64,000 bases of DNA from Gemmatimonadota bacterium (lineage in GTDB: Bacteria > Gemmatimonadota > Gemmatimonadetes > Gemmatimonadales > Gemmatimonadaceae), in the NCBI GenBank assembly GCA_023249375.1, contig JAHFCT010000010.1, forward strand, positions 1 through 64,000, in the 5' to 3' direction. This document shows, piece by piece, positions 1 to 64,000 of the stretch; the stretch's first letter is position 1; each line of letters begins with the position of its first letter. The position numbers and the translations under genes were made by a program. The notes under the pieces were generated by a model, which was not told where the DNA came from, ran no database searches, and worked only from the letters and a program-made list of their open reading frames with translations.

Positions 1-1250
1 GTCCCGACGAGCGCGGCAAACGACTCCCAGACAAACGTCAGGCCCAGCGCGGCCCACACGCTCCACGCCGAGAAGCTCCACAAATAGAAGTAGTCGCGAT
101 CGCGCACTTCGCGCGGCACGCTGTCCCCAAGGTCCGTGTCCTGCGAGTACCCGTACTTGAAGTTCATGTAATAGATGAGCATCAGCGTCAGCGTGAACAT
201 CAGCGGCCCGAAGAAGGCAAAACTTCGAGGGTCGCGCTTGTAGTGCACCCATCCGCCGAGAATACCGAGTACGAAGAAGATCGCGGCGAGCGACCCTTGC
301 AGCCCCGGGCGCAGTCCGTCGACGTCGCGCAGCCACTGCCATTTGAAGTACAGCCACCACATGCCGATCTGCGCGCCGAACGGAGCCTGCCGTTCCGAGA
401 GCGACGGCTTGCCGTACTGCCCGCGATTGAAGTTGTACATGAAGGCTTCTTCGGTGCCCTTCGAGAAGGTGCACGACAGCATCAATCCGTCACGGCACGC
501 CGTGGGCTCCCCTTCATTGACCGCTGGGAAGTGGGCGGCGCGAATGGGTTGCATCAGGAACGGGGTGCCACCCAGCACCATCGCGCCGGCGCAGGCGAGC
601 AGCAGTTTCCAGCGCGTGATCGTGCGCGGGCGGCGAATGAGCACCGCGAGCCCAACCGCGGGGCCGGCGAGCAGTCCCGCCATGTGATTGGCGTAGCCGA
701 GGCCGCACACGTAGGCGATGAGCACGAGACCGCGATCGGCAGAGGGGCCGTCCGGGTCGTCGCACCAGCGCACGGTGAGCCAGGCGGTGATCGCCATGCC
801 AGCCAGCGAAATCGTGTAGACCTTCTCGTTCACCACGGACTGCGCCCAGACCGTGAACGCCGTCGAGCCGATGAGCACGGCCAACGCGCCACCGGCGATG
901 CGCTGCCAGCGCTTCTCGAACCAACCCACCAGCACGCGCTCGGTGATGAGGAACCACATCGCCGCGGCCACCGAACTCGAGATGGCGGCCAGCAGGTTGA
1001 TGCGCATCGCCACGGTCGGGGCAACCGGCAAGATCGAGAAGACGCGCCCGATCAGGACGAAGAACGGATTGCCCGGCGGATGCGGAATGCCCAGGGTGTA
1101 GGCGGCCGCGATGTACTCGCTGGTGTCCCACATCGCCGTCTCGGGAGAGAGCGTGGCGAGGTAGAGCAAGAAGACGAGCACGCCGGCAATGCCGGCGGCC
1201 AGGTAGGATGGGCGGGTATCGAGATCAGGAGCCGCGGTCTGCGTCGCCAT
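1..1250 (-). CDS. DUF2723 family membrane protein (C-terminus outside window)
   Basis: This gene starts at ATG 1250 and runs off the left edge after 416 codons, so only the N-terminal part is visible. The translation opens with a short polar stretch, a hydrophobic segment near residues 18-33, then TAMWDTSEYIAAAYTLGIPH followed by PPGNPFFV. Acidic residues after the first membrane helix followed by an HPPG motif are typical of DUF2723 proteins, polytopic membrane proteins related to GT-C/PMT-type glycosyltransferases. About nine further hydrophobic segments alternate with polar loops. The likely role is transfer of a lipid-linked sugar on the outer face of the inner membrane, but the acceptor cannot be read from the sequence. 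It is 151 bases downstream of purH on the same strand and probably has its own promoter; a tandem repeat lies in that gap. No Shine-Dalgarno is seen. Confidence 0.8.
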   Translation of the reverse strand, partial: MATQTAAPDLDTRPSYLAAGIAGVLVFLLYLATLSPETAMWDTSEYIAAAYTLGIPHPPGNPFFVLIGRVFSILPVAPTVAMRINLLAAISSSVAAAMWFLITERVLVGWFEKRWQRIAGGALAVLIGSTAFTVWAQSVVNEKVYTISLAGMAITAWLTVRWCDDPDGPSADRGLVLIAYVCGLGYANHMAGLLAGPAVGLAVLIRRPRTITRWKLLLACAGAMVLGGTPFLMQPIRAAHFPAVNEGEPTACRDGLMLSCTFSKGTEEAFMYNFNRGQYGKPSLSERQAPFGAQIGMWWLYFKWQWLRDVDGLRPGLQGSLAAIFFVLGILGGWVHYKRDPRSFAFFGPLMFTLTLMLIYYMNFKYGYSQDTDLGDSVPREVRDRDYFYLWSFSAWSVWAALGLTFVWESFAALVG

Positions 1251-1296
1251 CGGGATCGGTTCTAAGGGTGTTTGCGAGATAACCGTTCAATATATG

Positions 1297-1344
1297 GTGC
1301 AGGGCAAGGGGCACGGTGGGGTGCAGGGGAAGGGGCAGGGTGGG
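1297..1344. repeat. Tandem duplication of a 24-base G-rich unit
   Basis: Two adjacent 24-base copies, 1297-1320 and 1321-1344, are identical at 22 of 24 positions; each begins gtgcaggg and ends ggtggg. On the minus strand they form a C-rich tract about 46 bases upstream of the DUF2723 start codon. An AT-rich stretch, tatat, lies beside them at 1291-1295 and may be part of a promoter. The rest of the 1251-1401 gap shows a weak inverted repeat (gtgcc/ggcac on the minus strand) after purH but no convincing terminator. Confidence 0.7.
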
Positions 1345-1401
1345 GACCTCACCGTGCCTCTACCCGGCACCACGCTGTGCTTCGTACTCTGGACTACGCG
1401 T

Positions 1402-2934
1402 TTAGTGCCGGAACATCCGCTGCCCCGTGAACACCATGGTGATGCCATGTTCATCAGCCGCGGCGATGACCTCGGCGTCGCGCACTGAACCGCCGGGCTG
1501 CGCGATGGCGGTGATGCCGGCCGACGCGGCCTGGTCGATGCTGTCACGAAACGGGAAGAACGCGTCGGAGCCGAGTGCGGCGCCGGCGGTGGCGTGGCCG
1601 CAACCCTTGGCCTTGTGCGCCGCGAGGAAGGCGGCGTCGACGCGCGACATCTGCCCGGCGCCGATGCCGATGGTCGCACCGTCGCGCGCGAGGACGATGG
1701 CGTTGGACTTCACGCTCGCCACCGCACGCCAGGCAAACAGCAGGTCGCGACGCTCGGCGGCCGTGGGCGCGCGCTTGGTCACGACCCGCCACGCGGTGTC
1801 ATCGATGGCGCTGGGTGCCTTTTCCTGCACGAGGACGCCACCGCGCACGCGCTTGACGTCGAGGGCGTGCGGACGTTCGCTGGCGCGTCCTTCGAGTACG
1901 CGCAGGTTCTTCTTGGCGCCGAGAATCTCCACCGCCTCCGGGGAGAACGCCGGCGCGACGATGCACTCCACAAAAAGCGACGCAATGGCTTGGGCGGCCG
2001 CGGCATCAACGGGGACGGTGAACGCGATGATCGAACCAAAGGCGGAGACGGGATCGCAGGCCAGCGCCTTCTGATACGCCTCGAGCGCGGTGGCGCCGGT
2101 GGCGAGCCCGCAGGGCGTCGTGTGCTTGACGATGGCGCAGGCGCATTCGCCGGCGAACGGATCGACGGCGAGCAGCGAGCCTTCGAGATCGAGAAAATTG
2201 TTGAAGCTCAGTTCCTTGCCGCCCTTCTGCACCAGCGCGGCGAGTCCGGCGCCGGGCGCATCCACGTAGAACGCCGCCTGCTGATGCGGGTTCTCGCCGT
2301 AGCGCAGCGACTGTTTGCGTTCGAAGGCGAGCGTCATGCGCGGCGGGAAGCGGTCGCCGGCCTGCTGCGCAAACCAGGCGGCGATGGCGCTGTCGTACGC
2401 TGCGGTGTGTGCGTACACCTTGCCCGCGAGTTCGCGGCGCAGCGGCAGCTGGTCGCCGCCGGCGCCCAGCGCGTCGAGCACGCGCCCATAGTCGTCGGGA
2501 TCCACCACGATGGTGACGGAGGCGAAGTTCTTGGCCGCCGAGCGCAGCATCGACGGGCCGCCGATGTCGATCTGTTCGATCACGTCCTCGGGTTTCACGT
2601 TCGGCTTGGCGGCCGTCTCGCGGAACGGATACAGGTTCACGACGACGACATCGATGGGCGCGATGCCGTGCTCCTTGATGACCGCCATGTGCTCCGGAAG
2701 GTCGCGTCGCGCGAGCAGCCCGCCGTGCACCACGGGATGCAGCGTCTTCACGCGGCCGTCGAGCATCTCGGGAAAGCCGGTGAGGTCGCTGAGGTCGCGC
2801 ACGGCGAGGCCGGCGTCACGCAGCGCCTTGGCGGTGCCGCCGGTGGAGACGAGATCAAAACCGAGTGCGGTGAGGCCGCGGGCGAAGTCGACGAGGCCCG
2901 ATTTATCGGAGACGCTGAGGAGAGCGAGAGGCAT
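1402..2934 (-). CDS. purH: Bifunctional AICAR transformylase / IMP cyclohydrolase
   Basis: PurH carries out the last two steps of purine synthesis: it formylates AICAR with 10-formyl-tetrahydrofolate and cyclises FAICAR to IMP in the cytoplasm. The 510-residue product has the usual family length. The N-terminal MGS-like cyclohydrolase domain opens with MPLALLSVSDKSGLVDFARG and contains STGGTAKALRDAG. The C-terminal transformylase domain contains RYGENPHQ and the KHTTPCGLA signature (usually KHTNPCG) with its lysine-histidine pair. It ends with MVFTGQRMFRH, typical of the family. The start at 2934 matches the conserved N-terminus. It lies 72 bases downstream of purN, and that gap is filled by a phased repeat leader rather than a Shine-Dalgarno. 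purN and purH together are part of the purine pathway; no other pur genes are in the window. Confidence 0.97.
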   Translation of the reverse strand: MPLALLSVSDKSGLVDFARGLTALGFDLVSTGGTAKALRDAGLAVRDLSDLTGFPEMLDGRVKTLHPVVHGGLLARRDLPEHMAVIKEHGIAPIDVVVVNLYPFRETAAKPNVKPEDVIEQIDIGGPSMLRSAAKNFASVTIVVDPDDYGRVLDALGAGGDQLPLRRELAGKVYAHTAAYDSAIAAWFAQQAGDRFPPRMTLAFERKQSLRYGENPHQQAAFYVDAPGAGLAALVQKGGKELSFNNFLDLEGSLLAVDPFAGECACAIVKHTTPCGLATGATALEAYQKALACDPVSAFGSIIAFTVPVDAAAAQAIASLFVECIVAPAFSPEAVEILGAKKNLRVLEGRASERPHALDVKRVRGGVLVQEKAPSAIDDTAWRVVTKRAPTAAERRDLLFAWRAVASVKSNAIVLARDGATIGIGAGQMSRVDAAFLAAHKAKGCGHATAGAALGSDAFFPFRDSIDQAASAGITAIAQPGGSVRDAEVIAAADEHGITMVFTGQRMFRH

Positions 2935-3006
2935 TAGGGCGATTCAGGACAGGGATCACGGATTGCGATTCAGGACTTGGACCGACGATTACGATTGCGA
3001 TGATCG
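2935..3006 (-). repeat. Phased TC leader of purH, sharing a 29-base element with the eno leader
   Basis: The whole purN-purH gap, read on the minus strand, consists of short units such as cctgaatcgc and aatccgtgatc. TC dinucleotides (T positions in plus coordinates) fall at 3000, 2994, 2988, 2981, 2975, 2968, 2962, 2955, 2949 and 2942, with spacings 6,6,7,6,7,6,7,6,7. The segment 2947-2975 matches 26089-26117 before eno at 28 of 29 positions, in the same orientation relative to the gene. There is no Shine-Dalgarno sequence. Function unknown. Confidence 0.75.
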
Positions 3007-3678
3007 TTACTCGTCGGGGACAAACGGATGCCGCGGGCCTTCCACGCCGAAACGCGCGAAGTCATAGGGCAGCGTGCCGTGCACGCGGCCGTCGGCGCCG
3101 AGGGTGACCGTGCCGCGCGCGACGGCATCGACGCACCACGGGAACAGGCGGTGCTCCACGCGCAGCACGCGCTCGGCGAGCGTATCGGCCGTGTCATCGA
3201 GGTGCACGGGCACGGGCCACTGCGCGATGATGGGGCCGCGGTCGAACTGCTCGCTGACAAAATGCACCGTGGCGCCCGAGAGACGCGCGCCGGCGGCGAG
3301 CACTGCCTCGTGCACGCGGTGGCCGTACATGCCGTGTCCGCCGAACGCTGGCAGCAGCGCGGGGTGCATGTTGAGCATGCGTCCGGTCCAGCGGCGAACC
3401 ACCGGCGCCGGGACGAGGCGCAGGTAGCCGGCGAGCACGACGAGATCGGTCTGGTATTCGTCGAGCAGCGATTCGAGCGCGCCTTCGGGCGCGGAGCGAG
3501 ACAGATGCGTCGCGGCGAGGTCGCGCCGGCGGGCGCGGGCCAGCGCGTACGCGTCGGCGCGATCACTGATCACCAACATCACCTGCGCCGGCGCGGAGGA
3601 GCCCTGCCGGTCGAGGTGATCGAGTATCGCCTGAAGATTGCTGCCGTTGCCCGACGCCAACACCGCGATGCGCCGCAC
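3007..3678 (-). CDS. purN: Phosphoribosylglycinamide formyltransferase
   Basis: PurN formylates GAR to FGAR with 10-formyl-tetrahydrofolate, the third step of purine synthesis. From GTG 3678 the product has 223 residues, close to the usual 190-215. It begins with the nucleotide-binding motif RRIAVLASGNGSNLQAILDH. The catalytic region shows NMHPALLPAFGGHGMYG, where the His-Pro-Ala-Leu-Leu-Pro signature follows the conserved Asn, and then GATVHFVSEQFDRGPIIAQ with the Asp. The reading frame stays open 82 codons further upstream inside gmhB, but that extension is arginine/serine-rich shadow sequence. The GTG one base after the gmhB stop codon (TGA-C-GTG) gives the conserved N-terminus and points to translational coupling with gmhB. 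Confidence 0.94.
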   Translation of the reverse strand: MRRIAVLASGNGSNLQAILDHLDRQGSSAPAQVMLVISDRADAYALARARRRDLAATHLSRSAPEGALESLLDEYQTDLVVLAGYLRLVPAPVVRRWTGRMLNMHPALLPAFGGHGMYGHRVHEAVLAAGARLSGATVHFVSEQFDRGPIIAQWPVPVHLDDTADTLAERVLRVEHRLFPWCVDAVARGTVTLGADGRVHGTLPYDFARFGVEGPRHPFVPDE

Positions 3679-3679
3679 G

Positions 3680-4312
3680 TCAGTGCTCCGGCGCGAAGGG
3701 GAGATCGAGCGCGATCGCCGCCGCGACGGAGAGCGACGACGCGAGGTCGAAGCCCTCGGCGAGCGCTTGCTCGACGTCTTCCGGCGTCGTTTCGGGTGAC
3801 GGCACGAGGATGCCGCGCGCGCCGTACGCCTTGGCGGGGAGGAGGTCGCGCAGCTTGTCGCCAATGAAGATCGACGACCGCGCGTCGATCTGATGCTCGA
3901 CGATGGCCTGTTCGTATAGCGCAATGCCCGGCTTGCGGCACTCGCACGGACCCGTCACGCTCGGATGATGCGGGCAGTGGTAGTGATCGTCGATGAATGC
4001 GCCGCGCTCGCCGAGCACGTCGTCGACGCGCGCGCGCACGGCGCGGTAATCGGCTTCGCTCAGCAATCCGCGCGCGATTCCCGACTGGTTGGAGACGACA
4101 ATCACCGGCAGCAGCGCGTAGTTGAAGCGCCGCAGCGCATTCGGGGCGTGCGCCACCACTTCCACCTGCGCCGGGTCCTTGAGGTAGTGCTTGTCGACGA
4201 TGATGGTGCCGTCGCGGTCGATGAACACCGCGCGCCGGCGCAGCGCCTTGCTCGTGCGCCGCAGCGCCGGGGTCTCCGGCGGCGTCGGGCGTCCCATCTT
4301 GTCGGGGCTCAT
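3680..4312 (-). CDS. gmhB: D-glycero-D-manno-heptose 1,7-bisphosphate 7-phosphatase
   Basis: This HAD-family phosphatase removes the C7 phosphate of heptose bisphosphate during ADP-heptose synthesis for the lipopolysaccharide core, in the cytoplasm. The 210-residue product shows the nucleophile motif VFIDRDGTII, then VVSNQSGIARG, a zinc-binding loop with CPHHP and CEC cysteines, the lysine of RKPGI and the metal motif IFIGDKLRDLL, where family members usually have GD(K/R)xxD. I chose ATG 4312, which overlaps the selA stop as ATGA; a GTG two codons upstream (4318) is also open. Coupling to selA upstream and purN downstream suggests a housekeeping operon rather than a dedicated lipopolysaccharide cluster; no other heptose genes are visible. 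Its presence supports a diderm envelope. Confidence 0.92.
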   Translation of the reverse strand: MSPDKMGRPTPPETPALRRTSKALRRRAVFIDRDGTIIVDKHYLKDPAQVEVVAHAPNALRRFNYALLPVIVVSNQSGIARGLLSEADYRAVRARVDDVLGERGAFIDDHYHCPHHPSVTGPCECRKPGIALYEQAIVEHQIDARSSIFIGDKLRDLLPAKAYGARGILVPSPETTPEDVEQALAEGFDLASSLSVAAAIALDLPFAPEH

Positions 4313-5667
4313 GCGCACGCCTCGCAGACGGCGTCCACCAGATGCACGTCTTGGCGGGGGGCCACGGCGCGCAAGTCGAGCATCAGCGCGCCGTCGGCGA
4401 TGCGCCCCACCACGGGGAGCGCGCCGTCACGCAGCCGCTGATCGAGCCGCGTGGCATCGCCCTCGAGCGCGACGGCGTGCGACGCAATGCGCGCTGAGGG
4501 AAACGCGCCACCGCCGACGGTCGCCTCGGTGGCCACGGTGCGCGCGGCGACGCCGCGCGCCGCCAGTTGCATGGCGATGTGCGCGGCGCGCGCACCCAGC
4601 GCGTCGGCCGGCGTGGTGAGCATCGCGAGCACGGGCACGTCGCGCACGGCGCGCTCGGGCTCGCGGTAGAGCCGCAGCGTGGCGTGCAGGGCGGCGAGCG
4701 TGAGCTTGTCGACGCGCAGCGCACGGGCCAGCGGATTGCGTCGCACGGCCTCCACGAGGGCCGTGCGCCCCAGGATGATGCCGGCCTGCGGCCCGCCCAG
4801 CAGTTTGTCGCCGCTCATCACCACGAGTGACGCGCCGTCGGCGACGGCGTCACGCGCGGTGGGTTCGCCGCGTAGGCCCCACGGCGAGAGATCGATCATC
4901 AGCCCGCTGCCGAAGTCATGGAGCAGCGGCACGCCGGCGGCATCGGCCAGCGCTGCCGCCTCGCGGGGCGGCACGTCGGCGACAAAGCCGTCGAGCGTGA
5001 AGTTGCTGCGATGCACCTTCACGATGGCGGCCGTCTGCGGCGTGCAGGCGCGGCGGTAGTCGTCGGCGTGCGTGCGGTTGGTCGTGCCGACTTCAACGAG
5101 CCGCGCGCCGCTCTTCGCCATGATGTCGGGGACGCGGAACGAACCGCCGATTTCCACGAGCTCGCCGCGCGAGACGATCACGTCGCGGCCGTCGGCCAGC
5201 GTGTTGAGCGCGAGCACCAGTGCGGCGGCGCAGTTGTTCACCACCACCGCGTCTTCGGCGCCGGTCAGTTCGCAGAGCAGGGAGGCGCAGTGCACGTGCC
5301 GGGAGCCGCGTGTGCCCGCGGCCAGGTCGTACTCGAGCGACGAGAAGCCGCGCGCCACCTCGGCGATGGCGTCGATAGCGGCCGCGGCGAGCGGCGCGCG
5401 CCCGAGGTTGGTGTGCAACACCACGCCGGTCGCATTCAGCACCGGCTGCAGCGTGGGACGCTCGCGCGCGGCCAATCGCGCGGCGATGTCCGCGGCCCAT
5501 GCCGCTTCGTTTGTCGGCGCGAGCGCGGGTTCGGTGCGCGCGGCCGCCACGGCTTCGCGCACGGCGTCGGCCACGACACCGCGCGGCGCGCGCTCGGCCA
5601 ACGCACGCACACCGTCCTGCTCGAGCAGGACGTGCACTGACGGGAGGGCGCGCCGGGGGTCGGTCAT
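4309..5667 (-). CDS. selA: L-seryl-tRNA(Sec) selenium transferase
   Basis: SelA is a pyridoxal-phosphate enzyme that converts seryl-tRNA(Sec) to selenocysteinyl-tRNA(Sec) using selenophosphate. The 452 residues match the bacterial family (about 460). Recognisable parts are the N-terminal region with LNATGVVLHTNLGRAPL (residues 78-94), the core GTTNRTH, the acidic pocket LLHDFGSGL and the PLP-lysine motif MSGDKLLGGPQAG with Lys288. It overlaps the lipoprotein gene upstream and gmhB downstream by four bases each (ATGA). selB, selD and selC (tRNA-Sec) are not in this window, so a working selenocysteine system depends on genes elsewhere. SelA homologues with other substrates exist, but the full-length match favours true SelA. 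Confidence 0.9.
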   Translation of the reverse strand: MTDPRRALPSVHVLLEQDGVRALAERAPRGVVADAVREAVAAARTEPALAPTNEAAWAADIAARLAARERPTLQPVLNATGVVLHTNLGRAPLAAAAIDAIAEVARGFSSLEYDLAAGTRGSRHVHCASLLCELTGAEDAVVVNNCAAALVLALNTLADGRDVIVSRGELVEIGGSFRVPDIMAKSGARLVEVGTTNRTHADDYRRACTPQTAAIVKVHRSNFTLDGFVADVPPREAAALADAAGVPLLHDFGSGLMIDLSPWGLRGEPTARDAVADGASLVVMSGDKLLGGPQAGIILGRTALVEAVRRNPLARALRVDKLTLAALHATLRLYREPERAVRDVPVLAMLTTPADALGARAAHIAMQLAARGVAARTVATEATVGGGAFPSARIASHAVALEGDATRLDQRLRDGALPVVGRIADGALMLDLRAVAPRQDVHLVDAVCEACA

Positions 5668-7031
5668 GGCGTCGGCAGCGGCTTGATCGGCGGCGTGATC
5701 GGCGGCTTGATCGGAGGCGGCGCGGCGGCCTTCGTGCTATCCGCCGCGGTCTTCGCCGCGGGCTTGCCCGCGTCGCCGGGCTTCTTCTCCGGCTCACTCT
5801 TCTTCTCGACCGGCTTGGCGCGCGTGAAGGTGCGTTCGCTGGTGCGCTTTACCTGCGACGCATTCACGGCATCGTGCACGAGGATGCGATATGCGCCGGG
5901 GACGATCGGCTCCGCGAGCACCGCGATGAACTCGGGCGTGATGGCCTGGCGATTGGGCACCGGCGGCGGGACCTTCGGCACGGTGTCGCGCGCCGCACGA
6001 CGCGCCTCGACGCGCGCCCGCTCGATGGAGTCGCGCTGCACGAGCACCCGCGACGAATCGGCGCGGGCCCGCGCCGCCTTGCCGGCCGCGCTCGTATCGG
6101 CTTTCGAGATGGAGTCCTTGACCGCCGCCTCTCGCACGCGAGCGAGCGAATCGAACGCCGATGCCCGGTTAAGACTCACCACGCGCACGACGCTCGAGTC
6201 GGCGCGTCGCAGCTCCACCTGCGCGGCCGTCAGCAGGGGCAGGAGGGCCAGCGGACGATCGAACGTGAGCCGCAAGGTCAGCGAGTCTTTGACATCCACA
6301 CCGACGATGCGCGGGCCGAGGGTGTCGTGCGTGAACGCGTACATATCGACGCGGAGCGAATCAGTGACGCCCACGGTGAGCGTGTCCCAGAACTCGCGCG
6401 GCTCGATGCGCCCGTTCGCGTTGCCGTCGATATGCGAGCGGACCAGATACGATCCGGCCGGCAGGAAGGGGAGGGCGTAGCGTCCGCTCGAATCGGCGCG
6501 CGCAATCCAGCGAAAGGTCGTGTCGCCGCCGACACGCGCATCGATGAGCGCGCCGCCGGCGGGCTTCAGCGTCGTCCAGTCGAAGACGGCGCCGCGAATC
6601 ACGCCGCGCGGAATCGTGCTCCCCGTGCTGAACACAAAGGTGCGCTCGCGCTTCATCGGATTGCCGCTGAGGTCGGCCAGCCCCGGCATGACTGTGAGCG
6701 CGTACGCCGTGTTGGGATGGAATCCCTTCTTCGGCCGCACGGTGATGGCGTCGCGGTGCCAGTCGACGCGGGCCTGGCCGTCCGAGGGCGACAGCACGAT
6801 CACCGCGCTCAGGTCATTGCCGGTGCGCGGATGTTCGCTGACGACTTCGTCAAAGTGCACCGTCACGCCCTTGGCCTTCACGTTGATGGCCCCAGAATCC
6901 GGATCCACCGTGGTGATCGCCGGCGCTGTTCGGTCCGGCGGGCCGCCCGGCGGTGCGCCGGGAGAGGCGCATCCCGTCGTGCACGCCGCGGCGAGCGCAG
7001 CGGCGGCCGCCAGGCGGGCGCAAGCGTTCAT
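5664..7031 (-). CDS. Exported lipoprotein with Ig-like (SbsA/Big_5-type) domain
   Basis: The 455-residue product starts at ATG 7031, overlapping the valS stop as ATGA. The N-terminus is a signal peptide followed by CTTGC; Cys17 or Cys21 could carry the lipid, and neither lipobox is perfect. Residues 35-135 resemble an SbsA-like Ig domain (APAITTVDPDSGAINVKAKG, then VTVHFDEVV and a stretch ending TFVFSTG), the fold used in surface and envelope proteins. A carboxypeptidase-regulatory-like beta domain follows (SGRYALPFLPAGSYLVRSHI, then DGNANGRIEP). A charged Ala/Arg/Ser region follows, and the tail is rich in Lys, Pro and Ala, ending in PPIKPPITPPIKPLPTP. It probably sits in the periplasm or on the outer membrane, with the tail spanning or touching peptidoglycan. 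The function is not known. Co-translation with valS and selA looks like operon packing. Confidence 0.8.
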   Translation of the reverse strand: MNACARLAAAAALAAACTTGCASPGAPPGGPPDRTAPAITTVDPDSGAINVKAKGVTVHFDEVVSEHPRTGNDLSAVIVLSPSDGQARVDWHRDAITVRPKKGFHPNTAYALTVMPGLADLSGNPMKRERTFVFSTGSTIPRGVIRGAVFDWTTLKPAGGALIDARVGGDTTFRWIARADSSGRYALPFLPAGSYLVRSHIDGNANGRIEPREFWDTLTVGVTDSLRVDMYAFTHDTLGPRIVGVDVKDSLTLRLTFDRPLALLPLLTAAQVELRRADSSVVRVVSLNRASAFDSLARVREAAVKDSISKADTSAAGKAARARADSSRVLVQRDSIERARVEARRAARDTVPKVPPPVPNRQAITPEFIAVLAEPIVPGAYRILVHDAVNASQVKRTSERTFTRAKPVEKKSEPEKKPGDAGKPAAKTAADSTKAAAPPPIKPPITPPIKPLPTP

Positions 7032-9781
7032 GCCCCGCCCATCGCCGTGATCTTGGCGCGCAACAGCGCCGACCGCGCCGTCCATTCGGCTTCCTTGGCG
7101 CGCTCCGCCTCGACGACGGCGGCCGGCGCCTTGGCGGTGAAGCCGGCGTTCGAGAGCCGGCCGCGCAGTCCCGTCAGCTGCTTGTCGAGCTGCGCCAGCT
7201 CGGTCTCCAGTTTGCCGCGCTCCTTGGCGATGTCGACGATGCCTTCGAGCGGAATCACGACCTCGAGCCCGCCGTCGAGCAGCGAGTGCGCGGCGGCACC
7301 CGATGCCGCGGCGCTGCTGGTGAGGTCCGCACGGCACATGCGATGCACGAACGCTTTTTCGGCCAGTGCGAGCGCCGCCGCCGCGTCGTTGCCCGCCAGG
7401 TGCGCGGTCAGCGGCTGCGTGGGCGGCAGCACGTAGTCGTTGCGGATTTGCCGCACCGCCGTGATGACGTCCTTCACCACCTCGAACTCGTGCGCGAGAT
7501 CGCTGCGCGCGGGCGCCGTTGGCCACGACGCCGTGACGAGCCACGTCCCCGCGGTGTGACCCGGGAGTCGCTGCCACATGGTCTCGGTGATGAACGGCAT
7601 GATCGGGTGCAACAGGCGCAGCCCTTGGTCGAAGCAGTGCACGAGCAGCGCGCGCGCGATCTCGCGATCGTCGCCCGGTTCAGCAAGTCGGTTCTTTGAC
7701 GACTCTACATACCAGTCGGCGAGGTCGTTCCACAGGAAACGCCGCGCCGACTCGGCGTACGCGTCGAGACGCAGCCCGGCCTGGCGCTGGTTCTCGGGCC
7801 ACGCGCCATTCGCCGGCCGCACCGGGCCGAGCGACGTGTCGCAGTCCGCCACCGCATCGGCCAGGCGATTCACGATCCAGTGGTCCGCACTGCGAAACTT
7901 CGAGCGATCAAGCGACGCGAGTGGACGCACGGGCTCCTGCCCCACTTGCATCAGCAGAAAGCGTCCGATGTTCCACAGCTTCGTCGCGAAGTTGCGTCCG
8001 GGCGCGAACGACTTCTCGAGATCATCGGGGTCGAGCAGCACGTCGACGCCAAGCCCCATGCCGGCGATCATCGTCCAGCGCAGCGCGTCGGCGCCGAACT
8101 TTTCGACGACTTCCAGTGGATCGATGCCGTTGCCCAGCGACTTGGACATCTTGCGATGCTGCATGTCGCGCACGGTGCCGTGCAGATACACCGAGTGGAA
8201 CGGCACGCGTCCGGTGAACTCGAGCCCGGCCATGATCATGCGCGCCACCCAGAAGAACAGGATCTCCGGGGCGGTGACGAGCACGTCGGTGGGATAGAAC
8301 GCCTTGAGGTCGGCGCCGTCGGCCTTGTCGGGCCAGCCGAGCGTGGAGATGGGCCAGAGCCACGACGAGAACCACGTGTCGAGCACGTCTTCGTCCTGCG
8401 TCCACGCGCCGCCGCACTTCGGACACGTCGGCGACGGATCCTCGCGGAACGCGCCTTCGTGGCCGCACGCGCAGCGCCAGACGGGGATGCGATGCCCCCA
8501 CCAGAGCTGGCGCGAGATGTTCCAGTCGCGAATGCCTTCCATCCAGTTGACGTACACCGCTTCCCAGCGTTCGGGCACAATGCGCACGGTGCCGTTCTTC
8601 ACCACGTCGAGCGCCGGCTTGGCGAGCGGCGCCATCTTCACGAACCACTGGTCGCTGAGGCGCGGCTCCACCACGGTGTGGCAGCGATAGCAGTGCCGCA
8701 CGGCGTGGTGGTGCTGGTCGATCTTGTCGAGGTAGCCCTGCTGCTCGAGCATCTTCACGATCTTCTTGCGCGCCTCGAACCGCTCGAGACCGCGCAGGGA
8801 CGCCGGCACGCGGCCCTCGGCGTCGTGCACTTCGTCCATGTGGCCGTCGGGTGAAATCACCACGGGCATGGCGAGTCCAAGGCGCTTGCCGGCTTCGAAA
8901 TCGTTGGGGTCGTGCGCCGGCGTCAGCTTCACCATGCCGGTGCCGAACTCCTTGTCGACGAACGAGTCGGCGACAATCGGGATGCGCACGTTGCTGATCG
9001 GCAGGAGCAGCTCCGTGCCGACGAGTGCCTTGTAGCGTTCGTCATCGGGATGCACGGCCACGGCGACGTCGCCGAGCATCGTCTCGGGGCGCGTCGTGGC
9101 GACCGTGATGGAGCGCGAGGCATCATCGGCGAACGGATAGCGCACGTGGTACAGCTTGCCGTGCATGTCCTTGAACTCGGCTTCCTCGTCGGAGAGCGAC
9201 GTGAGGCAGCGTGGGCACCAGTGAATGACGCGGTAGCCGCGGTAGATGAGTCCCTTTTCGTAGAGACGCACGAACGCTTCGCGCACGGCGCGCGAGAGTT
9301 CGGGTGACAGCGTGTACGCGGTGCGGCGCCAGTCGGCGGAGGCGCCGATGGCGCGCAACTGCTGCAGGATGACGCCGCCCGTCTCGTGCACGAAGTCGGC
9401 AGTGCGGGCCACGAACGCTTCGCGCCCGAGGTCAAAGCGCGTCTTGCCTTCCTGCGCGATGAGTTTCTCCACGACGTTCTGCGTCGCGATGCCGGCGTGG
9501 TCGGTGCCCGGCACCCACAGCGCTTCGTCGCCGGCCATGCGGCGCCAGCGGACGATGACGTCCTGCACGGCGTTATTCAGGCCGTGGCCGACGTGGAGCA
9601 CCGCCGTGACGTTCGGCGGCGGAATGACGATGGTGAACGGGTCGCGCGACCCGCCGTTGCGGTTGCTATGCGCGGCGTCCGCGTGAAAGAGGCCGGCAGC
9701 ATCCCACGCCTCATACAGGGCGCGCTCGGTGCCGCCCGCGTCATACTGCGCGGGAATATCGGAAGCAGTCGGGTTGGTCAT
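7028..9781 (-). CDS. valS: Valyl-tRNA synthetase
   Basis: ValRS charges tRNA-Val and edits mis-activated threonine. The 917-residue class I synthetase has the HIGH-type motif in VTAVLHVGHGLNN (HVGH), the editing domain with TTRPETMLGDVAVAVHP, and the KMSKS loop in RKMSKSLGNGIDP. A zinc-type knuckle, CACGH...CPKCGG, lies within the catalytic half. The C-terminal arm is a coiled coil (KERGKLETELAQLDKQLTGL), as in bacterial ValRS. The start at 9781 gives MTNPTASDIPAQYDAGGTER, in line with family N-termini. It is the first gene of a minus-strand operon whose next members overlap by four bases. The 150-base gap to the divergent small gene must hold both promoters; its minus strand contains acdcgt-type heptad units (accgtctaccgt at 9815-9826). 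Confidence 0.97.
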   Translation of the reverse strand: MTNPTASDIPAQYDAGGTERALYEAWDAAGLFHADAAHSNRNGGSRDPFTIVIPPPNVTAVLHVGHGLNNAVQDVIVRWRRMAGDEALWVPGTDHAGIATQNVVEKLIAQEGKTRFDLGREAFVARTADFVHETGGVILQQLRAIGASADWRRTAYTLSPELSRAVREAFVRLYEKGLIYRGYRVIHWCPRCLTSLSDEEAEFKDMHGKLYHVRYPFADDASRSITVATTRPETMLGDVAVAVHPDDERYKALVGTELLLPISNVRIPIVADSFVDKEFGTGMVKLTPAHDPNDFEAGKRLGLAMPVVISPDGHMDEVHDAEGRVPASLRGLERFEARKKIVKMLEQQGYLDKIDQHHHAVRHCYRCHTVVEPRLSDQWFVKMAPLAKPALDVVKNGTVRIVPERWEAVYVNWMEGIRDWNISRQLWWGHRIPVWRCACGHEGAFREDPSPTCPKCGGAWTQDEDVLDTWFSSWLWPISTLGWPDKADGADLKAFYPTDVLVTAPEILFFWVARMIMAGLEFTGRVPFHSVYLHGTVRDMQHRKMSKSLGNGIDPLEVVEKFGADALRWTMIAGMGLGVDVLLDPDDLEKSFAPGRNFATKLWNIGRFLLMQVGQEPVRPLASLDRSKFRSADHWIVNRLADAVADCDTSLGPVRPANGAWPENQRQAGLRLDAYAESARRFLWNDLADWYVESSKNRLAEPGDDREIARALLVHCFDQGLRLLHPIMPFITETMWQRLPGHTAGTWLVTASWPTAPARSDLAHEFEVVKDVITAVRQIRNDYVLPPTQPLTAHLAGNDAAAALALAEKAFVHRMCRADLTSSAAASGAAAHSLLDGGLEVVIPLEGIVDIAKERGKLETELAQLDKQLTGLRGRLSNAGFTAKAPAAVVEAERAKEAEWTARSALLRAKITAMGGA

Positions 9782-9931
9782 GACGCTCTAAAGATACGGA
9801 CGCTTGCGCCTCTAACGGTAGACGGTGGCCGGCTGAGCCCTCGCCTCGGGCCCCTGCGTTCTGCTATGTTGAACTTCATTCACATCCCCTTCGCCGCGCA
9901 TCGGCGGCGGGGTCTCATTCGCACTGGCCGC

Positions 9932-10087
9932 ATGCCTGAACCGATCACCAATCCGACCCCGCCCGCGACGCCCCGGCAGCTCGTTCCGTGGACGATCTTC
10001 GGTGTACTGCTGGTTGTCGCGATCGTGAGCTTCTTCAAGTACGCGGATCGCATTTCGAGCCTGCTGCAGGCGCTCGCCGAGCGCTGA
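9932..10087 (+). CDS. Small single-span membrane protein
   Basis: A 51-residue ORF from ATG 9932 encodes a Pro/Thr-rich N-terminus, one hydrophobic helix (VPWTIFGVLLVVAIVSFF, residues about 18-35) and a short charged tail ending LLQALAER. An in-frame ATG at 9866 would add 22 basic residues. Reasons to believe it: a clear membrane helix flanked by suitable charges, its placement 33 bases upstream of thrS on the same strand, and the absence of another gene there. No family is recognised. AT-rich tatgtt at 9865-9870 might be a -10 element. The 9782-9931 gap otherwise shows no RNA gene. Confidence 0.55.
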   Translation: MPEPITNPTPPATPRQLVPWTIFGVLLVVAIVSFFKYADRISSLLQALAER

Positions 10088-10120
10088 TCGCCGATCCGTG
10101 CCCTTTCTCCCTGCTCCCAC
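10086..10120 (+). repeat. Short heptad-phased pyrimidine leader before thrS
   Basis: The 35 bases before the thrS ATG divide exactly into five heptamers: gatcgcc, gatccgt, gcccttt, ctccctg, ctcccac. Positions 3-4 of each unit are TC or CC. This is the same register as the long array before the thiolase gene. It is short enough to be chance on its own. No Shine-Dalgarno is visible. Confidence 0.4.
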
Positions 10121-12067
10121 ATGTCGTCGTTGCTGATCCTCACGCTTCCCGATGGCGCCACCCGCGAAGTGGCGCTTGGTACTCTTCCGCGCGACGTGGT
10201 CGCGTCTATCGGCCCGCGCTTGCTGCTGGCCGCCGTTGCCGTGTCGGTGGACGGCGAGGTACAGGACCTGATGACGCCGCTCCGGAAGGGCGGGGCGTTT
10301 ACCGTCATCACCGACAAGGACCCGCGCGCGCTGGCGGTGCTGCGTCACTCGGGAGCGCACATCCTGGCAACGGCCGTGCGCCGGCTGCGCCCGGAGGCGA
10401 AGATCGGCTTCGGCCCCGCCATTGACGACGGCTTCTACTACGACTTCGAAGTGAGCAAGCCGTTTACCCCGGAGGACCTCGACGCGTTCGAGGCAGAGAT
10501 GAAGAAGGTGGCGGCCGAGAAGCTGCCGTTCGAACGCGCCGAGGTGTCGCAGGCCGATGCGACGAAGGTGTTCGCCGATGATCCGCTGAAGCTGGAACGT
10601 CTGGCCGACTTCGAGGGAACCGACGAGGTCATCTCCACGTACACCGACGGCGGCTTTACCGACCTGTGCCGCGGCCCGCACGTCCCCGACACGTCGCACT
10701 TGAAGCACTTCAAGCTGCTGCACACCGCCGGCGCGTATTGGCGCGGCGATGAGAAGCGGCAAATGCTGCAGCGCATCTACGCCACCGCCTTCTTCAAGAA
10801 GGACGAGCTCGACGCGCACCTGCACCAGATGGAGGAGGCGAAGCGCCGCGACCACCGGATGGTGGGCAAGGCGCTCGATCTGTTCCAGTTCTTCCCGGTC
10901 TCACCCGGCGCCGCCTTCTGGACCCCGCGCGGCACCACGCTGTACAACACCATCGAGCAGTTTGTGCGCGAGCGGCAGCAGGAATCGTTCCTCGAGGTCA
11001 AGACGCCGCTGCTCTACACCAAGAAGCTGTGGGAACAGTCCGGGCACTGGGGGAAGTACAAGGAGAACATGTTCCTTGTGCTGAACAACGAGACCGACGA
11101 TCACGACATGTCGCTCAAGCCCATGAACTGTCCGTCGCACCACCTGTTCTACGCGGCGCACAAGCACTCGTATCGCGAGCTGCCCATTCGCTACGTGACG
11201 TTCGACGTGCTGCACCGCAATGAAGTGTCGGGCGCGCTCTCCGGGCTCACCCGCGTGCGGCAGTTTGCGCAGGACGACTGCCACGTCTACCTGCGCGAAG
11301 ACCAGATCGCGAGCGAAGTGAAGTTCCTGATGGACTTCATCCTCAGCTACTACGACACGTTCGGGCTCACCGCGAACCTCAAGTTCGCGACGCGTCCCGA
11401 GGTGCGCATTGGCAGCGACGACCTCTGGGATCGTGCCGAGGCCGCGCTGCGCGCCGCGCTCGATTCCACGGGGCGCCCGTACGAAATGAAGCCGGGCGAC
11501 GGCGCCTTCTACGGCCCCAAGATCGACTTCGACGTCACCGATTCCATTGGGCGCCACTGGCAGCTTGGCACCATTCAGCTCGACTACAACGCGCCCGAGC
11601 GCTTCGACCTCGAGTACGTGGGAGAGGACAATGCCTCGCACCGTCCGGTGGTGATCCATCGCGCGGTGAGCGGGTCGTTCGAGCGGTTCATCGCCATTCT
11701 CGTCGAGCACTTCGCCGGCGCGTTCCCGGTCTGGCTGGCGCCCGAGCAGGTGCGCGTGCTCCCGATCTCCGACGAACTCGCCGACGTCGCCGTTGAGGTG
11801 ACGAAGCGCATGAAGGCGGCCGGCATTCGCGCGCATCTCGCCACCGACGAGTCGCTCAACTACCGCATTCGCCAGGCCGAAGTGATGAAGGTGCCGTACA
11901 TGGCCGTCATCGGGAAGCGCGAAGCCGAGGCCGGGACCATTGCGGTGCGCGTGCGCGGGGAAGGGAAGAAACAGGAGGTCGTGAGCGTCGACGCGTTCAT
12001 TGAGCGCGTGCGCGGCGAGATTGCCGCGCGCGCGCTGACGCCGTCGAGCGAGGGGCAGAGCGCGTGA
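10121..12067 (+). CDS. thrS: Threonyl-tRNA synthetase
   Basis: ThrRS is a class II synthetase that charges tRNA-Thr and clears seryl-tRNA-Thr. The 648 residues match the bacterial length. Domains in order are the N-terminal TGS domain (LILTLPDGATREVALGTLPR), the editing domain with HSGAHILATAVRRL (HxxxH) and the distal Cys/His site in GGFTDLCRGPHVPDTSH, the catalytic core with zinc-ligand Cys in MSLKPMNCPSHHLFY and motif 2 (RNEVSGALSGLTRVRQFAQD), motif 3 around HRAVSGSFERF, and the anticodon-binding domain (PVWLAPEQVRVLPIS). The ATG at 10121 gives the canonical TGS start. The stop overlaps the next gene as GTGA. There is no T-box in the 33-base leader, which instead consists of five pyrimidine heptads. 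Confidence 0.97.
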   Translation: MSSLLILTLPDGATREVALGTLPRDVVASIGPRLLLAAVAVSVDGEVQDLMTPLRKGGAFTVITDKDPRALAVLRHSGAHILATAVRRLRPEAKIGFGPAIDDGFYYDFEVSKPFTPEDLDAFEAEMKKVAAEKLPFERAEVSQADATKVFADDPLKLERLADFEGTDEVISTYTDGGFTDLCRGPHVPDTSHLKHFKLLHTAGAYWRGDEKRQMLQRIYATAFFKKDELDAHLHQMEEAKRRDHRMVGKALDLFQFFPVSPGAAFWTPRGTTLYNTIEQFVRERQQESFLEVKTPLLYTKKLWEQSGHWGKYKENMFLVLNNETDDHDMSLKPMNCPSHHLFYAAHKHSYRELPIRYVTFDVLHRNEVSGALSGLTRVRQFAQDDCHVYLREDQIASEVKFLMDFILSYYDTFGLTANLKFATRPEVRIGSDDLWDRAEAALRAALDSTGRPYEMKPGDGAFYGPKIDFDVTDSIGRHWQLGTIQLDYNAPERFDLEYVGEDNASHRPVVIHRAVSGSFERFIAILVEHFAGAFPVWLAPEQVRVLPISDELADVAVEVTKRMKAAGIRAHLATDESLNYRIRQAEVMKVPYMAVIGKREAEAGTIAVRVRGEGKKQEVVSVDAFIERVRGEIAARALTPSSEGQSA

Positions 12068-12609
12068 CGCGCGCCGGCGTGTTGTGCGCCGCGGTGCTGC
12101 TCGCGATTGCGAGTGGCGCGGCGCACGCGCAAGTTGGCCCCGCGCTGGTGGCCAACCCAGAGAGCGGCCGGCTCGAAGGCAAGCCCACGTTGCGCCCGGA
12201 GCGTGTCGGCGCCGAGGTGGTGGTGGGCACGTACGCTGGCGTGGCTGGCTACTTCGCCGGTCGCGGCCTTGGCACGCTCGCGACGATGATGATGAAGTCC
12301 GACAACGAGCGCCTGCGCGACCGCGTGGTGGACGGTGTCGGCTGGGCGGGCGCGGCGTTCGCGATTGGCGGCACGGTGTACGCGCTCGGCGACATGGGGT
12401 CCGAGACGGGGAGCTTTCCGCGGACGATGATCGGCGTTACCGCAGGCGCCGCCGCCAGTCTCGTGCTGTCGAAGGTTGTGTTTCATGGCCGCGTGCCGGC
12501 TGATCAGGGATCGGCCAAGCGCAAATGGTGGGTCGCGACGCTGGAATGCTCGCTCCCGGCCATTGGCGGCACACTGGCGTTCAACGCGTCGAGGAAGTGG
12601 CAACGATGA
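12064..12609 (+). CDS. Small exported glycine-rich protein, function unknown
   Basis: The 181-residue ORF starts at GTG 12064, overlapping the thrS stop (GTGA). The N-terminus is a clean signal peptide (VLLAIASGAAHA, cleavage before QVGPAL). The mature part has two or three moderately hydrophobic Gly/Ala segments: VVVGTYAGVAGYFAGRGLG, GWAGAAFAIGGTVYALGD and MIGVTAGAAASLVLSKVV. This pattern resembles glycine-zipper envelope proteins. The final segment contains a Cys (LECSLPAIGGTLAFN). No known family is recognised. The next gene has a similar layout, so the two may be paralogues. The coupling to thrS suggests only shared expression. Confidence 0.7.
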   Translation: MTRAGVLCAAVLLAIASGAAHAQVGPALVANPESGRLEGKPTLRPERVGAEVVVGTYAGVAGYFAGRGLGTLATMMMKSDNERLRDRVVDGVGWAGAAFAIGGTVYALGDMGSETGSFPRTMIGVTAGAAASLVLSKVVFHGRVPADQGSAKRKWWVATLECSLPAIGGTLAFNASRKWQR

Positions 12610-12691
12610 CAATCGACCGGCCCTCGGTCGGTACGCGTTTATAGCTGGACCTGCAATCGCGCCCCCCGCGCCAGTGCTTCAGGGGAAAATC

Positions 12692-13288
12692 ATGCGCTTG
12701 CTCGCTACACGTTTGCGTCGCGCGTTCGCGGGATCTGTCGCTCGCGCTGCGCTGCTCGCCGTCGCACTCGTCGTCTGGTTCGGCGCGCCGCTTGCCGCCC
12801 AATCGCGGCAACTGCCGTCGCTCACGCTGTGCAGCGGCTGTCTGCTGCCTCCCACTGCCTCCACTCCGGCGCTGCAGCCGATGCGCGTGGCCGGAGAACT
12901 TGGCGCGAGCGCGGTCGGCTTCACGCTCGGCGCCGAGGGCGGGCTGGTGGTCGCGGCGGGTGTCGCGCATCTCGTGACCGGCCACGGCGGCGAAGTGACG
13001 TCTCCCAAGCTCGTGCGGGCGCTGACGCCAATTATGGTCGCGGGCGGCGCGCTCGGCGCCGGCACCAGCGCCTGGCTTGCCTCGCGCATCAACGGCCAGA
13101 ACAGCAGCTGGGGGTGGGACGTGGGGGCGACCACCGTGGTCACCGCGCTGGCGTTTCGATGCGCCGGCTGGCCGATGACCAGTGAGTCGCGCAAGCGCCC
13201 GATGAGTCGCTGGCGTCGCATGGCGCCCGTCTGGATGTCGGCGCTCACCGCGACCATCGCGGCGAGTGCGACGCGCGAGCGGCGATAG
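12692..13288 (+). CDS. Small exported glycine-rich protein, probable paralogue of its neighbour
   Basis: The start is ATG 12692, preceded by aggggaa about eight bases upstream, one of the few plausible Shine-Dalgarno sequences here. The frame is open further upstream, but that part overlaps the previous gene and is unlikely. The 198-residue product has an Arg-rich N-terminus and signal peptide ending APLAAQ. A CSGC pair follows, then Gly/Ala-rich segments: MRVAGELGASAVGFTLGAEG, VVAAGVAHLV, and ALTPIMVAGGALGAGTSAWL. The order of segments mirrors that of the upstream gene, so I infer duplication and divergence. Probably an inner-membrane-associated or periplasmic protein. No function can be assigned. 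Confidence 0.7.
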   Translation: MRLLATRLRRAFAGSVARAALLAVALVVWFGAPLAAQSRQLPSLTLCSGCLLPPTASTPALQPMRVAGELGASAVGFTLGAEGGLVVAAGVAHLVTGHGGEVTSPKLVRALTPIMVAGGALGAGTSAWLASRINGQNSSWGWDVGATTVVTALAFRCAGWPMTSESRKRPMSRWRRMAPVWMSALTATIAASATRERR

Positions 13289-13318
13289 CGCGGGGAAGTC
13301 GATAGGTTACCCGTGAAG

Positions 13319-13430
13319 CGTCCGCGGTCTGCGGTCTACGGTCTGCCGCCTCCCGCCTCCCGTCTCCCGCCTCCCGTCTGCCGTCCGCCGTCTGCCGTCT
13401 ACCATCTACCATCTACCATCTGTCTTTCAT
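13319..13430 (+). repeat. Fifteen-unit heptamer array ending next to the thiolase start codon
   Basis: From 13319 to 13423 the sequence divides without slippage into fifteen 7-base units. The consensus is cgtctgc; variants include ggtctac, cgcctcc, cgtccgc and catctac. Twelve of fifteen have TC at positions 3-4, and the other three have CC. One more heptad, ctttcat, leads directly to the ATG at 13431. The strand is nearly purine-free apart from G at positions 1-2 and 6. No Shine-Dalgarno is present. Variation between units argues against a recently expanded microsatellite. Confidence 0.85.
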
Positions 13431-14636
13431 ATGCCCACGCCCGTCATCGTCTCCGCCGCGCGCACGCCGATTGGCCGCTTCCTCGGTTCACTCGCGCCGC
13501 TGCAAGGGCCCGAACTGGGAGCCATCGCCATCAAGGCCGCGCTCGAACGCGCCAAGGCGGATCCCGCCGATATTGGCGAAGTGATCATGGGCAACGTGCT
13601 GCAGGCGGGTGTGGGGCAGGCGCCGGCGCGGCAGGCGCTCATCAAGGCCGGTATTCCCGCGGCGGTGCCCGCGTACACGGTCAACAAGGTGTGCGGTTCG
13701 GGTTTGCAGGCGGTGATGCTCGCCGCCCAGGCCATTCGCGCCGGCGACGAGCAGTTGCTGGTGGCGGGCGGATTCGAATCGATGTCCAACGCGCCGCATC
13801 TCGTGTACGGGATGCGCAACGGCATCAAGTTTGGGCCGCAGACGATGCAGGACGCGCTCATCAGGGACGGACTCTGGTGCGCGTTCTACAACCGACACAT
13901 GGGTGGCCACGCGGAATACACGGCCAAGAAGGCCGGCATCACGCGCCAGCGGCAGGATGAGTTCGCGTACCAGTCGCACATGAAGGCGGTGGCCGCCATC
14001 GAAGCCGGGAAGTTCGCCGCGGAGATCGCGAAGGTGGAGATCGCCGGCAAGAAGGGGCCGACCATCGTCGACACCGACGAGAGTCCGCGCAAGGACACGA
14101 CGCTCGAGGCGCTCGCCAAGCTGCGCCCGGCGTTCCCGGGTGACGCGCCCAAGGACATGAAGCCCGAGGAACTCACCGTCACCGCCGGCAACGCGCCCGG
14201 ACTCAACGACGGCGCGGCGGCACTCGTCATCGCGGACGAAGAGTACGCCAAGGAGCACGGCCTGCCGATTCTGGCGCGCATCACCGGGTACGCCTCGGGT
14301 GGCGGAGACCCGCAGGACCTGTTTTTCGCGCCGATCGTTGCCGTGCAGAACCTGATGAAGCGCACCCGGATGAAGATCTCCGACTTCGATCTCATCGAAG
14401 CCAACGAGGCCTTCGCCGCGCAGGCGCTCGCCGACGGCGACGGGCTGGGCTGGGACTGGAACCGCGTGAACGTGAACGGCGGGGCGATCGCACTCGGGCA
14501 TCCGATTGGCGGCAGCGGCGCGCGCATCCTGACGACGCTGCTGTACGCGCTGCACGACCGCGGCCTTCACACCGGACTCGCGACGCTCTGCCTCGGCGGC
14601 GGCAACGCCGTGGCGCTCTCCGTCGAGCGGGTCTGA
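13431..14636 (+). CDS. Acetyl-CoA C-acetyltransferase (thiolase)
   Basis: This thiolase condenses two acetyl-CoA or cleaves 3-ketoacyl-CoA in the cytoplasm. The 401 residues match the family. The N-terminus is typical (VIVSAARTPIGRF). The nucleophile is Cys88 in VNKVCGSGLQAV. The C-terminal half has IEANEAFAAQ, the catalytic His357 in GHPIGGSGAR (usually GHPIGASGAR) and the acid/base Cys387 in CLGGGNAVAL (usually CIGGGQG). It heads an operon with a CPBP protease, 3-hydroxyacyl-CoA dehydrogenase and acyl-CoA dehydrogenase, which fits short-chain beta-oxidation or its reverse. The leader is a heptamer array. Distinguishing an acetoacetyl-CoA thiolase from a broader 3-ketoacyl-CoA thiolase is not possible here, so no symbol is given. 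Confidence 0.93.
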   Translation: MPTPVIVSAARTPIGRFLGSLAPLQGPELGAIAIKAALERAKADPADIGEVIMGNVLQAGVGQAPARQALIKAGIPAAVPAYTVNKVCGSGLQAVMLAAQAIRAGDEQLLVAGGFESMSNAPHLVYGMRNGIKFGPQTMQDALIRDGLWCAFYNRHMGGHAEYTAKKAGITRQRQDEFAYQSHMKAVAAIEAGKFAAEIAKVEIAGKKGPTIVDTDESPRKDTTLEALAKLRPAFPGDAPKDMKPEELTVTAGNAPGLNDGAAALVIADEEYAKEHGLPILARITGYASGGGDPQDLFFAPIVAVQNLMKRTRMKISDFDLIEANEAFAAQALADGDGLGWDWNRVNVNGGAIALGHPIGGSGARILTTLLYALHDRGLHTGLATLCLGGGNAVALSVERV

Positions 14637-14643
14637 GCGCGCC

Positions 14644-15600
14644 GTGATCTTCACGCGCCCCGTCCCGGCAGAAGATCGCGCGACGGGGCGCGTTGTCGCA
14701 GCCGGTGAGGCCGTGTCTCGCACGCGATTGATGGGACGTCTCCTCGCGTTCGCCGGCATTACGGTGGTCGCGGGCATCGTGGTCCCTGCGGTACTGTATC
14801 CGGCGGTGCGCGCCGCGCACGCGGTCGTGGGCGGGGCGTTCCTGGGCGCCGACGCGATGACGTGTATCGCGACGATTGTCGCAACGGCCATCACGGTGCG
14901 GATTTTCGGCGAGTCGTGGCGCCTCAGCACTCGACTTGGCGCCGACGCACTCGGCGCGTGGCCGCTGCTCGGGGGCATTGCATCGGGCTGGTTCGCCATC
15001 GCCGCGCCCACAGGGCTGCTCATCTGGATGGGCGCACTGCGCCTGGTGCCCGCGGAGCAGGGCAGTTGGTGGGTGGGGGCAGGGCTCGCGGCGTCCATTC
15101 TCGTGCCGGCGGCGCTCTCCGAGGAACTCGTGCTGCGCGGTTACGCGTTCACTCTGCTGCAGCGCGCGTGGGGCGTGCGCGCGGCCGTGGCGGGGACGAG
15201 CCTCGCCTTTGGACTGCTGCACCTGTTCAATCCCGGCGTTACGGTGCAGGCGATTCTCTGCGTCACGCTCGCGGGGGTGTTTCTCGCGCTGGTGCGCCTG
15301 GCGTTCAACTCGCTCTGGGCGGCGTGGCTCGCGCACTTCGCGTTCAACTTCGTGCAGGTGGCGGTCTTTCACACGCCGGTGAGCGGGCTCGCGGTGCCGC
15401 AGCCGTATTATCGAACCGTGTCCGCCGGCCCCGTCTGGCTGACGGGCGGCGCGTGGGGACCCGAAGCGGGCGCGGCGGCCGCGCTCGGGATGCTGGGCGT
15501 TAGTTTTCTGCTGGCCATTCGTGCCGGGTGGGTTCGCGTGCGCCGCCGCGGATGGCGATTTGACATCGACGTGCGGCCCCACGGCCGCAGGGAGCAATAG
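14644..15600 (+). CDS. CPBP family intramembrane metalloprotease
   Basis: The 318-residue polytopic protein begins at GTG 14644, seven bases after the thiolase stop. It has about seven hydrophobic helices. The CPBP (Abi/Rce1-like) motifs are in order: the EExxxR motif in LSEELVLRGYAF, the second motif with histidine in FGLLHLFNPG, and the third in HFAFNF. These glutamates and histidines form the zinc site of intramembrane prenyl-protease-like enzymes. Bacterial members act in bacteriocin immunity or membrane-protein processing; the substrate here is unknown. Its position between thiolase and 3-hydroxyacyl-CoA dehydrogenase, one base before the latter, means it is almost certainly co-transcribed with fatty-acid genes. 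Confidence 0.87.
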   Translation: MIFTRPVPAEDRATGRVVAAGEAVSRTRLMGRLLAFAGITVVAGIVVPAVLYPAVRAAHAVVGGAFLGADAMTCIATIVATAITVRIFGESWRLSTRLGADALGAWPLLGGIASGWFAIAAPTGLLIWMGALRLVPAEQGSWWVGAGLAASILVPAALSEELVLRGYAFTLLQRAWGVRAAVAGTSLAFGLLHLFNPGVTVQAILCVTLAGVFLALVRLAFNSLWAAWLAHFAFNFVQVAVFHTPVSGLAVPQPYYRTVSAGPVWLTGGAWGPEAGAAAALGMLGVSFLLAIRAGWVRVRRRGWRFDIDVRPHGRREQ

Positions 15601-15601
15601 C

Positions 15602-16447
15602 ATGTCCGACCGCATTGCGGTAATCGGCGCGGGGCAGATGGGGAACGGCATCGTGCACGTGAGCGCGGTGGCCGGGCACGACGTGACGATGATCGACATC
15701 AGCCAGGCGGCGCTCGACAAAGCCAAGGCGACGATCGACAAGAATCTCGACCGTCAGGTGAAGAAGGGCTCGCTTGACGAAGCGGCGAAAGCCGCGGCGA
15801 TGGCGCGCATCGCCACCTCGACGTCGATGGACGCCATCGCCAATGCGACGTTCGTGATTGAAGCCGCCACGGAAAACGTCGACCTCAAGCACAAGATCTT
15901 CGCCGACATCGACCGGCTCGCGCCGGCGGGGGCGGTGCTTGGCACGAACACGAGTTCCATCTCCATCACCGAGATCGCGGGACGAGTGAAGCGTCCGGAC
16001 GCGGTGATCGGGGTGCACTTCATGAATCCCGTGCCCGTGATGCAGCTCGTCGAAGTCATTCGCGGACTCGCGACGAGCGACGAGACGAACGCGCGCACGG
16101 TCGCACTGGCCAAGGGACTCGGCAAGACGCCCGTGGAAGTGAACGATTACCCCGGCTTCGTGGCCAACCGCATCCTGATGCCGATGATCAACGAGGCCGT
16201 CTTCTGCGTGATGGAAGGCGTGGGCACGCCCGAGGCCATCGATCAGGTAATGAAGCTCGGCATGAACCACCCCATGGGCCCGCTCGCCCTCGCCGATTTC
16301 ATCGGACTCGACACCTGCCTCGCCATTCTCGAGGTGATGCACCGGGGACTCGGCGATCCCAAGTACCGGCCGTGTCCGCTGCTGCGGAAATACGTGGCGC
16401 AGGGCTGGTTGGGGAAGAAGACGGGCCGCGGTTTCTACGCTTACTGA
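15602..16447 (+). CDS. 3-hydroxybutyryl-CoA dehydrogenase
   Basis: This cytoplasmic enzyme interconverts 3-hydroxyacyl-CoA and 3-ketoacyl-CoA with NAD(P). The 281-residue product from ATG 15602 is the standard length of the short monofunctional form. It has the Rossmann motif IAVIGAGQMGNGIVHVSAVA, a central FVIEAATENVDLKHKIF, the catalytic histidine region VIGVHFMNPVPVMQLVE, and the C-terminal dimerisation domain with NEAVFCVMEGVGTPEAID and MNHPMGPLALADFIGLDTC, ending GRGFYAY. The start is one base after the CPBP stop, and the next gene begins nine bases after this stop. The enoyl-CoA hydratase needed to complete the cycle is not in the cluster. Confidence 0.95.
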   Translation: MSDRIAVIGAGQMGNGIVHVSAVAGHDVTMIDISQAALDKAKATIDKNLDRQVKKGSLDEAAKAAAMARIATSTSMDAIANATFVIEAATENVDLKHKIFADIDRLAPAGAVLGTNTSSISITEIAGRVKRPDAVIGVHFMNPVPVMQLVEVIRGLATSDETNARTVALAKGLGKTPVEVNDYPGFVANRILMPMINEAVFCVMEGVGTPEAIDQVMKLGMNHPMGPLALADFIGLDTCLAILEVMHRGLGDPKYRPCPLLRKYVAQGWLGKKTGRGFYAY

Positions 16448-16456
16448 CCACCGTTC

Positions 16457-17620
16457 ATGAACCCGCTGCTCCATCTCACGGAAACTCAGGGCGCCATCCT
16501 CGACACGGCGCGCGCGTTCTGCGCGGCGGAGATTGCGCCGTTTGCGGCGCAGTGGGACCGCGATGCGCACTTCGATCCGACGCTCGTTGGCAAGCTTGGC
16601 GAACTCGGCTTTCTCGGCATGATGCTCCCCGAGGCGTACGACGGCCTCGGGCTCGACGCGGTCACCTACCTGCTCGCCCTCGAGGAGATCTCGGCGGCCG
16701 ATGCGTCGGTGGGCGTGCTGATGAGCGTGCACAACTCGCTGCCGTCGCAGCTCATTCTCAAGTTCGGCACCGACGCGCAGAAGGCCGAGTTCCTCGGGCC
16801 GCTCGCACGCGGGGAGATCCTCGGTGCCTTTGCGCTCTCCGAGCCAGACGCGGGCTCAGACGCTGCGTCGATGCGGGCCCAGGCCGTGCGTGACGGCGAC
16901 GGCTGGATTCTCAATGGCACCAAGGCGTGGATCTCGGCCGGCGGCCACGCGGGTGTCATTCTCGCGATGGCGCGCACCGACACGCCGGACGCGCGCCGGG
17001 GCAGCAAGGGCATCGGCGCGTTCATCCTGACGCCCGACTTGCCGGGCTTCAAGGTCGGCAAGAAGGAAAACAAGATGGGGCTGCGCGCGTCGGAGACGGT
17101 GCAACTCGTTTTCGACAACATGCGCGTCCCCGGCTGCCGACTGCTGGGCGATCCGGCGCAGGGCTTTGCGTACGCGCTCCAGACACTCGAGCACGGGCGG
17201 TTGGGCATCGCGGCACAGGCACTCGGCATCGCGCGCGCGGCCTTCGAGCATGCGGCCGCGTACGCGGCCGAACGGCAGCAGTTTGGCCGGCCGATTGGCG
17301 AGTTCCAGGGGATCCAGTTCAAGCTGGCCGACATGGCGACGCGCATCAACGCCGCGCGGTCGCTCATTCACGCGACCGCGGCCGCGAAGGACCGCGGCCT
17401 GCCGGTGGGTGAGTACGCCTCCATGTGCAAGCTCTTCGCCACCGAGACGGCGATGTGGGTCACGACGCAGGCCATCCAGGTGTTCGGCGGCTACGGCTAC
17501 ACGACCGATTATCCGGTGGAGAAGCTCTTCCGCGACGCGAAGGTGACGGAGATTTACGAGGGGACGTCGGAGATCCAGCGAATCGTGATTGGGCGGGCGG
17601 CGTTGAAAGGGAGAGGCTAG
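16457..17620 (+). CDS. Short-chain acyl-CoA dehydrogenase
   Basis: This FAD flavoenzyme oxidises acyl-CoA to trans-2-enoyl-CoA and passes electrons to electron-transfer flavoprotein. The 387 residues fit the family. Features are the N-terminal helical domain (GFLGMMLPEAYDGLGLDAVT), the FAD/substrate signature ALSEPDAGSDAASM, the IGAFIL and GLRASETVQLVFDNMRVPG beta domain, and the C-terminal domain with RQQFGRPIGEFQGIQFKLAD. The catalytic base is Glu368 in EIYEGTSEIQRIVIGR, the position used by short-chain and butyryl-CoA dehydrogenases. It is the last gene of the thiolase operon. etfAB are not in the window. A 256-base gap follows with a weak hairpin but no U-tract terminator. Confidence 0.94.
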   Translation: MNPLLHLTETQGAILDTARAFCAAEIAPFAAQWDRDAHFDPTLVGKLGELGFLGMMLPEAYDGLGLDAVTYLLALEEISAADASVGVLMSVHNSLPSQLILKFGTDAQKAEFLGPLARGEILGAFALSEPDAGSDAASMRAQAVRDGDGWILNGTKAWISAGGHAGVILAMARTDTPDARRGSKGIGAFILTPDLPGFKVGKKENKMGLRASETVQLVFDNMRVPGCRLLGDPAQGFAYALQTLEHGRLGIAAQALGIARAAFEHAAAYAAERQQFGRPIGEFQGIQFKLADMATRINAARSLIHATAAAKDRGLPVGEYASMCKLFATETAMWVTTQAIQVFGGYGYTTDYPVEKLFRDAKVTEIYEGTSEIQRIVIGRAALKGRG

Positions 17621-17830
17621 CAGGGCAACGGCGGAGGCCAGCGGCGCGCCGTCTCTGCGCGCGGTTGGCGCAACGCCGCGGCCCTGCGGGAATACCGGAC
17701 AGTTGTCCACCGCTTTCCCCTATCAGCGGTTGTCGCGTTGATTCGGCACGGCTCATCGGGCGTTCGTCCTCAGTGTATTTTCACTGTCGTGCGTATTGTG
17801 TTCAGAGTCGTCGTTCGCGCCGGACGCGTG
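17621..17830 (+). other. Intergenic region upstream of leucine dehydrogenase
   Basis: This 210-base stretch contains no ORF I believe. It begins with a GC-rich part with partial dyads (gcgcgccg/cggttggcgcaacg) after the acyl-CoA dehydrogenase gene. An AT-richer part near 17776-17806 (gtattttcac, gtattgtgtt) is the likely promoter area, but no clear -35/-10 pair is visible. The nonamer cagttgtcc at 17700-17708 also occurs at about 20707-20716, upstream of the Minf_1886-type gene. Confidence 0.4.
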
Positions 17831-17876
17831 CGTCGCGCGTCACTGATCCATCGTCTACCGTCAACCTCTCGCCCCC
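17831..17876 (+). repeat. Heptad-phased leader of leucine dehydrogenase
   Basis: Directly before the ATG at 17877 the sequence runs in heptamers starting at 17831: cgtcgcg, cgtcact, gatccat, cgtctac, cgtcaac, ctctcgc, then cccc. TC sits at positions 3-4 of the first five units, that is T at 17833, 17840, 17847, 17854 and 17861. The unit cgtctac is identical to units of the thiolase array. There is no Shine-Dalgarno sequence. Confidence 0.65.
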
Positions 17877-18953
17877 ATGCAGATCTTCGACACGATGTCC
17901 GAGATGGGTCATGAGCAGATTGCCATCTGCCATGACAAGTCGGCTGGTTATCGCGGCATCATCGCCATTCACGACACCACGCTCGGGCCGGCCCTTGGCG
18001 GGACGCGCTTCTGGAATTACGCCTCCGACGACGAGGCCATCACCGACGCGCTGCGCCTCGCGCGCGGGATGACGTACAAGAATGCGGTCGCCGGATTGAA
18101 CCTTGGCGGCGGCAAGGCAGTGATCATCGGCGATAATCGCACGGCAAACCGCGAACTGATCTTCCGCGCGCACGGCCGCTTTGTGGAATCGCTCGGCGGC
18201 CGCTACGTGACGGCGGAGGATGTGGGCACCGGCACGTCCGACATGGACTTCGTGCACATGGAGACGGAGTACGTCGCCGGACTGGCCACCAAGTCGGGCG
18301 ATCCGTCGCCGGTGACGGCGCACGGCGTCTTTCGCGCCATCGAGGCGTCGGCGCAATTCCGCTGGGGGTCGTCCGACCTGAACGACCGCACCGTCATCGT
18401 GCAGGGGCTCGGCAACGTCGGCTATTACCTGTGCCGCGAACTGCACGCGGTCGGCGCCAAGCTGATCGTCACGGACATTCGCGCGGAAAAGGTGGACAAA
18501 GTCGTCAAGGATTTCGGCGCGAAGGCAGTGGACGGCGCGTCGATCTACGCCCAGAAGGGCGACATCTTTGCCCCGTGCGCCCTCGGCGCGATTCTCAACG
18601 ACGACACGATTCCTCAGCTGCAGGTCGAGATCGTGTGCGGCGCGGCCAACAATCAGCTGCACGTACCCGTGACGCACGGCGAGGCGGTGGAGAAGCGCGG
18701 CATCCTCTACGCCCCAGATTTCGTGGCCAACGCCGGCGGCGTCATCAACGTCTATGGCGAGGTGGCGGGCTGGACGCAGCAGCGCGCGCTGCGCAAGGCG
18801 GATGAGATCTTTGAAACGACGCTGCGCGTGCACCAGATCGCCAAGGAGCAGGGCATGCTCACGTATCTCGCCGCCGACACACTGGCGGAGCAGCGGATTG
18901 CGGCGATCCGCGGCCTCGTGAAAACGTGGCCGCAGTGGCCGCGCAAGTCGTGA
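17877..18953 (+). CDS. Leucine dehydrogenase (Glu/Leu/Phe/Val dehydrogenase family)
   Basis: This NAD-dependent amino-acid dehydrogenase reversibly deaminates branched-chain amino acids to 2-oxo acids. The 358 residues match leucine and valine dehydrogenases rather than the longer glutamate enzymes. The substrate side has LGPALGGTRFW, Lys68 in GMTYKNAVAG and the catalytic Lys80 in LNLGGGKAVI, the same numbering as Bacillus LeuDH. The Rossmann domain has VIVQGLGNVGYYLCREL and later IVCGAANNQL and YAPDFVANAGGVINVYGE. It is the first gene of a plus-strand run, and its stop overlaps rpiB. Leucine versus valine or phenylalanine preference cannot be settled from sequence alone. Confidence 0.92.
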   Translation: MQIFDTMSEMGHEQIAICHDKSAGYRGIIAIHDTTLGPALGGTRFWNYASDDEAITDALRLARGMTYKNAVAGLNLGGGKAVIIGDNRTANRELIFRAHGRFVESLGGRYVTAEDVGTGTSDMDFVHMETEYVAGLATKSGDPSPVTAHGVFRAIEASAQFRWGSSDLNDRTVIVQGLGNVGYYLCRELHAVGAKLIVTDIRAEKVDKVVKDFGAKAVDGASIYAQKGDIFAPCALGAILNDDTIPQLQVEIVCGAANNQLHVPVTHGEAVEKRGILYAPDFVANAGGVINVYGEVAGWTQQRALRKADEIFETTLRVHQIAKEQGMLTYLAADTLAEQRIAAIRGLVKTWPQWPRKS

Positions 18954-19399
18954 GCGCCGAGCGAATCCCCATCGGGGCTGACCACGCGGGCTTTGCGCTG
19001 AAGGAGAAGCTCAAGGCCACGCTGGAAAGTCTCGGCTATGATGTGGAGGATGTGGGCACGCATTCGCCCGCCTCCACCGATTACGCCGATTATGCGCATC
19101 CCGTCGCGCAGGAAGTAGAGACGGGCGAGGCCAAGCGCGCGGTGCTGATCTGCGGCACCGGTCTCGGCATGGCGTACGCTGCCAACCGCCACCCGCACGT
19201 TCGCGCCGCGGTGGTGTGGAACACGGAGATCGCCGCACTGTCGCGGCTGCACAATGATGCCAACGTTCTCGTTCTCCCCGCGCGGTTCGTGAGCGAGGAG
19301 GAAAGCGTGGACATTCTCAAGACCTGGCTGGACACGCCCTTCGAGGGCGGCCGGCATGAGCGCCGCATCGAAAAGATCGAGCGCGAGGAGGAGCAGTGA
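18950..19399 (+). CDS. rpiB: Ribose-5-phosphate isomerase B
   Basis: RpiB interconverts ribose-5-phosphate and ribulose-5-phosphate in the non-oxidative pentose phosphate pathway. The 149-residue product from GTG 18950 overlaps the leucine dehydrogenase stop (GTGA). A GTG eight codons upstream is open, but the shorter form matches the family start, in which [17 protein letters not shown] lies at the very N-terminus. The catalytic cysteine is in [17 protein letters not shown], and the anion-binding histidines and arginines follow in [20 protein letters not shown]. RpiB next to glyA is a common bacterial arrangement; here the stop overlaps the glyA start. Confidence 0.94.
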
Positions 19400-20685
19400 G
19401 CCAGTCGTGGATGTCGTGGGACCGTTGCCCGCCGGGTGACGCGCTGCGTACGCAGGACCCCGAACTCGCGGGCTACATCGAGGAAGAAATCGCGCGGCAG
19501 AGCGACGGCCTTGAACTCATCGCCAGCGAGAACTTCGTGTCGCCGGCCGTGCTCGAGGCGCTGGGCTCGCCGCTGACCAACAAGTACGCCGAGGGACTGC
19601 CGCACAAGCGCTATTACGGCGGATGCGAAGTGGTGGACAAGGTGGAGCAGCTCGCGATCGACCGCGCCAAGAAGCTGTTCAACGCCGACCACGCCAACGT
19701 GCAGCCGCACGCCGGCGCGCAGGCCAACGGCGCCGTCTACCTCGCGTTCCTCAAGCCGGGCGACACCGTGCTCGGCCTGAATCTCTCGATGGGCGGTCAC
19801 CTGACGCACGGCTCACCCGTGAACTTCTCCGGGCTGCTCTATCACGTGGTGGCGTACGGCGTGAACGAGCAGGGCCTCATCGACATGGATGAAGTCGAGG
19901 CGCTGGCGCTCGAGCACAAGCCCAAGATGATCATCGCCGGCTACTCGGCGTACTCGCGCTTCCTCGATTTCGCGCGCTTCGCCGAGATCGCCAAGAAGGT
20001 CGGCGCGGTGCTGATGGTCGACATGGCGCACTTCGCCGGACTCGTCGCCGCGGGCGTGTACCCGTCGCCCATTCCGCACGCCGACGTCGTCACGACGACG
20101 ACGCACAAGACGCTGCGCGGGCCGCGCGGCGGGCTGATCCTGTGCAAGGCGGAGCACGCCAAAACGATCGACAAGGCCGTCTTCCCGGGACTGCAGGGCG
20201 GACCGCTTGAGCACTGCATCGCCGCCAAGGCCGTGGCGTTTGGCGAAGCGCTCGAACCGGCGTTTACGGAATACGCGAAGCGCATCGTCGAGAACGCCAA
20301 GGCGCTGGCCGCCGCGCTCGCGGATCGCGGCTATCACATCGTGAGCGGCGGCACCGACAACCACCTGATGCTGGTGGACCTGCGCAACAAGAATCTCACG
20401 GGCAAGCTGGCGGAGCAGGCGCTCGACAAGGCCGGCATCACGGTGAACAAGAACACGGTGCCGCGCGAGACGCAGTCGCCGTTCGTGACGAGCGGCATTC
20501 GCCTCGGCACGCCGGCGCTCACGACGCGCGGGATGGGGACGGCCGAGATGGTGCGCGTGGCTGCGCTCATCGACGAGGTGCTGCAGGCGCCGGAAGATGC
20601 CGCGACGCACGCGCAGGTGCTCGAGAAGGTGCGCGCGCTGGCGGCTGAGTTCCCGCTGTATCCGGGGGCGAAAGCGGCGGTGTAG
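19396..20685 (+). CDS. glyA: Serine hydroxymethyltransferase
   Basis: GlyA converts serine and tetrahydrofolate to glycine and 5,10-methylene-tetrahydrofolate and is the main one-carbon source, for example for PurN and PurH. The 429 residues fit the bacterial family. It starts at GTG 19396 within the rpiB stop (GTGA) and carries about 15 extra N-terminal residues ([14 protein letters not shown]) before the conserved core. Motifs: [61 protein letters not shown] and the PLP-lysine motif [14 protein letters not shown] with Lys238. The C-terminus has [19 protein letters not shown]. Confidence 0.96.
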
Positions 20686-20770
20686 CAGGGGGCGAATGCC
20701 AGCCCGTCAGTTGTCCGAGCCCCGTTGCCCGATGCATCTTGTATGAAGCGATGACAGGGGAGACGCGGCG

Positions 20771-21157
20771 GTGACGGAGCTGGCATTTCGCGACGGAGTG
20801 ATGGACCGCATTCGCGTTCGCGAACCGCGGTTCGACGAGCACGCCTTTCTGTTCGTCCTCTCCGCGCTCGAATTCGCCCAGGCGCGCCAGACCGAGCGTC
20901 GCCACCTCTCGGGGCGCGAACTGGCCGAGGCCTGCCGTGACCTCGCACTCGAGCGCTACGGCGTGGTGGCGCGCCTCGTGCTGGATCACTGGGGCGTGAC
21001 GTGCTCCGCGCACTTCGGCGACATCGTCTTTGCTCTCGTGGACCTTGGTTTGCTGCTGGCCCAGCCCACCGACAGCCGCGACGACTTCGTGGGCATCTTC
21101 GATTTCGCGGCGGTCTTCGACCGCAACTACCCGTGGAACGCCTCCGCGGTCAGCTGA
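20771..21157 (+). CDS. Minf_1886 family protein (function unknown)
   Basis: The 128-residue product resembles the uncharacterised Minf_1886 (Plancto_Ver_chp, TIGR04138) proteins: a helical N-terminus (HAFLFVLSALEFAQARQTER), the signature HLSGRELAEACRDLALERYG, VVARLVLDHWGV, then FGDIVFALVDLGLLLAQPTD and the acidic SRDDFVGIFDFAAVFD. The family was named from Verrucomicrobia and Planctomycetes. The start is GTG 20771; the 85-base gap behind glyA contains ttgccc and ttgtat stretches that might be a promoter. It precedes nnr by 13 bases. No catalytic residues are apparent; a binding or regulatory role is possible. The family assignment is from memory of the motif pattern. Confidence 0.8.
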   Translation: MTELAFRDGVMDRIRVREPRFDEHAFLFVLSALEFAQARQTERRHLSGRELAEACRDLALERYGVVARLVLDHWGVTCSAHFGDIVFALVDLGLLLAQPTDSRDDFVGIFDFAAVFDRNYPWNASAVS

Positions 21158-21170
21158 CCGTGGCCATCAC

Positions 21171-22712
21171 ATGACCCCGGTGCGGGTGGTGACCGCGGCG
21201 CAGGCCGCCGAACGCGACGCCCGCGCCATCACCGCCGGCACGCCGTCGCGCGACCTGATGAAAGCGGCAGGACGCGCCGCGACGACCGAACTGATGCGCC
21301 ACGCCGGCGCGCGCGCCGCGTCTGGCGTCGACGTCTACGCCGGCAGCGGCAACAACGGCGGCGACGCGTGGGTGGTCGCCGGCATTCTGGCGGCGAACGG
21401 CATTCCAGTGCGCGTGCTCGAGATCGAGGAGCCGCGCACCGATGATGCGCGCGGCGAACGCGCCGAGGCGGCCATGGTGCTGCAGCGCGTCAGCCCGCCC
21501 CGCGGGCGCGCCGGCGTTGTGGTGGATGGCCTGCTGGGCACCGGTGCGCGCGGTGCGCCGCGCGGCGCGATTGCGCGTGCGTGCGAGGAGATCAGCGCCG
21601 CCCGCGCCGCGGGCGCGTACGTGGTGGCGCTCGACATCCCGAGCGGTGTGGACGCCGCCACGGGCGCGCACGAGGGCGCACCGCGCGCCGATCTCACCGT
21701 GACGTTTGGCACGGTCAAGCGCGGCCATCTGCTGGCGCGCGATTGGTGCGGGACCATCGTGGTCGTGGACATCGGACTTGGCGAACACGTCAATCTCGAC
21801 GACGGCGCGCCGGGGCTCGTCGATGCCGCGTACGTGCGATCAGTCGTGCCGCCCATCGGCGCCGATGCGCACAAGGGCGTGCGGCGCAAAGTGACCATCG
21901 TCGGTGGCGCGCGCGGCATGGCCGGCGCCGTGCTGCTTGCGGGGCGCGCGGCGCTGCGCAGTGGCGTCGGGCTGGTGAAGCTCGCCGTGCACCCCGAGAA
22001 CATCGATCTCGTGCAGCGCGCGCTCCCCGAAGCGCTCGCCGCGCCGTGGCCGCAGACCGACGCCGAGGCGTTGGCGCTCGCCGCGTGGGGCGATGCGATG
22101 CTCGTCGGTCCGGGGCTTGGGCGCGGCGACGAAGTGCAAGCGCTCGTTGCCCGATGCGTGCGTGCGTCGCTGGGGCCCGTCGTGATTGACGCGGATGCGC
22201 TGAATGCCTTTGAGGGCGAGCCGGCGGCGTTTGCCGCGCTGATTGGCACGCGTATCGCGCTCATCACGCCGCATCCGCTCGAGTTCGCGCGGCTCGCCGG
22301 CGCCGACTCGTCGGAGGTGAATGCGCAGCGCTTTGAGGTTGCGGCTCCGCTGGCGAGGGCCACGGGCGCTGCGGTGCTGCTGAAGGGCGTCCCGACCGTC
22401 ATTGCCGACCGCGACGGCCGGATGATGGTGAGTGCCAGCGGTTCGCCAGTGCTGGGGCAGGGCGGCAGCGGCGACATTCTGGCGGGCATCGCGGTGACGC
22501 TGCTCGCCCAGATTCGCACGCCGCTCGAAGCCGGCGCGGCGGCGGCGTGGGTCCACGGACGCGCCGCGGAACTTGCGGCCCCCGACGGCGAGGTTCGCGG
22601 CGTCACGCTCGACGATGTGCTCACGGCGCTGCGCGACGCGTGGAAGCTCGAGCTGCCCAGCTGCGCGCCGCACGTGCTCGCCGAACTCGCCGCCGTCGGC
22701 GAACGGTGGTGA
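21171..22712 (+). CDS. nnr: Bifunctional NAD(P)H-hydrate epimerase / ADP-dependent dehydratase
   Basis: Nnr repairs damaged NADH and NADPH: the N-terminal YjeF domain epimerises R- to S-NAD(P)HX and the C-terminal ribokinase-like domain dehydrates the S form with ADP. The 513-residue product from ATG 21171 has both halves. Epimerase: VVTAAQAAERDARA, YAGSGNNGGDAWVVAGILAA, DGLLGTGARGAPRG and ALDIPSGVDAATG. Dehydratase: KVTIVGGARGMAGAVLLAGR, LVGPGLGRGDE, VIDADALNAF, LITPHPLEFARLAG and QGGSGDILAGI. The open frame extends upstream across the previous gene, but this ATG gives the conserved start. The stop overlaps the following lipoprotein gene (GTGA). Confidence 0.94.
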   Translation: MTPVRVVTAAQAAERDARAITAGTPSRDLMKAAGRAATTELMRHAGARAASGVDVYAGSGNNGGDAWVVAGILAANGIPVRVLEIEEPRTDDARGERAEAAMVLQRVSPPRGRAGVVVDGLLGTGARGAPRGAIARACEEISAARAAGAYVVALDIPSGVDAATGAHEGAPRADLTVTFGTVKRGHLLARDWCGTIVVVDIGLGEHVNLDDGAPGLVDAAYVRSVVPPIGADAHKGVRRKVTIVGGARGMAGAVLLAGRAALRSGVGLVKLAVHPENIDLVQRALPEALAAPWPQTDAEALALAAWGDAMLVGPGLGRGDEVQALVARCVRASLGPVVIDADALNAFEGEPAAFAALIGTRIALITPHPLEFARLAGADSSEVNAQRFEVAAPLARATGAAVLLKGVPTVIADRDGRMMVSASGSPVLGQGGSGDILAGIAVTLLAQIRTPLEAGAAAAWVHGRAAELAAPDGEVRGVTLDDVLTALRDAWKLELPSCAPHVLAELAAVGERW

Positions 22713-24298
22713 GCGGTCTCAGCGCGCGCGCGGCCCGCGTGGTGCGTGCCGGGCGCGCTGGGCTGAACGCCGCGTGCGTTGTGCTCGGCGCCGCGTGCGT
22801 TGTGCCCAGCGTCTCGTGCGGCCCGCCGCCGCCGGGCGTCGCGGGTGGGATCGCGCCGCGGCGCGCGCTCGCCGGCTCGATTTTGCGCGACGATCGCGTG
22901 ATCATTGGCCGCGGCTCGGTGATTCGCGCCGTGGGTGTCGCGCGCCGCTTCGTGTACGCGGTGACCAGCGATGCCGTGCTCGTGTACGATCGCGACCGGC
23001 GCGCTTGGCTTCCGCCGTTCACGCGCGATGGTGGATTCGACCCGTCGCTCATTCGCGCGGTCGCCGTCGATCCCGATGACGACAGTGCGTGGCTGATCAC
23101 GGCCATGGGCGCGTGGACACTGCAGCCGCTCACTGCGTTTGTCACACGCGCTCCGGCGGGCCCGTTGCCGGCGCGGCTGCGCGCGAGCACGCTCGAATCG
23201 GTCTACCGCGAGTTTCCATCGCTCGAAGCGTTCGGCCGCCTGCTTTCGCGGGACGATCGGTCGCTGCAGTCGTATCCCGTTATCTCCGGCGCGCGCGCCC
23301 CTGATCGCACGGAAGTGTGGCTGGGCACCGCGGGCGGCGGACTGTTGCAGGTCGATCCGCTCTTCAACCGCGCCGAACCCATCGTGTACGGCCTCGCCGT
23401 GTCCGGCGCGGGCGCGATCGCGCGCGCTGCCGACGGCGTGTGGATTGCCCCGGCCTCGCGCGTCGCGGAGCCTCGGCTCGCCATCACGTTTACCACCAGC
23501 GATCTCCAACGCTGGCGGTGGATCGACGACGCGTCACGCCGCGAGTTCGGCGGCGCGCGAGCCACCGCACTCGTCACCGGTGAGGGTGTGCTCTGGATGG
23601 GGACGACGCGCGGGCTCTTTCGTGTGCCCTTGGATGCCGGCGGCGCGCGCGCATTCACCACGATCAATGGACTGCCCAGCGAGATCGTGCTCTCGCTTCT
23701 GTACCGTCGCGAACGACTCTGGATTGGCACCGCCTCCGGTCTGGCGCAGTTCCACATCGACTCCGCTGACGGAGGGCGCCAATCGGTAGCACTCGTGCCG
23801 GCGCCTCGTGTCCCCGTGCGCGCCCTGTTCGCGACCGGCGACACCACGTGGATTGGAACGGATGCTGGGCTCTTTCTCGCCGCGCCGGGAGATACGGACC
23901 GCCTCGTTCCGCCCGCCGCCGCGTCCACGCAGCCGCGTCTTCGCCAGAGTGTGCGCGCCATCGCCGGCGCCGACTCCGCCGTCTTCGTCGCGCTCGCCGA
24001 CGGCGTGCTTGCGTTTTCGGTGCGCAGCGGCGGCTGGCGCGAACCGTTCGCCGCGGTGCCGTGGCGCACGGTGGGTGACATCGACGCACTCGCCGCCGAC
24101 GCCCGCACGCTCTGGGCGGGCGGTCCGCTTGGCGTGCTCGCCATTGATCGCGCCACGGGGGGGTCGCGCATCCTGCGCACGGGGAGCGATCTTCCCGATG
24201 CGGTAACGGGCATCGTCCTCGACGGCCCGTGGGCCTGGATCGCGACGCTCGGCGGTGTGGTGCGCGTGCGTCGTTCGTCCGATGGCCTCGTTCCCTGA
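22709..24298 (+). CDS. Lipoprotein with beta-propeller (two-component-regulator-like) repeats
   Basis: The 529-residue product starts at GTG 22709 overlapping nnr. The N-terminus is hydrophobic with a probable lipobox at VPSVSCGPP. Residues about 55 onward are repeated blade-like motifs of the kind in Reg_prop propellers: EVWLGTAGGGLLQVDP, GVLWMGTTRGLFRVPL, RLWIGTASGLAQFHI, TTWIGTDAGLFLAAP, TLWAGGPLGVLAIDR and WAWIATLGGVVRV. Such propellers act as periplasmic ligand- or protein-binding domains, often in front of sensor kinases, but no kinase follows here. It lies between nnr and thiL with tight spacing. The ligand is unknown. Confidence 0.78.
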   Translation: MSGLSARAARVVRAGRAGLNAACVVLGAACVVPSVSCGPPPPGVAGGIAPRRALAGSILRDDRVIIGRGSVIRAVGVARRFVYAVTSDAVLVYDRDRRAWLPPFTRDGGFDPSLIRAVAVDPDDDSAWLITAMGAWTLQPLTAFVTRAPAGPLPARLRASTLESVYREFPSLEAFGRLLSRDDRSLQSYPVISGARAPDRTEVWLGTAGGGLLQVDPLFNRAEPIVYGLAVSGAGAIARAADGVWIAPASRVAEPRLAITFTTSDLQRWRWIDDASRREFGGARATALVTGEGVLWMGTTRGLFRVPLDAGGARAFTTINGLPSEIVLSLLYRRERLWIGTASGLAQFHIDSADGGRQSVALVPAPRVPVRALFATGDTTWIGTDAGLFLAAPGDTDRLVPPAAASTQPRLRQSVRAIAGADSAVFVALADGVLAFSVRSGGWREPFAAVPWRTVGDIDALAADARTLWAGGPLGVLAIDRATGGSRILRTGSDLPDAVTGIVLDGPWAWIATLGGVVRVRRSSDGLVP

Positions 24299-24316
24299 CC
24301 TGCGAGCGTTCGCGCG

Positions 24317-25273
24317 ATGACCGGCCCATTCCACATCCCTCTCGGCTACGGTGGCGAGTTCGACGCCATCTCCGCCGCGCTGCATCGATGGGGACCGCTC
24401 GCCACGGGCGTGGGAGACGACTGCGCGATTTTCGACGTGCCACCTGGCGAGCGGCTGGTGCTCAGTGTCGACAATGCAGTGGAGAACGTCCACTTCCGCC
24501 GAGCGTGGGTCACGCCCGAAGAGATTGGATATCGCTCGGCGATGGCGGCGATCAGCGACCTGGCCGCGATGGCGGCGCTGCCGCTCGGCATCACCATCGC
24601 GCTGACTTTGCCGGAGAGCTGGCGCGCCGATTTCCTGCGACTCTGTGACGGCGTGGGCGATGCGGCGCGCAGCACGGGGGCGCGCATTGTCGGCGGCGAC
24701 CTGTCGCGCGGCAGCGAACTGTCGCTTGGCATTTCGGCCATCGGTCACGTGGCCGCGCCGCTCTCGCGGCGGGGCGCGCGGGCCGGTGATGCGCTCTGGG
24801 TGACGGGCAAGCTCGGCGGACCGCTGCTCGCGGTGCGCGCGTGGGAACGCGGCGGCACGCCCGCCGCTGAACTGCGCGCGCGCTTTGCGCGTCCTGAGGC
24901 GAGGATCGAGGAAGCGCGCTGGCTCGTGGCGCACGGCGCGACCGCGGGACTCGACATCAGCGACGGCGTCGCGTCCGAGGCGTCGCACATTGCGGCCGCC
25001 GGCGGCGTGCGCGTCGTGCTGGATCTCGATCGCCTGCCGCTGCTCGCCAACGCCAGCGCCGATGACGCCGCGCGCAGCGGCGAAGAATACGAGTTGCTCG
25101 TCGCGGCGCCGGCGTCGCTCGACGCGTCGGCGTTCGAGTCGGCGTTCCGGCTGCCGCTCACGCGCATCGGGAGCATCGAGCCTGCGGCGCCGGGCGCGTC
25201 GCCCGTTGAAGCGCGCGTGCAGGGAGAACGCGTCGAGCTGCCGCGCGGTCACGATCACTTTCCGCGGCCATGA
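24317..25273 (+). CDS. thiL: Thiamine-monophosphate kinase
   Basis: ThiL phosphorylates thiamine monophosphate to the cofactor thiamine pyrophosphate with ATP. The 318 residues fit the family. It has the N-terminal GDDCAIFDVPPGERLVLSVD metal/substrate motif, the GYRSAMAAISDLAAMAALP helix, RIVGGDLSRGSELSLGISAI, VTGKLGGPLLAV, the second aspartate motif GLDISDGVASEASHIAA, and a late SGEEYELLVAAP. A PurM-like fold shared with selenophosphate synthetase is expected, but the Cys/Sec-containing loop of SelD is absent, so ThiL is preferred. The stop overlaps plsC (ATGA). A thiamin riboswitch acts on another gene about 9 kb away. Confidence 0.92.
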   Translation: MTGPFHIPLGYGGEFDAISAALHRWGPLATGVGDDCAIFDVPPGERLVLSVDNAVENVHFRRAWVTPEEIGYRSAMAAISDLAAMAALPLGITIALTLPESWRADFLRLCDGVGDAARSTGARIVGGDLSRGSELSLGISAIGHVAAPLSRRGARAGDALWVTGKLGGPLLAVRAWERGGTPAAELRARFARPEARIEEARWLVAHGATAGLDISDGVASEASHIAAAGGVRVVLDLDRLPLLANASADDAARSGEEYELLVAAPASLDASAFESAFRLPLTRIGSIEPAAPGASPVEARVQGERVELPRGHDHFPRP

Positions 25274-26010
25274 TCATCGCCATCGTCCGCACCATCATCA
25301 CGGCCATTGCGATGGTCGTCGCGACGATCGTGATTGCCGGCTCGGTCATCGTCGCCGGAGTGTTCGGCGTCGGCGACCGCCAGGGGTCCATCTACGATTG
25401 GGCGCCGCGCGCGTGGTCGCGCATCGTGCTGCGCGCCGCCGGCGCGCGCGTGGTCGTGCACGGCGGCGAGAACCGGCACGGCGCGCGCCACATCTTTGTC
25501 GGCAACCACGTGAGCTGGTTCGATGTGTTCACCGTGGCCGCGCACCTGCGCTGGGGCAAGTTCGTGGCCAAGGCCGAGCTCTTCAAGATCCCCATCTTCG
25601 GGCCGGCCATGCGCTATGCGGGCATGATTGCGATTGAGCGCGAGAACCGTTCGTCGGCGCGCACATCGATCGATCGCGCCGCCTTGGCCATCAACGACGG
25701 CGCCAGCGTCATCATGTTTCCGGAAGGGACGCGCGGCCGCAGCTACGCGCTTCGCAACTTCAAGAAGGGCGCGTTCGTGCTCGCCATCGAAACGCACGCA
25801 CCCATCGTGCCGGTGGCGATCTTCGGCACGATGCACGTGCAGCCCAAGGGATCATTCGTGATTCACCCTGGCGACATCCATGTGCACTTCCTGCCGCCCA
25901 TCGCCACCGACCATCTCGCCTACGATGATCGCGACGCCCTAGCCCAGCAGGCCAAGGCGCGCATCGCCGAGTGTCTCGAGCGCGAGCACGGCGTGGCGCG
26001 CGGCGCGTAG
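25270..26010 (+). CDS. plsC: 1-acyl-sn-glycerol-3-phosphate acyltransferase
   Basis: This membrane-bound acyltransferase makes phosphatidic acid from lysophosphatidic acid in phospholipid synthesis. The 246-residue product starts at the ATG overlapping thiL (25270). It has one N-terminal membrane helix (IITAIAMVVATIVIAGSVIV), the HX4D active-site motif in VGNHVSWFDVFTV, FVAKAELFKIPIFGPAMRYA, and the substrate motif IMFPEGTRGRS followed by IVPVAIFGTMHVQ. These are the four PlsC blocks. It is the last gene before the eno promoter/leader region, with a 117-base gap. Confidence 0.92.
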   Translation: MIIAIVRTIITAIAMVVATIVIAGSVIVAGVFGVGDRQGSIYDWAPRAWSRIVLRAAGARVVVHGGENRHGARHIFVGNHVSWFDVFTVAAHLRWGKFVAKAELFKIPIFGPAMRYAGMIAIERENRSSARTSIDRAALAINDGASVIMFPEGTRGRSYALRNFKKGAFVLAIETHAPIVPVAIFGTMHVQPKGSFVIHPGDIHVHFLPPIATDHLAYDDRDALAQQAKARIAECLEREHGVARGA

Positions 26011-26063
26011 ACCGCGCCAGAGCAGACGTCGTGCAATTCAGGTAACTTTCGAAGGCTGATCAA

Positions 26064-27414
<1,351 letters not shown>

Positions 27415-27420
27415 CGGCAG

Positions 27421-27567
27421 CGCACGGCGCACACGGCGCGGGCTCTCGCTCCGCGCAAACGGCGCCGGAGTCCCGCTCCGCGCAAACGGCGCCGGGGTCT
27501 CCTTCCGCGAAATTCTCGGGCCTGCGGCCCTCCAGTATTCGCGGAAGGAGACCCCGACGCCGTTTGC
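27421..27567. repeat. 26-base tandem repeats running into a 30-base inverted repeat
   Basis: Two copies of a unit beginning cgctccgcgcaaacggcgcc start at 27448 and 27474 (period 26). A diverged partial copy lies before them from about 27421. The second copy is also the 5' arm of a hairpin: 27482-27511 and 27538-27567 are inverted repeats matching at 29 of 30 positions. The 26-base loop holds a further small hairpin, gggcc-tgc-ggccc. No U-tract follows, so it is not a standard intrinsic terminator. It could still block transcription or stabilise the eno mRNA end. Confidence 0.85.
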
Positions 27568-27617
27568 ACACCCACCGGCGTTTCATCGCGGCGCGGTCGG
27601 TCGTCATACACGTGCCT

Positions 27618-27953
27618 ATGCCGCCCAAGACGACGCGCGCTGCGCGCAAGACCGCCGGAGACAAGAAGTCGCCCATGGCTCTCGCCGTGATCACTGCGAT
27701 CGCACTCGCCGTGACGTACTTCGCCGTGCAGGGCGGGGAATACGGCACCACGGACTTGCTGCGGCAACGCGGCCGGCTGGCGGTCGTCCAGCATGAGGTC
27801 GATTCGCTGCAGGCGCAGGTCGACAGCTTGCAGCGCTGGAAGCGCGCCATCGAAACGGATCCGCTGGTGCAGGAGCGCCTCGCCCGCGAGGAATTCGGTA
27901 TGGTGAAGGGCGAGAAGGAAGTTCTCTACCGATTTGCGGAAGACCGGCGCTAA
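27618..27953 (+). CDS. FtsB/DivIC-type septum formation protein
   Basis: The 111-residue product has the layout of FtsB/DivIC: a basic cytoplasmic N-terminus (MPPKTTRAARKTAGDKK), one transmembrane helix (ALAVITAIALAVTYFAVQGG) and a periplasmic coiled coil (LAVVQHEVDSLQAQVDSLQR) with the ERLAREEFGMVKGEKEVLY motif near the end. These proteins link FtsL and FtsQ and activate septal peptidoglycan synthesis at division. ATG 27618 gives a sensible N-terminus, though upstream codons are open. eno followed by ftsB is a widely conserved gene order, which strongly supports the call. FtsB and DivIC cannot be separated on sequence, so no symbol is given. Confidence 0.87.
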   Translation: MPPKTTRAARKTAGDKKSPMALAVITAIALAVTYFAVQGGEYGTTDLLRQRGRLAVVQHEVDSLQAQVDSLQRWKRAIETDPLVQERLAREEFGMVKGEKEVLYRFAEDRR

Positions 27954-27969
27954 TTTTGCGCCCTTCCGC

Positions 27970-27998
27970 TTGAAGTTGCGCTCCGACACCCTTACTAT
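27970..27998 (+). promoter_or_regulatory. Sigma-70-type promoter of initiator tRNA
   Basis: ttgaag at 27970-27975 and tactat at 27993-27998 are separated by 17 bases. Transcription would start near 28005, a few bases before the tRNA 5' end at 28010. Position and spacing are nearly ideal. Confidence 0.72.
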
Positions 27999-28009
27999 TC
28001 GGTCATCGA

Positions 28010-28083
<74 letters not shown>

Positions 28084-28092
28084 TCAATGCAG

Positions 28093-28127
28093 ACGGCCGG
28101 TCCCTCGGGACCGGCCGTTCTGTTTTT
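28093..28127 (+). terminator. Intrinsic terminator after tRNA-fMet
   Basis: A perfect stem, acggccggtcc pairing with ggaccggccgt, is closed by a tiny ctcg-type loop and followed by ttctgttttt. It lies ten bases after the tRNA and fits a rho-independent terminator. Confidence 0.9.
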
Positions 28128-28184
28128 CGCGCGAATTTGCGGCCCGACTATCGCCTCGGTTGGCGACCGGGCCGAGCGTCGGGG

Positions 28185-28787
28185 TTAGCGGCCCGACGAC
28201 GACGCGATGAGCGCAATGAACCGGCGGCCGCTCACGATAAACGGCATCCCCTCCGGTGCCCGCCTCGCCATGGTCAGCGCAAGCAGCGGGTCATCTCCGA
28301 TGACGCTGATGCCGATCATGCGTGCGCCGCTCGTGGTGTCGGCCGTGTACTCGAACGCGAGCTTGTAGCGCGCTCTCGTGAACGCGACACCGCCGGGGAG
28401 AAATGGCAGCATCCCTTGCGGCGCCACGCCGGGACGTCCGGCTGGCGGCCATTGCAGTGACGCCGCCTGGTACTGGAGCAACGCCGCTGTGCGCGCCGCC
28501 TCGGCGTCGGCCAGCGCCGCTGATGCGTCGTTCCATCGCCGCCAACCGTCGGGTCGGGGGGCGATGAGCCGGATGGCGATGAGTGCAACGGCAATCCAGG
28601 TCGTCCAGCGGATGCGCACGGCATGCAGTTCGAGCCACGGCACCTTCACCGAGCGCGTCGCACGCGCGGGCTCAGCGGGAGGCGCGCCGGTCATCCCGCT
28701 GCGCACGTCAACCCGCTGCGAGGGCCGGTTGTCTCCGGGCCGCCCCTGAGGCGTAGACCGCGACGATGAAGGGCGCGGTCCGCTCAC
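28185..28787 (-). CDS. Membrane-anchored protein of unknown function
   Basis: The 200-residue product begins at GTG 28787, overlapping the upstream gene's stop (GTGA). The first about 50 residues are polar and Ser/Arg/Pro-rich. A single membrane helix follows (WTTWIAVALIAIRLIAP), then a coiled-coil-like segment (RWNDASAALADAEAARTAALLQ) and a C-terminal globular part (YKLAFEYTADTTSGARMIGI, ending FIVSGRRFIALIASSSGR). This resembles pilin-like or general-secretion accessory proteins with a cytoplasmic tail, a helix and a periplasmic domain, but no prepilin cleavage motif is visible. An internal ATG (residue 32) may be the real start. It forms a pair with the next gene. Confidence 0.65.
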   Translation of the reverse strand: MSGPRPSSSRSTPQGRPGDNRPSQRVDVRSGMTGAPPAEPARATRSVKVPWLELHAVRIRWTTWIAVALIAIRLIAPRPDGWRRWNDASAALADAEAARTAALLQYQAASLQWPPAGRPGVAPQGMLPFLPGGVAFTRARYKLAFEYTADTTSGARMIGISVIGDDPLLALTMARRAPEGMPFIVSGRRFIALIASSSGR

Positions 28788-29317
28788 GGCCGGGATCCCG
28801 CGCCGCCCAACAGTGCGCCCAGCGGCTGCGTGCTCTCGTAGGTCACCGTCGCCGGGCCGTCACTGGCTGACAGCGTAAAGCGGGTCGCGTCGAGCGCCAC
28901 GAATCGCACGCTGCGCATATCACCACCGGCGTCGGCGAGCGACGCGGGGAGCTTGCCCTCTGCTTCGCGATACGACGTCACGCGTTCGGCTTCGGCGGCC
29001 AGCACGAGCCGCAGGCCCAGTTCGCGCTGCTCGACGGTGCGGTCATCGTGGACCGAGCGCGGCAGCCAATCGGGCGGGGCGAGGAAGAGCCAGAGAACGA
29101 TGGCTATCGCCAGCGCCGCGTTGACGGCGCGCAGCAATGGGCCGCGGTCGACGGGCGGCGCCGCCTGCGACGACTGAGCCGCCTTGGCCTGTTCCGTGGT
29201 GATGGAGGCCGCGATCTCGTACGCCTTCTGGAGGGCCTGCTTGCGCAGGTCCCCTTCGTCCGGCGGCACGTAGTTCTCGTCCGGAAACTGGCGCTTGAAC
29301 GGATCGTCGGGACTCAT
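28784..29317 (-). CDS. Membrane-anchored protein with pilin-like periplasmic part, function unknown
   Basis: The 177-residue product starts at ATG 29317. The cytoplasmic N-terminus is acidic (MSPDDPFKRQFPDENYVPPD). One membrane helix spans AVNAALAIAIVLWLFLAPP. The periplasmic part has AEAERVTSYREAEGKLPASL followed by beta-rich MRSVRFVALDATRFTLSASD. Short periplasmic proteins with a helix, a Tyr/Gly-Lys/Leu-Pro-xx-Leu turn and terminal strands often belong to the pseudopilin group, but the diagnostic prepilin site is missing, so this is only a resemblance. It is translated with the downstream gene and faces away from the tRNA-Met at 29449. Confidence 0.65.
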   Translation of the reverse strand: MSPDDPFKRQFPDENYVPPDEGDLRKQALQKAYEIAASITTEQAKAAQSSQAAPPVDRGPLLRAVNAALAIAIVLWLFLAPPDWLPRSVHDDRTVEQRELGLRLVLAAEAERVTSYREAEGKLPASLADAGGDMRSVRFVALDATRFTLSASDGPATVTYESTQPLGALLGGAGSRP

Positions 29318-29408
29318 CTGATAAAGACGATTAGCCCAGGGTCTCGGTTGCGGAAATCAAGGTTCGGCGGGCCGTCCATGCACAGTGGCGCGCTGAATGG
29401 GCGGGGCT

Positions 29409-29436
29409 TTGAGTGCGCACAGCCCCCCCGTATATT
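29409..29436 (+). promoter_or_regulatory. Promoter of the second tRNA-Met
   Basis: ttgagt (29409-29414) and tatatt (29431-29436) are separated by 16 bases. The predicted start lies a few bases before the tRNA 5' end at 29449. Confidence 0.68.
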
Positions 29437-29448
29437 ACAAGGCTGCAC

Positions 29449-29522
29449 GGCTGGGTAGCTCAGCTGGTGAGAGCGCACGACTCATAATCGTGAGGTCGAG
29501 GGTTCGATCCCCTCCCCAGCTA
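29449..29522 (+). tRNA. tRNA-Met (CAT), probably elongator
   Basis: A cloverleaf with acceptor ggctggg/cccagct, D arm gctcagctggtgagagc, anticodon arm cacga-ctcataa-tcgtg (anticodon CAT) and T arm gagggttcgatcccctc. The arm sequences resemble elongator tRNA-Met; the anticodon is also compatible with a lysidine-modified tRNA-Ile2, which cannot be excluded. It lacks the three G:C anticodon-stem pairs of the initiator. Position 1-72 is a G-U wobble. CCA is not encoded. Confidence 0.9.
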
Positions 29523-29533
29523 TTCTGGATATT

Positions 29534-29566
29534 CGACCCCGCTGGCGTTCCGCGCCAGCGGGGTCG
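29534..29566 (+). terminator. Hairpin terminator after tRNA-Met
   Basis: A 14-base-pair perfect stem runs from cgaccccgctggcg (29534-29547) to cgccagcggggtcg (29553-29566) with a five-base loop. Only a weak T-run (catgttt) follows. It sits eleven bases after the tRNA and just before the GTG start of the next gene. Confidence 0.7.
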
Positions 29567-29580
29567 CATGTTTCGCGCCT

Positions 29581-31107
29581 GTGCCTCCCACTCCTCCGCT
29601 CAACGCTGCCGCACCACTGCACGTGCTCGTGACCGGCGCCACGGGCTACATCGGCGGCCGACTCGTGCCGCGCTTGCTCGAGGACGGCCATCGCGTCCGC
29701 TGCGTGGCACGCAACCCGAGCCGGCTCGAGAGCTACAACTGGCCCGGCGTCGAGATTCTCCCCGCCGATCTGGAAGAGCCGGATCTCTTCTGGAACATGT
29801 TCGACGGCATCGACGTCGCGTACTACCTGGTGCACTCGATGGCCGCCGGCGACGCGTACCGCGAACGCGATCGCCTGATGGCGCAGACCTTTGCCGAAGG
29901 CGCGGCGCGCGCTGGGGTCAAGCGCATCATCTATCTCGGAGGACTCGGCGATCCCCAAAAGGTGCACAGCAAGCACCTCGTGTCGCGGCAGGAGGTCGGG
30001 CGCTGTCTGGCGTCTACCGGCGTGCCCGTCATCGAGTTTCGCGCGGCCGTCATCGTCGGGTCGGGGAGCGCGAGCTTCGAGATGATCCGCCATCTCGTCG
30101 AGCGGCTGCCGATCATGATTGCCCCCACATGGGTGAACACCCGCTGTCAGCCAATTGGCATTCGCTCGGTGCTCGACTACCTCGTGGAGGCGCTCGATCA
30201 TCCGACGGCGCGCGGCGTCTACGAAATTGGCGGCGAGGACATCCTCACGTATCGCGAGATGATGCTGCGCTACGCGCAGCAACGCGGCCTGCGCCGCTAC
30301 ATCATCCCGCTCCCCGTGCCGCGTCCGGAACTAACCTGGCGCTGGGTGGACATCTTCACGCCGATTCCGTACAACATCGCGCGGCCGCTGGTGGAGAGCC
30401 TCGCGACGCAAGTGATCGTGCGCAACGACGCGGCGCGGCTGACGTTCAAGGTGCAGCCCACGGGCTACGACGAAATGGTGCGCCGCGCGCTGTCGCGCAT
30501 CGAGCAGGACAGCGTGATGACCACATGGGCCTCGTCGCTGTCGAGTCTGCCGCAGGGCCAAGGCGATGAGGATTTCCTTGGCTTGCACGAGGGCATGCTC
30601 CTCGACCGCAAGCGGCGGCGTGTGAAAGCATCACCCGAGCGGATGTTCGAGGCCATCTGCCGGCTGGGCGGCGAGGAAGGATGGCTCGCCGGCAATTTGC
30701 TGTGGAAGCTGCGCGGCATCATGGATCGCATGGTCGGCGGCACGGGCATGCGCCGCGGGCGCCGTCATCCGCGCGACCTACGCGTGGGCGAGCCGCTCGA
30801 CTGGTGGCGCGTCGAGGCACTCGAAGAGCCGCACTTGCTGCGGCTGCGCGCCGAGATGAAGCTGCCGGGGCGCGCGTGGCTGCAGTTTGAGGTGCTCCCC
30901 GACGAGATGGGCTGCCGCGTGGAGCAGACGGCGTTCTTCGAACCGTGGGGAATCAGCGGCTACCTCTACTGGTGGTCGGTGCTGCCGTTCCATCGCTTCA
31001 TCTTTCCCGGCATGATTGACGCGCTCAAGCGGCGCGCCGAGCTGGCGGAGTTTGAAGCGCGGTGGGGCCCGCAGCGCGCACGTGCCGAAGGCGCTGCGGG
31101 AACCTGA
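29581..31107 (+). CDS. NAD(P)-binding SDR protein with C-terminal DUF2867 domain
   Basis: The 508-residue product from GTG 29581 is a fusion common in bacteria. Residues 12-300 form an atypical extended SDR domain with the nucleotide motif VLVTGATGYIGGRLVPRLLE, YYLVHSMAAGDAY, RIIYLGGLGDP and a late GVYEIGGEDILTYREMM. Residues about 345-495 form DUF2867 (LGLHEGMLLDRKRRRVKASP, PRDLRVGEPLDWWRVEALEE and SGYLYWWSVLPFHRFIF). The SDR half lacks an obvious YxxxK pair, so it may bind a nucleotide without classical dehydrogenation. No pathway partners are adjacent; the cytochrome c gene converges on it with a six-base gap. Confidence 0.85.
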   Translation: MPPTPPLNAAAPLHVLVTGATGYIGGRLVPRLLEDGHRVRCVARNPSRLESYNWPGVEILPADLEEPDLFWNMFDGIDVAYYLVHSMAAGDAYRERDRLMAQTFAEGAARAGVKRIIYLGGLGDPQKVHSKHLVSRQEVGRCLASTGVPVIEFRAAVIVGSGSASFEMIRHLVERLPIMIAPTWVNTRCQPIGIRSVLDYLVEALDHPTARGVYEIGGEDILTYREMMLRYAQQRGLRRYIIPLPVPRPELTWRWVDIFTPIPYNIARPLVESLATQVIVRNDAARLTFKVQPTGYDEMVRRALSRIEQDSVMTTWASSLSSLPQGQGDEDFLGLHEGMLLDRKRRRVKASPERMFEAICRLGGEEGWLAGNLLWKLRGIMDRMVGGTGMRRGRRHPRDLRVGEPLDWWRVEALEEPHLLRLRAEMKLPGRAWLQFEVLPDEMGCRVEQTAFFEPWGISGYLYWWSVLPFHRFIFPGMIDALKRRAELAEFEARWGPQRARAEGAAGT

Positions 31108-31113
31108 CGCGCG

Positions 31114-31662
31114 CTACTTGTTCGTCGAGTCCTTGACCGTCAGGTCGAAGTACTGTCCCACCGTCGGCTTCACGCCGGGCTTGGTGCCGCGCGGCAGCCG
31201 CACCGGGTTGGGGCCGAGCGACTTCGTGTACTGGTACATCGCGCGCATGTCTTTCTCGCTGAACTTCGCGGCGTTGTGCCAGGGCATCGGCAGCTTGCCG
31301 TCCCCGCCGTCGGCGGTGCGCATGACTTCGACCCAGTGGTCCTCGGACTGCCGGTCGGCGATCTGTCGCAGGTTCTTGCCGTACACTGTCCCCCATGGGC
31401 CGTAGTACCCGACGGGATTGCCGGCCAGCTGGTCCGCTTTCGGCACGTTCCCCTTCTTCTCGGTCCAGCCGGCGGTGTGGCAGTCGTGGCAGCTGCCGAG
31501 GATCATCAGGTACTCGCCGGCCGCGATCGGGCTCGAGGCGCTCACGAACGGCTTTTCCTCCTGCGTCCGAACGCGGGCCGTGGCCGTCGGGGCGGCGATG
31601 GCGGCGACGAGCGCGGTGGCGGCGACGCTGCCGGTGAGCAGGATGAGACGGGACCGCTTCAT
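31114..31662 (-). CDS. Periplasmic cytochrome c, single haem
   Basis: The 182-residue product begins with a signal peptide (LILLTGSVAATALVAAIAAP) and carries one haem-binding CHDCH in YLMILGSCHDCHTAG. The probable axial methionine is in GKLPMPWHNAAKFSEKDMRA. It ends with a polar tail. The layout (an early CxxCH, a MPW motif and a MYQYTKSLGP helix) matches class I-type cytochrome c proteins found beside dehydrogenases, but no redox partner is adjacent. A Shine-Dalgarno-like ggagaag sits just upstream of ATG 31662. It suggests aerobic or other respiratory growth. Confidence 0.88.
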   Translation of the reverse strand: MKRSRLILLTGSVAATALVAAIAAPTATARVRTQEEKPFVSASSPIAAGEYLMILGSCHDCHTAGWTEKKGNVPKADQLAGNPVGYYGPWGTVYGKNLRQIADRQSEDHWVEVMRTADGGDGKLPMPWHNAAKFSEKDMRAMYQYTKSLGPNPVRLPRGTKPGVKPTVGQYFDLTVKDSTNK

Positions 31663-31753
31663 TAAGTGGCTTCTCCGGAGATCAGTGGGCGGGGCTAGGC
31701 GCGCGGAGTGCCCGCGCGCCGGACGGGAATTCTACGTGTGAGACGAGGATTCG

Positions 31754-34579
31754 TTAGGGCGCGTGCGACGCGTGCTGCGCCTCGGGCGCGGCCGGCACGC
31801 TCTCGGCGATTTCGCGGTCGAGCACGCGGTCCAGCGCCGCACGGACGTCGTCGAGCTTGGTCGGTTTGCTGACGAAGTCGTCCATCCCCGCGGCCGCGCA
31901 GCGTTCGCGCTCCTCTTCCAGCGCGCTCGCCGTGAGCGCGATGATCTGCACGTGCTGGCCGGCCTTTTCGGCGGCGCGAATGCGGCGCGTCGCCTCGTAG
32001 CCGTCGAGGTGCGGCAGGTGGCAGTCCATCATCACCGCGTCGTACTCCCGCATCAGCGCCTTGTCGACGGCCTGCAGGCCGTCGGTGGCGAGTTCGACGT
32101 CGCAGTGCAGCGATTCGAGCATCTTGCGCGAGATGATCTGGTTGACCATGTCGTCTTCCACGAGCAGCACGCGCAGCCGCGCCCGCGAGGCGGCGCGCGG
32201 CATGGGCAACGAACTCTGCCGCGCCGCGTCGCGCGCCGTCGACGCCTGCTCGGCGAGCAGGTGCTGCGTGAGCAGTGGTCCGTGCTGGCTCGAGGCGCGG
32301 GCCGCATTGCGGCGCACGAGCACCGCTTCGATCATCGCCTGCAGCGTGTCGGCGCGGAGCGGCTTGGGCAGGTAGCCGTCGTAACCCACGGCCTGGAACC
32401 GCGCCGCGTCGCCGCGCAGCGAGGCCGACGTCGCGAGCACGAGGCCGAGCGGATGCAGCGCGTCATCGGCACGCACGGCGCGGCCCACGCCTTCGCCGTC
32501 GGCGCCGGGCATCAGATAATCCACCACCGCGATGCGGTAGGGATCACCCTCGGACTGCGCGCGGCGAATCTCGGCCAGCGCGCCGTCGCCGCTCATCGCG
32601 ACGCCCACGCGCATGCCCCACGCCGACAAACGCTCGCGCAGCACGCGCAAGCCGACGTCGTTGTCGTCGACGACGAGCGCGCGCACGCCGCGCAACTCCG
32701 GCGCGGGCGGCGCCACCGGCACCACGCTGGGATCGAGCGGCAGCGTGACGCTCACGCGGAAGATCGAGCCCACGCCCAGCGTGCTCTCGACCGTCATCGT
32801 GCCGCCCATCAGGTCCACCAGCCGCTTGCTGATGGACAGTCCCAGCCCGGTGCCGCCGAAGCGGCGCGTCGTCGACGAATCGCCCTGCTCGAACGGCGTG
32901 AAGAGCCGCACGATGCGGTCGGGTGCGATGCCGATGCCGGTGTCGTGCACGCTGAGCAGCAGGTTGGCGTGGCCGGCATCGACCTCGCGCGACTCGACGT
33001 CGATGAGCAGGTGGCCGTGCTCGGTGAACTTGACGGCGTTGCCGGCGAGATTGAGCAGCACCTGCCGCACGCGGCCGCTGTCGCCGATGAACCGGCGCGG
33101 CGTCCCCGGCGCGATGCGCACGACGATCTCCGTGCCCTTGTCCCGCGCCCGCGGTGCGATGAGGTCGGCGACTTCGGCCACCGCGACGTGCAGGTCGAAC
33201 GGAATGGGATCGAGGCCGAGCTTGCCGGCTTCGATCTTGGAGAAGTCGAGGATGTCGTTGATGACGCTGAGCAGATGGTCCGCCGAGCGCTGTGCGGTCT
33301 CGAGGTACGAGCGCTGCTCGGCGTTAAGCGTGGTCTCGGCGAGCAGCGACGTCATGCCGATGACGCCGTTCATTGGCGTGCGAATCTCGTGACTCATCGT
33401 CGCGAGGAACTCGCTCTTCGCCTGCGATGCGGCTTCGGCTAGTTCCTTGGCCGAGCGCAACGACGCCTCCGCCGCCTTGCGCAGCTCGCGCTGGCGCTGC
33501 GCGCGCCGGCGGTTGAGCACGGCGACGCCGGCGTTGACGAGGAGCACGAGGACGAGCGTGACGTACAGCCAGCGGAGGATGCGCGCCTGCGCAAAGGCCT
33601 CCGACGCGTCGAGCTCGAAGACGAGGCCGGCGTCGATCTCGGGAATGAAGGTCCACGCGCCGACGACTTGGGCGCCGCGATAATTGCGGTAGCCGCCCAT
33701 GTCCACTTCGGTGGAGCCCTGCGTGACGTGCGAGGCGGCGCGGGTGAGCGGCCAGCGCTCGGCGTCGCGCGCGGCGACCTTGCCCGTCTCGAGCGTGCGC
33801 CCCGGATCGCGTACCGTGAGGCGGAAGGCGACGGTGCCCGCGTCGCGCGGGACGAGGCCCGCGTGCAGCAGCGTCTGCCCGAAGCGCGGCGGACTCGCAA
33901 AGATGCCGTCGCGGCTGATCAGGTAGACGTCGCCCGTCTTCCACGTGCGGCTGACGTCGAGCCGCACCGACATGGGCGCGTCAAACATCACGGCGCCAAG
34001 ATGACGGCCGCCGGCGTCGAGCACCGGCGTGGCGACGGTGACAAACGGCTCGCCCGCGGCCAGCGTATCGCCCGACGCGATGGTGGTGCGGGGGAGAGGG
34101 GCGGGGGCGCTGACGACGGTGACGCCGGCCAGCGCACGGCGAAGGCGCGCACTGTCATGCCAGCGCATCGCCGCTTCACTGCGCGTCGTGCCGTTGGTCA
34201 TCACCACGCGACCGCTCGGGTCGACGAGCGACCAGCTCAGCCAGCCTTCGGCTTGGAGGGCCGTGGCCATCGCGTTCTCCGCCACCTGGGCATCGGCGGC
34301 CGCGGACGTGCCGTTGAGCATGCGGCGCAGCACGGGAAGCACGTTCGGCGCCGCGGCGATGGCGCCGCTGGCGCGCACGATGTCCCGGTGCCACCGCTGG
34401 ATCTCGGCGCGCCGTTCGTCGCGCCTCGACTGCAACAGCGCCTCGTCGGCGTCGCGGATGCGCCCCTCGAAGAGCACGAGCGACACCGCCCCCACCACGA
34501 CGGTGAGTGCGAGCGTGGTCCACACGACCGTGCGGGCGGCGGCGGGCGAATCGAAGAACCGCTGGATGGTGTTTTTCAT
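31754..34579 (-). CDS. Hybrid sensor histidine kinase with two receiver domains
   Basis: The 941-residue membrane kinase has helix 1 at residues 17-37, a roughly 300-residue periplasmic sensor of probable Cache type, and helix 2 at 334-355. The dimerisation domain carries the phospho-accepting His397 in [18 protein letters not shown]. The ATPase domain follows with [22 protein letters not shown] and [18 protein letters not shown]. Receiver 1 has Asp687 in AVVDYLMPG and lysine in LPKPL; receiver 2 has Asp852 in [17 protein letters not shown] and VSKPT. Both look competent. It has no Hpt domain, so its signal must pass to a separate phosphotransfer protein. It is divergent from the riboswitch-controlled TonB receptor, but no functional link is shown. 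Confidence 0.92.
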
Positions 34580-34630
34580 CGACGCGGTGGAAGCTCGCTT
34601 CTAATGTTTGGCGGGGCAAGCGGTCAGCGA

Positions 34631-34658
34631 TTGCGCCGGCGGTGCCTTCTGCTAGTAT
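34631..34658 (+). promoter_or_regulatory. Probable promoter of the TonB receptor transcript
   Basis: ttgcgc (34631-34636) and tagtat (34653-34658) are 16 bases apart. A start near 34665 places the transcript 5' end just before the riboswitch. Confidence 0.6.
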
Positions 34659-34667
34659 ACACGCATA

Positions 34668-34752
34668 GCCGCCAGGGGTATTTCGGCGAGAGCCGAAATT
34701 GAGAGATACCCGTGGAACCTGATCCGGATCATACCGGCGTAGGGAGTGCGGC
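34668..34752 (+). ncRNA. TPP (thi-box) riboswitch
   Basis: All main parts of the thiamin pyrophosphate aptamer are visible. P1 is gccgc (34668-34672) with gcggc (34748-34752). P2 pairs gggta (34676-34680) with taccc (34707-34711). An optional P3 hairpin is tttcggc-gaga-gccgaaa. The conserved ttgagaga precedes the P2 3' strand, and the second half carries ggaacctgatccggatcata and ccggcgtaggga, the pyrophosphate-binding arm. It is followed by an intrinsic terminator and the receptor gene, so rising TPP should stop receptor synthesis. Confidence 0.96.
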
Positions 34753-34772
34753 GTGTCGCGGCGGTCTCCGTT

Positions 34773-34807
34773 GCGCCACCCACTCGGCCGGGTGGCGCTT
34801 TGTTTTT
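34773..34807 (+). terminator. Expression-platform terminator of the TPP riboswitch
   Basis: gcgccaccc (34773-34781) pairs perfectly with gggtggcgc (34790-34798) across an eight-base loop and is followed by tttgttttt. The distance from the aptamer (20 bases) and to the ATG (56 bases) suits transcriptional control. I did not identify the antiterminator with certainty. Confidence 0.92.
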
Positions 34808-34862
34808 GGCGCCGCTCGGCCGGGCCCACTTCCGGATCGCAACCGTTTAGCGCGAACCGGCC

Positions 34863-36893
34863 ATGACATCACTTTCATTGTTCGTCGCGGCGCTGGCTGC
34901 CCTGCAGGCGCCCCAAACCGCTGATTCCTCACGCGCGGCGCGCACCGACACGCTCGAACGCGTCACCGTGCGTGCCGTGCGCGCCGGCGGCGCCGCCCCG
35001 CTCAGTGAACGCACGATTGCCCGGGATGAACTGCAGCGCGGCTATTCCGGCCAGGAGGCGCCGCTGCTGCTCACCCGCGTGCCCGGCATCACCGCGTACT
35101 CCGAAAGCGGGTCGTTCACCGGCTACAGCTATCTGAGGCTGCGCGGGCTCGACCAGAATCGCGTGAACCTCACGTTTGACGGGATCCCGCTGAACGATCC
35201 CGAAGACCAGGCGTTCTACTTCTCCAACGTCCCCGATTTCGCCAACAGCGTGCAATCGGTGCAGGTGCAGCGCGGCACGGGGACGAGTTCGTTCGGCACC
35301 GCATCGTACGCGGGGTCAGTGAACTTCCAGTCGCTCGATTTGGCGGCGGCAACGCGCGGCGGCGAGCTGCAGCTCTCCGGCGGTGCGTTCGACACGCGCC
35401 GCGCGGCACTGCAATGGCGCTCGGGGCTGGTGGGCGGACGCTGGGCGGTGGCGGCGCGCGCCACCTCGCAGCAGACCGACGGTTTTCGCCGCCACTCGGG
35501 AAACAACGCGTCGTCCGGCTTCTTCTCCGCCGCGTGGTACGGCAATCACGACGTGCTCAAGTTCACCGCCTTCGCCGGGCTCTCGAAGCTGCGGTCGTCT
35601 TACTACGCGGCCGACGAAGCGACCGTGCGCCGCGACCCGCGCGACAATCCCATGGCCACGGACGAGCGCGACCGCTTTTCGCAGGTCTTCTGGAATCTCC
35701 AGCACGTGCGAGCCGTCGGGGCGCATGCGGTGTGGACCACCACGGTGTACCGCCAAGGGGCCGGCGGTTGGTTCGACGTGCGTGTCGATCCCGAGCTGTG
35801 GCGATTCAACCTCTCGTACAACTGGTACGGTGCGCTGTCGACGTTCTCGTACCGGCGCGGCGCGCTGGCCTTTGACGCCGGCGCCCACGTGATGCAGTAC
35901 CACCGCGACCACTACCTCGAAATCTGGCCGCGTCTGGACGAGCGGTCGTACGACAATACGGGGCACAAGGGTGAACAGGCCGCCTTTGCCAAGCTGCAAG
36001 TCGAGCGCGGGCGTGCCACCTGGTTTGGCGACGTGCAGTGGCGTCGCTCGGCGTTCCGCTACGTGCCCGACAAGAATGCGGGCGTGGCCGGACCCAACAT
36101 CGACTGGGGTTTCCTGAATCCGCGCGCTGGCGTCACGTGGCGGCAGACGGCCGCCCTGTCGCTCTTTGCCTCGGTGGGGTCGGTGCGCCGAGAGCCGACG
36201 CGCGACGACATGTTCGTCGGCGCCGACAACCTTGATGCGTCGAATGCGGCATCCATCCTGCCGCTCGACCACGTGCGTCCGGAGCATGTGATCGACTACG
36301 AGGCGGGGGCCACCTGGACGCGCGGTGCGGTGCGCGCCTCGGCCAACGTGTTTGCGATGGAGTTCACGCAGGAGATCGCTCCCGTTGGCGCGCTGAGTCT
36401 CACGGGGTCGCCGCTGCGCGTGAATGTGGGCGCCTCGCATCGTCGCGGCTTCGAGGGCGAGCTGCGCTGGAACGCGTCGCGCGACCTGTCGATCGACGCC
36501 ACGCTGGCGCTCACCGACGCGCGCATTCACCGGTACACCGACGCGGCGAGTGGCGTGACGTATCGCAATGTCCGCTCGCGGCTCACGCCGGGCTGCGTGG
36601 CGACGCAGGCGGCGGCATGGCGCCTCGGGCACGGTTTCTCGGTGCAGGCGGAGGCGCGCGAACTGTCGGCATCGCCGCTCACGAACACCGGCGACCGGTC
36701 GGCGCAGCTCCCCGGATACGTCCTTGCCGACGCCGGGTTGTCGTGGTCGCGCGGGGCGTCGATGGTCACCGTGCGCATGAACAACCTCTTCGACCGGCTG
36801 GCGTACGGCGGCGGCTACGCGAGCGACGGCACCAACTACGTTTTCCCCTTCGCCACCCGTCACGTGATGTTCGATGTGAGACGCACATTCTAG
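34863..36893 (+). CDS. TonB-dependent outer-membrane receptor, thiamin-regulated
   Basis: The 676-residue product has a short signal peptide (LSLFVAALAALQAPQ), a plug domain (SGQEAPLLLTRVPGITAYSE, SYLRLRGLDQNRVNLTFDGI, VQVQRGTGTSSFGTASYAGS) and a beta-barrel ending in the aromatic VMFDVRRTF, as needed for outer-membrane assembly. The TPP riboswitch directly upstream makes import of thiamin or a thiamin precursor its most likely role. Thiamin-regulated receptors of this kind (OMR1-type) were first proposed in Bacteroidetes. No inner-membrane thiamin transporter is adjacent. The C-terminal barrel has the receptor-typical NLFDRLAYGGGYASDGTNYV stretch. Substrate is inferred from regulation, not from binding residues. 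Confidence 0.88.
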   Translation: MTSLSLFVAALAALQAPQTADSSRAARTDTLERVTVRAVRAGGAAPLSERTIARDELQRGYSGQEAPLLLTRVPGITAYSESGSFTGYSYLRLRGLDQNRVNLTFDGIPLNDPEDQAFYFSNVPDFANSVQSVQVQRGTGTSSFGTASYAGSVNFQSLDLAAATRGGELQLSGGAFDTRRAALQWRSGLVGGRWAVAARATSQQTDGFRRHSGNNASSGFFSAAWYGNHDVLKFTAFAGLSKLRSSYYAADEATVRRDPRDNPMATDERDRFSQVFWNLQHVRAVGAHAVWTTTVYRQGAGGWFDVRVDPELWRFNLSYNWYGALSTFSYRRGALAFDAGAHVMQYHRDHYLEIWPRLDERSYDNTGHKGEQAAFAKLQVERGRATWFGDVQWRRSAFRYVPDKNAGVAGPNIDWGFLNPRAGVTWRQTAALSLFASVGSVRREPTRDDMFVGADNLDASNAASILPLDHVRPEHVIDYEAGATWTRGAVRASANVFAMEFTQEIAPVGALSLTGSPLRVNVGASHRRGFEGELRWNASRDLSIDATLALTDARIHRYTDAASGVTYRNVRSRLTPGCVATQAAAWRLGHGFSVQAEARELSASPLTNTGDRSAQLPGYVLADAGLSWSRGASMVTVRMNNLFDRLAYGGGYASDGTNYVFPFATRHVMFDVRRTF

Positions 36894-37030
36894 GCTCGAG
36901 TCGGCGGCTCGGTGTGAATCGCCCGGTCTAGGCATCCTCGGCCGGGGAGTTCTCCAGCCGGCGGCGGCGGGCGTATCTTTCCCGGCATGAGGTCCTGCCA
37001 CTGAGCCCCGTCGCCAATCGGCCGCGTCCG

Positions 37031-40000
37031 TTGCTGGACGGAGTTGCCCTATCGCTGCTGGCGATTGGGGCACTGGCGTTCGTGCTCATCTGGTCGGAGC
37101 AGCGGACGCGCGGCCAGGCCTTCGAGCGGCAGTCCGCAGTGCTCTCGATCCAGCGCGACTTGCGCATCGATCTGTCCGAAGCGCATCTCGCGGTTGAGGA
37201 CCTGACGCGCGGCGAGTCGGACTTTGATTCAAAGCGCGACGTGGACGACCGCTACGAGCATGCCCTGCGCCTGCTCGACCAGCTCACCGACCTCGTCGTC
37301 TCCGGCGACCGGGGACCAATCGGCGACCCGCTTCTCTCCGACCGCATTTCCACCGTACGCGCGCACGTCACGACGCTGCGCGACCTGGCCAGGCAGCAGC
37401 TCGCCGACCGTCGCCGCGTGCGGACGACCGGAGACTCGCTGGCGCGGAAGTTCGAAGACACGTTCCTGAGCGCGACCATTGAAGGCCGAGCCATCGGCGA
37501 GAGTCTCGACGCGTCGCTGACGAGCGCGACGCGCGTGCTCGACCTGCTGCAGGCCGGGGTGGATGCGGTGGTCGCGATGCTCTTCGTGCTCGCGGTGGTG
37601 ATGGTGGTGCGTCAGCGGCGCGCGCAACACGAGGATTTCGAGACGCTCGAGACGCAAGTGGAGACGAGCACGCGCGACGCGCTGGCGCGCGAGGCGCGGG
37701 CGCGCGCCCTGCTGAACTCGACCATCGATGCCATCCTCACCTCGGATGAGCACGGCAAGGTCCTCGGGTGCAATCCCGCGGCGGAACGGCTGTTCGGCTG
37801 GACCGAAGCCGAGATGATGAACCTGCAGGCGCGCGAGATGATGGGCGAGCCGTACCGCTCGATGTCGCAGGAGGCGCTCGGTGCGTACTTCGCCCGAGCG
37901 CGTGACAACGTGCACGGCGTCAGTGAAATCGTCACCGGCCGCCGGCGCGATGGCCGCGAACTCGTGCTCGACATGTCGCTCAGCGCCGTCCGCTCGCCCG
38001 ATGGCACGGCGTTCATGGCCGTCATGCGCGACATCGGCGATCGCGTGGCCGCCGAGCAGCGCTTTCGGGTGATCTTCGATCACGCCACGTCGGCGCACTT
38101 CCTGCTGCGCGGCGCGAGCATCGTGGACTGCAACGGATCGGCGGTGCAGCTCTTTGCGGCCAATGACAAGATGCCGCTGGTGGGTGCCGAGTTCGGCGCG
38201 CTGATGCCGGAGCACCAGCCCGATGGCGCGACCTCCGACGAAGTCGTCGGCGCGCTCCTCGATCGCGACCGCGTCAAAGGCGCGCAGCGCGTGGAGCTGC
38301 ACTGCCGCCGCCTGAACGGCGAAGTGTTCCCGGCCGAGACGACGTTCACCCCGGTGGAACTCGAGGGCGAGGCGGTCACGCTGCTCGAGGTGCGCGACGT
38401 CTCGGAACGACGTCAGGCCGAGTTGGCGCTCGTCTTTGCCAAGGACACCGCCGAGGCGGCCGCCCGCGCCAAGAGCCAGTTCCTGGCCACCGTGTCGCAC
38501 GAGATCCGCACGCCGATGAACGGCATCATCGGCATGACGGGGCTGCTGCTCGAGAGCGGGCTTGATGAAAAGCAGCGGCAGTACACGCAGGCCGTGAAGA
38601 CATCGGCCGATTCGCTGCTCTCGATCATCAACGACATTCTCGACTTCTCCAAGGTCGAGGCGGGCAAGCTGGCCATCGAGCCGCTCCCCTTCGATCTGGT
38701 CGGCACGCTCGAGGAAGCCTGCGACCTGCTGGCGCCGCAGGCCGACGAGAAGAACATCGCGCTCGCCCTGCACGTGGGGCGCGGCATGCCGACGCAGCTG
38801 GTTGGCGATGCCGGGCGCGTGCGGCAGATGACGCTCAATCTGCTGTCGAATGCCGTGAAGTTCACGACGTTCGGCCATGTCGTGCTCGACGTGGACGTCA
38901 TCGACCGGCGCGGCGTGGACGCCACCGTGCGCATCTCGGTGCACGACACGGGCATGGGCATTCCCGAGTCGCAGCAGTCGCGCATCTTCGAGGACTTCAG
39001 CCAGGGCGACGCGTCGATGTCGCGCCGCTTTGGCGGCACGGGACTTGGCCTCGCCATCACGCGGCGGCTCGCCGAGATGATGGGCGGCGCGGCCGGATTC
39101 CGCTCGGTGGAAGGGCGCGGTTCGACCTTCTGGGTCACGCTGCGCCTGAGCATTCCGCCCGATGCGCGCGAAGCCTCGCCCATCCCCGATCTCGCGGGCC
39201 GACGGCTCCTCGTCGTCGATGCGCACGAGGTAACGCGCCGCGCTCTGGCCCAGCGCCTCGAGGGCATCGGCGCGACCGTCGATACGCGCGCACTGGGCGA
39301 TCACGGGCTGCAGCAGCTGCGACAGGCGGCCGTCGGCGGAAAGCCGTACGATCTCGTCTTCGTGGAGTACGGTACGCGCACCAGCGAAGGGATCGAGTTC
39401 GCGGATGCCGTGCGCGCCGAGCGCGCCATCGAGGCGACACCCCTCGTACTGCTCGTCAGCGCCAGTGTCGGCATCTCGGCCGAATCGACGGCACCCAAAG
39501 GCTACGTGGATGTCGTCACCAAGCCGGCGCACGGTGCCGCACTGCTGGGCGCGTTGCGCAAAGCGCGGGCCAAGCGCAAGCGCGCGCTCGGCGAGCCCAT
39601 CACTGACCCAAAGCCGGCCAAGGGCGCGCGCGCCGCGGCGACGGCCGCCTCGGCGACGCGCCCGTCCAATGGCGCGGGCACGGATGGCGCGGTGATCGCT
39701 CCACGCGTGTTGCTCGCCGAGGACAACCCGGTCAATCAGATGGTCGCGCGCGCCCTGCTCGAACGCGCCGGCTGCATCGTCCAGCTCGCCGCCAATGGCG
39801 AAGAGGCGGTGTCGATGTCGGCCGAGGGCGGATTCGACATCATCTTCATGGATTGCCAGATGCCGGTGCTCGACGGCTATGCGGCGACCGCGGCCATTCG
39901 GCGGCGCGAGGGCGATGCGCAGCGCACGCCGGTGATTGCCATGACCGCCAACGCCATGCCGGGCGATCGCGAACGCTGCCTCGCGGCCGGCATGGATGAC

Positions 40001-40075
40001 TACATCGCGAAACCCATCGACGATGCGCGGCTCACGGCGGCGCTGACCAACTGGGTGCGCCGCAGCGCCGAATGA
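37031..40075 (+). CDS. Hybrid sensor histidine kinase with two PAS domains and a degenerate first receiver
   Basis: About 1014 residues: two membrane helices (3-21 and 175-194) flank a small periplasmic helical sensor. PAS 1 follows (LLNSTIDAILTSDEHGKVLG), then PAS 2 (RFRVIFDHATSAHFLLRGAS), the kinase core with His490 in [17 protein letters not shown], and ATPase motifs LLSNAVKF, VHDTGMGIP and GTGLGLAITRRLAEMMGG. Receiver 1 has Glu779 in VFVEYGTRTSEG where the phospho-accepting aspartate should be; receiver 2 is normal with Asp941 in FMDCQMPVLDGYAA. No Hpt domain. The start is uncertain: TTG 37031 begins right at the helix, CTG 37001 has gagg eight bases upstream, and a -10-like tatctt at 36974 precedes a five-codon ORF (36987-37004). 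Confidence 0.9.
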   Translation: MLDGVALSLLAIGALAFVLIWSEQRTRGQAFERQSAVLSIQRDLRIDLSEAHLAVEDLTRGESDFDSKRDVDDRYEHALRLLDQLTDLVVSGDRGPIGDPLLSDRISTVRAHVTTLRDLARQQLADRRRVRTTGDSLARKFEDTFLSATIEGRAIGESLDASLTSATRVLDLLQAGVDAVVAMLFVLAVVMVVRQRRAQHEDFETLETQVETSTRDALAREARARALLNSTIDAILTSDEHGKVLGCNPAAERLFGWTEAEMMNLQAREMMGEPYRSMSQEALGAYFARARDNVHGVSEIVTGRRRDGRELVLDMSLSAVRSPDGTAFMAVMRDIGDRVAAEQRFRVIFDHATSAHFLLRGASIVDCNGSAVQLFAANDKMPLVGAEFGALMPEHQPDGATSDEVVGALLDRDRVKGAQRVELHCRRLNGEVFPAETTFTPVELEGEAVTLLEVRDVSERRQAELALVFAKDTAEAAARAKSQFLATVSHEIRTPMNGIIGMTGLLLESGLDEKQRQYTQAVKTSADSLLSIINDILDFSKVEAGKLAIEPLPFDLVGTLEEACDLLAPQADEKNIALALHVGRGMPTQLVGDAGRVRQMTLNLLSNAVKFTTFGHVVLDVDVIDRRGVDATVRISVHDTGMGIPESQQSRIFEDFSQGDASMSRRFGGTGLGLAITRRLAEMMGGAAGFRSVEGRGSTFWVTLRLSIPPDAREASPIPDLAGRRLLVVDAHEVTRRALAQRLEGIGATVDTRALGDHGLQQLRQAAVGGKPYDLVFVEYGTRTSEGIEFADAVRAERAIEATPLVLLVSASVGISAESTAPKGYVDVVTKPAHGAALLGALRKARAKRKRALGEPITDPKPAKGARAAATAASATRPSNGAGTDGAVIAPRVLLAEDNPVNQMVARALLERAGCIVQLAANGEEAVSMSAEGGFDIIFMDCQMPVLDGYAATAAIRRREGDAQRTPVIAMTANAMPGDRERCLAAGMDDYIAKPIDDARLTAALTNWVRRSAE

Positions 40076-40124
40076 GTCGATCGGTCACGGCAGGCGGCGA
40101 GTACCCCCGCGCGTCAGGGCGCGA

Positions 40125-40625
40125 CTAGCGCACCTGCGTCAGCGTGACCTCGAAGACCAGCACGGCATTGCCGGGGATCGTGCCGGAGCCGCTGGCGCCG
40201 TAACCGAGGTCCGGCGGAATCACGAGCTGGCGCTTGCCGCCCACTTTCATCCCCTGCACGCCCTCGTCCCAGCCTTTGATGACCTTGCCGGCGTTGAGCA
40301 GGAACTCGAAGTACGCCGGCGTCTTGCCCACCGACGTATCGAACTGCACCCCGTTCACGAGCCAGCCGCTGTACTCGACGCGCACCGTGTAGCCGGCCGA
40401 CGCCGTGGCGCCCGAGCCGGTCGCGAGATCCTTGAAGTACAGGCCGCTCGGCGTTTTCGTCATCGTCGCGATGCTGACGTTCAGCGCGGCGGCAAACGAC
40501 GACGTGGCCGGATCGGCCGTGTAGACGGCCGTGTCGATGATGGCGGTGGTACCCGTGTTCGCACCGTTGCAGCCGGACAGCAGGGCGACGACGGAAGCGA
40601 GCAGGGCGTGGCGAACAGCGCGCAT
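40125..40625 (-). CDS. FKBP-type peptidyl-prolyl isomerase lipoprotein
   Basis: The 166-residue product from ATG 40625 has a signal peptide with lipobox LLSGC (Cys19), a short linker and a full FKBP domain: LYFKDLATGSGATASAGYTV, VEYSGWLVNGVQFDTSVGK, FLLNAGKVIKGWDEGVQGMK, VGGKRQLVIPPDLGYGASGS and the terminal VLVFEVTLTQVR. FKBPs catalyse cis-trans isomerisation of prolyl bonds and act as folding helpers; the lipid anchor puts this one on the envelope. The frame continues 30 codons upstream but that part has no signal peptide, so the internal ATG is preferred. It diverges from the MarR gene and converges with the kinase gene. Confidence 0.92.
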   Translation of the reverse strand: MRAVRHALLASVVALLSGCNGANTGTTAIIDTAVYTADPATSSFAAALNVSIATMTKTPSGLYFKDLATGSGATASAGYTVRVEYSGWLVNGVQFDTSVGKTPAYFEFLLNAGKVIKGWDEGVQGMKVGGKRQLVIPPDLGYGASGSGTIPGNAVLVFEVTLTQVR

Positions 40626-40740
40626 GATGGTTCGGGCGAAATAGTGGCTCACGGCACGACGGCGCCGTGCAGATGGTAAATTGCACTGATGCCGCCCCAG
40701 AAGGGCAGGGGGCACGGGGCATCAATCATTCAGTACCCGC
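40626..40740. other. Intergenic region between the FKBP and MarR genes
   Basis: This 115-base divergent region must hold promoters for both genes. A perfect 10-base palindrome, acggcgccgt (40659-40668), lies near its middle and could be a MarR-type operator, though such a short GC palindrome is weak evidence. tggtaaattg at 40674 is the most AT-rich part. Nothing else is seen. Confidence 0.35.
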
Positions 40741-41247
40741 ATGCCACGCAAAAAGAGCCAACTCCAGCAGGAGCTGCAGCAGCACCGCCCGTTCGTCTCG
40801 AGCGCCCACGAACTGACCGTGGGACTCCTGCGGACGGCCGCGGTCGTCCGGCGCGAACTCGACAGCGGCCTCGAGGGGTCCGGGCTCTCCAGCGCGCAGT
40901 ACAACGTCTTGCGCATCCTGCGCGGCGCGGGCGCCGACGGCCTGCCGACGCTCGAGGTGCGTACCCGCATGATCGACGCGGCCCCCGGGGTCACACGGCT
41001 GGTGGAAAAGCTGACCCGTGCCGGGCTGATGAGTCGCGAGCGCACGACGAGCGACCGGCGACAGGTGATCTGCCGCATCACGCCGGCTGGGCGTGCGGCG
41101 CTCGATCGGCTCGACCCGCGCGTGCACGCCGCCATCGAATCATTGGGTGCCAAGCTTTCGGTGGCCGAGCAGGAATCCGCAATCGAGCTGCTCGATGCCC
41201 TCCGGCGCGAGGCGCCGAACGCGCGGCGTCGTGGGCCGCGCCGCTGA
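40741..41247 (+). CDS. MarR family transcriptional regulator
   Basis: The 168-residue protein has a winged helix-turn-helix of the MarR type: LLRTAAVVRRELDSGLEGSG, the ALT/LSSAQYNVLRILRG core, recognition helix region APGVTRLVEKLTRAGLM, wing SRERTTSDRRQVICRITPAG and a C-terminal dimer helix. The ends are basic (MPRKKSQ, ARRRGPRR). MarR proteins are dimeric regulators that often respond to aromatic compounds or oxidants and usually act on a divergent gene; that gene here is the FKBP isomerase. The ligand is unknown. It ends one base before the convergent kinase gene. Confidence 0.9.
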   Translation: MPRKKSQLQQELQQHRPFVSSAHELTVGLLRTAAVVRRELDSGLEGSGLSSAQYNVLRILRGAGADGLPTLEVRTRMIDAAPGVTRLVEKLTRAGLMSRERTTSDRRQVICRITPAGRAALDRLDPRVHAAIESLGAKLSVAEQESAIELLDALRREAPNARRRGPRR

Positions 41248-43874
<2,627 letters not shown>

Positions 43875-43878
<4 letters not shown>

Positions 43879-45467
43879 GCCGGGCGCACGAGCAGGTGCA
43901 GCAGCGACATCGCCTGCTTTCGCACGTCCGGATCGTCGTGATGCACCAGCGGACTGAGATCCATCGCCGTCAGCCGCAGGCCCGTGGTGCGCGCTGCCAC
44001 CAGAAGCGCATCGAGCAGCCCGCGCGGATTCACCGCGCGCACGCGGCGTGCGATTTGCGGCACGTCGGGCATGTCGCCGTCCAGGCAGAGGCTGCAGAGC
44101 ACGTCACTCGAGCCGCTGCGCGAGAGAATCAGCCGGATCACGGAATCGCGCCGCGCGGTCGCTGACTTCATGATCGCTTCGCGCACCTCGATCCAGTTGT
44201 TGTCGCGCAGCGCGGCCCGCCACAGCTCGATGGTCGCCGAGACGTGCCCGACGATGCGCACCACCCACGTCTTCACGAGCCGGCACGCCGAGTAGAGGTT
44301 GTAGAGCTTCTCGGAGGGGAGCGCGCGATACTCGATGAGCGTGTTGATCGCGCGCCGGATCTCTGGACGCACCTGCGCCTCTTCGGTGCGGCCCGTGGCC
44401 TGTGAGGCGATCGACATCAAGCCGGTGACCTGCTCTGATGTGTACTGCGGCTCGACGACCGGGACGGCGTGCGAGGGTGTCGGTTTCGGTGCTGGCGCCG
44501 CGTGATCGCGCGGCGGCACTGCCGCGGCGGTGGCGACACCGTGCGGGCCGAAGCCGGCGGTGGGCGGGGGAGAAGAGACGGCGGCCGGGGCCGGCGAGGA
44601 CATCACCGCCGCAGCCGCGGTCATGCTGGGCGCCGCGCCTTGTGGCGTGAGCGACGACGGTGCAACGGCCGGCGCGATAGCAGCCTGCGCGGCTACGGTC
44701 GCTGTGCTCGCCGTCGCTGTGCTCGCGGTCGGTGTGCTCGCGGTCGCCGGCGCCGCCAGCGTGCTCGCGGGAGCGGGACTTCGCGCATCCCTCGCCTCGT
44801 CAGCGCGCACGTCCGCCATCGGCCCTGTTGCCCGCGCACTGCTTTCCGCGCGCGCCGTGACATCGGCTGAGACGGCAGCGTCCGCTGCCGGCGGGCGCTG
44901 CTCGGTCGCCAACGCATCGCCACGAGGCAGCGGATACTCTCCGGTAAACGCCGCCACCGCCGGCAGCACCGCCAGGCGCGACTGGAGCAGCGCGCGCACC
45001 GTCGCGGCTTTGAAGACCGCCATCGGCGCCAGCGCGGCGCCGTCGGTCTGCTCACGCAGCCACAGGCGCAGCGGCTCGAGCACCTGTGCCACCGGCAGAG
45101 GATGTACGACCGACACTTTGCCGCCAAAGACCACGCGGCCCTTCTGCGTTGGCCAAACGCCGGCGACCGCCATGCGGTCGAGCAGCGGCGTCCAACAGAC
45201 GCCGTCGCGTTCCGCATCGCGCATGGCGCGGGCGTAGAGATGCAGCGTCCAGCCTTCCTGCCGCGCAATCCACTCCGCGAGCGCGCCGTCAATCAGCGCC
45301 AGCGGCACGCGCTCGTCATGATGGTTGATCCATCCGCGCAGCCGCGAGTCGGCATCCGTCGCGCTCCCGGCGTCGTGCATCGTGTCTTCCACGCGCTCCG
45401 GCACCGCGCCCGCCGCAAGGGCGGGCGCCGGAGTGCTCACGATCGCGGTGCGAAACGGAAGGGACAC
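43875..45467 (-). CDS. Unknown protein with low-complexity linker and helical C-terminal domain
   Basis: The 530-residue product has three parts. Residues 30-175 are a mixed domain (SRLRGWINHHDERVPLALID, AEWIARQEGWTLHLYARAMR and VFGGKVSVVHPLPVAQVLEP). Residues about 180-345 are almost only Ala, Pro, Thr and Ser, including short Thr-Ala-Ser repeats. Residues 346-530 are helical and HEAT/ARM-like (RRAINTLIEYRALPSEKLYN, then AALRDNNWIEVREAIM and LLDALLVAARTTGL) and end with DPDVRKQAMSLLHLLVRPA. No enzymatic motif is visible. Co-translation with the downstream hybrid kinase suggests a scaffold or partner of that kinase. An internal ATG at residue 30 might be the true start. Confidence 0.72.
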
Positions 45468-45500
45468 GGACTCTCGCCGGTTGCGTCTCCTATAGTGTCG

Positions 45501-45557
45501 GAACGCGCGCGTTCATTCTTGACCAGCCCCGGGGGACCCGCGGGGCACCGTGCCCCG
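45501..45557. promoter_or_regulatory. Two perfect palindromes in a divergent promoter region
   Basis: gaacgcgcgcgttc (45501-45514) and cggggcaccgtgccccg (45541-45557) are perfect inverted repeats in the 123-base gap between the unknown protein and the MshEN protein. tatag at 45491 on the minus strand side may belong to the promoter of the former. They could be operators. High GC makes short palindromes common. Confidence 0.4.
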
Positions 45558-45590
45558 TGCCGATACTGTGAGCACCGACACCGGAAGCCG

Positions 45591-46769
45591 ATGACGACTC
45601 CATTCGTTCCCGTTCGCCCCCCGACCGCACGCCCGCGCCGCGTCCACCTGGTCCTTCGGGACGGTGCGGCGCTCGACGGCCGCATCTACCTCAGCGAAGG
45701 GCAGACGCTGGCCCTCTACCTTGGCAGCCGCAAAGGCGGTTGGGTGAACATCGTCGATGTCGTCTGGGCGGCCGATGGCGACACGGCGCCTCATCTGGTG
45801 CTCCAGGTCGATCACCTCGCGCTGGCCGCCTCAACGGACCACGACATCCCCGCGGTCGTCGGCTCCGCCATCGCGGCGCAACGGTGGGTGCAGCTGGGAC
45901 TGGAGCACGGCGAGCGCCTGCAGGGGTGCCTCTTCCTCGCCGAACGCCAACGGCTGAGCGATTACTTGCACGCTGTCGGCAAGTTCCTTCCCATCACCCA
46001 CACCACCCGCGTGCACGACGGCGTCGAACTCGGCGACGTCGCCCTCAACTGTGCCGCCATCAAGCTCGTGCGGGACATTGCCGTGCCCGCGCACAGCGAA
46101 ACGCATCCCGTTGAGCAGGCCGACACGCCCTACAGCATGTTCATGATCAACGACGTTCCGGTGACGCGGCAATCGATTCGCACCGACGCGGCCGCGATGA
46201 CGCTGCTCACCCCCGGCCGCATCCCGGACCGCCGCGCCAACGAGGAGATGAATCGTTCCGCACTCGCGCCGCGCAGCCTCGAGGCGGAACTCGTACCGCT
46301 CACCCACGAGCAGGAACTCGGCGTGATGCGCGCCGGCCGGCATTGGATGGGCCAGCTCGCCGCGCGACGCGGCCTTGCGCCGCCGGTCGGCCGCCTGCTC
46401 AGCGCATCGCCCACGGTTTCCGAGCTCTGGCGCGCGGTCTGCGCGGCGAATGACCTGGGCGAAGACGAACTCGCCGCCATCGTCGCGTCCGACTGCAAGC
46501 TCCGCGTCGCCGTGTGCGAAGCCATCGACTCCAAGTCGGTGGCCCAGATTCCGGGCAAGATCGCGCGGCGGCTGGGCGCGGTGCCCGTCTCGATGGAGGG
46601 CGGCATGCTGCACGTCGCGACCGCCGATCCGCTCGATCCCTCGCTCGAGCAGCAGTTGCGCTTCGTCACCAAGATGCGCGTCGAAATCGAAATCGCCCCG
46701 CCATCCGTCATCGAGCGCGCTCACGCCTGCTGGTATCCGGCCGACGGCGTGCACGCCACCGTCGGTTAG
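45591..46769 (+). CDS. Orphan MshEN-domain protein with duplicated N-terminal module
   Basis: The 392-residue product from ATG 45591 has an internal duplication at its start: RVHLVLRDGAALDGRIYLSE (then GQTLALYLGSRKGGWVNIVD) aligns with WVQLGLEHGERLQGCLFLAE (then RQRLSDYLHAVGKFLPITH). A linker follows, then a helical region (LTHEQELGVMRAGRHWMGQL, APPVGRLLSASPTVSELWRA). The C-terminal 90 residues look like a GspE-N/MshEN domain: PGKIARRLGAVPVSMEGGML, HVATADPLDPSLEQQLRFVT. MshEN domains of secretion and pilus ATPases bind cyclic di-GMP, but no ATPase domain is attached here. The gene diverges from the kinase-linked unknown. I infer a c-di-GMP-responsive or secretion-related adaptor; key binding residues were not checked. 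Confidence 0.75.
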   Translation: MTTPFVPVRPPTARPRRVHLVLRDGAALDGRIYLSEGQTLALYLGSRKGGWVNIVDVVWAADGDTAPHLVLQVDHLALAASTDHDIPAVVGSAIAAQRWVQLGLEHGERLQGCLFLAERQRLSDYLHAVGKFLPITHTTRVHDGVELGDVALNCAAIKLVRDIAVPAHSETHPVEQADTPYSMFMINDVPVTRQSIRTDAAAMTLLTPGRIPDRRANEEMNRSALAPRSLEAELVPLTHEQELGVMRAGRHWMGQLAARRGLAPPVGRLLSASPTVSELWRAVCAANDLGEDELAAIVASDCKLRVAVCEAIDSKSVAQIPGKIARRLGAVPVSMEGGMLHVATADPLDPSLEQQLRFVTKMRVEIEIAPPSVIERAHACWYPADGVHATVG

Positions 46770-46772
46770 TCG

Positions 46773-47120
46773 CTACGCCGGTGCGAGGAGTCGACGAATG
46801 CCGCGAGACACCGCGGCCGCGGACGCGCACAAGAGCGCCGCGTACGCCACGGTAAGCACCACCAGCGCCCCGCTCGGCAGACGAAAAAGCGAACCAAAGA
46901 CGTCCAGCAGACGACCGACCGGCCCGGCGTAGGCATCGAACGCCAGCAGCGCCCCCCAGCCAAGTGCGCCGGCCAGCGTCGCGGTCAGCACGGTGGTGCG
47001 CGTCGCCGAGGTCCACGCACCGAACGCCGCGCCCGCCAGCGGCACGACCCACCATCCGGCGAACCACGTGCCCGCAATGATCACGAGCGTCAACGCGACG
47101 AGTTGCATGAGCCATTTCAT
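46773..47120 (-). CDS. Small polytopic membrane protein
   Basis: The 115-residue product is mostly hydrophobic, with about four helices: LMQLVALTLVIIAGTWFAGW, WVVPLAGAAFGAW, TVLTATLAGALGWGALLAF and LVVLTVAYAALLCASAAAVS. The last few residues are basic. No family is recognised. It starts three bases after the penicillin acylase gene ends, so it is probably co-transcribed with it, and it converges with the MshEN gene. Confidence 0.72.
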   Translation of the reverse strand: MKWLMQLVALTLVIIAGTWFAGWWVVPLAGAAFGAWTSATRTTVLTATLAGALGWGALLAFDAYAGPVGRLLDVFGSLFRLPSGALVVLTVAYAALLCASAAAVSRGIRRLLAPA

Positions 47121-47123
47121 CGC

Positions 47124-49652
47124 TCAGCGCTCCGGGTGCAGAGTGAGCGTCGCGCGCGGCGTCGCAAGGTCGGCCGCACGATGCGGAAAGCGCAGCGTGT
47201 CGAGCTTGCCCGCGGACCACCACGGCAGGCGGTCGTCATAGCGCGCGCTCACCGGATTGCCCGACTGACCGCCCGGATACGTCCCCCACGCGCGCACGTC
47301 GTGACCGAGTTCCACCACGAATCTCCAACTCGCGCCGTGCGTGCCGTCGCCATCCGACGGACTCAGCGTGCCACGCCCGGACGTCATCGGGATCTTCGTG
47401 CGGCCCAGTCCGGGCAGCCGCGCCAGATGATCGATGGTCGCCGTGCGAATGCCCGACCAGCGCCAGCGCGCACCCGGCGGTCCATACTGCTTCGTCACGC
47501 GCAGGTACGCGGCGCCTATGCTGGCCACGAGAATGCTGTCGCGATTCTCGCGTGCCGCCGTGGAGCGATCATCCCACCAGAGCGAGTTGGGATCGCGCAT
47601 GAGCTGCGCGAGTATCGTGGTAGACGGCGTGGGCCCGCGCCGCACCAGCGGCGTGCCGCGCAGTTCATCCCACGTGCGCTGCATCAGCTCGTCCATCATC
47701 GCGTCGTACAGCACGGCGCGCTCGTTGTCGAGCGTAAACCGCCCGTCCCACTCGCGAAGCAGCGCCGCGCCGCGCACCGCCGCGGTGTCCGCGGCCCCTG
47801 CCACGGCGGCCTTCGCCACCGCATCGAACATCGGTTGCACGAACAGCGTGGTCAGTTCACTCGAGGGATCGGTCTGGTATCGACGCATCGCGTCCGGCGT
47901 TACCGCCGAATCGGCGCGCAGCAGTGCGTTGATGCGCAGCGCGCGGAACGGATTGGGCCAGTTCGAGCCAAAGTAGGCCGCGTCCACCTGCGGGTCCTTC
48001 GGCTGCTGGTTGTTCGACGCGAGATATCCTTGGGCCGGATCTTCAGACTGCGGATAGCGATCCACCGGCCAGAATCCCGTCCAGTCACTCGCGCTCTTCG
48101 TGCCATCGGCGATGAGATCGCCGCGTCCGTTGCCCGGCCGCAGCGGATAGTGCCCGGTGGAACGAATGGCGATGTGTCCGAGCGTGTCGGCCGTCAGGAA
48201 ATTCTGCGCGGGCACGCCGTAACTGCCCATCACCGTCATCCACTCGCTCACCGACTTCGCCTTGTCGGCGAGGCGCAGTGCCTCTCCATCGTCGGTTGGC
48301 TCGAGCGCCGTCCAGCGGCGCGAGAGCCAGCGCCCGCGCACGCGGATCATCGGCCCGCGATGCGTGTGGTAGATGGTGTCGGTGCGCAGCACGCGCCCAA
48401 ACCGTCCCTTGATCGCTTCGATGCGCAGCGCGAGCGGCTTCCACGCGCCGTCGAGTTCGTACTTCGTCGGATGGCTCGCGTCGTCCACCTTCTCCTCGTA
48501 ATAGTCGAGGACGTCCGCGCCGGTGTTCGTCGCCGTCCACGCCATCGACCGGTTGAAACCAATCGGCACAATGGGGCCACCGGGAATCGTCACGCCGTAC
48601 GTGTCGATCACGCCGGGCACCACGAGGTGCACTTCGTACCAGACGGACGGCAGCGTGAGCTGCAAATGCGGATCGCCGCTGAGCAGGGCGTGTCCGGCCG
48701 CGGTGCGCTTGGGCGACACCGCCCAGTTATTGCTGCCCACGGCAATCTCCCCCGACGCATCGCCGCGCAGCGCCAACAGCGCGGGCGACTCCGCGGCACC
48801 GAACAGCGCTGCGGCGACCGCCGCGTGCGCGCTGTCCCGCGGCGCCGGCGGCGGTAGCGGGGCGGGGTCGATGCGCGGCGCATGCCGGCCGGCCACTGGC
48901 TGGATGGGCTCCTGGATGGGGGCGTTCACCGGAAACAGCGCCTCGGCCGCGCGCTCACCAACCAGCGCCACGACGCCCGCGCGTCGGAGTTCCTCGTCGT
49001 TCCAGGCGAGCGTCAGCGACATGCGGGCGAGCAGGTAATACGTGTACTGCGGCTTCCACTCTTGCGGCCGTGCGTTCAGCAATCGGAACTCGAGCGGCAC
49101 GTCGTCGGGACCCATCTGCGCGATGTACGCGCTGATGCCATCGCCGTACGCCTTCACCAGCCGCCGGTTCTCCGATCCCTCGGGAATCGCGTTCCACTTG
49201 CGCTCGGCTCCCCACGCCAGCCCCTGCGCGCGCGCTTCGCGATCGAGTTCCAGTGCAGACGCACCCACCAACTCGCTCAGCGTGCCTGCTACCGCGCGCG
49301 TCTGCAGCTCCAGCTGAAAGAGCCGGTCGCGCGCCACGACGTAACCGAAGGCGCGCATCAGGTCGTCTTCGTTCTGTGCAAAGATGTGCGGCACGGCGCG
49401 GTCGTCGTACATCACGGTCACGCTGTCCTTGAGCCCCGCGATGCGCAGCGACGCCGTGCGCGGCAGTTCTGCGTTTCGCGCGACCGCCCACACGCCGTGC
49501 GCTGGATCGAGGAACGCTCCGAGCGGCGGCACGCGTCCAATGGGGACAGCGCCCACGAAGATGGCGGCGGCCAGCAGCGCACTGGCCACCATTGCTGTTG
49601 CCACCTGGCTGGCGCGCGTAACGACGGCCAGCATGGGTGCGCGATCGGTCAT
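47124..49652 (-). CDS. Penicillin acylase family hydrolase
   Basis: The 842-residue Ntn-hydrolase has an N-terminal membrane anchor or signal (VATAMVASALLAAAIFVGAV), an alpha chain with GYVVARDRLFQLELQTRAVA, and a spacer ending at Gly306-Ser307 in GEIAVGSNNWAVS. Self-cleavage there exposes Ser307 as nucleophile, as in penicillin acylases, AHL acylases and PvdQ. The beta chain shows LLSGDPHLQLTLPSVWYEVH, the catalytic NTGADVLDYYEEKV and later GTLSPSDGDGTHGASWRFV. The enzyme is expected in the periplasm and hydrolyses an amide of unknown identity (beta-lactam, acyl-homoserine lactone or other acyl amide). Its start overlaps the AIM24-family gene (ATGA). Confidence 0.92.
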   Translation of the reverse strand: MTDRAPMLAVVTRASQVATAMVASALLAAAIFVGAVPIGRVPPLGAFLDPAHGVWAVARNAELPRTASLRIAGLKDSVTVMYDDRAVPHIFAQNEDDLMRAFGYVVARDRLFQLELQTRAVAGTLSELVGASALELDREARAQGLAWGAERKWNAIPEGSENRRLVKAYGDGISAYIAQMGPDDVPLEFRLLNARPQEWKPQYTYYLLARMSLTLAWNDEELRRAGVVALVGERAAEALFPVNAPIQEPIQPVAGRHAPRIDPAPLPPPAPRDSAHAAVAAALFGAAESPALLALRGDASGEIAVGSNNWAVSPKRTAAGHALLSGDPHLQLTLPSVWYEVHLVVPGVIDTYGVTIPGGPIVPIGFNRSMAWTATNTGADVLDYYEEKVDDASHPTKYELDGAWKPLALRIEAIKGRFGRVLRTDTIYHTHRGPMIRVRGRWLSRRWTALEPTDDGEALRLADKAKSVSEWMTVMGSYGVPAQNFLTADTLGHIAIRSTGHYPLRPGNGRGDLIADGTKSASDWTGFWPVDRYPQSEDPAQGYLASNNQQPKDPQVDAAYFGSNWPNPFRALRINALLRADSAVTPDAMRRYQTDPSSELTTLFVQPMFDAVAKAAVAGAADTAAVRGAALLREWDGRFTLDNERAVLYDAMMDELMQRTWDELRGTPLVRRGPTPSTTILAQLMRDPNSLWWDDRSTAARENRDSILVASIGAAYLRVTKQYGPPGARWRWSGIRTATIDHLARLPGLGRTKIPMTSGRGTLSPSDGDGTHGASWRFVVELGHDVRAWGTYPGGQSGNPVSARYDDRLPWWSAGKLDTLRFPHRAADLATPRATLTLHPER

Positions 49653-50443
49653 CTACGGTCTCCAGAGAGCAGGTCGCCGAGCGGACCAAGCACGCTGCCT
49701 TCATCGCGGCGCTGGCCATGACCGATGCGGGAGGCGGCGATGATCTTGTCGGCCATGCGCGAGAAGGGCAGCGTCTGCAGGATCACCTTGCCCGGTCCCG
49801 TGAGGTTCACGAAGAAAATTCCTTCGCCGCCAAAGAGCGCGTTCTTGATGCCGGGGACGGAACGAATGTCGTAGTCCACCGTGTTTTGCATCGCCACCAG
49901 GCAGCCGGTGTCGACACGCAGCTGTTCGCCCGGCGCCAGCGTCTTCTCCACGAGCGCGCCGCAGGCATGGACGAACGCCAGTCCGTCGCCATTGAGGCGT
50001 TCGAGGATGAATCCCTCGCCGCCAAAGAAGCCGGCGCCGATGCGCCGCGTGAAGGCGATGTCGAGCGAGACGCCGCGCGCCGCGCAGAGGAACGAGTCCT
50101 TCTGCGCGATGATCTCGCCGCCCCACTGACGCAGATCAATCGCGAGGATCTTGCCGGGCACGGGTGCGGCGAACGCGACGTCGCGCCGGCGCGAGGCGCC
50201 GTTGGCGAACATCGTGATGAAGAACGACTCACCGGCTAGCATGCGCTTGCCCGCGCCGAGGAGTTTGCCAAAGAGCCCGCCGCCTTGGCTGTTGGGATCG
50301 AGCGTCGTCGCCATCTCGATCCCCTCCTCCATGTAGAGCATGGCGCCCGCTTCGGCAATCACTCCTTCGCCGGGGTCGAGTGTGATGACGACTCCCTGAA
50401 GGTCGTCGCCAATGAGCTTGTAATCGATGACGTCGGCAGACAT
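49649..50443 (-). CDS. AIM24 / TIGR00266 family protein
   Basis: The 264-residue product from ATG 50443 fits the AIM24 family: DYKLIGDDLQGVVITLDPGE, VIAEAGAMLYMEEGIEM, GESFFITMFANGASRRRDVA, KDSFLCAARGVSLDIAF, GAGFFGGEGFILERLNGDGL and VNLTGPGKVILQTLPFSRMA. These proteins form beta-rich trimers related to tryptophan-RNA-binding folds. In bacteria they are cytoplasmic with unclear function; yeast AIM24 helps mitochondrial inner-membrane organisation. The frame is open upstream, but family members start as chosen here. It is co-translated with the acylase gene and diverges from lpoB with a 210-base gap. Confidence 0.9.
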   Translation of the reverse strand: MSADVIDYKLIGDDLQGVVITLDPGEGVIAEAGAMLYMEEGIEMATTLDPNSQGGGLFGKLLGAGKRMLAGESFFITMFANGASRRRDVAFAAPVPGKILAIDLRQWGGEIIAQKDSFLCAARGVSLDIAFTRRIGAGFFGGEGFILERLNGDGLAFVHACGALVEKTLAPGEQLRVDTGCLVAMQNTVDYDIRSVPGIKNALFGGEGIFFVNLTGPGKVILQTLPFSRMADKIIAASRIGHGQRRDEGSVLGPLGDLLSGDRR

Positions 50444-50653
50444 GAGTTGATCCCGTGAACGTGTGGCGACTGGTGGTGCATTTGGGACACGCGGCCGTCC
50501 CTTGCAGGGGACAGCGCGTGTGGCGTGCGAGCCTACATCGTTGAATCGCATGAGTTTACGTCCTGCCGAGCCGTGGCGCAAATGATGCACCCTCAAGTGG
50601 GCACACGGCGGCACTCCACCGCGCGTGCGAGTCCACCCGAATCCCATCATCCT
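50444..50653. other. Divergent intergenic region upstream of lpoB and the AIM24 gene
   Basis: This 210-base region has several small inverted repeats (for example gggac...gtccc around 50488-50506) but no ORF, tRNA or clear promoter. It should contain the promoters of both flanking transcripts. No Shine-Dalgarno is seen before either gene. Confidence 0.35.
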
Positions 50654-51265
50654 ATGCGATTCCTCTTCGGCTTGCGGTTCTTGGCGCTCGGCTTGGCCGC
50701 GGTGTCCAGCGCGGCGTGTTCCATCAAGCGAGTCAGCCGCATTGATCCGGCCGCGGTCACCGACCTCTCCGGCAACTGGAACGATGTCGACTCGCGCATT
50801 GTCGCGTCGGAACTCATTACGCAGTCGCTTGCGGCGCCGTGGGCGCGGCAATACGCCGATGCGCACAACGGCCAGGCGCCCACGCTCGTCATCGGCGACG
50901 TGCGCAATCGCACCTACGAGCACATCGCGGTCGGCACGTTCGTCCGCGACCTCGAGCGCGCGTACGTGAACTCCGGCATCGTGCGCGTTGTCGCGAGCAA
51001 GGAAGAGCGTGCCGGCGTTCGCGAGGAGCGCGCCGACCAGCAATCGAACGCGGCGCCCGAAACGCGTGTGCGCCAGGCGCGCGAGCAGGGCGCGCAGTTC
51101 ATGCTGCAGGGCGACGTGCAGGAAATCATCGACGGCGCCGGACGCGAGCAGGTGCGCTTCTATCAGATTGACGCGACGCTCGTGGATCTCGAGAGCAACG
51201 CGAAGGTCTGGGTGGGCCAGCACAAGATCAAGAAGTACGTGCAGCGTCGCCGTCTCACGCCGTGA
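50654..51265 (+). CDS. LpoB-like penicillin-binding protein activator lipoprotein
   Basis: The 203-residue product from ATG 50654 has a lipobox at AVSSAAC (Cys22) and then the LpoB pattern: VSRIDPAAVTDLSGNWNDVD, SRIVASELITQSLAAPW, PTLVIGDVRNRTYEHIAVGT, VRDLERAYVNSGIVRVVASK, EQGAQFMLQGDVQEI and the final VRFYQIDATLVDLESNAKVW with VGQHKIKKYVQR. In enterobacteria LpoB sits in the outer membrane and activates PBP1b through the peptidoglycan mesh. No class A penicillin-binding protein is in the window, so its partner is elsewhere. Two further lipoprotein genes follow on the same strand. Confidence 0.87.
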   Translation: MRFLFGLRFLALGLAAVSSAACSIKRVSRIDPAAVTDLSGNWNDVDSRIVASELITQSLAAPWARQYADAHNGQAPTLVIGDVRNRTYEHIAVGTFVRDLERAYVNSGIVRVVASKEERAGVREERADQQSNAAPETRVRQAREQGAQFMLQGDVQEIIDGAGREQVRFYQIDATLVDLESNAKVWVGQHKIKKYVQRRRLTP

Positions 51266-51279
51266 CCGAGGACCAACGC

Positions 51280-51798
51280 ATGCTGATCAAGAGTTTGCTT
51301 CCAACCCGATACGTCGGGCCGGCCATCGCCGCCGCGCTGGCCACGGCCGCGTGCGCCCCATATCCCCTTCGCATCCGTGAACAGCCTGTGCTCGAGAATG
51401 GCGCCAAACTGCCGCCGCCTCCGGCGGGCGGTCCGGGAGCCGTCGCTACGGCTGCGGCGACGGGATCTGCCGACGCACAGGGCCGCCGTCTCGCGGACCA
51501 GCTATTCACGGAGGGAACCGATCTGCTCGCCGCCAACGATCTCGATGGCGCGCTCAACCGCTTTGACCGCGCGTCGGTGCTGCGTCCCGATGACAAGGAG
51601 CTGCAGTTCCGCATCGCGCGCCTGCTCGATCTGCAGCTGCGCCCCAAGGAGGCGCTGATGCGCTATCAGCGTTTCCTCAACGGACTGGAGATCGACAAGA
51701 TTCGCGCGCAGGGCGACGCGAACGCCAAGATGGCCGAGTCGATTGCGCTCGCGCAGCAGCGCATTGTCGTGCTGGAGAAGCAGGCGGGAAAACCGTAG
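51280..51798 (+). CDS. TPR-containing lipoprotein
   Basis: The chosen start, ATG 51280, has gagga seven bases upstream and gives a signal peptide with Cys25 (AAALATAACAPYPLR). A GTG at 51262 overlaps the lpoB stop and would add six residues. The mature protein has a Pro/Gly/Ala linker and then a tetratricopeptide-like pair: LFTEGTDLLAANDLDGALNR, FDRASVLRPDDKELQFRIAR, LLDLQLRPKEALMRYQRFLN. A helical C-terminus follows. It probably lies on the periplasmic face of the outer membrane and binds a protein partner. It sits between LpoB and another lipoprotein, so an envelope-assembly role is likely. Confidence 0.8.
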   Translation: MLIKSLLPTRYVGPAIAAALATAACAPYPLRIREQPVLENGAKLPPPPAGGPGAVATAAATGSADAQGRRLADQLFTEGTDLLAANDLDGALNRFDRASVLRPDDKELQFRIARLLDLQLRPKEALMRYQRFLNGLEIDKIRAQGDANAKMAESIALAQQRIVVLEKQAGKP

Positions 51799-51832
51799 CG
51801 CGCGTCACGAGTCACTGCCTGGGGCACGCGCC

Positions 51833-53308
51833 ATGAGACGCGTCCGACCATTCCTTCCGTTCGTGAGCCTCGCGCTCGCCGGCTGTGCGCACGCCGCGCT
51901 GCAGTACGGGCGTGACGGGCTCGCGCCGATGGACCACGTGGTGCGCGCCAACCTCGCGACGGGGCAGTTCGGCTCGGCGTACGAAGCGTCGCTGGGCGGC
52001 GAGGCGCGCGTACGGGACCGCCTGCTGCGCAATCTCACGGTCGGGGCGCTTGGCCTGTACGCGAGCCGCACCGATTCGAGCGTGTGGGCGCTTGATCGCG
52101 CGTGGGCCATCACCGAAGACCGGTGGACCAAGCGCGTGTCGGCGGGCGCGGCGGCCGCGGTGGTGAACGACTACGTGCTGCCGTACACGCCCGGGCGCAC
52201 GGAGCGCCTCTTCATTCCGTTCTACGGCGCGTTGACGTGGCTCGCTCGCGGCAGCCGCGATGACGCGGCGGTGGAGGCGCGCCGCCTGTCGTCGCTGCTC
52301 GGCGAAGCCGCCGCCGATGCGGGCGGCGCAGGGGACGATGAACTGCGTGGCGTGATGCACTACGTGTCGGGAGCCGTCTTCGAAGCCGCCGGAGACCGAT
52401 CGGCCGCCGAGGTATCGTACCGCAATGCGGAACGGCTGGTCGCGGTACCCGTGGCGTGCGATACCACCGTCCCGGATTCACTGCTGGGTGACGTCGTCGT
52501 GGTCGTGGAGCAGGGCTTCGTGGGGCATCCGGTGCCGCGCGACGAGACCGTGTGGGTTTCGCGCGGCGAGTATACCGATCTTCGGCGGCAGCCGAGCGAG
52601 CGCGACGGCGTGTCACGTCGCGTTGGCGTGCGCGAGGGAACGCGGGCCCTGGGGTGGGGCTACACGCGTGGCGCCGTGATGGACGTGGGGTTGTCGCTCA
52701 ACTGGTCGGAGTTTCGCAGTGGGCGGCAGAGCGCGCCGCTCGTCAGCGTGTCGGCGATGGGAGCCTCGCAGGAGCTGGCGAGCGGCGGTAACGTCACCCG
52801 CGCGGTGCGCGCGGATTTTGAACGTGGGCAGCCGGCGCGGTTCTCGCGGGCGCTCGTGCGCGCCGCCGTTCGGGCAACGCTGTACAAGGCGGCCGATGAT
52901 CAACTGTCCAAGGTCGGCAGTGACGCTCGGGACAAGGACACGGAGCGCGGCAAGGGTGAGGCGCGCAAGAGCGGCAACAGCGCCAACGCCGTCCACGACG
53001 GCACCGGCGGCAACGCGAGCGACGACACGTCCGCCGGGTCGCCGCGCGTGTTTGCCGCCGTGGGGCGCGCCGTGCTGGGCATCGGCCTGTTCGCGATGGC
53101 TGCGGCATCGGATGCCAACGATGTCCCCGACCTGCGCAGCTGGAATCTGCTGCCGCACGACGTGCGCGTGGTGCGGCTTCGCCTGCCGGCCGGCGAGCAG
53201 GATGTGCACGCCATGGTCAATGGACAGCAAGTGACGGTTGGTCGCGTGCTGGTGCGTGCAGGAACGGTGTCGGTGCTGCCGTATCGGGCGTTCGGCGACC
53301 CGAGGTAG
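51833..53308 (+). CDS. Large lipoprotein resembling COG3014
   Basis: The 491-residue product from ATG 51833 has a lipobox SLALAGC (Cys18). The mature sequence is helical early (MDHVVRANLATGQFGSAYEA, NLTVGALGLYASRTDSSVWA, WAITEDRWTKRVSAGAAA), with VNDYVLPYTPGRTERLFIPF typical of the COG3014 group, then a polar low-complexity insert (GKGEARKSGNSANAVHDG, residues about 375-400) and a C-terminal membrane-near segment (RVFAAVGRAVLGIGLFAMAA, DLRSWNLLPHDVRVVRLRLP). In other diderms COG3014-type proteins are encoded beside LpoB-like lipoproteins, which agrees with this locus. The resemblance is judged by eye. Function is unknown. Confidence 0.75.
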   Translation: MRRVRPFLPFVSLALAGCAHAALQYGRDGLAPMDHVVRANLATGQFGSAYEASLGGEARVRDRLLRNLTVGALGLYASRTDSSVWALDRAWAITEDRWTKRVSAGAAAAVVNDYVLPYTPGRTERLFIPFYGALTWLARGSRDDAAVEARRLSSLLGEAAADAGGAGDDELRGVMHYVSGAVFEAAGDRSAAEVSYRNAERLVAVPVACDTTVPDSLLGDVVVVVEQGFVGHPVPRDETVWVSRGEYTDLRRQPSERDGVSRRVGVREGTRALGWGYTRGAVMDVGLSLNWSEFRSGRQSAPLVSVSAMGASQELASGGNVTRAVRADFERGQPARFSRALVRAAVRATLYKAADDQLSKVGSDARDKDTERGKGEARKSGNSANAVHDGTGGNASDDTSAGSPRVFAAVGRAVLGIGLFAMAAASDANDVPDLRSWNLLPHDVRVVRLRLPAGEQDVHAMVNGQQVTVGRVLVRAGTVSVLPYRAFGDPR

Positions 53309-53362
53309 TTGCGCGCCACGTTCGCGGTGCTCGCCGCGCACGCGGCGCGGCGGCCTGACGCC

Positions 53363-54361
53363 CTAGCTGTCCGCGGATCGTAATGCGGCCGCGAAGCCGT
53401 CCACGATCTCTCCGGCGGGAACGACCGCATCAATCGTCTCGACGCTGCGTCCGGCCTGCCACAACTCGTTCTTTCCCGAGCCGCTGCGCTGCTGGTCGCG
53501 CTTGAGGCGCCACAGGCCGATCAGGCCAAAGTAGGTGCGTGCCCAGTGCTTGGTCTTGCGCCCCCGGAACATCCAGCGCCAGAACCAACCGATGTTCGTG
53601 CCGAGTCGCTGGATGTACGGCGTGTTGATAACGGCCACCGGCACGCCGGAGAGGCGTTCGGTGCTCACGATGTCGCGTTCCTTGGCCGCTACAATCGCCT
53701 GCTTGTACGATGCGCCCGACTTGCACTCCGTCGTGGCGATGAACCGCGTGCCGCACTGCACGGCGGCATATCCCAGGCCCAGCATCTGCGCGAACTCGCC
53801 GGCATCGCCGACGCCGCCCGCCGCGACGAGCGGCAGGCCGAGCGGCGCGAGTTCGTCGAGCAAGGCGCGCGGATCGCGGTCGCCGAGATGCCCGCCGGCG
53901 CGGTTGTTCACGGCGATGAGTCCGTCGACGCCGGCGTCGCGTCCCTTCTCGCCCCAACGGCGGTTCACCACGTCGTGATACACGACGCCGCCGACGGCGT
54001 GTGCTTTCTCTACGACCCAGCGCGGATTGCCCAGCGACGTGATGAAGAACCGCACGCCTTCCTCGAGCGCGATGTCCACCCATCGGATCATGCGCTCTTC
54101 GTAGACGCGTGACGATTTCTCGACGAGCGCATTGAATCCGAACGGGCGGCCGCCAGAGAGCGCCTTGATGAGCCGCAACCCTTCGCGGTAGTCGTGGCCG
54201 TGCACATACGTCAGCGAAATGGGCTGCACGATACCAATGCCGCCGGCCGCGGAGACGGCGGCGACGAGTTCGGGATTGCTGCACGGATACATGGGGCCGC
54301 AGATGAGCGGCACCGTCGTTCCGGTCTGCAGCAGGAAGCGCTGCTGGATGGCGGTGTTCAT
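53363..54361 (-). CDS. Nitronate monooxygenase family flavoprotein
   Basis: The 332-residue TIM-barrel protein starts at ATG 54361, overlapping the upstream gene (ATGA). FMN-binding features are visible: PLICGPMYPCSNPELVAAVS, AAGGIGIVQPISLTYVHG, NALVEKSSRVYEERMIRW, then GLIAVNNRAGGHLGDRDPRA (with the catalytic-type histidine in AGGH), PLVAAGGVGDAGEFAQMLGL, GYAAVQCGTRFIATTECKS. Nitronate monooxygenases oxidise nitroalkane anions; many family members have other roles such as enoyl reduction. The C-terminus carries an extra Trp/Arg-rich helix (IGWFWRWMFRGRKTKHWART). It is paired with a hotdog thioesterase-like gene, which hints at acyl metabolism. Confidence 0.87.
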   Translation of the reverse strand: MNTAIQQRFLLQTGTTVPLICGPMYPCSNPELVAAVSAAGGIGIVQPISLTYVHGHDYREGLRLIKALSGGRPFGFNALVEKSSRVYEERMIRWVDIALEEGVRFFITSLGNPRWVVEKAHAVGGVVYHDVVNRRWGEKGRDAGVDGLIAVNNRAGGHLGDRDPRALLDELAPLGLPLVAAGGVGDAGEFAQMLGLGYAAVQCGTRFIATTECKSGASYKQAIVAAKERDIVSTERLSGVPVAVINTPYIQRLGTNIGWFWRWMFRGRKTKHWARTYFGLIGLWRLKRDQQRSGSGKNELWQAGRSVETIDAVVPAGEIVDGFAAALRSADS

Positions 54362-54840
54362 TCGGGGATGGGGCCGAGCTTCCATGTGACCGTCGCGCGG
54401 GCCACGACGTCGCCGGCGGCGTCAATGACGTCCGAGATGAAATCGTACTCGCCTTCGGGGAGGTCGCGCGCCACGGAGCAGCGGCATTCGGCCACGAGCA
54501 CTCCACGCGCTTTCTTGAAGTACTCGATGCCGATCTTGGTGACGATGCCGCGCATATTGGCGGGGAGCGCGCCGAGCATGGCAAGGCCGCTGGCGAGTTC
54601 GGCGACGTTCATCAGGGCGATGGCGTGCACCGAGCCGAGGTGCTGCCGCAGCGCGCGGCGCTCGGTGATCCGCACGCGCGCGTGACCCGGCTCGAGCACG
54701 AGCACACGCGGTGAGACGGACCCGGAATACGGCACCTGCCATCCGAGCACCTTGCTGAAAAGCCACCCGCCGCCGGGCAGCGCCGAGAGGCGGCGCCAGT
54801 GCGCGAGGATGGCGGTGCCTGGTGATTCGTTGGGTGGCAT
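54358..54840 (-). CDS. DUF4442 hotdog-fold (thioesterase-like) protein
   Basis: The 160-residue product has the hotdog outline of DUF4442: an N-terminal helix (AILAHWRRLSALPGGGWLFS), VPYSGSVSPRVLVLEPGHAR, VRITERRALRQHLGSVHAIA, then LMNVAELASGLAMLGALPAN, and strands with VTKIGIEYFKKARGVLVAEC and VARATVTWKL. These proteins resemble YiiD-C/PaaI-like acyl-CoA thioesterases; the HLGSVHAIA segment with Asn and Glu next to it is the likely active-site helix. It is translated with the nitronate monooxygenase gene. Substrate unknown. Confidence 0.82.
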   Translation of the reverse strand: MPPNESPGTAILAHWRRLSALPGGGWLFSKVLGWQVPYSGSVSPRVLVLEPGHARVRITERRALRQHLGSVHAIALMNVAELASGLAMLGALPANMRGIVTKIGIEYFKKARGVLVAECRCSVARDLPEGEYDFISDVIDAAGDVVARATVTWKLGPIPE

Positions 54841-55012
54841 GCGGTGAAGCTACGCGAGTGCGGTTGGAGACGGCAAATCATCGGTGCGCCAATAGGCGTT
54901 GATCAGTCGACTCCGCGTCAGCGATGGCCGTGAGTTGCCGTTCCTCACCGCTGCGCACGGCTGCCAGAGACCACGTACGCCCCGCCGCAACCTAGATTCC
55001 AATCCCAAGCGA
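54841..55012. other. Divergent intergenic region upstream of oligopeptidase B
   Basis: This part of the 219-base gap has no ORF or RNA gene that I can support. tagatt at 54993-54998 may be a -10 element for the oligopeptidase gene, without a good -35 partner. The sequence between is GC-rich and featureless. Confidence 0.35.
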
Positions 55013-55059
55013 AGTCCTCTTTCCTCGATCCATTCCGCCATCCGTGATTCTCGTGCCCC
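55013..55059 (+). repeat. Partly heptad-phased pyrimidine leader of oligopeptidase B
   Basis: Read from 55013 the units are agtcctc, tttcctc, gatccat, tccgcca, tccgtga and ttctcgt, followed by gcccc and ATG 55060. The first three have TC at positions 3-4. gatccat also occurs in the leucine dehydrogenase leader. The phasing weakens toward the gene, so this is the least certain member of the leader group. Confidence 0.4.
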
Positions 55060-57102
<2,043 letters not shown>

Positions 57103-57196
57103 GGGGGCGCCGGCCTCCGGCGGTTCACGCGCCGCCCGAGCGCGCCGCGCCAAATCGGGTCGCTCGCGGGGCTTCAGCTTGCGCCTGCACCTGCCG

Positions 57197-59368
57197 ATGC
57201 TCCATTCGATGACTCTCCACCGCCTCGCATCGCACGCCATCGTGCTCGGCGCCGCACTCGCCGTGTGCGGCGCGGCCGCGGCTGCCCAGGATCGCTTCAC
57301 GCTCGGCGCGCCGTCGCAGACCGTCGCCGAGGTGCAGGGACGGCCGCCGATGGTCGAGCGGCTGCGATCGCAAGGCTACGAGGTGTGGCACTTCGGCGAG
57401 AACTGGGTGCGCATCAGCTACGAGTCCGATCGCGTGATCGGCTGGTGGAACGCCGACGGGGGGCTCAAGACCGAGATGCGCGCTGGCCCGGACATTTCGC
57501 GTGCCGCGTCTTTCACGGTCGGATCCAGCGGTGACGATCTCGTGCGCCTGCAGGGGACGCCGCGCGGCATCATGCCCTATCCCGAGAGTGGCATCGCGCT
57601 CTGGCGCTACGGAAACTCCACCGTGCGCGTCGCGCTGACCGACGGGCGCGTCGTCTCGTGGGATGACCCCGGGCGCATCCTGCGGGTCCGCTGCGCGTCG
57701 TTCGAGGATTACGCGTGCGCTCCGGTCGATGCGGCGAGCGGCCGCAGCGGATCGGTCGCGTCGGCGCCGGGCAACGCGTCAGCCTCGCCGTCCCGTCCCG
57801 GTGCCCCGCCGCAGCTCGAGGCCGCGGTGCGTTTCGAGGACGAAGGGGCCGACGGTGTGCTCGATGGCGACGAGCGAGCGGAAGTGCGCGTGACCGTGCG
57901 CAACCGCGGGCGCGGCACGGCGCACGCGCTCTCGCTCGTGCTTTCGACGCCCGATGCGCGCGGCGTCGAGTTCGGCAGCGGGGCGCGCGTCGATTCCTTG
58001 GCACCGGGTGAATCCGCCACGCTGCGTGTGCGGCTCGCAGCGCCCTCGTCGCTGCGCGACGGCAAGCTGCTGATCGACGTGCGGCTGCGTGAGGGCAATG
58101 GCTTTGACCTGGACCCGTCGCCGCGCCTCGAGGTCTCGACGCGTGCCTTCCGGCCGCCGCGCTTCGTGCTCGACGGCGTCGTCGTGAGCGACCAGAGCGG
58201 CGATGGACGCATCGCGCCGCGCGAGATTGTCGAGCTGCGGGTGCGCGTGGCGAACCGCGGGGCGGGAGAGGCGCGCGACGTGCGCGCCTCGCTGCGTCTC
58301 GGGCCCGAGGTCTTCCTCACGCCCGACTCGCCCAAGAACGCCGCCTTCGGCGTGATGCGTCCCGGCGACGTGCGCGATCTCGTCTTCAGCGCCTTCACCA
58401 ACAGCCGCGCGCACGACATGCCGATCGGCATCGAACTGCACGAGGCGCGCGCCCGCTTCGATACGACTATCGCCCTGCCGCTGGCGCTCGATCGTCCCAT
58501 CGCATCAACGCAGGTGATCGTCGAGCGCACGCGCCCAGCGGGCACTCCGCCGCCGCCGCCGCTCGTGGTCGATGTCGATACCGGCATCCCGAGGGCCAAG
58601 GCACGCGGCGCCAACGCGGTGGCCATCGTCCTCGGCGTGGAGCGCTATGACCGCCTTCCCGAGGTGAGCTTCGCGGCGCGTGATGCATCGACGTTTCGCG
58701 AATACGCCGTGCGAACGTTCGGCGTGCGCGATGACCCCGAGCATCTCTACTACGGCCTCGACGGCGATGTCTCGGGTACGGCGCTGCGCAAGCTCTTCGC
58801 CGCCGACGGCTGGCTCGCGCGGCGCGTGTCGCCGGAAACCGATGTCATCGTCTACTGGGCGGGCCACGGCGCACCGGATCTCAAGACGCGCGCGCCGTTC
58901 CTGCTTCCGGCGGATGCGGATGCCAACTATCCGGTGCAGACGGGCTACGCCCTGCGCGAACTCTACGAGCGCCTCGCCGCCCTGAACGCGCGCAGTGTCA
59001 CCGTCTTTCTCGACGCCTGCTTCAGCGGCTGGACGCGCGACGCCGGGCAGCTGCTGGCCGGGGCGCGCGACGTCGCGGTCAGCGTGGAGAACCCGGTGCT
59101 CACCAACGACCGCATGGCCGTCTTCGCCGCCTCGGCCGGCAATCAGGTGTCGAGTGCGTGGCCGGCGATGCGCCACGGACTCTTCACGTATTTCCTGCTG
59201 AAGGGCCTGCGTGGCGCCGCGGAGAGTGATGGCGCGCCGGGCGTCAGCATCGGCGAACTCGACGCCTATCTGCGCCGCGAAGTGCCGGTGCAGGCGGGCC
59301 GCCTCGATCGCGAGCAGCGCCCGCAGCTCACCTCGGTCAAGACTGACCGCGTGCTGGTCACGCCGTAG
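57197..59368 (+). CDS. Exported metacaspase (caspase-like peptidase) with CARDB-like repeats
   Basis: The 723-residue product from ATG 57197 (ATG 57209 is also possible) has a signal peptide ending GAAAAAQ. Residues 30-170 contain two copies of a 60-residue module (FTLGAPSQTVAEVQGRPPMV with VWHFGENWVRISY; FTVGSSGDDLVRLQGTPRGI with LWRYGNSTVRVAL). Two CARDB-like beta domains follow (FEDEGADGVLDGDERAEVRV and VSDQSGDGRIAPREIVELRV). The C-terminal peptidase C14 domain starts at GANAVAIVLGVERYDRLPEV; the catalytic dyad is His557 in YWAGHGAPD and Cys608 in VFLDACFSGWTRDAG. It should act in the periplasm, probably after Arg or Lys by family analogy. It heads a four-gene cluster that ends in a sensor kinase. 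Confidence 0.87.
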   Translation: MLHSMTLHRLASHAIVLGAALAVCGAAAAAQDRFTLGAPSQTVAEVQGRPPMVERLRSQGYEVWHFGENWVRISYESDRVIGWWNADGGLKTEMRAGPDISRAASFTVGSSGDDLVRLQGTPRGIMPYPESGIALWRYGNSTVRVALTDGRVVSWDDPGRILRVRCASFEDYACAPVDAASGRSGSVASAPGNASASPSRPGAPPQLEAAVRFEDEGADGVLDGDERAEVRVTVRNRGRGTAHALSLVLSTPDARGVEFGSGARVDSLAPGESATLRVRLAAPSSLRDGKLLIDVRLREGNGFDLDPSPRLEVSTRAFRPPRFVLDGVVVSDQSGDGRIAPREIVELRVRVANRGAGEARDVRASLRLGPEVFLTPDSPKNAAFGVMRPGDVRDLVFSAFTNSRAHDMPIGIELHEARARFDTTIALPLALDRPIASTQVIVERTRPAGTPPPPPLVVDVDTGIPRAKARGANAVAIVLGVERYDRLPEVSFAARDASTFREYAVRTFGVRDDPEHLYYGLDGDVSGTALRKLFAADGWLARRVSPETDVIVYWAGHGAPDLKTRAPFLLPADADANYPVQTGYALRELYERLAALNARSVTVFLDACFSGWTRDAGQLLAGARDVAVSVENPVLTNDRMAVFAASAGNQVSSAWPAMRHGLFTYFLLKGLRGAAESDGAPGVSIGELDAYLRREVPVQAGRLDREQRPQLTSVKTDRVLVTP

Positions 59369-59439
59369 GGCGCCACTCAAGTTCGTCGGTCCTCCTGCCG
59401 ATACTCATTACCAGAAGCTCCGTTCACCAAACCTGAGCC

Positions 59440-60366
59440 TTGCGCATCACGCACTTCGTCCGCCGCGCGTTTCCGCTGCTGGCCCTCGCCGCCGCCTCCG
59501 CGGCGCTTTCGGCGCAGGCGGCCGACGTCCAGTCGGTGGTCATCGCGCAGCGTGTCCGGCTCGAGGGGTCGATGACACGCCAGCAGGCCGAGCGTGCCGC
59601 GGTGGAGAACGCGATGGCCGAAGCGGTGCGTCGTGTTGCCGGCGTGCGCGTGTCGGGTTCGGAGCTGCTTGTTTCCAGCGACTCGGCGGGAGTCATCGGG
59701 TCGCGCTATTTCGCGAGCGTGCGTCTCGACGCCGAAGGCCACGTCGTGGGCTGGTCGATCGAACGCGGCCGCTGGATAACGGAGAAGCGGAGCCGACGGG
59801 AGAGTGACCTCGTGTACGACGCCACGGTTCGCGTCCTCGTCGCGCGCGACGCGGGACGCCCCGATGAGGGATTCCGCCTCGCCATCCGCGATGGCGGCGC
59901 CGGTCGGCTGCTCGTGAAGGGCTCGGCGCTGGCCGCCAATGACGAAGTCGTGCTCGCCCTCAGTTCGACGCGCGACGCACACCTCACCGTCGTCGCGATG
60001 TCGGGCGATTCGGTCAGCCGCCTGCTCCCTAATCAGGTGCTGCGCGAAGCGCACCTTTCGGCGGGAGCGGAGACCGAGTGGCCGTCGGCCGAGTGGCGCG
60101 AGCGCGGACTGCATTTCCGCGTCTCGCTGCCGACCGGCGTGCAGGCACGCACCGAGGTGGTGGCCGCCATCGCGACGCTTGACGCGGTGACGTGGGCGCG
60201 CAGCGATGGCGCACCGATTTCGCTCGCCGAGTTCAACCGCTGGCTGGTCGCCATTCCCGCGGCGCGCCGCGCCGTGGCCCAGCGGACGGTGATGCTGGAG
60301 CGCGAGGCGGTCGACACTCAGGGTCAGATGGCTGGCGGAAGCATGCGGACGCCAGGCCGCAGATAA
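59440..60366 (+). CDS. Exported DUF4384-type protein
   Basis: The 308-residue product starts at TTG 59440 and has a signal peptide (FPLLALAAASAALSAQAADV). Residues 25-125 look like the FlgT-N/LPP20-related domain (RVRLEGSMTRQQAERAAVEN, AMAEAVRRVAGVRVSGSEL, GWSIERGRWITEKRS). Residues 145-265 resemble DUF4384: FRLAIRDGGAGRLLVKGSAL, ALSSTRDAHLTVVAMSGDSV, SRLLPNQVLREAHLSAG and LPTGVQARTEVVAAIATLD. DUF4384 proteins are secreted and are often encoded with caspase-like or kinase genes. It follows the metacaspase by 71 bases and precedes the LPP20-like gene by 81. Confidence 0.75.
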   Translation: MRITHFVRRAFPLLALAAASAALSAQAADVQSVVIAQRVRLEGSMTRQQAERAAVENAMAEAVRRVAGVRVSGSELLVSSDSAGVIGSRYFASVRLDAEGHVVGWSIERGRWITEKRSRRESDLVYDATVRVLVARDAGRPDEGFRLAIRDGGAGRLLVKGSALAANDEVVLALSSTRDAHLTVVAMSGDSVSRLLPNQVLREAHLSAGAETEWPSAEWRERGLHFRVSLPTGVQARTEVVAAIATLDAVTWARSDGAPISLAEFNRWLVAIPAARRAVAQRTVMLEREAVDTQGQMAGGSMRTPGRR

Positions 60367-60447
60367 CGTTGGCGATCCGCCGCACACCGCACTGGTGAAC
60401 GGCGGAGTTTGGTGATGTCACCACGGCTACATTCGAGGATGCTGATC

Positions 60448-61032
60448 ATGAACACGAGAATCACACGCGCCGCGATCATGCTCGCCGCACTGCTGGCGAC
60501 GGCCTGTCACCACGGCGCACCCGCAGAAGCCGGCGCGTCCAAGGCGACGCTCAAGGCCATGCCCAAATGGTTCAGCAAGCCGCCCAAGGACGACAAATAC
60601 CTGTACGCCCCGGCGACCGCGACGTCCAAGGACGTGCAAATCGCGCTGAACAAGGCCGAGGCCGAAGGACGCCTGCAGCTCGGACAGCAGCTCGAGGTGA
60701 AGTACAGCGCACTGACGCGCCGCTTCGCCGAAGAGACCGGCGAAGGCGCCGGCGCCCAGCTGCTGCAGGAGTACGAGCAGACGTACAAGGCCGTCGTCAG
60801 CCAGGTGCTCGTCGGCACCAAGCCCAAGGACACCAAGTTCCAGATAGACGACGGCGTCTATCGCGCGTGGGTGCTGATGGAGCTGCCGATCGGCGCCGCC
60901 TCCGAGCGGCTGCTCAAGCAGATCCAGGCCCAGGAGCAGATGTACGCGCGCTTCCGCGCGAGCCAGGCGTTCAAGGAACTCAACGCCGAGGTGGAGAAGT
61001 ACGAGCAGTGGAAATCGGGGCAGAAGCCGTAG
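60448..61032 (+). CDS. LPP20-like lipoprotein
   Basis: The chosen ATG 60448 has gagga nine bases upstream; upstream in-frame ATGs at 60439 and 60409 are less likely. The 194-residue product has lipobox LLATAC (Cys20). The mature protein has PKWFSKPPKDDKYLYAPATA, TSKDVQIALNKAEAEGRLQL, GQQLEVKYSALTRRFAEETG and VYRAWVLMELPIGAASERLL, a pattern seen in the LPP20 lipoprotein family (Helicobacter Lpp20 and relatives of FlgT-N). The C-terminal half is helical (LKQIQAQEQMYARFRASQAF). It probably sits in the outer membrane. The stop overlaps the start of the kinase gene by one base. Confidence 0.83.
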   Translation: MNTRITRAAIMLAALLATACHHGAPAEAGASKATLKAMPKWFSKPPKDDKYLYAPATATSKDVQIALNKAEAEGRLQLGQQLEVKYSALTRRFAEETGEGAGAQLLQEYEQTYKAVVSQVLVGTKPKDTKFQIDDGVYRAWVLMELPIGAASERLLKQIQAQEQMYARFRASQAFKELNAEVEKYEQWKSGQKP

Positions 61033-63110
61033 TGAGGCGTCGCGATGGCGAAACCGACACGGGCGCAGCGCGACTGACCATTCGTCGCATCGCCGGTGAA
61101 GCGTACCCGCGCTGGGTGCGCGCCGGCGCCGCCGTCGGGCTGATCGGGTACGCCATCTCCTCGACGGCAACGATTGTGCAGGAGGGCAGGGCAGCGTTCC
61201 CCGACATCTTGTCGGAGGTCCTCGCCGCGACTGTCATCGGCCTTGCATACGCCTTCTCACTCCGGCAGCCGGCGCGCGCGGCTGCCGCGGTGTTAGTGGC
61301 GGTATGCGCCGAATTGATGTTCGGTTTCTACATGGCGGATCGCGTCTACGCGAACGGGATGCTCGTCACGCCGCTCCTCGTCGTTGCCGCTGGCATCATG
61401 CTGGGAGAGGTCGCCGCCTTTTTCGTGGCGTTCGCCGCGTCCGCGCTCGCGCCGGCACTCATCTCGTTCGGTCTCGCCAAGCACGCCGTGCCGGGGATTC
61501 TGGCGCAGGGCGCGGAGCGCTACTACATCATCCACGCGGTCGCGCTCTTCGGCACGTGGGTGCTGGTGACCGCCGGCCTGCGCGCATTCACGCGGGCCTT
61601 CGCCACGTCGCAGGCCAGCGAGCGCCGCGCCGCGGACACGGTGCGCATGGCACCGGACGGCATCGTCGTCGTCGACGCCAATGGCCAGGTGGATGGCATC
61701 AACCCCGCGGCGGAACGCATCCTTGGCGTCAGCGCCGAGCAGTGGCTGCATCGCTCGGTCGGCGCGCTGCTCGAGGCGGCCGGTGCGGATGAGGATGCGC
61801 TGCGTGTGCTTCGCCCGGGCCGCGCCTCCGTTCTCCCGCTCGCCGTTGCGCTCAAGCAGGCTGGCCGCGGCGCGATTCATGTGGAACTGACGTCGCAGGT
61901 GATGCAGAGCGGCGGCGAGCAGTGGATGCTGCGCGATGTCAGCGAGCGCGTGCGCGAAGAGGGCACGCGCCGCTCGATGGAGCTGCACCTCGCGCACGTG
62001 CAGCGCATGGAGGCCGTCGGGCAGCTGGCCGGCGGCATCGCGCACGACTTCAACAACCTGCTCACCGCCATCGGGGCCTCGGCCGAGATGCTGCGCGACG
62101 AGACGGCCAAGGACGCCGATCGCACGCTGATCGATGAGATCATCGCCGCGCAGGAGCGCGGACGCACGCTCACGCGGCAGCTGCTGTCGTTCGCACGCCG
62201 CGACCTCGCCCAGCCGCGCGTCTTCGACCTCGCGGCCCAGGTGCGCGAGATGGAGCGGCTGGTGGTGCGCGTCGCCGGTGAGCGCGTGCGCTTCTCGTTC
62301 GCGTTTGACGCGAACTGCCGCGTGCGCGCCGACGTCGGCCAGGTCGAGCAGGCGCTCGTCAATCTCGTGAGCAACGCGCGAGACGCCATGCCCGAGGGCG
62401 GCGCGTGCCGCATCAGCGTCAAGCGCGAGAGCCGCGCCGACGGCTCGTGCTGGGTGGCGCTCTCCGTGAGCGACACTGGCGTTGGCATGGACGAGACGAC
62501 CAGACGGCATGCGTTCGAACCCTTCTTCACCACCAAGCCGCGCGGCAAGGGCACCGGGCTGGGACTTGCCTCCGTGCACGGCATCGTCGCGGCCAATGGC
62601 GGGCGCTCCGTCATTGAGTCGGTGCCTGGTCTTGGCACGACGGTGACGCTTGAGTTTCCCGCGGTCGACGCGCCCCTCGACGTCGTGATGCCGCCCGACG
62701 AAGGCGGCAGTCGGCCGCGCACCGAGGGTTCGGTGCTCGTCGCCGAGGACGATGCCGCCATCCGGTCGGCGGTCAGTCGCATTCTCACCCGCGCCGGATA
62801 CGAGGTCGTGGTGGCATGCGATGGTCTCGAGGCCGCGCATCTCGCCGAGAAACGCGACGCGCCCTTTGATCTCGTGCTCACGGACGTCATCATGCCGTCC
62901 GCCACCGGGCCCCAGCTCGTCGCGCGTTTGCGCCGGCGATGGCCGCATCAGGTCGCGCTCTTCATGAGCGGCTATCCCGAGGACGCGCTCGCCGACGTGC
63001 CCAACTTTTCCGTCGAGCGCGACTTCCTCGCCAAGCCATTCAAGCCCGCCGAACTTGAGCGGCGCGTGGCTGAGGCGCTGACCGGCGCGCGCACAAGCGC
63101 AGTGCTGTAG
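61032..63110 (+). CDS. Membrane hybrid histidine kinase with PAS and receiver domain
   Basis: The 692-residue product starts at GTG 61032, sharing one base with the LPP20 stop (TAGTG). About six hydrophobic helices lie in residues 25-190 (VRAGAAVGLIGYAISSTA, VLAATVIGLAYAFSL, VLVAVCAELMFGFYMA, LLVVAAGIMLGEVAAFFVAF and others) without a large periplasmic loop. A PAS domain follows (MAPDGIVVVDANGQVDGINP). The kinase core has His338 in GGIAHDFNNLLTAIGAS, then VNLVSNARDAMPEGG, SDTGVGMDE and KGTGLGLASVHGIVAANGG. The C-terminal receiver carries Asp618 in LVLTDVIMPSATGP and FLAKPFKP. It is tied to the metacaspase, DUF4384 and LPP20 genes by spacing and orientation and may sense envelope state. No output regulator is adjacent. 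Confidence 0.9.
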   Translation: MRRRDGETDTGAARLTIRRIAGEAYPRWVRAGAAVGLIGYAISSTATIVQEGRAAFPDILSEVLAATVIGLAYAFSLRQPARAAAAVLVAVCAELMFGFYMADRVYANGMLVTPLLVVAAGIMLGEVAAFFVAFAASALAPALISFGLAKHAVPGILAQGAERYYIIHAVALFGTWVLVTAGLRAFTRAFATSQASERRAADTVRMAPDGIVVVDANGQVDGINPAAERILGVSAEQWLHRSVGALLEAAGADEDALRVLRPGRASVLPLAVALKQAGRGAIHVELTSQVMQSGGEQWMLRDVSERVREEGTRRSMELHLAHVQRMEAVGQLAGGIAHDFNNLLTAIGASAEMLRDETAKDADRTLIDEIIAAQERGRTLTRQLLSFARRDLAQPRVFDLAAQVREMERLVVRVAGERVRFSFAFDANCRVRADVGQVEQALVNLVSNARDAMPEGGACRISVKRESRADGSCWVALSVSDTGVGMDETTRRHAFEPFFTTKPRGKGTGLGLASVHGIVAANGGRSVIESVPGLGTTVTLEFPAVDAPLDVVMPPDEGGSRPRTEGSVLVAEDDAAIRSAVSRILTRAGYEVVVACDGLEAAHLAEKRDAPFDLVLTDVIMPSATGPQLVARLRRRWPHQVALFMSGYPEDALADVPNFSVERDFLAKPFKPAELERRVAEALTGARTSAVL

Positions 63111-63140
63111 CCGCTGCAGGCGGCAGGTTGGCTTCGGCGC

Positions 63141-64000
63141 CTAGCCCAGTGTTGCCACGTACTCCGGCGACCGCCGCGCCTGCGTCGCCTGTTCAAACGC
63201 AAACGCAAGCGCAATCAGCGTCCCTTCGCTCCACGCGCGGCCAATGAAGCTGAGCCCCACGGGCAGCCGGTGCACCGTCCCCATCGGCACGGTGATGCTG
63301 GGGTAGCCCGCCACCGACGCGTACGTCGTGTCACCGCCGGTGAAGTGGTCGCCGTTGAGCAGATCGGTGGTCCACGCCGGCTGATTGGACGGCAGAATGA
63401 TGGCATCGAGCCGATGCTTCGTCATCACGGCGTCGATGCCCTGCGTGCGCGTGAGGCGCAAACAGGCCGCGCGCGCCTCCAGGTATTTCTTGGCCGTGAG
63501 CGGCCCGGATTTCTGCGAGCGAATGAAGATCTCCTGGCCGAACCACGGCATCTCGCGTTCCTTCGCGCCCTCGTTCCAGGCGATCAACTCGGCGAGCGAC
63601 TTCACGGCTACGCTCGCACCACGCGACGCGAGGTACGCGTTGAGCCCTGACTTGAACTCGAAGTCGAGGACCGTCGTTTCCGCGGCGCCAAGACTCGCGG
63701 GCGTGGGCAGACTCGCCGGATCGATGATCACCGCGCCGGCATCCTTCATCGCGGCAATTGCCTCGTCGAGGGCGCGGTCGACGTCGGGATTGAATCCAGC
63801 CTGTGCGCGCGCCACGCCGACGCGCGCGCCGCGCAGCCCCGATGCCTTGAGAAACGCGGTGTAATCGGCGGTGGCGTGCGCGGCGCTGCCCTGTGTCGCC
63901 GCGTCGCGGGCGTCCACGCCCGTCAGCGCGCCAAGCATCGCGGCGGCGTCGGCCACGGAGCGAGCCATGGGCCCGGCCGTGTCCTGCGACGCCGAGATGG
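63141..64000 (-). CDS. Amidase (N-terminal part outside window)
   Basis: The gene enters from the right edge and ends at 63141; the visible 286 residues are the C-terminal part of an amidase-signature enzyme. The edge sequence ISASQDTAGPMARSVADAAA matches the amidase core right after the active-site serine region (T-A-G-P-M-A-R). Further on are LRGARVGVARAQAGFNPDVD, LDAIILPSNQPAWTTDLL, SVAGYPSITVPMG and RLPVGLSFIGRAWSEGTLIA. This C-terminal pattern is that of GatA-related amidases that are not part of the tRNA amidotransferase. Ser, cis-Ser and Lys of the triad lie outside the window. The convergent kinase gene ends 30 bases away. Confidence 0.88.
   Translation of the reverse strand, partial: ISASQDTAGPMARSVADAAAMLGALTGVDARDAATQGSAAHATADYTAFLKASGLRGARVGVARAQAGFNPDVDRALDEAIAAMKDAGAVIIDPASLPTPASLGAAETTVLDFEFKSGLNAYLASRGASVAVKSLAELIAWNEGAKEREMPWFGQEIFIRSQKSGPLTAKKYLEARAACLRLTRTQGIDAVMTKHRLDAIILPSNQPAWTTDLLNGDHFTGGDTTYASVAGYPSITVPMGTVHRLPVGLSFIGRAWSEGTLIALAFAFEQATQARRSPEYVATLG

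Follow-up and report, generated by a model that had tools for sequence, protein, structure and literature searches.

Tandem heptamer arrays at gene edges in a Gemmatimonadota genus and the probable leader of its thiolase operon

Cyanobacterial STRR heptamers are tandem repeats of degenerate 7-base units scattered through intergenic DNA, and REP/BIME elements are palindromes found at many scattered intergenic sites close to 3' ends. The heptamers GGGNATC of Xanthomonas and GGGGAYT of Nostoc are likewise dispersed, degenerate and intergenic (Rehm et al. 2015, PMC4692102). Whatever the direction of the open reading frame, their purine strand lies antisense upstream of it or sense just after its stop codon. 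Inverted pairs occur in Xanthomonas and are few in Nostoc, the repeats are mostly transcribed, and quadruplexes were the favoured explanation (PMC4692102). In marine Beggiatoaceae, TAACTGA direct repeats form many, mostly forward sets; the largest class of sets stops 1 nt short of the start codon, and a Shine-Dalgarno sequence is mostly absent (MacGregor 2015, PMC4679880).

Here we analyse an array of fifteen heptamers that precedes a thiolase gene in a 64,000-nucleotide stretch of a Gemmatimonadota genome (the window). The family to which it belongs fits the Rehm-type heptamers in placement, mostly without G3 tracts, and similar repeats are already known in other bacteria. Shared with the heptamers of Rehm et al. 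are the over-representation of tandem heptamers in non-coding DNA and the polarity of the purine strand. Different are the unit, here CCVTCTV with mostly GG and not GGG, the occurrence at tRNA edges, the periods of 7, 10, 11 and 13 bases, and a species-level turnover with matched arms. Like TAACTGA, the present heptamers can end just before start codons, and the thiolase array does so with no Shine-Dalgarno sequence. TAACTGA, in contrast, occurs mostly at start edges, is not pyrimidine-rich and has one inverted case described. STRR sequences resemble them as dispersed degenerate heptamers, but have other units and, in Nostoc, few inverted pairs (PMC4692102). In contrast to REP/BIME, the arms here consist of 7-mers in tandem whose sequence is not fixed, and no RAYT-class (Y1) transposase was found in the source genome. 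Our literature searches for repeats of Gemmatimonas or Gemmatimonadota found nothing.

The thiolase array and its probable leader

G000 denotes the source genome, the other G labels further genomes, and L numbers loci. The relevant features of the window are:

13303..13308, plus strand, putative -10-like element TAGGTT, suggested by motif enrichment and congener leaders
13319..13423, plus strand, 15 tandem heptamers whose coding strand is rich in pyrimidines (Tandem Repeats Finder; genome-wide unit family)
13424..13430, plus strand, 7-nt spacer ctttcat without Shine-Dalgarno sequence, followed by ATG at 13431
13431..14636, plus strand, thiolase (acetyl-CoA C-acyltransferase), 401 aa, operon gene 1 (Pfam Thiolase_N and Thiolase_C; TIGR01930 over cut-off)
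14644..15600, plus strand, CPBP/Rce1-like membrane protease (PF02517)
15602..16447, plus strand, 3-hydroxybutyryl-CoA dehydrogenase, HBD (NF004474 over cut-off)
16448..16456, plus strand, 9-bp gap from HBD to acyl-CoA dehydrogenase, where 8 congeners have an inverted heptamer hairpin of 99-141 bp
16457..17620, plus strand, acyl-CoA dehydrogenase (PF00441/PF02771/PF02770)
17848..17876, plus strand, degenerate heptamer remnant ccatcgtctaccgtcaacctctcgccccc, directly 5' of a Glu/Leu/Phe/Val dehydrogenase start

The units of the array are, in order, CGTCCGC, GGTCTGC, GGTCTAC, GGTCTGC, CGCCTCC, CGCCTCC, CGTCTCC, CGCCTCC (1-8) and CGTCTGC, CGTCCGC, CGTCTGC, CGTCTAC, CATCTAC, CATCTAC, CATCTGT (9-15). 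The initial annotation had described fifteen slip-free 7-mers followed by ctttcat and ATG, which is exact: Tandem Repeats Finder gives period 7, 14.9 copies, 83% match and 0 indels. The lag-7 self-identity of the array is 0.83; elsewhere in the window it does not exceed 0.49, and in 20 Markov-simulated sequences of 64 kb no stretch of 105 nt exceeds this value either. Other parts of that description hold as well, namely TC or CC at positions 3-4 (15/15 units), a leader poor in purines on the coding strand (28% in the array; G 22, C 50) and the identity of the open reading frame at 13431 as a thiolase, to which both Pfam domains testify. Variant units (GGTCTGC, CGCCTCC) are distal and genome-consensus units (CATCTAC) gene-proximal. 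No partner arm for the array was found in G000.

The motif TA[GA]NTT occurs 1.05 times per kb upstream of genes compared to 0.02 per kb in coding sequence (∼50-fold; G000, G001 and G005). Of 41 start-side arrays, 12 have it in the 70 nt that precede them, compared to 1 of 41 in the antisense control. One peak of the motif lies 12-16 nt 5' of start codons and suggests that mRNAs are leaderless and that the -10 element resembles the one of Bacteroidota. The TAGGTT at 13303-13308 would place the transcription start at ∼13315, just 5' of the array. Since the array lies 3' of the -10-like motif, it is probably transcribed and probably forms the body of a 5' leader without Shine-Dalgarno sequence; the same position speaks against the promoter spacer that had been considered. 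An Rfam covariance-model search of 12900-13900 remained empty up to E = 1, which speaks against a known riboswitch or RNA family at the leader.

The thiolase itself is 88-93% identical in 9 congeners, and 6 of 9 other species have a similar TAGCTT, TAACTT or TAGTTT on the 5' side of the leader. Congener leaders end in heptamer-like pyrimidine tracts beside the ATG, with G003 as the exception, and the xTTCAT-ATG with which the leader of the window ends recurs in G005 and G010. The arrays at this site are different in the congeners, with lengths that vary between species, and an assembly artefact, named at the outset as what would refute the array, can therefore be dismissed. Upstream of thiolase in G016 and G019 (L053, L054), inverted pairs of TGACTGG/CCAGTCA and CCAAAGY sit between the upstream stop codon and the thiolase promoter; in L054 the inverted pair encloses a terminator-like hairpin.

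Placement, polarity and pairing of the arrays

When heptamer arrays were sought genome-wide, as had been proposed, the thiolase array turned out to be real but not unique. In the examined stretches of G000 the detector found at least 68 arrays of at least 4 units, most with 4-5, among which the thiolase array is the longest. The CCVTCTV pattern was present at several dozen G000 places; for such pattern searches the reversed-pattern control is uninformative because CCVTCTV is nearly symmetric under reversal. In the CCVTCTV phase, almost no variation is seen at positions 1, 2, 4 and 5; the variable positions are 3 and 7, and position 7 is never T in 241 internal units. Unit likeness in G000 is 5.57/7 within arrays and hardly lower, 5.25/7, between arrays, which points to genome-wide homogeneity and not to recent local duplication. 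These values, together with the near-fixed positions, agree with the earlier view that the phase is kept while the bases drift. The terminal unit often differs (CTG in 53% at the end vs CTA in 63% inside), and a weak gradient, by which distal units would be the older ones, makes the gene-proximal half slightly closer to the consensus in 20 arrays vs 9 with the opposite trend (P=0.06). The source assembly has N runs ∼100 bases long in contigs C73 and C83 (L298, L303, L305, L306).

Heptamer arrays were found in 11 of 11 sampled genomes of the genus, and most other genera of the family are without them. Some of the other genera examined have different heptamers at gene edges, such as CACTAGT in G016, CCACCAA/TCACCAA in G029 and CATCTGC in G012, and G019 has CCAAAGY upstream of thiolase. 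At the site of the window remnant 17848-17876, G005 and G008 carry full arrays before the Glu/Leu/Phe/Val dehydrogenase start.

We define the head of an array as the 3' end of its pyrimidine-rich strand. In the targeted loci, stop codons account for 30 heads and start codons for 27; the distance is mostly 8 nt or less, and some heads overlap the stop codon. The edges are predictions of a self-trained codon-usage gene finder, some of whose starts may be wrong; its stop codons, like the ends of tRNAs, are more reliable. An unbiased sample comprised ∼1.2 Mb of contigs from 3 genomes, chosen regardless of arrays and ∼90% coding. Here period 7 was the outstanding intergenic period with 41 intergenic vs 11 coding arrays, in line with the excess reported by Rehm et al., and periods 6 and 8 gave 2 intergenic arrays each. 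At distances of up to 10 nt, gene edges had 15 heads and 2 tails (P=0.002). Among the arrays as a whole, ∼40-60% lie farther than 10 nt from an edge. Several arrays distant from coding sequences abut tRNA ends (tRNA-Leu twice, Phe, Asp and Gln) at distances of -1 to 4, pointing into the tRNA. All this fits a polarity rule by which the pyrimidine-rich strand points into the gene at starts, stops and tRNA ends. The initial annotation had tied the array to gene starts; this tie stands, but it covers only half of the rule. Since tRNA edges and stop codons obey it too, the rule concerns functional edges and not translation alone, and a purely translational role is ruled out.

Because the pyrimidine strand points into each gene, two tracts in one gap form an inverted repeat with the purine array first. 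Among neighbouring arrays (two within 200 bp), the purine-then-pyrimidine order was found 46 times and the reverse once (P=7e-13), and this sole reverse pair has a tRNA-Asp gene between its arrays (L206). At L206:2522-2819 (contig C77 of G000), two inward-pointing arrays frame the tRNA-Asp, and the 3' end of the next tRNA, a tRNA-Leu, abuts an array.

The same genus has intergenic arrays of 10 (CTCTGCCGTT), 11 (CTCTGTTGTTT) and 13 bases (AATCCTGAATCGC), many of which head into gene edges like the heptamers, with inverted pairing likewise. This shared geometry argues against a protein or RNA that reads every seventh base, as had been suggested. The 11-base and 13-base families are not very C-rich, and the 11-base family has hardly any GG. 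Examples are G005 C1:46788-46931, C2:16020-16175, C3:32964-33232 and C1:75862-75998; the loci are L257-L295 on G005 and G001 contigs. The window contains at 2935-3006 an intergenic period-26 (2 x 13) array, GCGATTCAGGACAGGGATCACGGATT, with related sequences at L216:271-418 and L189, which probably belongs to the 13-base family. In other phyla, CCRTCTR arrays had 27 heads vs 4 tails no more than 12 nt from an edge, counts to which some genomes contribute several loci each and which include some Gemmatimonadota loci; Chloroflexota, Bacteroidota, Planctomycetes, Acidobacteria, Verrucomicrobia and one cyanobacterium are among the sources.

The gap between HBD and acyl-CoA dehydrogenase allows a comparison of the pairing across species. 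In 8 congeners its 99-141 bp reach from stop codon to start codon and consist of a purine arm, a middle and a pyrimidine arm, with units that depend on the species (CCATCTA, CCATCTC, CCGTCTA, CCATCCG and CTCGTCT-like). The mean duplex energy in the 8 species is -52 kcal/mol for cognate arms and -39 kcal/mol once the partners are permuted (P about 1e-4), and the hairpins fold with z of -3.3 to -10. The source genome, with only 9 bp here, either lost the hairpin or never gained it. Arm-to-arm unit order matched beyond shuffling in 26 of 34 informative period-7 pairs (26 vs 8). A within-genome control on 24 two-armed gaps was borderline (242 of 5000 permutations), the matching being weaker than in the single-gap comparison across species. 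Arm matching may result from selection for the stem or from template-switch correction of palindromes, in the latter case without function.

Possible origins and roles of the tracts

The position, polarity, inversion, arm matching and turnover of the tracts are observed, whereas we infer their transcription, the mutational route and any benefit to the cell. We consider it moderately probable that the thiolase array is one copy of dispersed, fast-turnover tandem tracts of short units that fill the untranslated DNA of the genus, lying here in a transcribed leader and homogenised by slippage and template switching. Such a tract would tend to sit against a functional gene edge with its pyrimidine strand into the gene. 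Replication slippage, and template switching among copies, chiefly across the two arms of one gap, may both add units and homogenise them, and purifying selection on the genes would set the tract ends. The transcript of a two-armed gap could fold into a long stem from the stop codon to the next start codon, and this stem is likely to influence how the operon RNA is processed or read through. Slippage alone leaves the fixed polarity unexplained.

The arms might instead be selected as RNA hairpins, that is as intercistronic or 3' stem-loops serving as an RNase III site, a terminator or a 3' stabiliser, comparable to REP/BIME. Near-perfect stems with species-specific sequence in 8 species and the in-register matching of the arms are in agreement with this, but many arrays, including that of thiolase, are single, and palindrome correction by template switching could yield equal matching, so that we regard such selection as possible though doubtful. 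It is unlikely, in our estimate, that the tracts are transcription-boundary elements read by Rho. A polymerase that enters the gene from either side would then first make C-rich, YC-rich, unstructured RNA, of which the sense RNA would be shielded by immediately starting ribosomes and the antisense RNA terminated. Such a function would account for the single polarity at start, stop and tRNA edges, the near-fixed CC-N-TC keeps two YC steps per unit, and Rho is present in 11 of 11 genomes. However, such termination would not require tracts to lie only a few bases from the edge, and the modest C content of the 11-base and 13-base families does not suit it.

The heptamers of Xanthomonas and Nostoc have been proposed to act as G-quadruplex or i-motif elements. 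The same role here would agree with the unit length and polarity reported there (PMC4692102), and the purine strand of the thiolase array does happen to carry four G3 tracts. Since only 4 of 68 arrays have four such tracts, quadruplexes are unlikely as a common cause, and with an 11-base family that shows the same geometry with hardly any GG we hold them to be very improbable. The initial annotation had also raised a phase-variable leader or promoter spacer for thiolase. A tandem repeat upstream of a gene, with lengths that vary between species, invites this idea, but imperfect units (83% match), the housekeeping nature of the flanked genes, the stop-codon and tRNA sites and the position 3' of the -10-like motif make it very unlikely. 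Purine-first inverted pairs with an often differing terminal unit resemble the ends of mobile elements, and a REP/RAYT-type transposase, or a telomerase-like reverse transcriptase adding purine-strand units at broken ends, could be imagined as their source. RVT_1 was not found in 10 of 11 genomes and the Y1 transposase (PF01797) not in 9 of 11, namely G000 and 8 congeners; G000, with an assembly 96% complete, lacks both matches. Spread by either enzyme is thereby largely refuted, and we give this origin next to no credence.

Coming back to dispersed, rapidly replaced tracts as the preferred reading, we add a broader speculation, which we rate as improbable. Tracts of any period and unit would be placed and kept at gene edges in many phyla with the pyrimidine strand inward, their arms co-evolving as stems though the sequence is replaced between sister species, and would form a sequence-independent boundary system that insulates genes from transcription entering from either side. 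Intergenic heptamer arrays have been noted before in cyanobacteria, Xanthomonas and Beggiatoaceae, without being explained. New here is a whole genus with arrays at the same sites, in which the geometry is conserved and the sequence replaced, at starts, stops and tRNA ends and with several periods. Taken together, this makes it less likely that quadruplexes, ribosome binding or phase switching explain such arrays in general. The cause of the polarity, and whether the stem or the pyrimidine tract acts, have thereby become testable.
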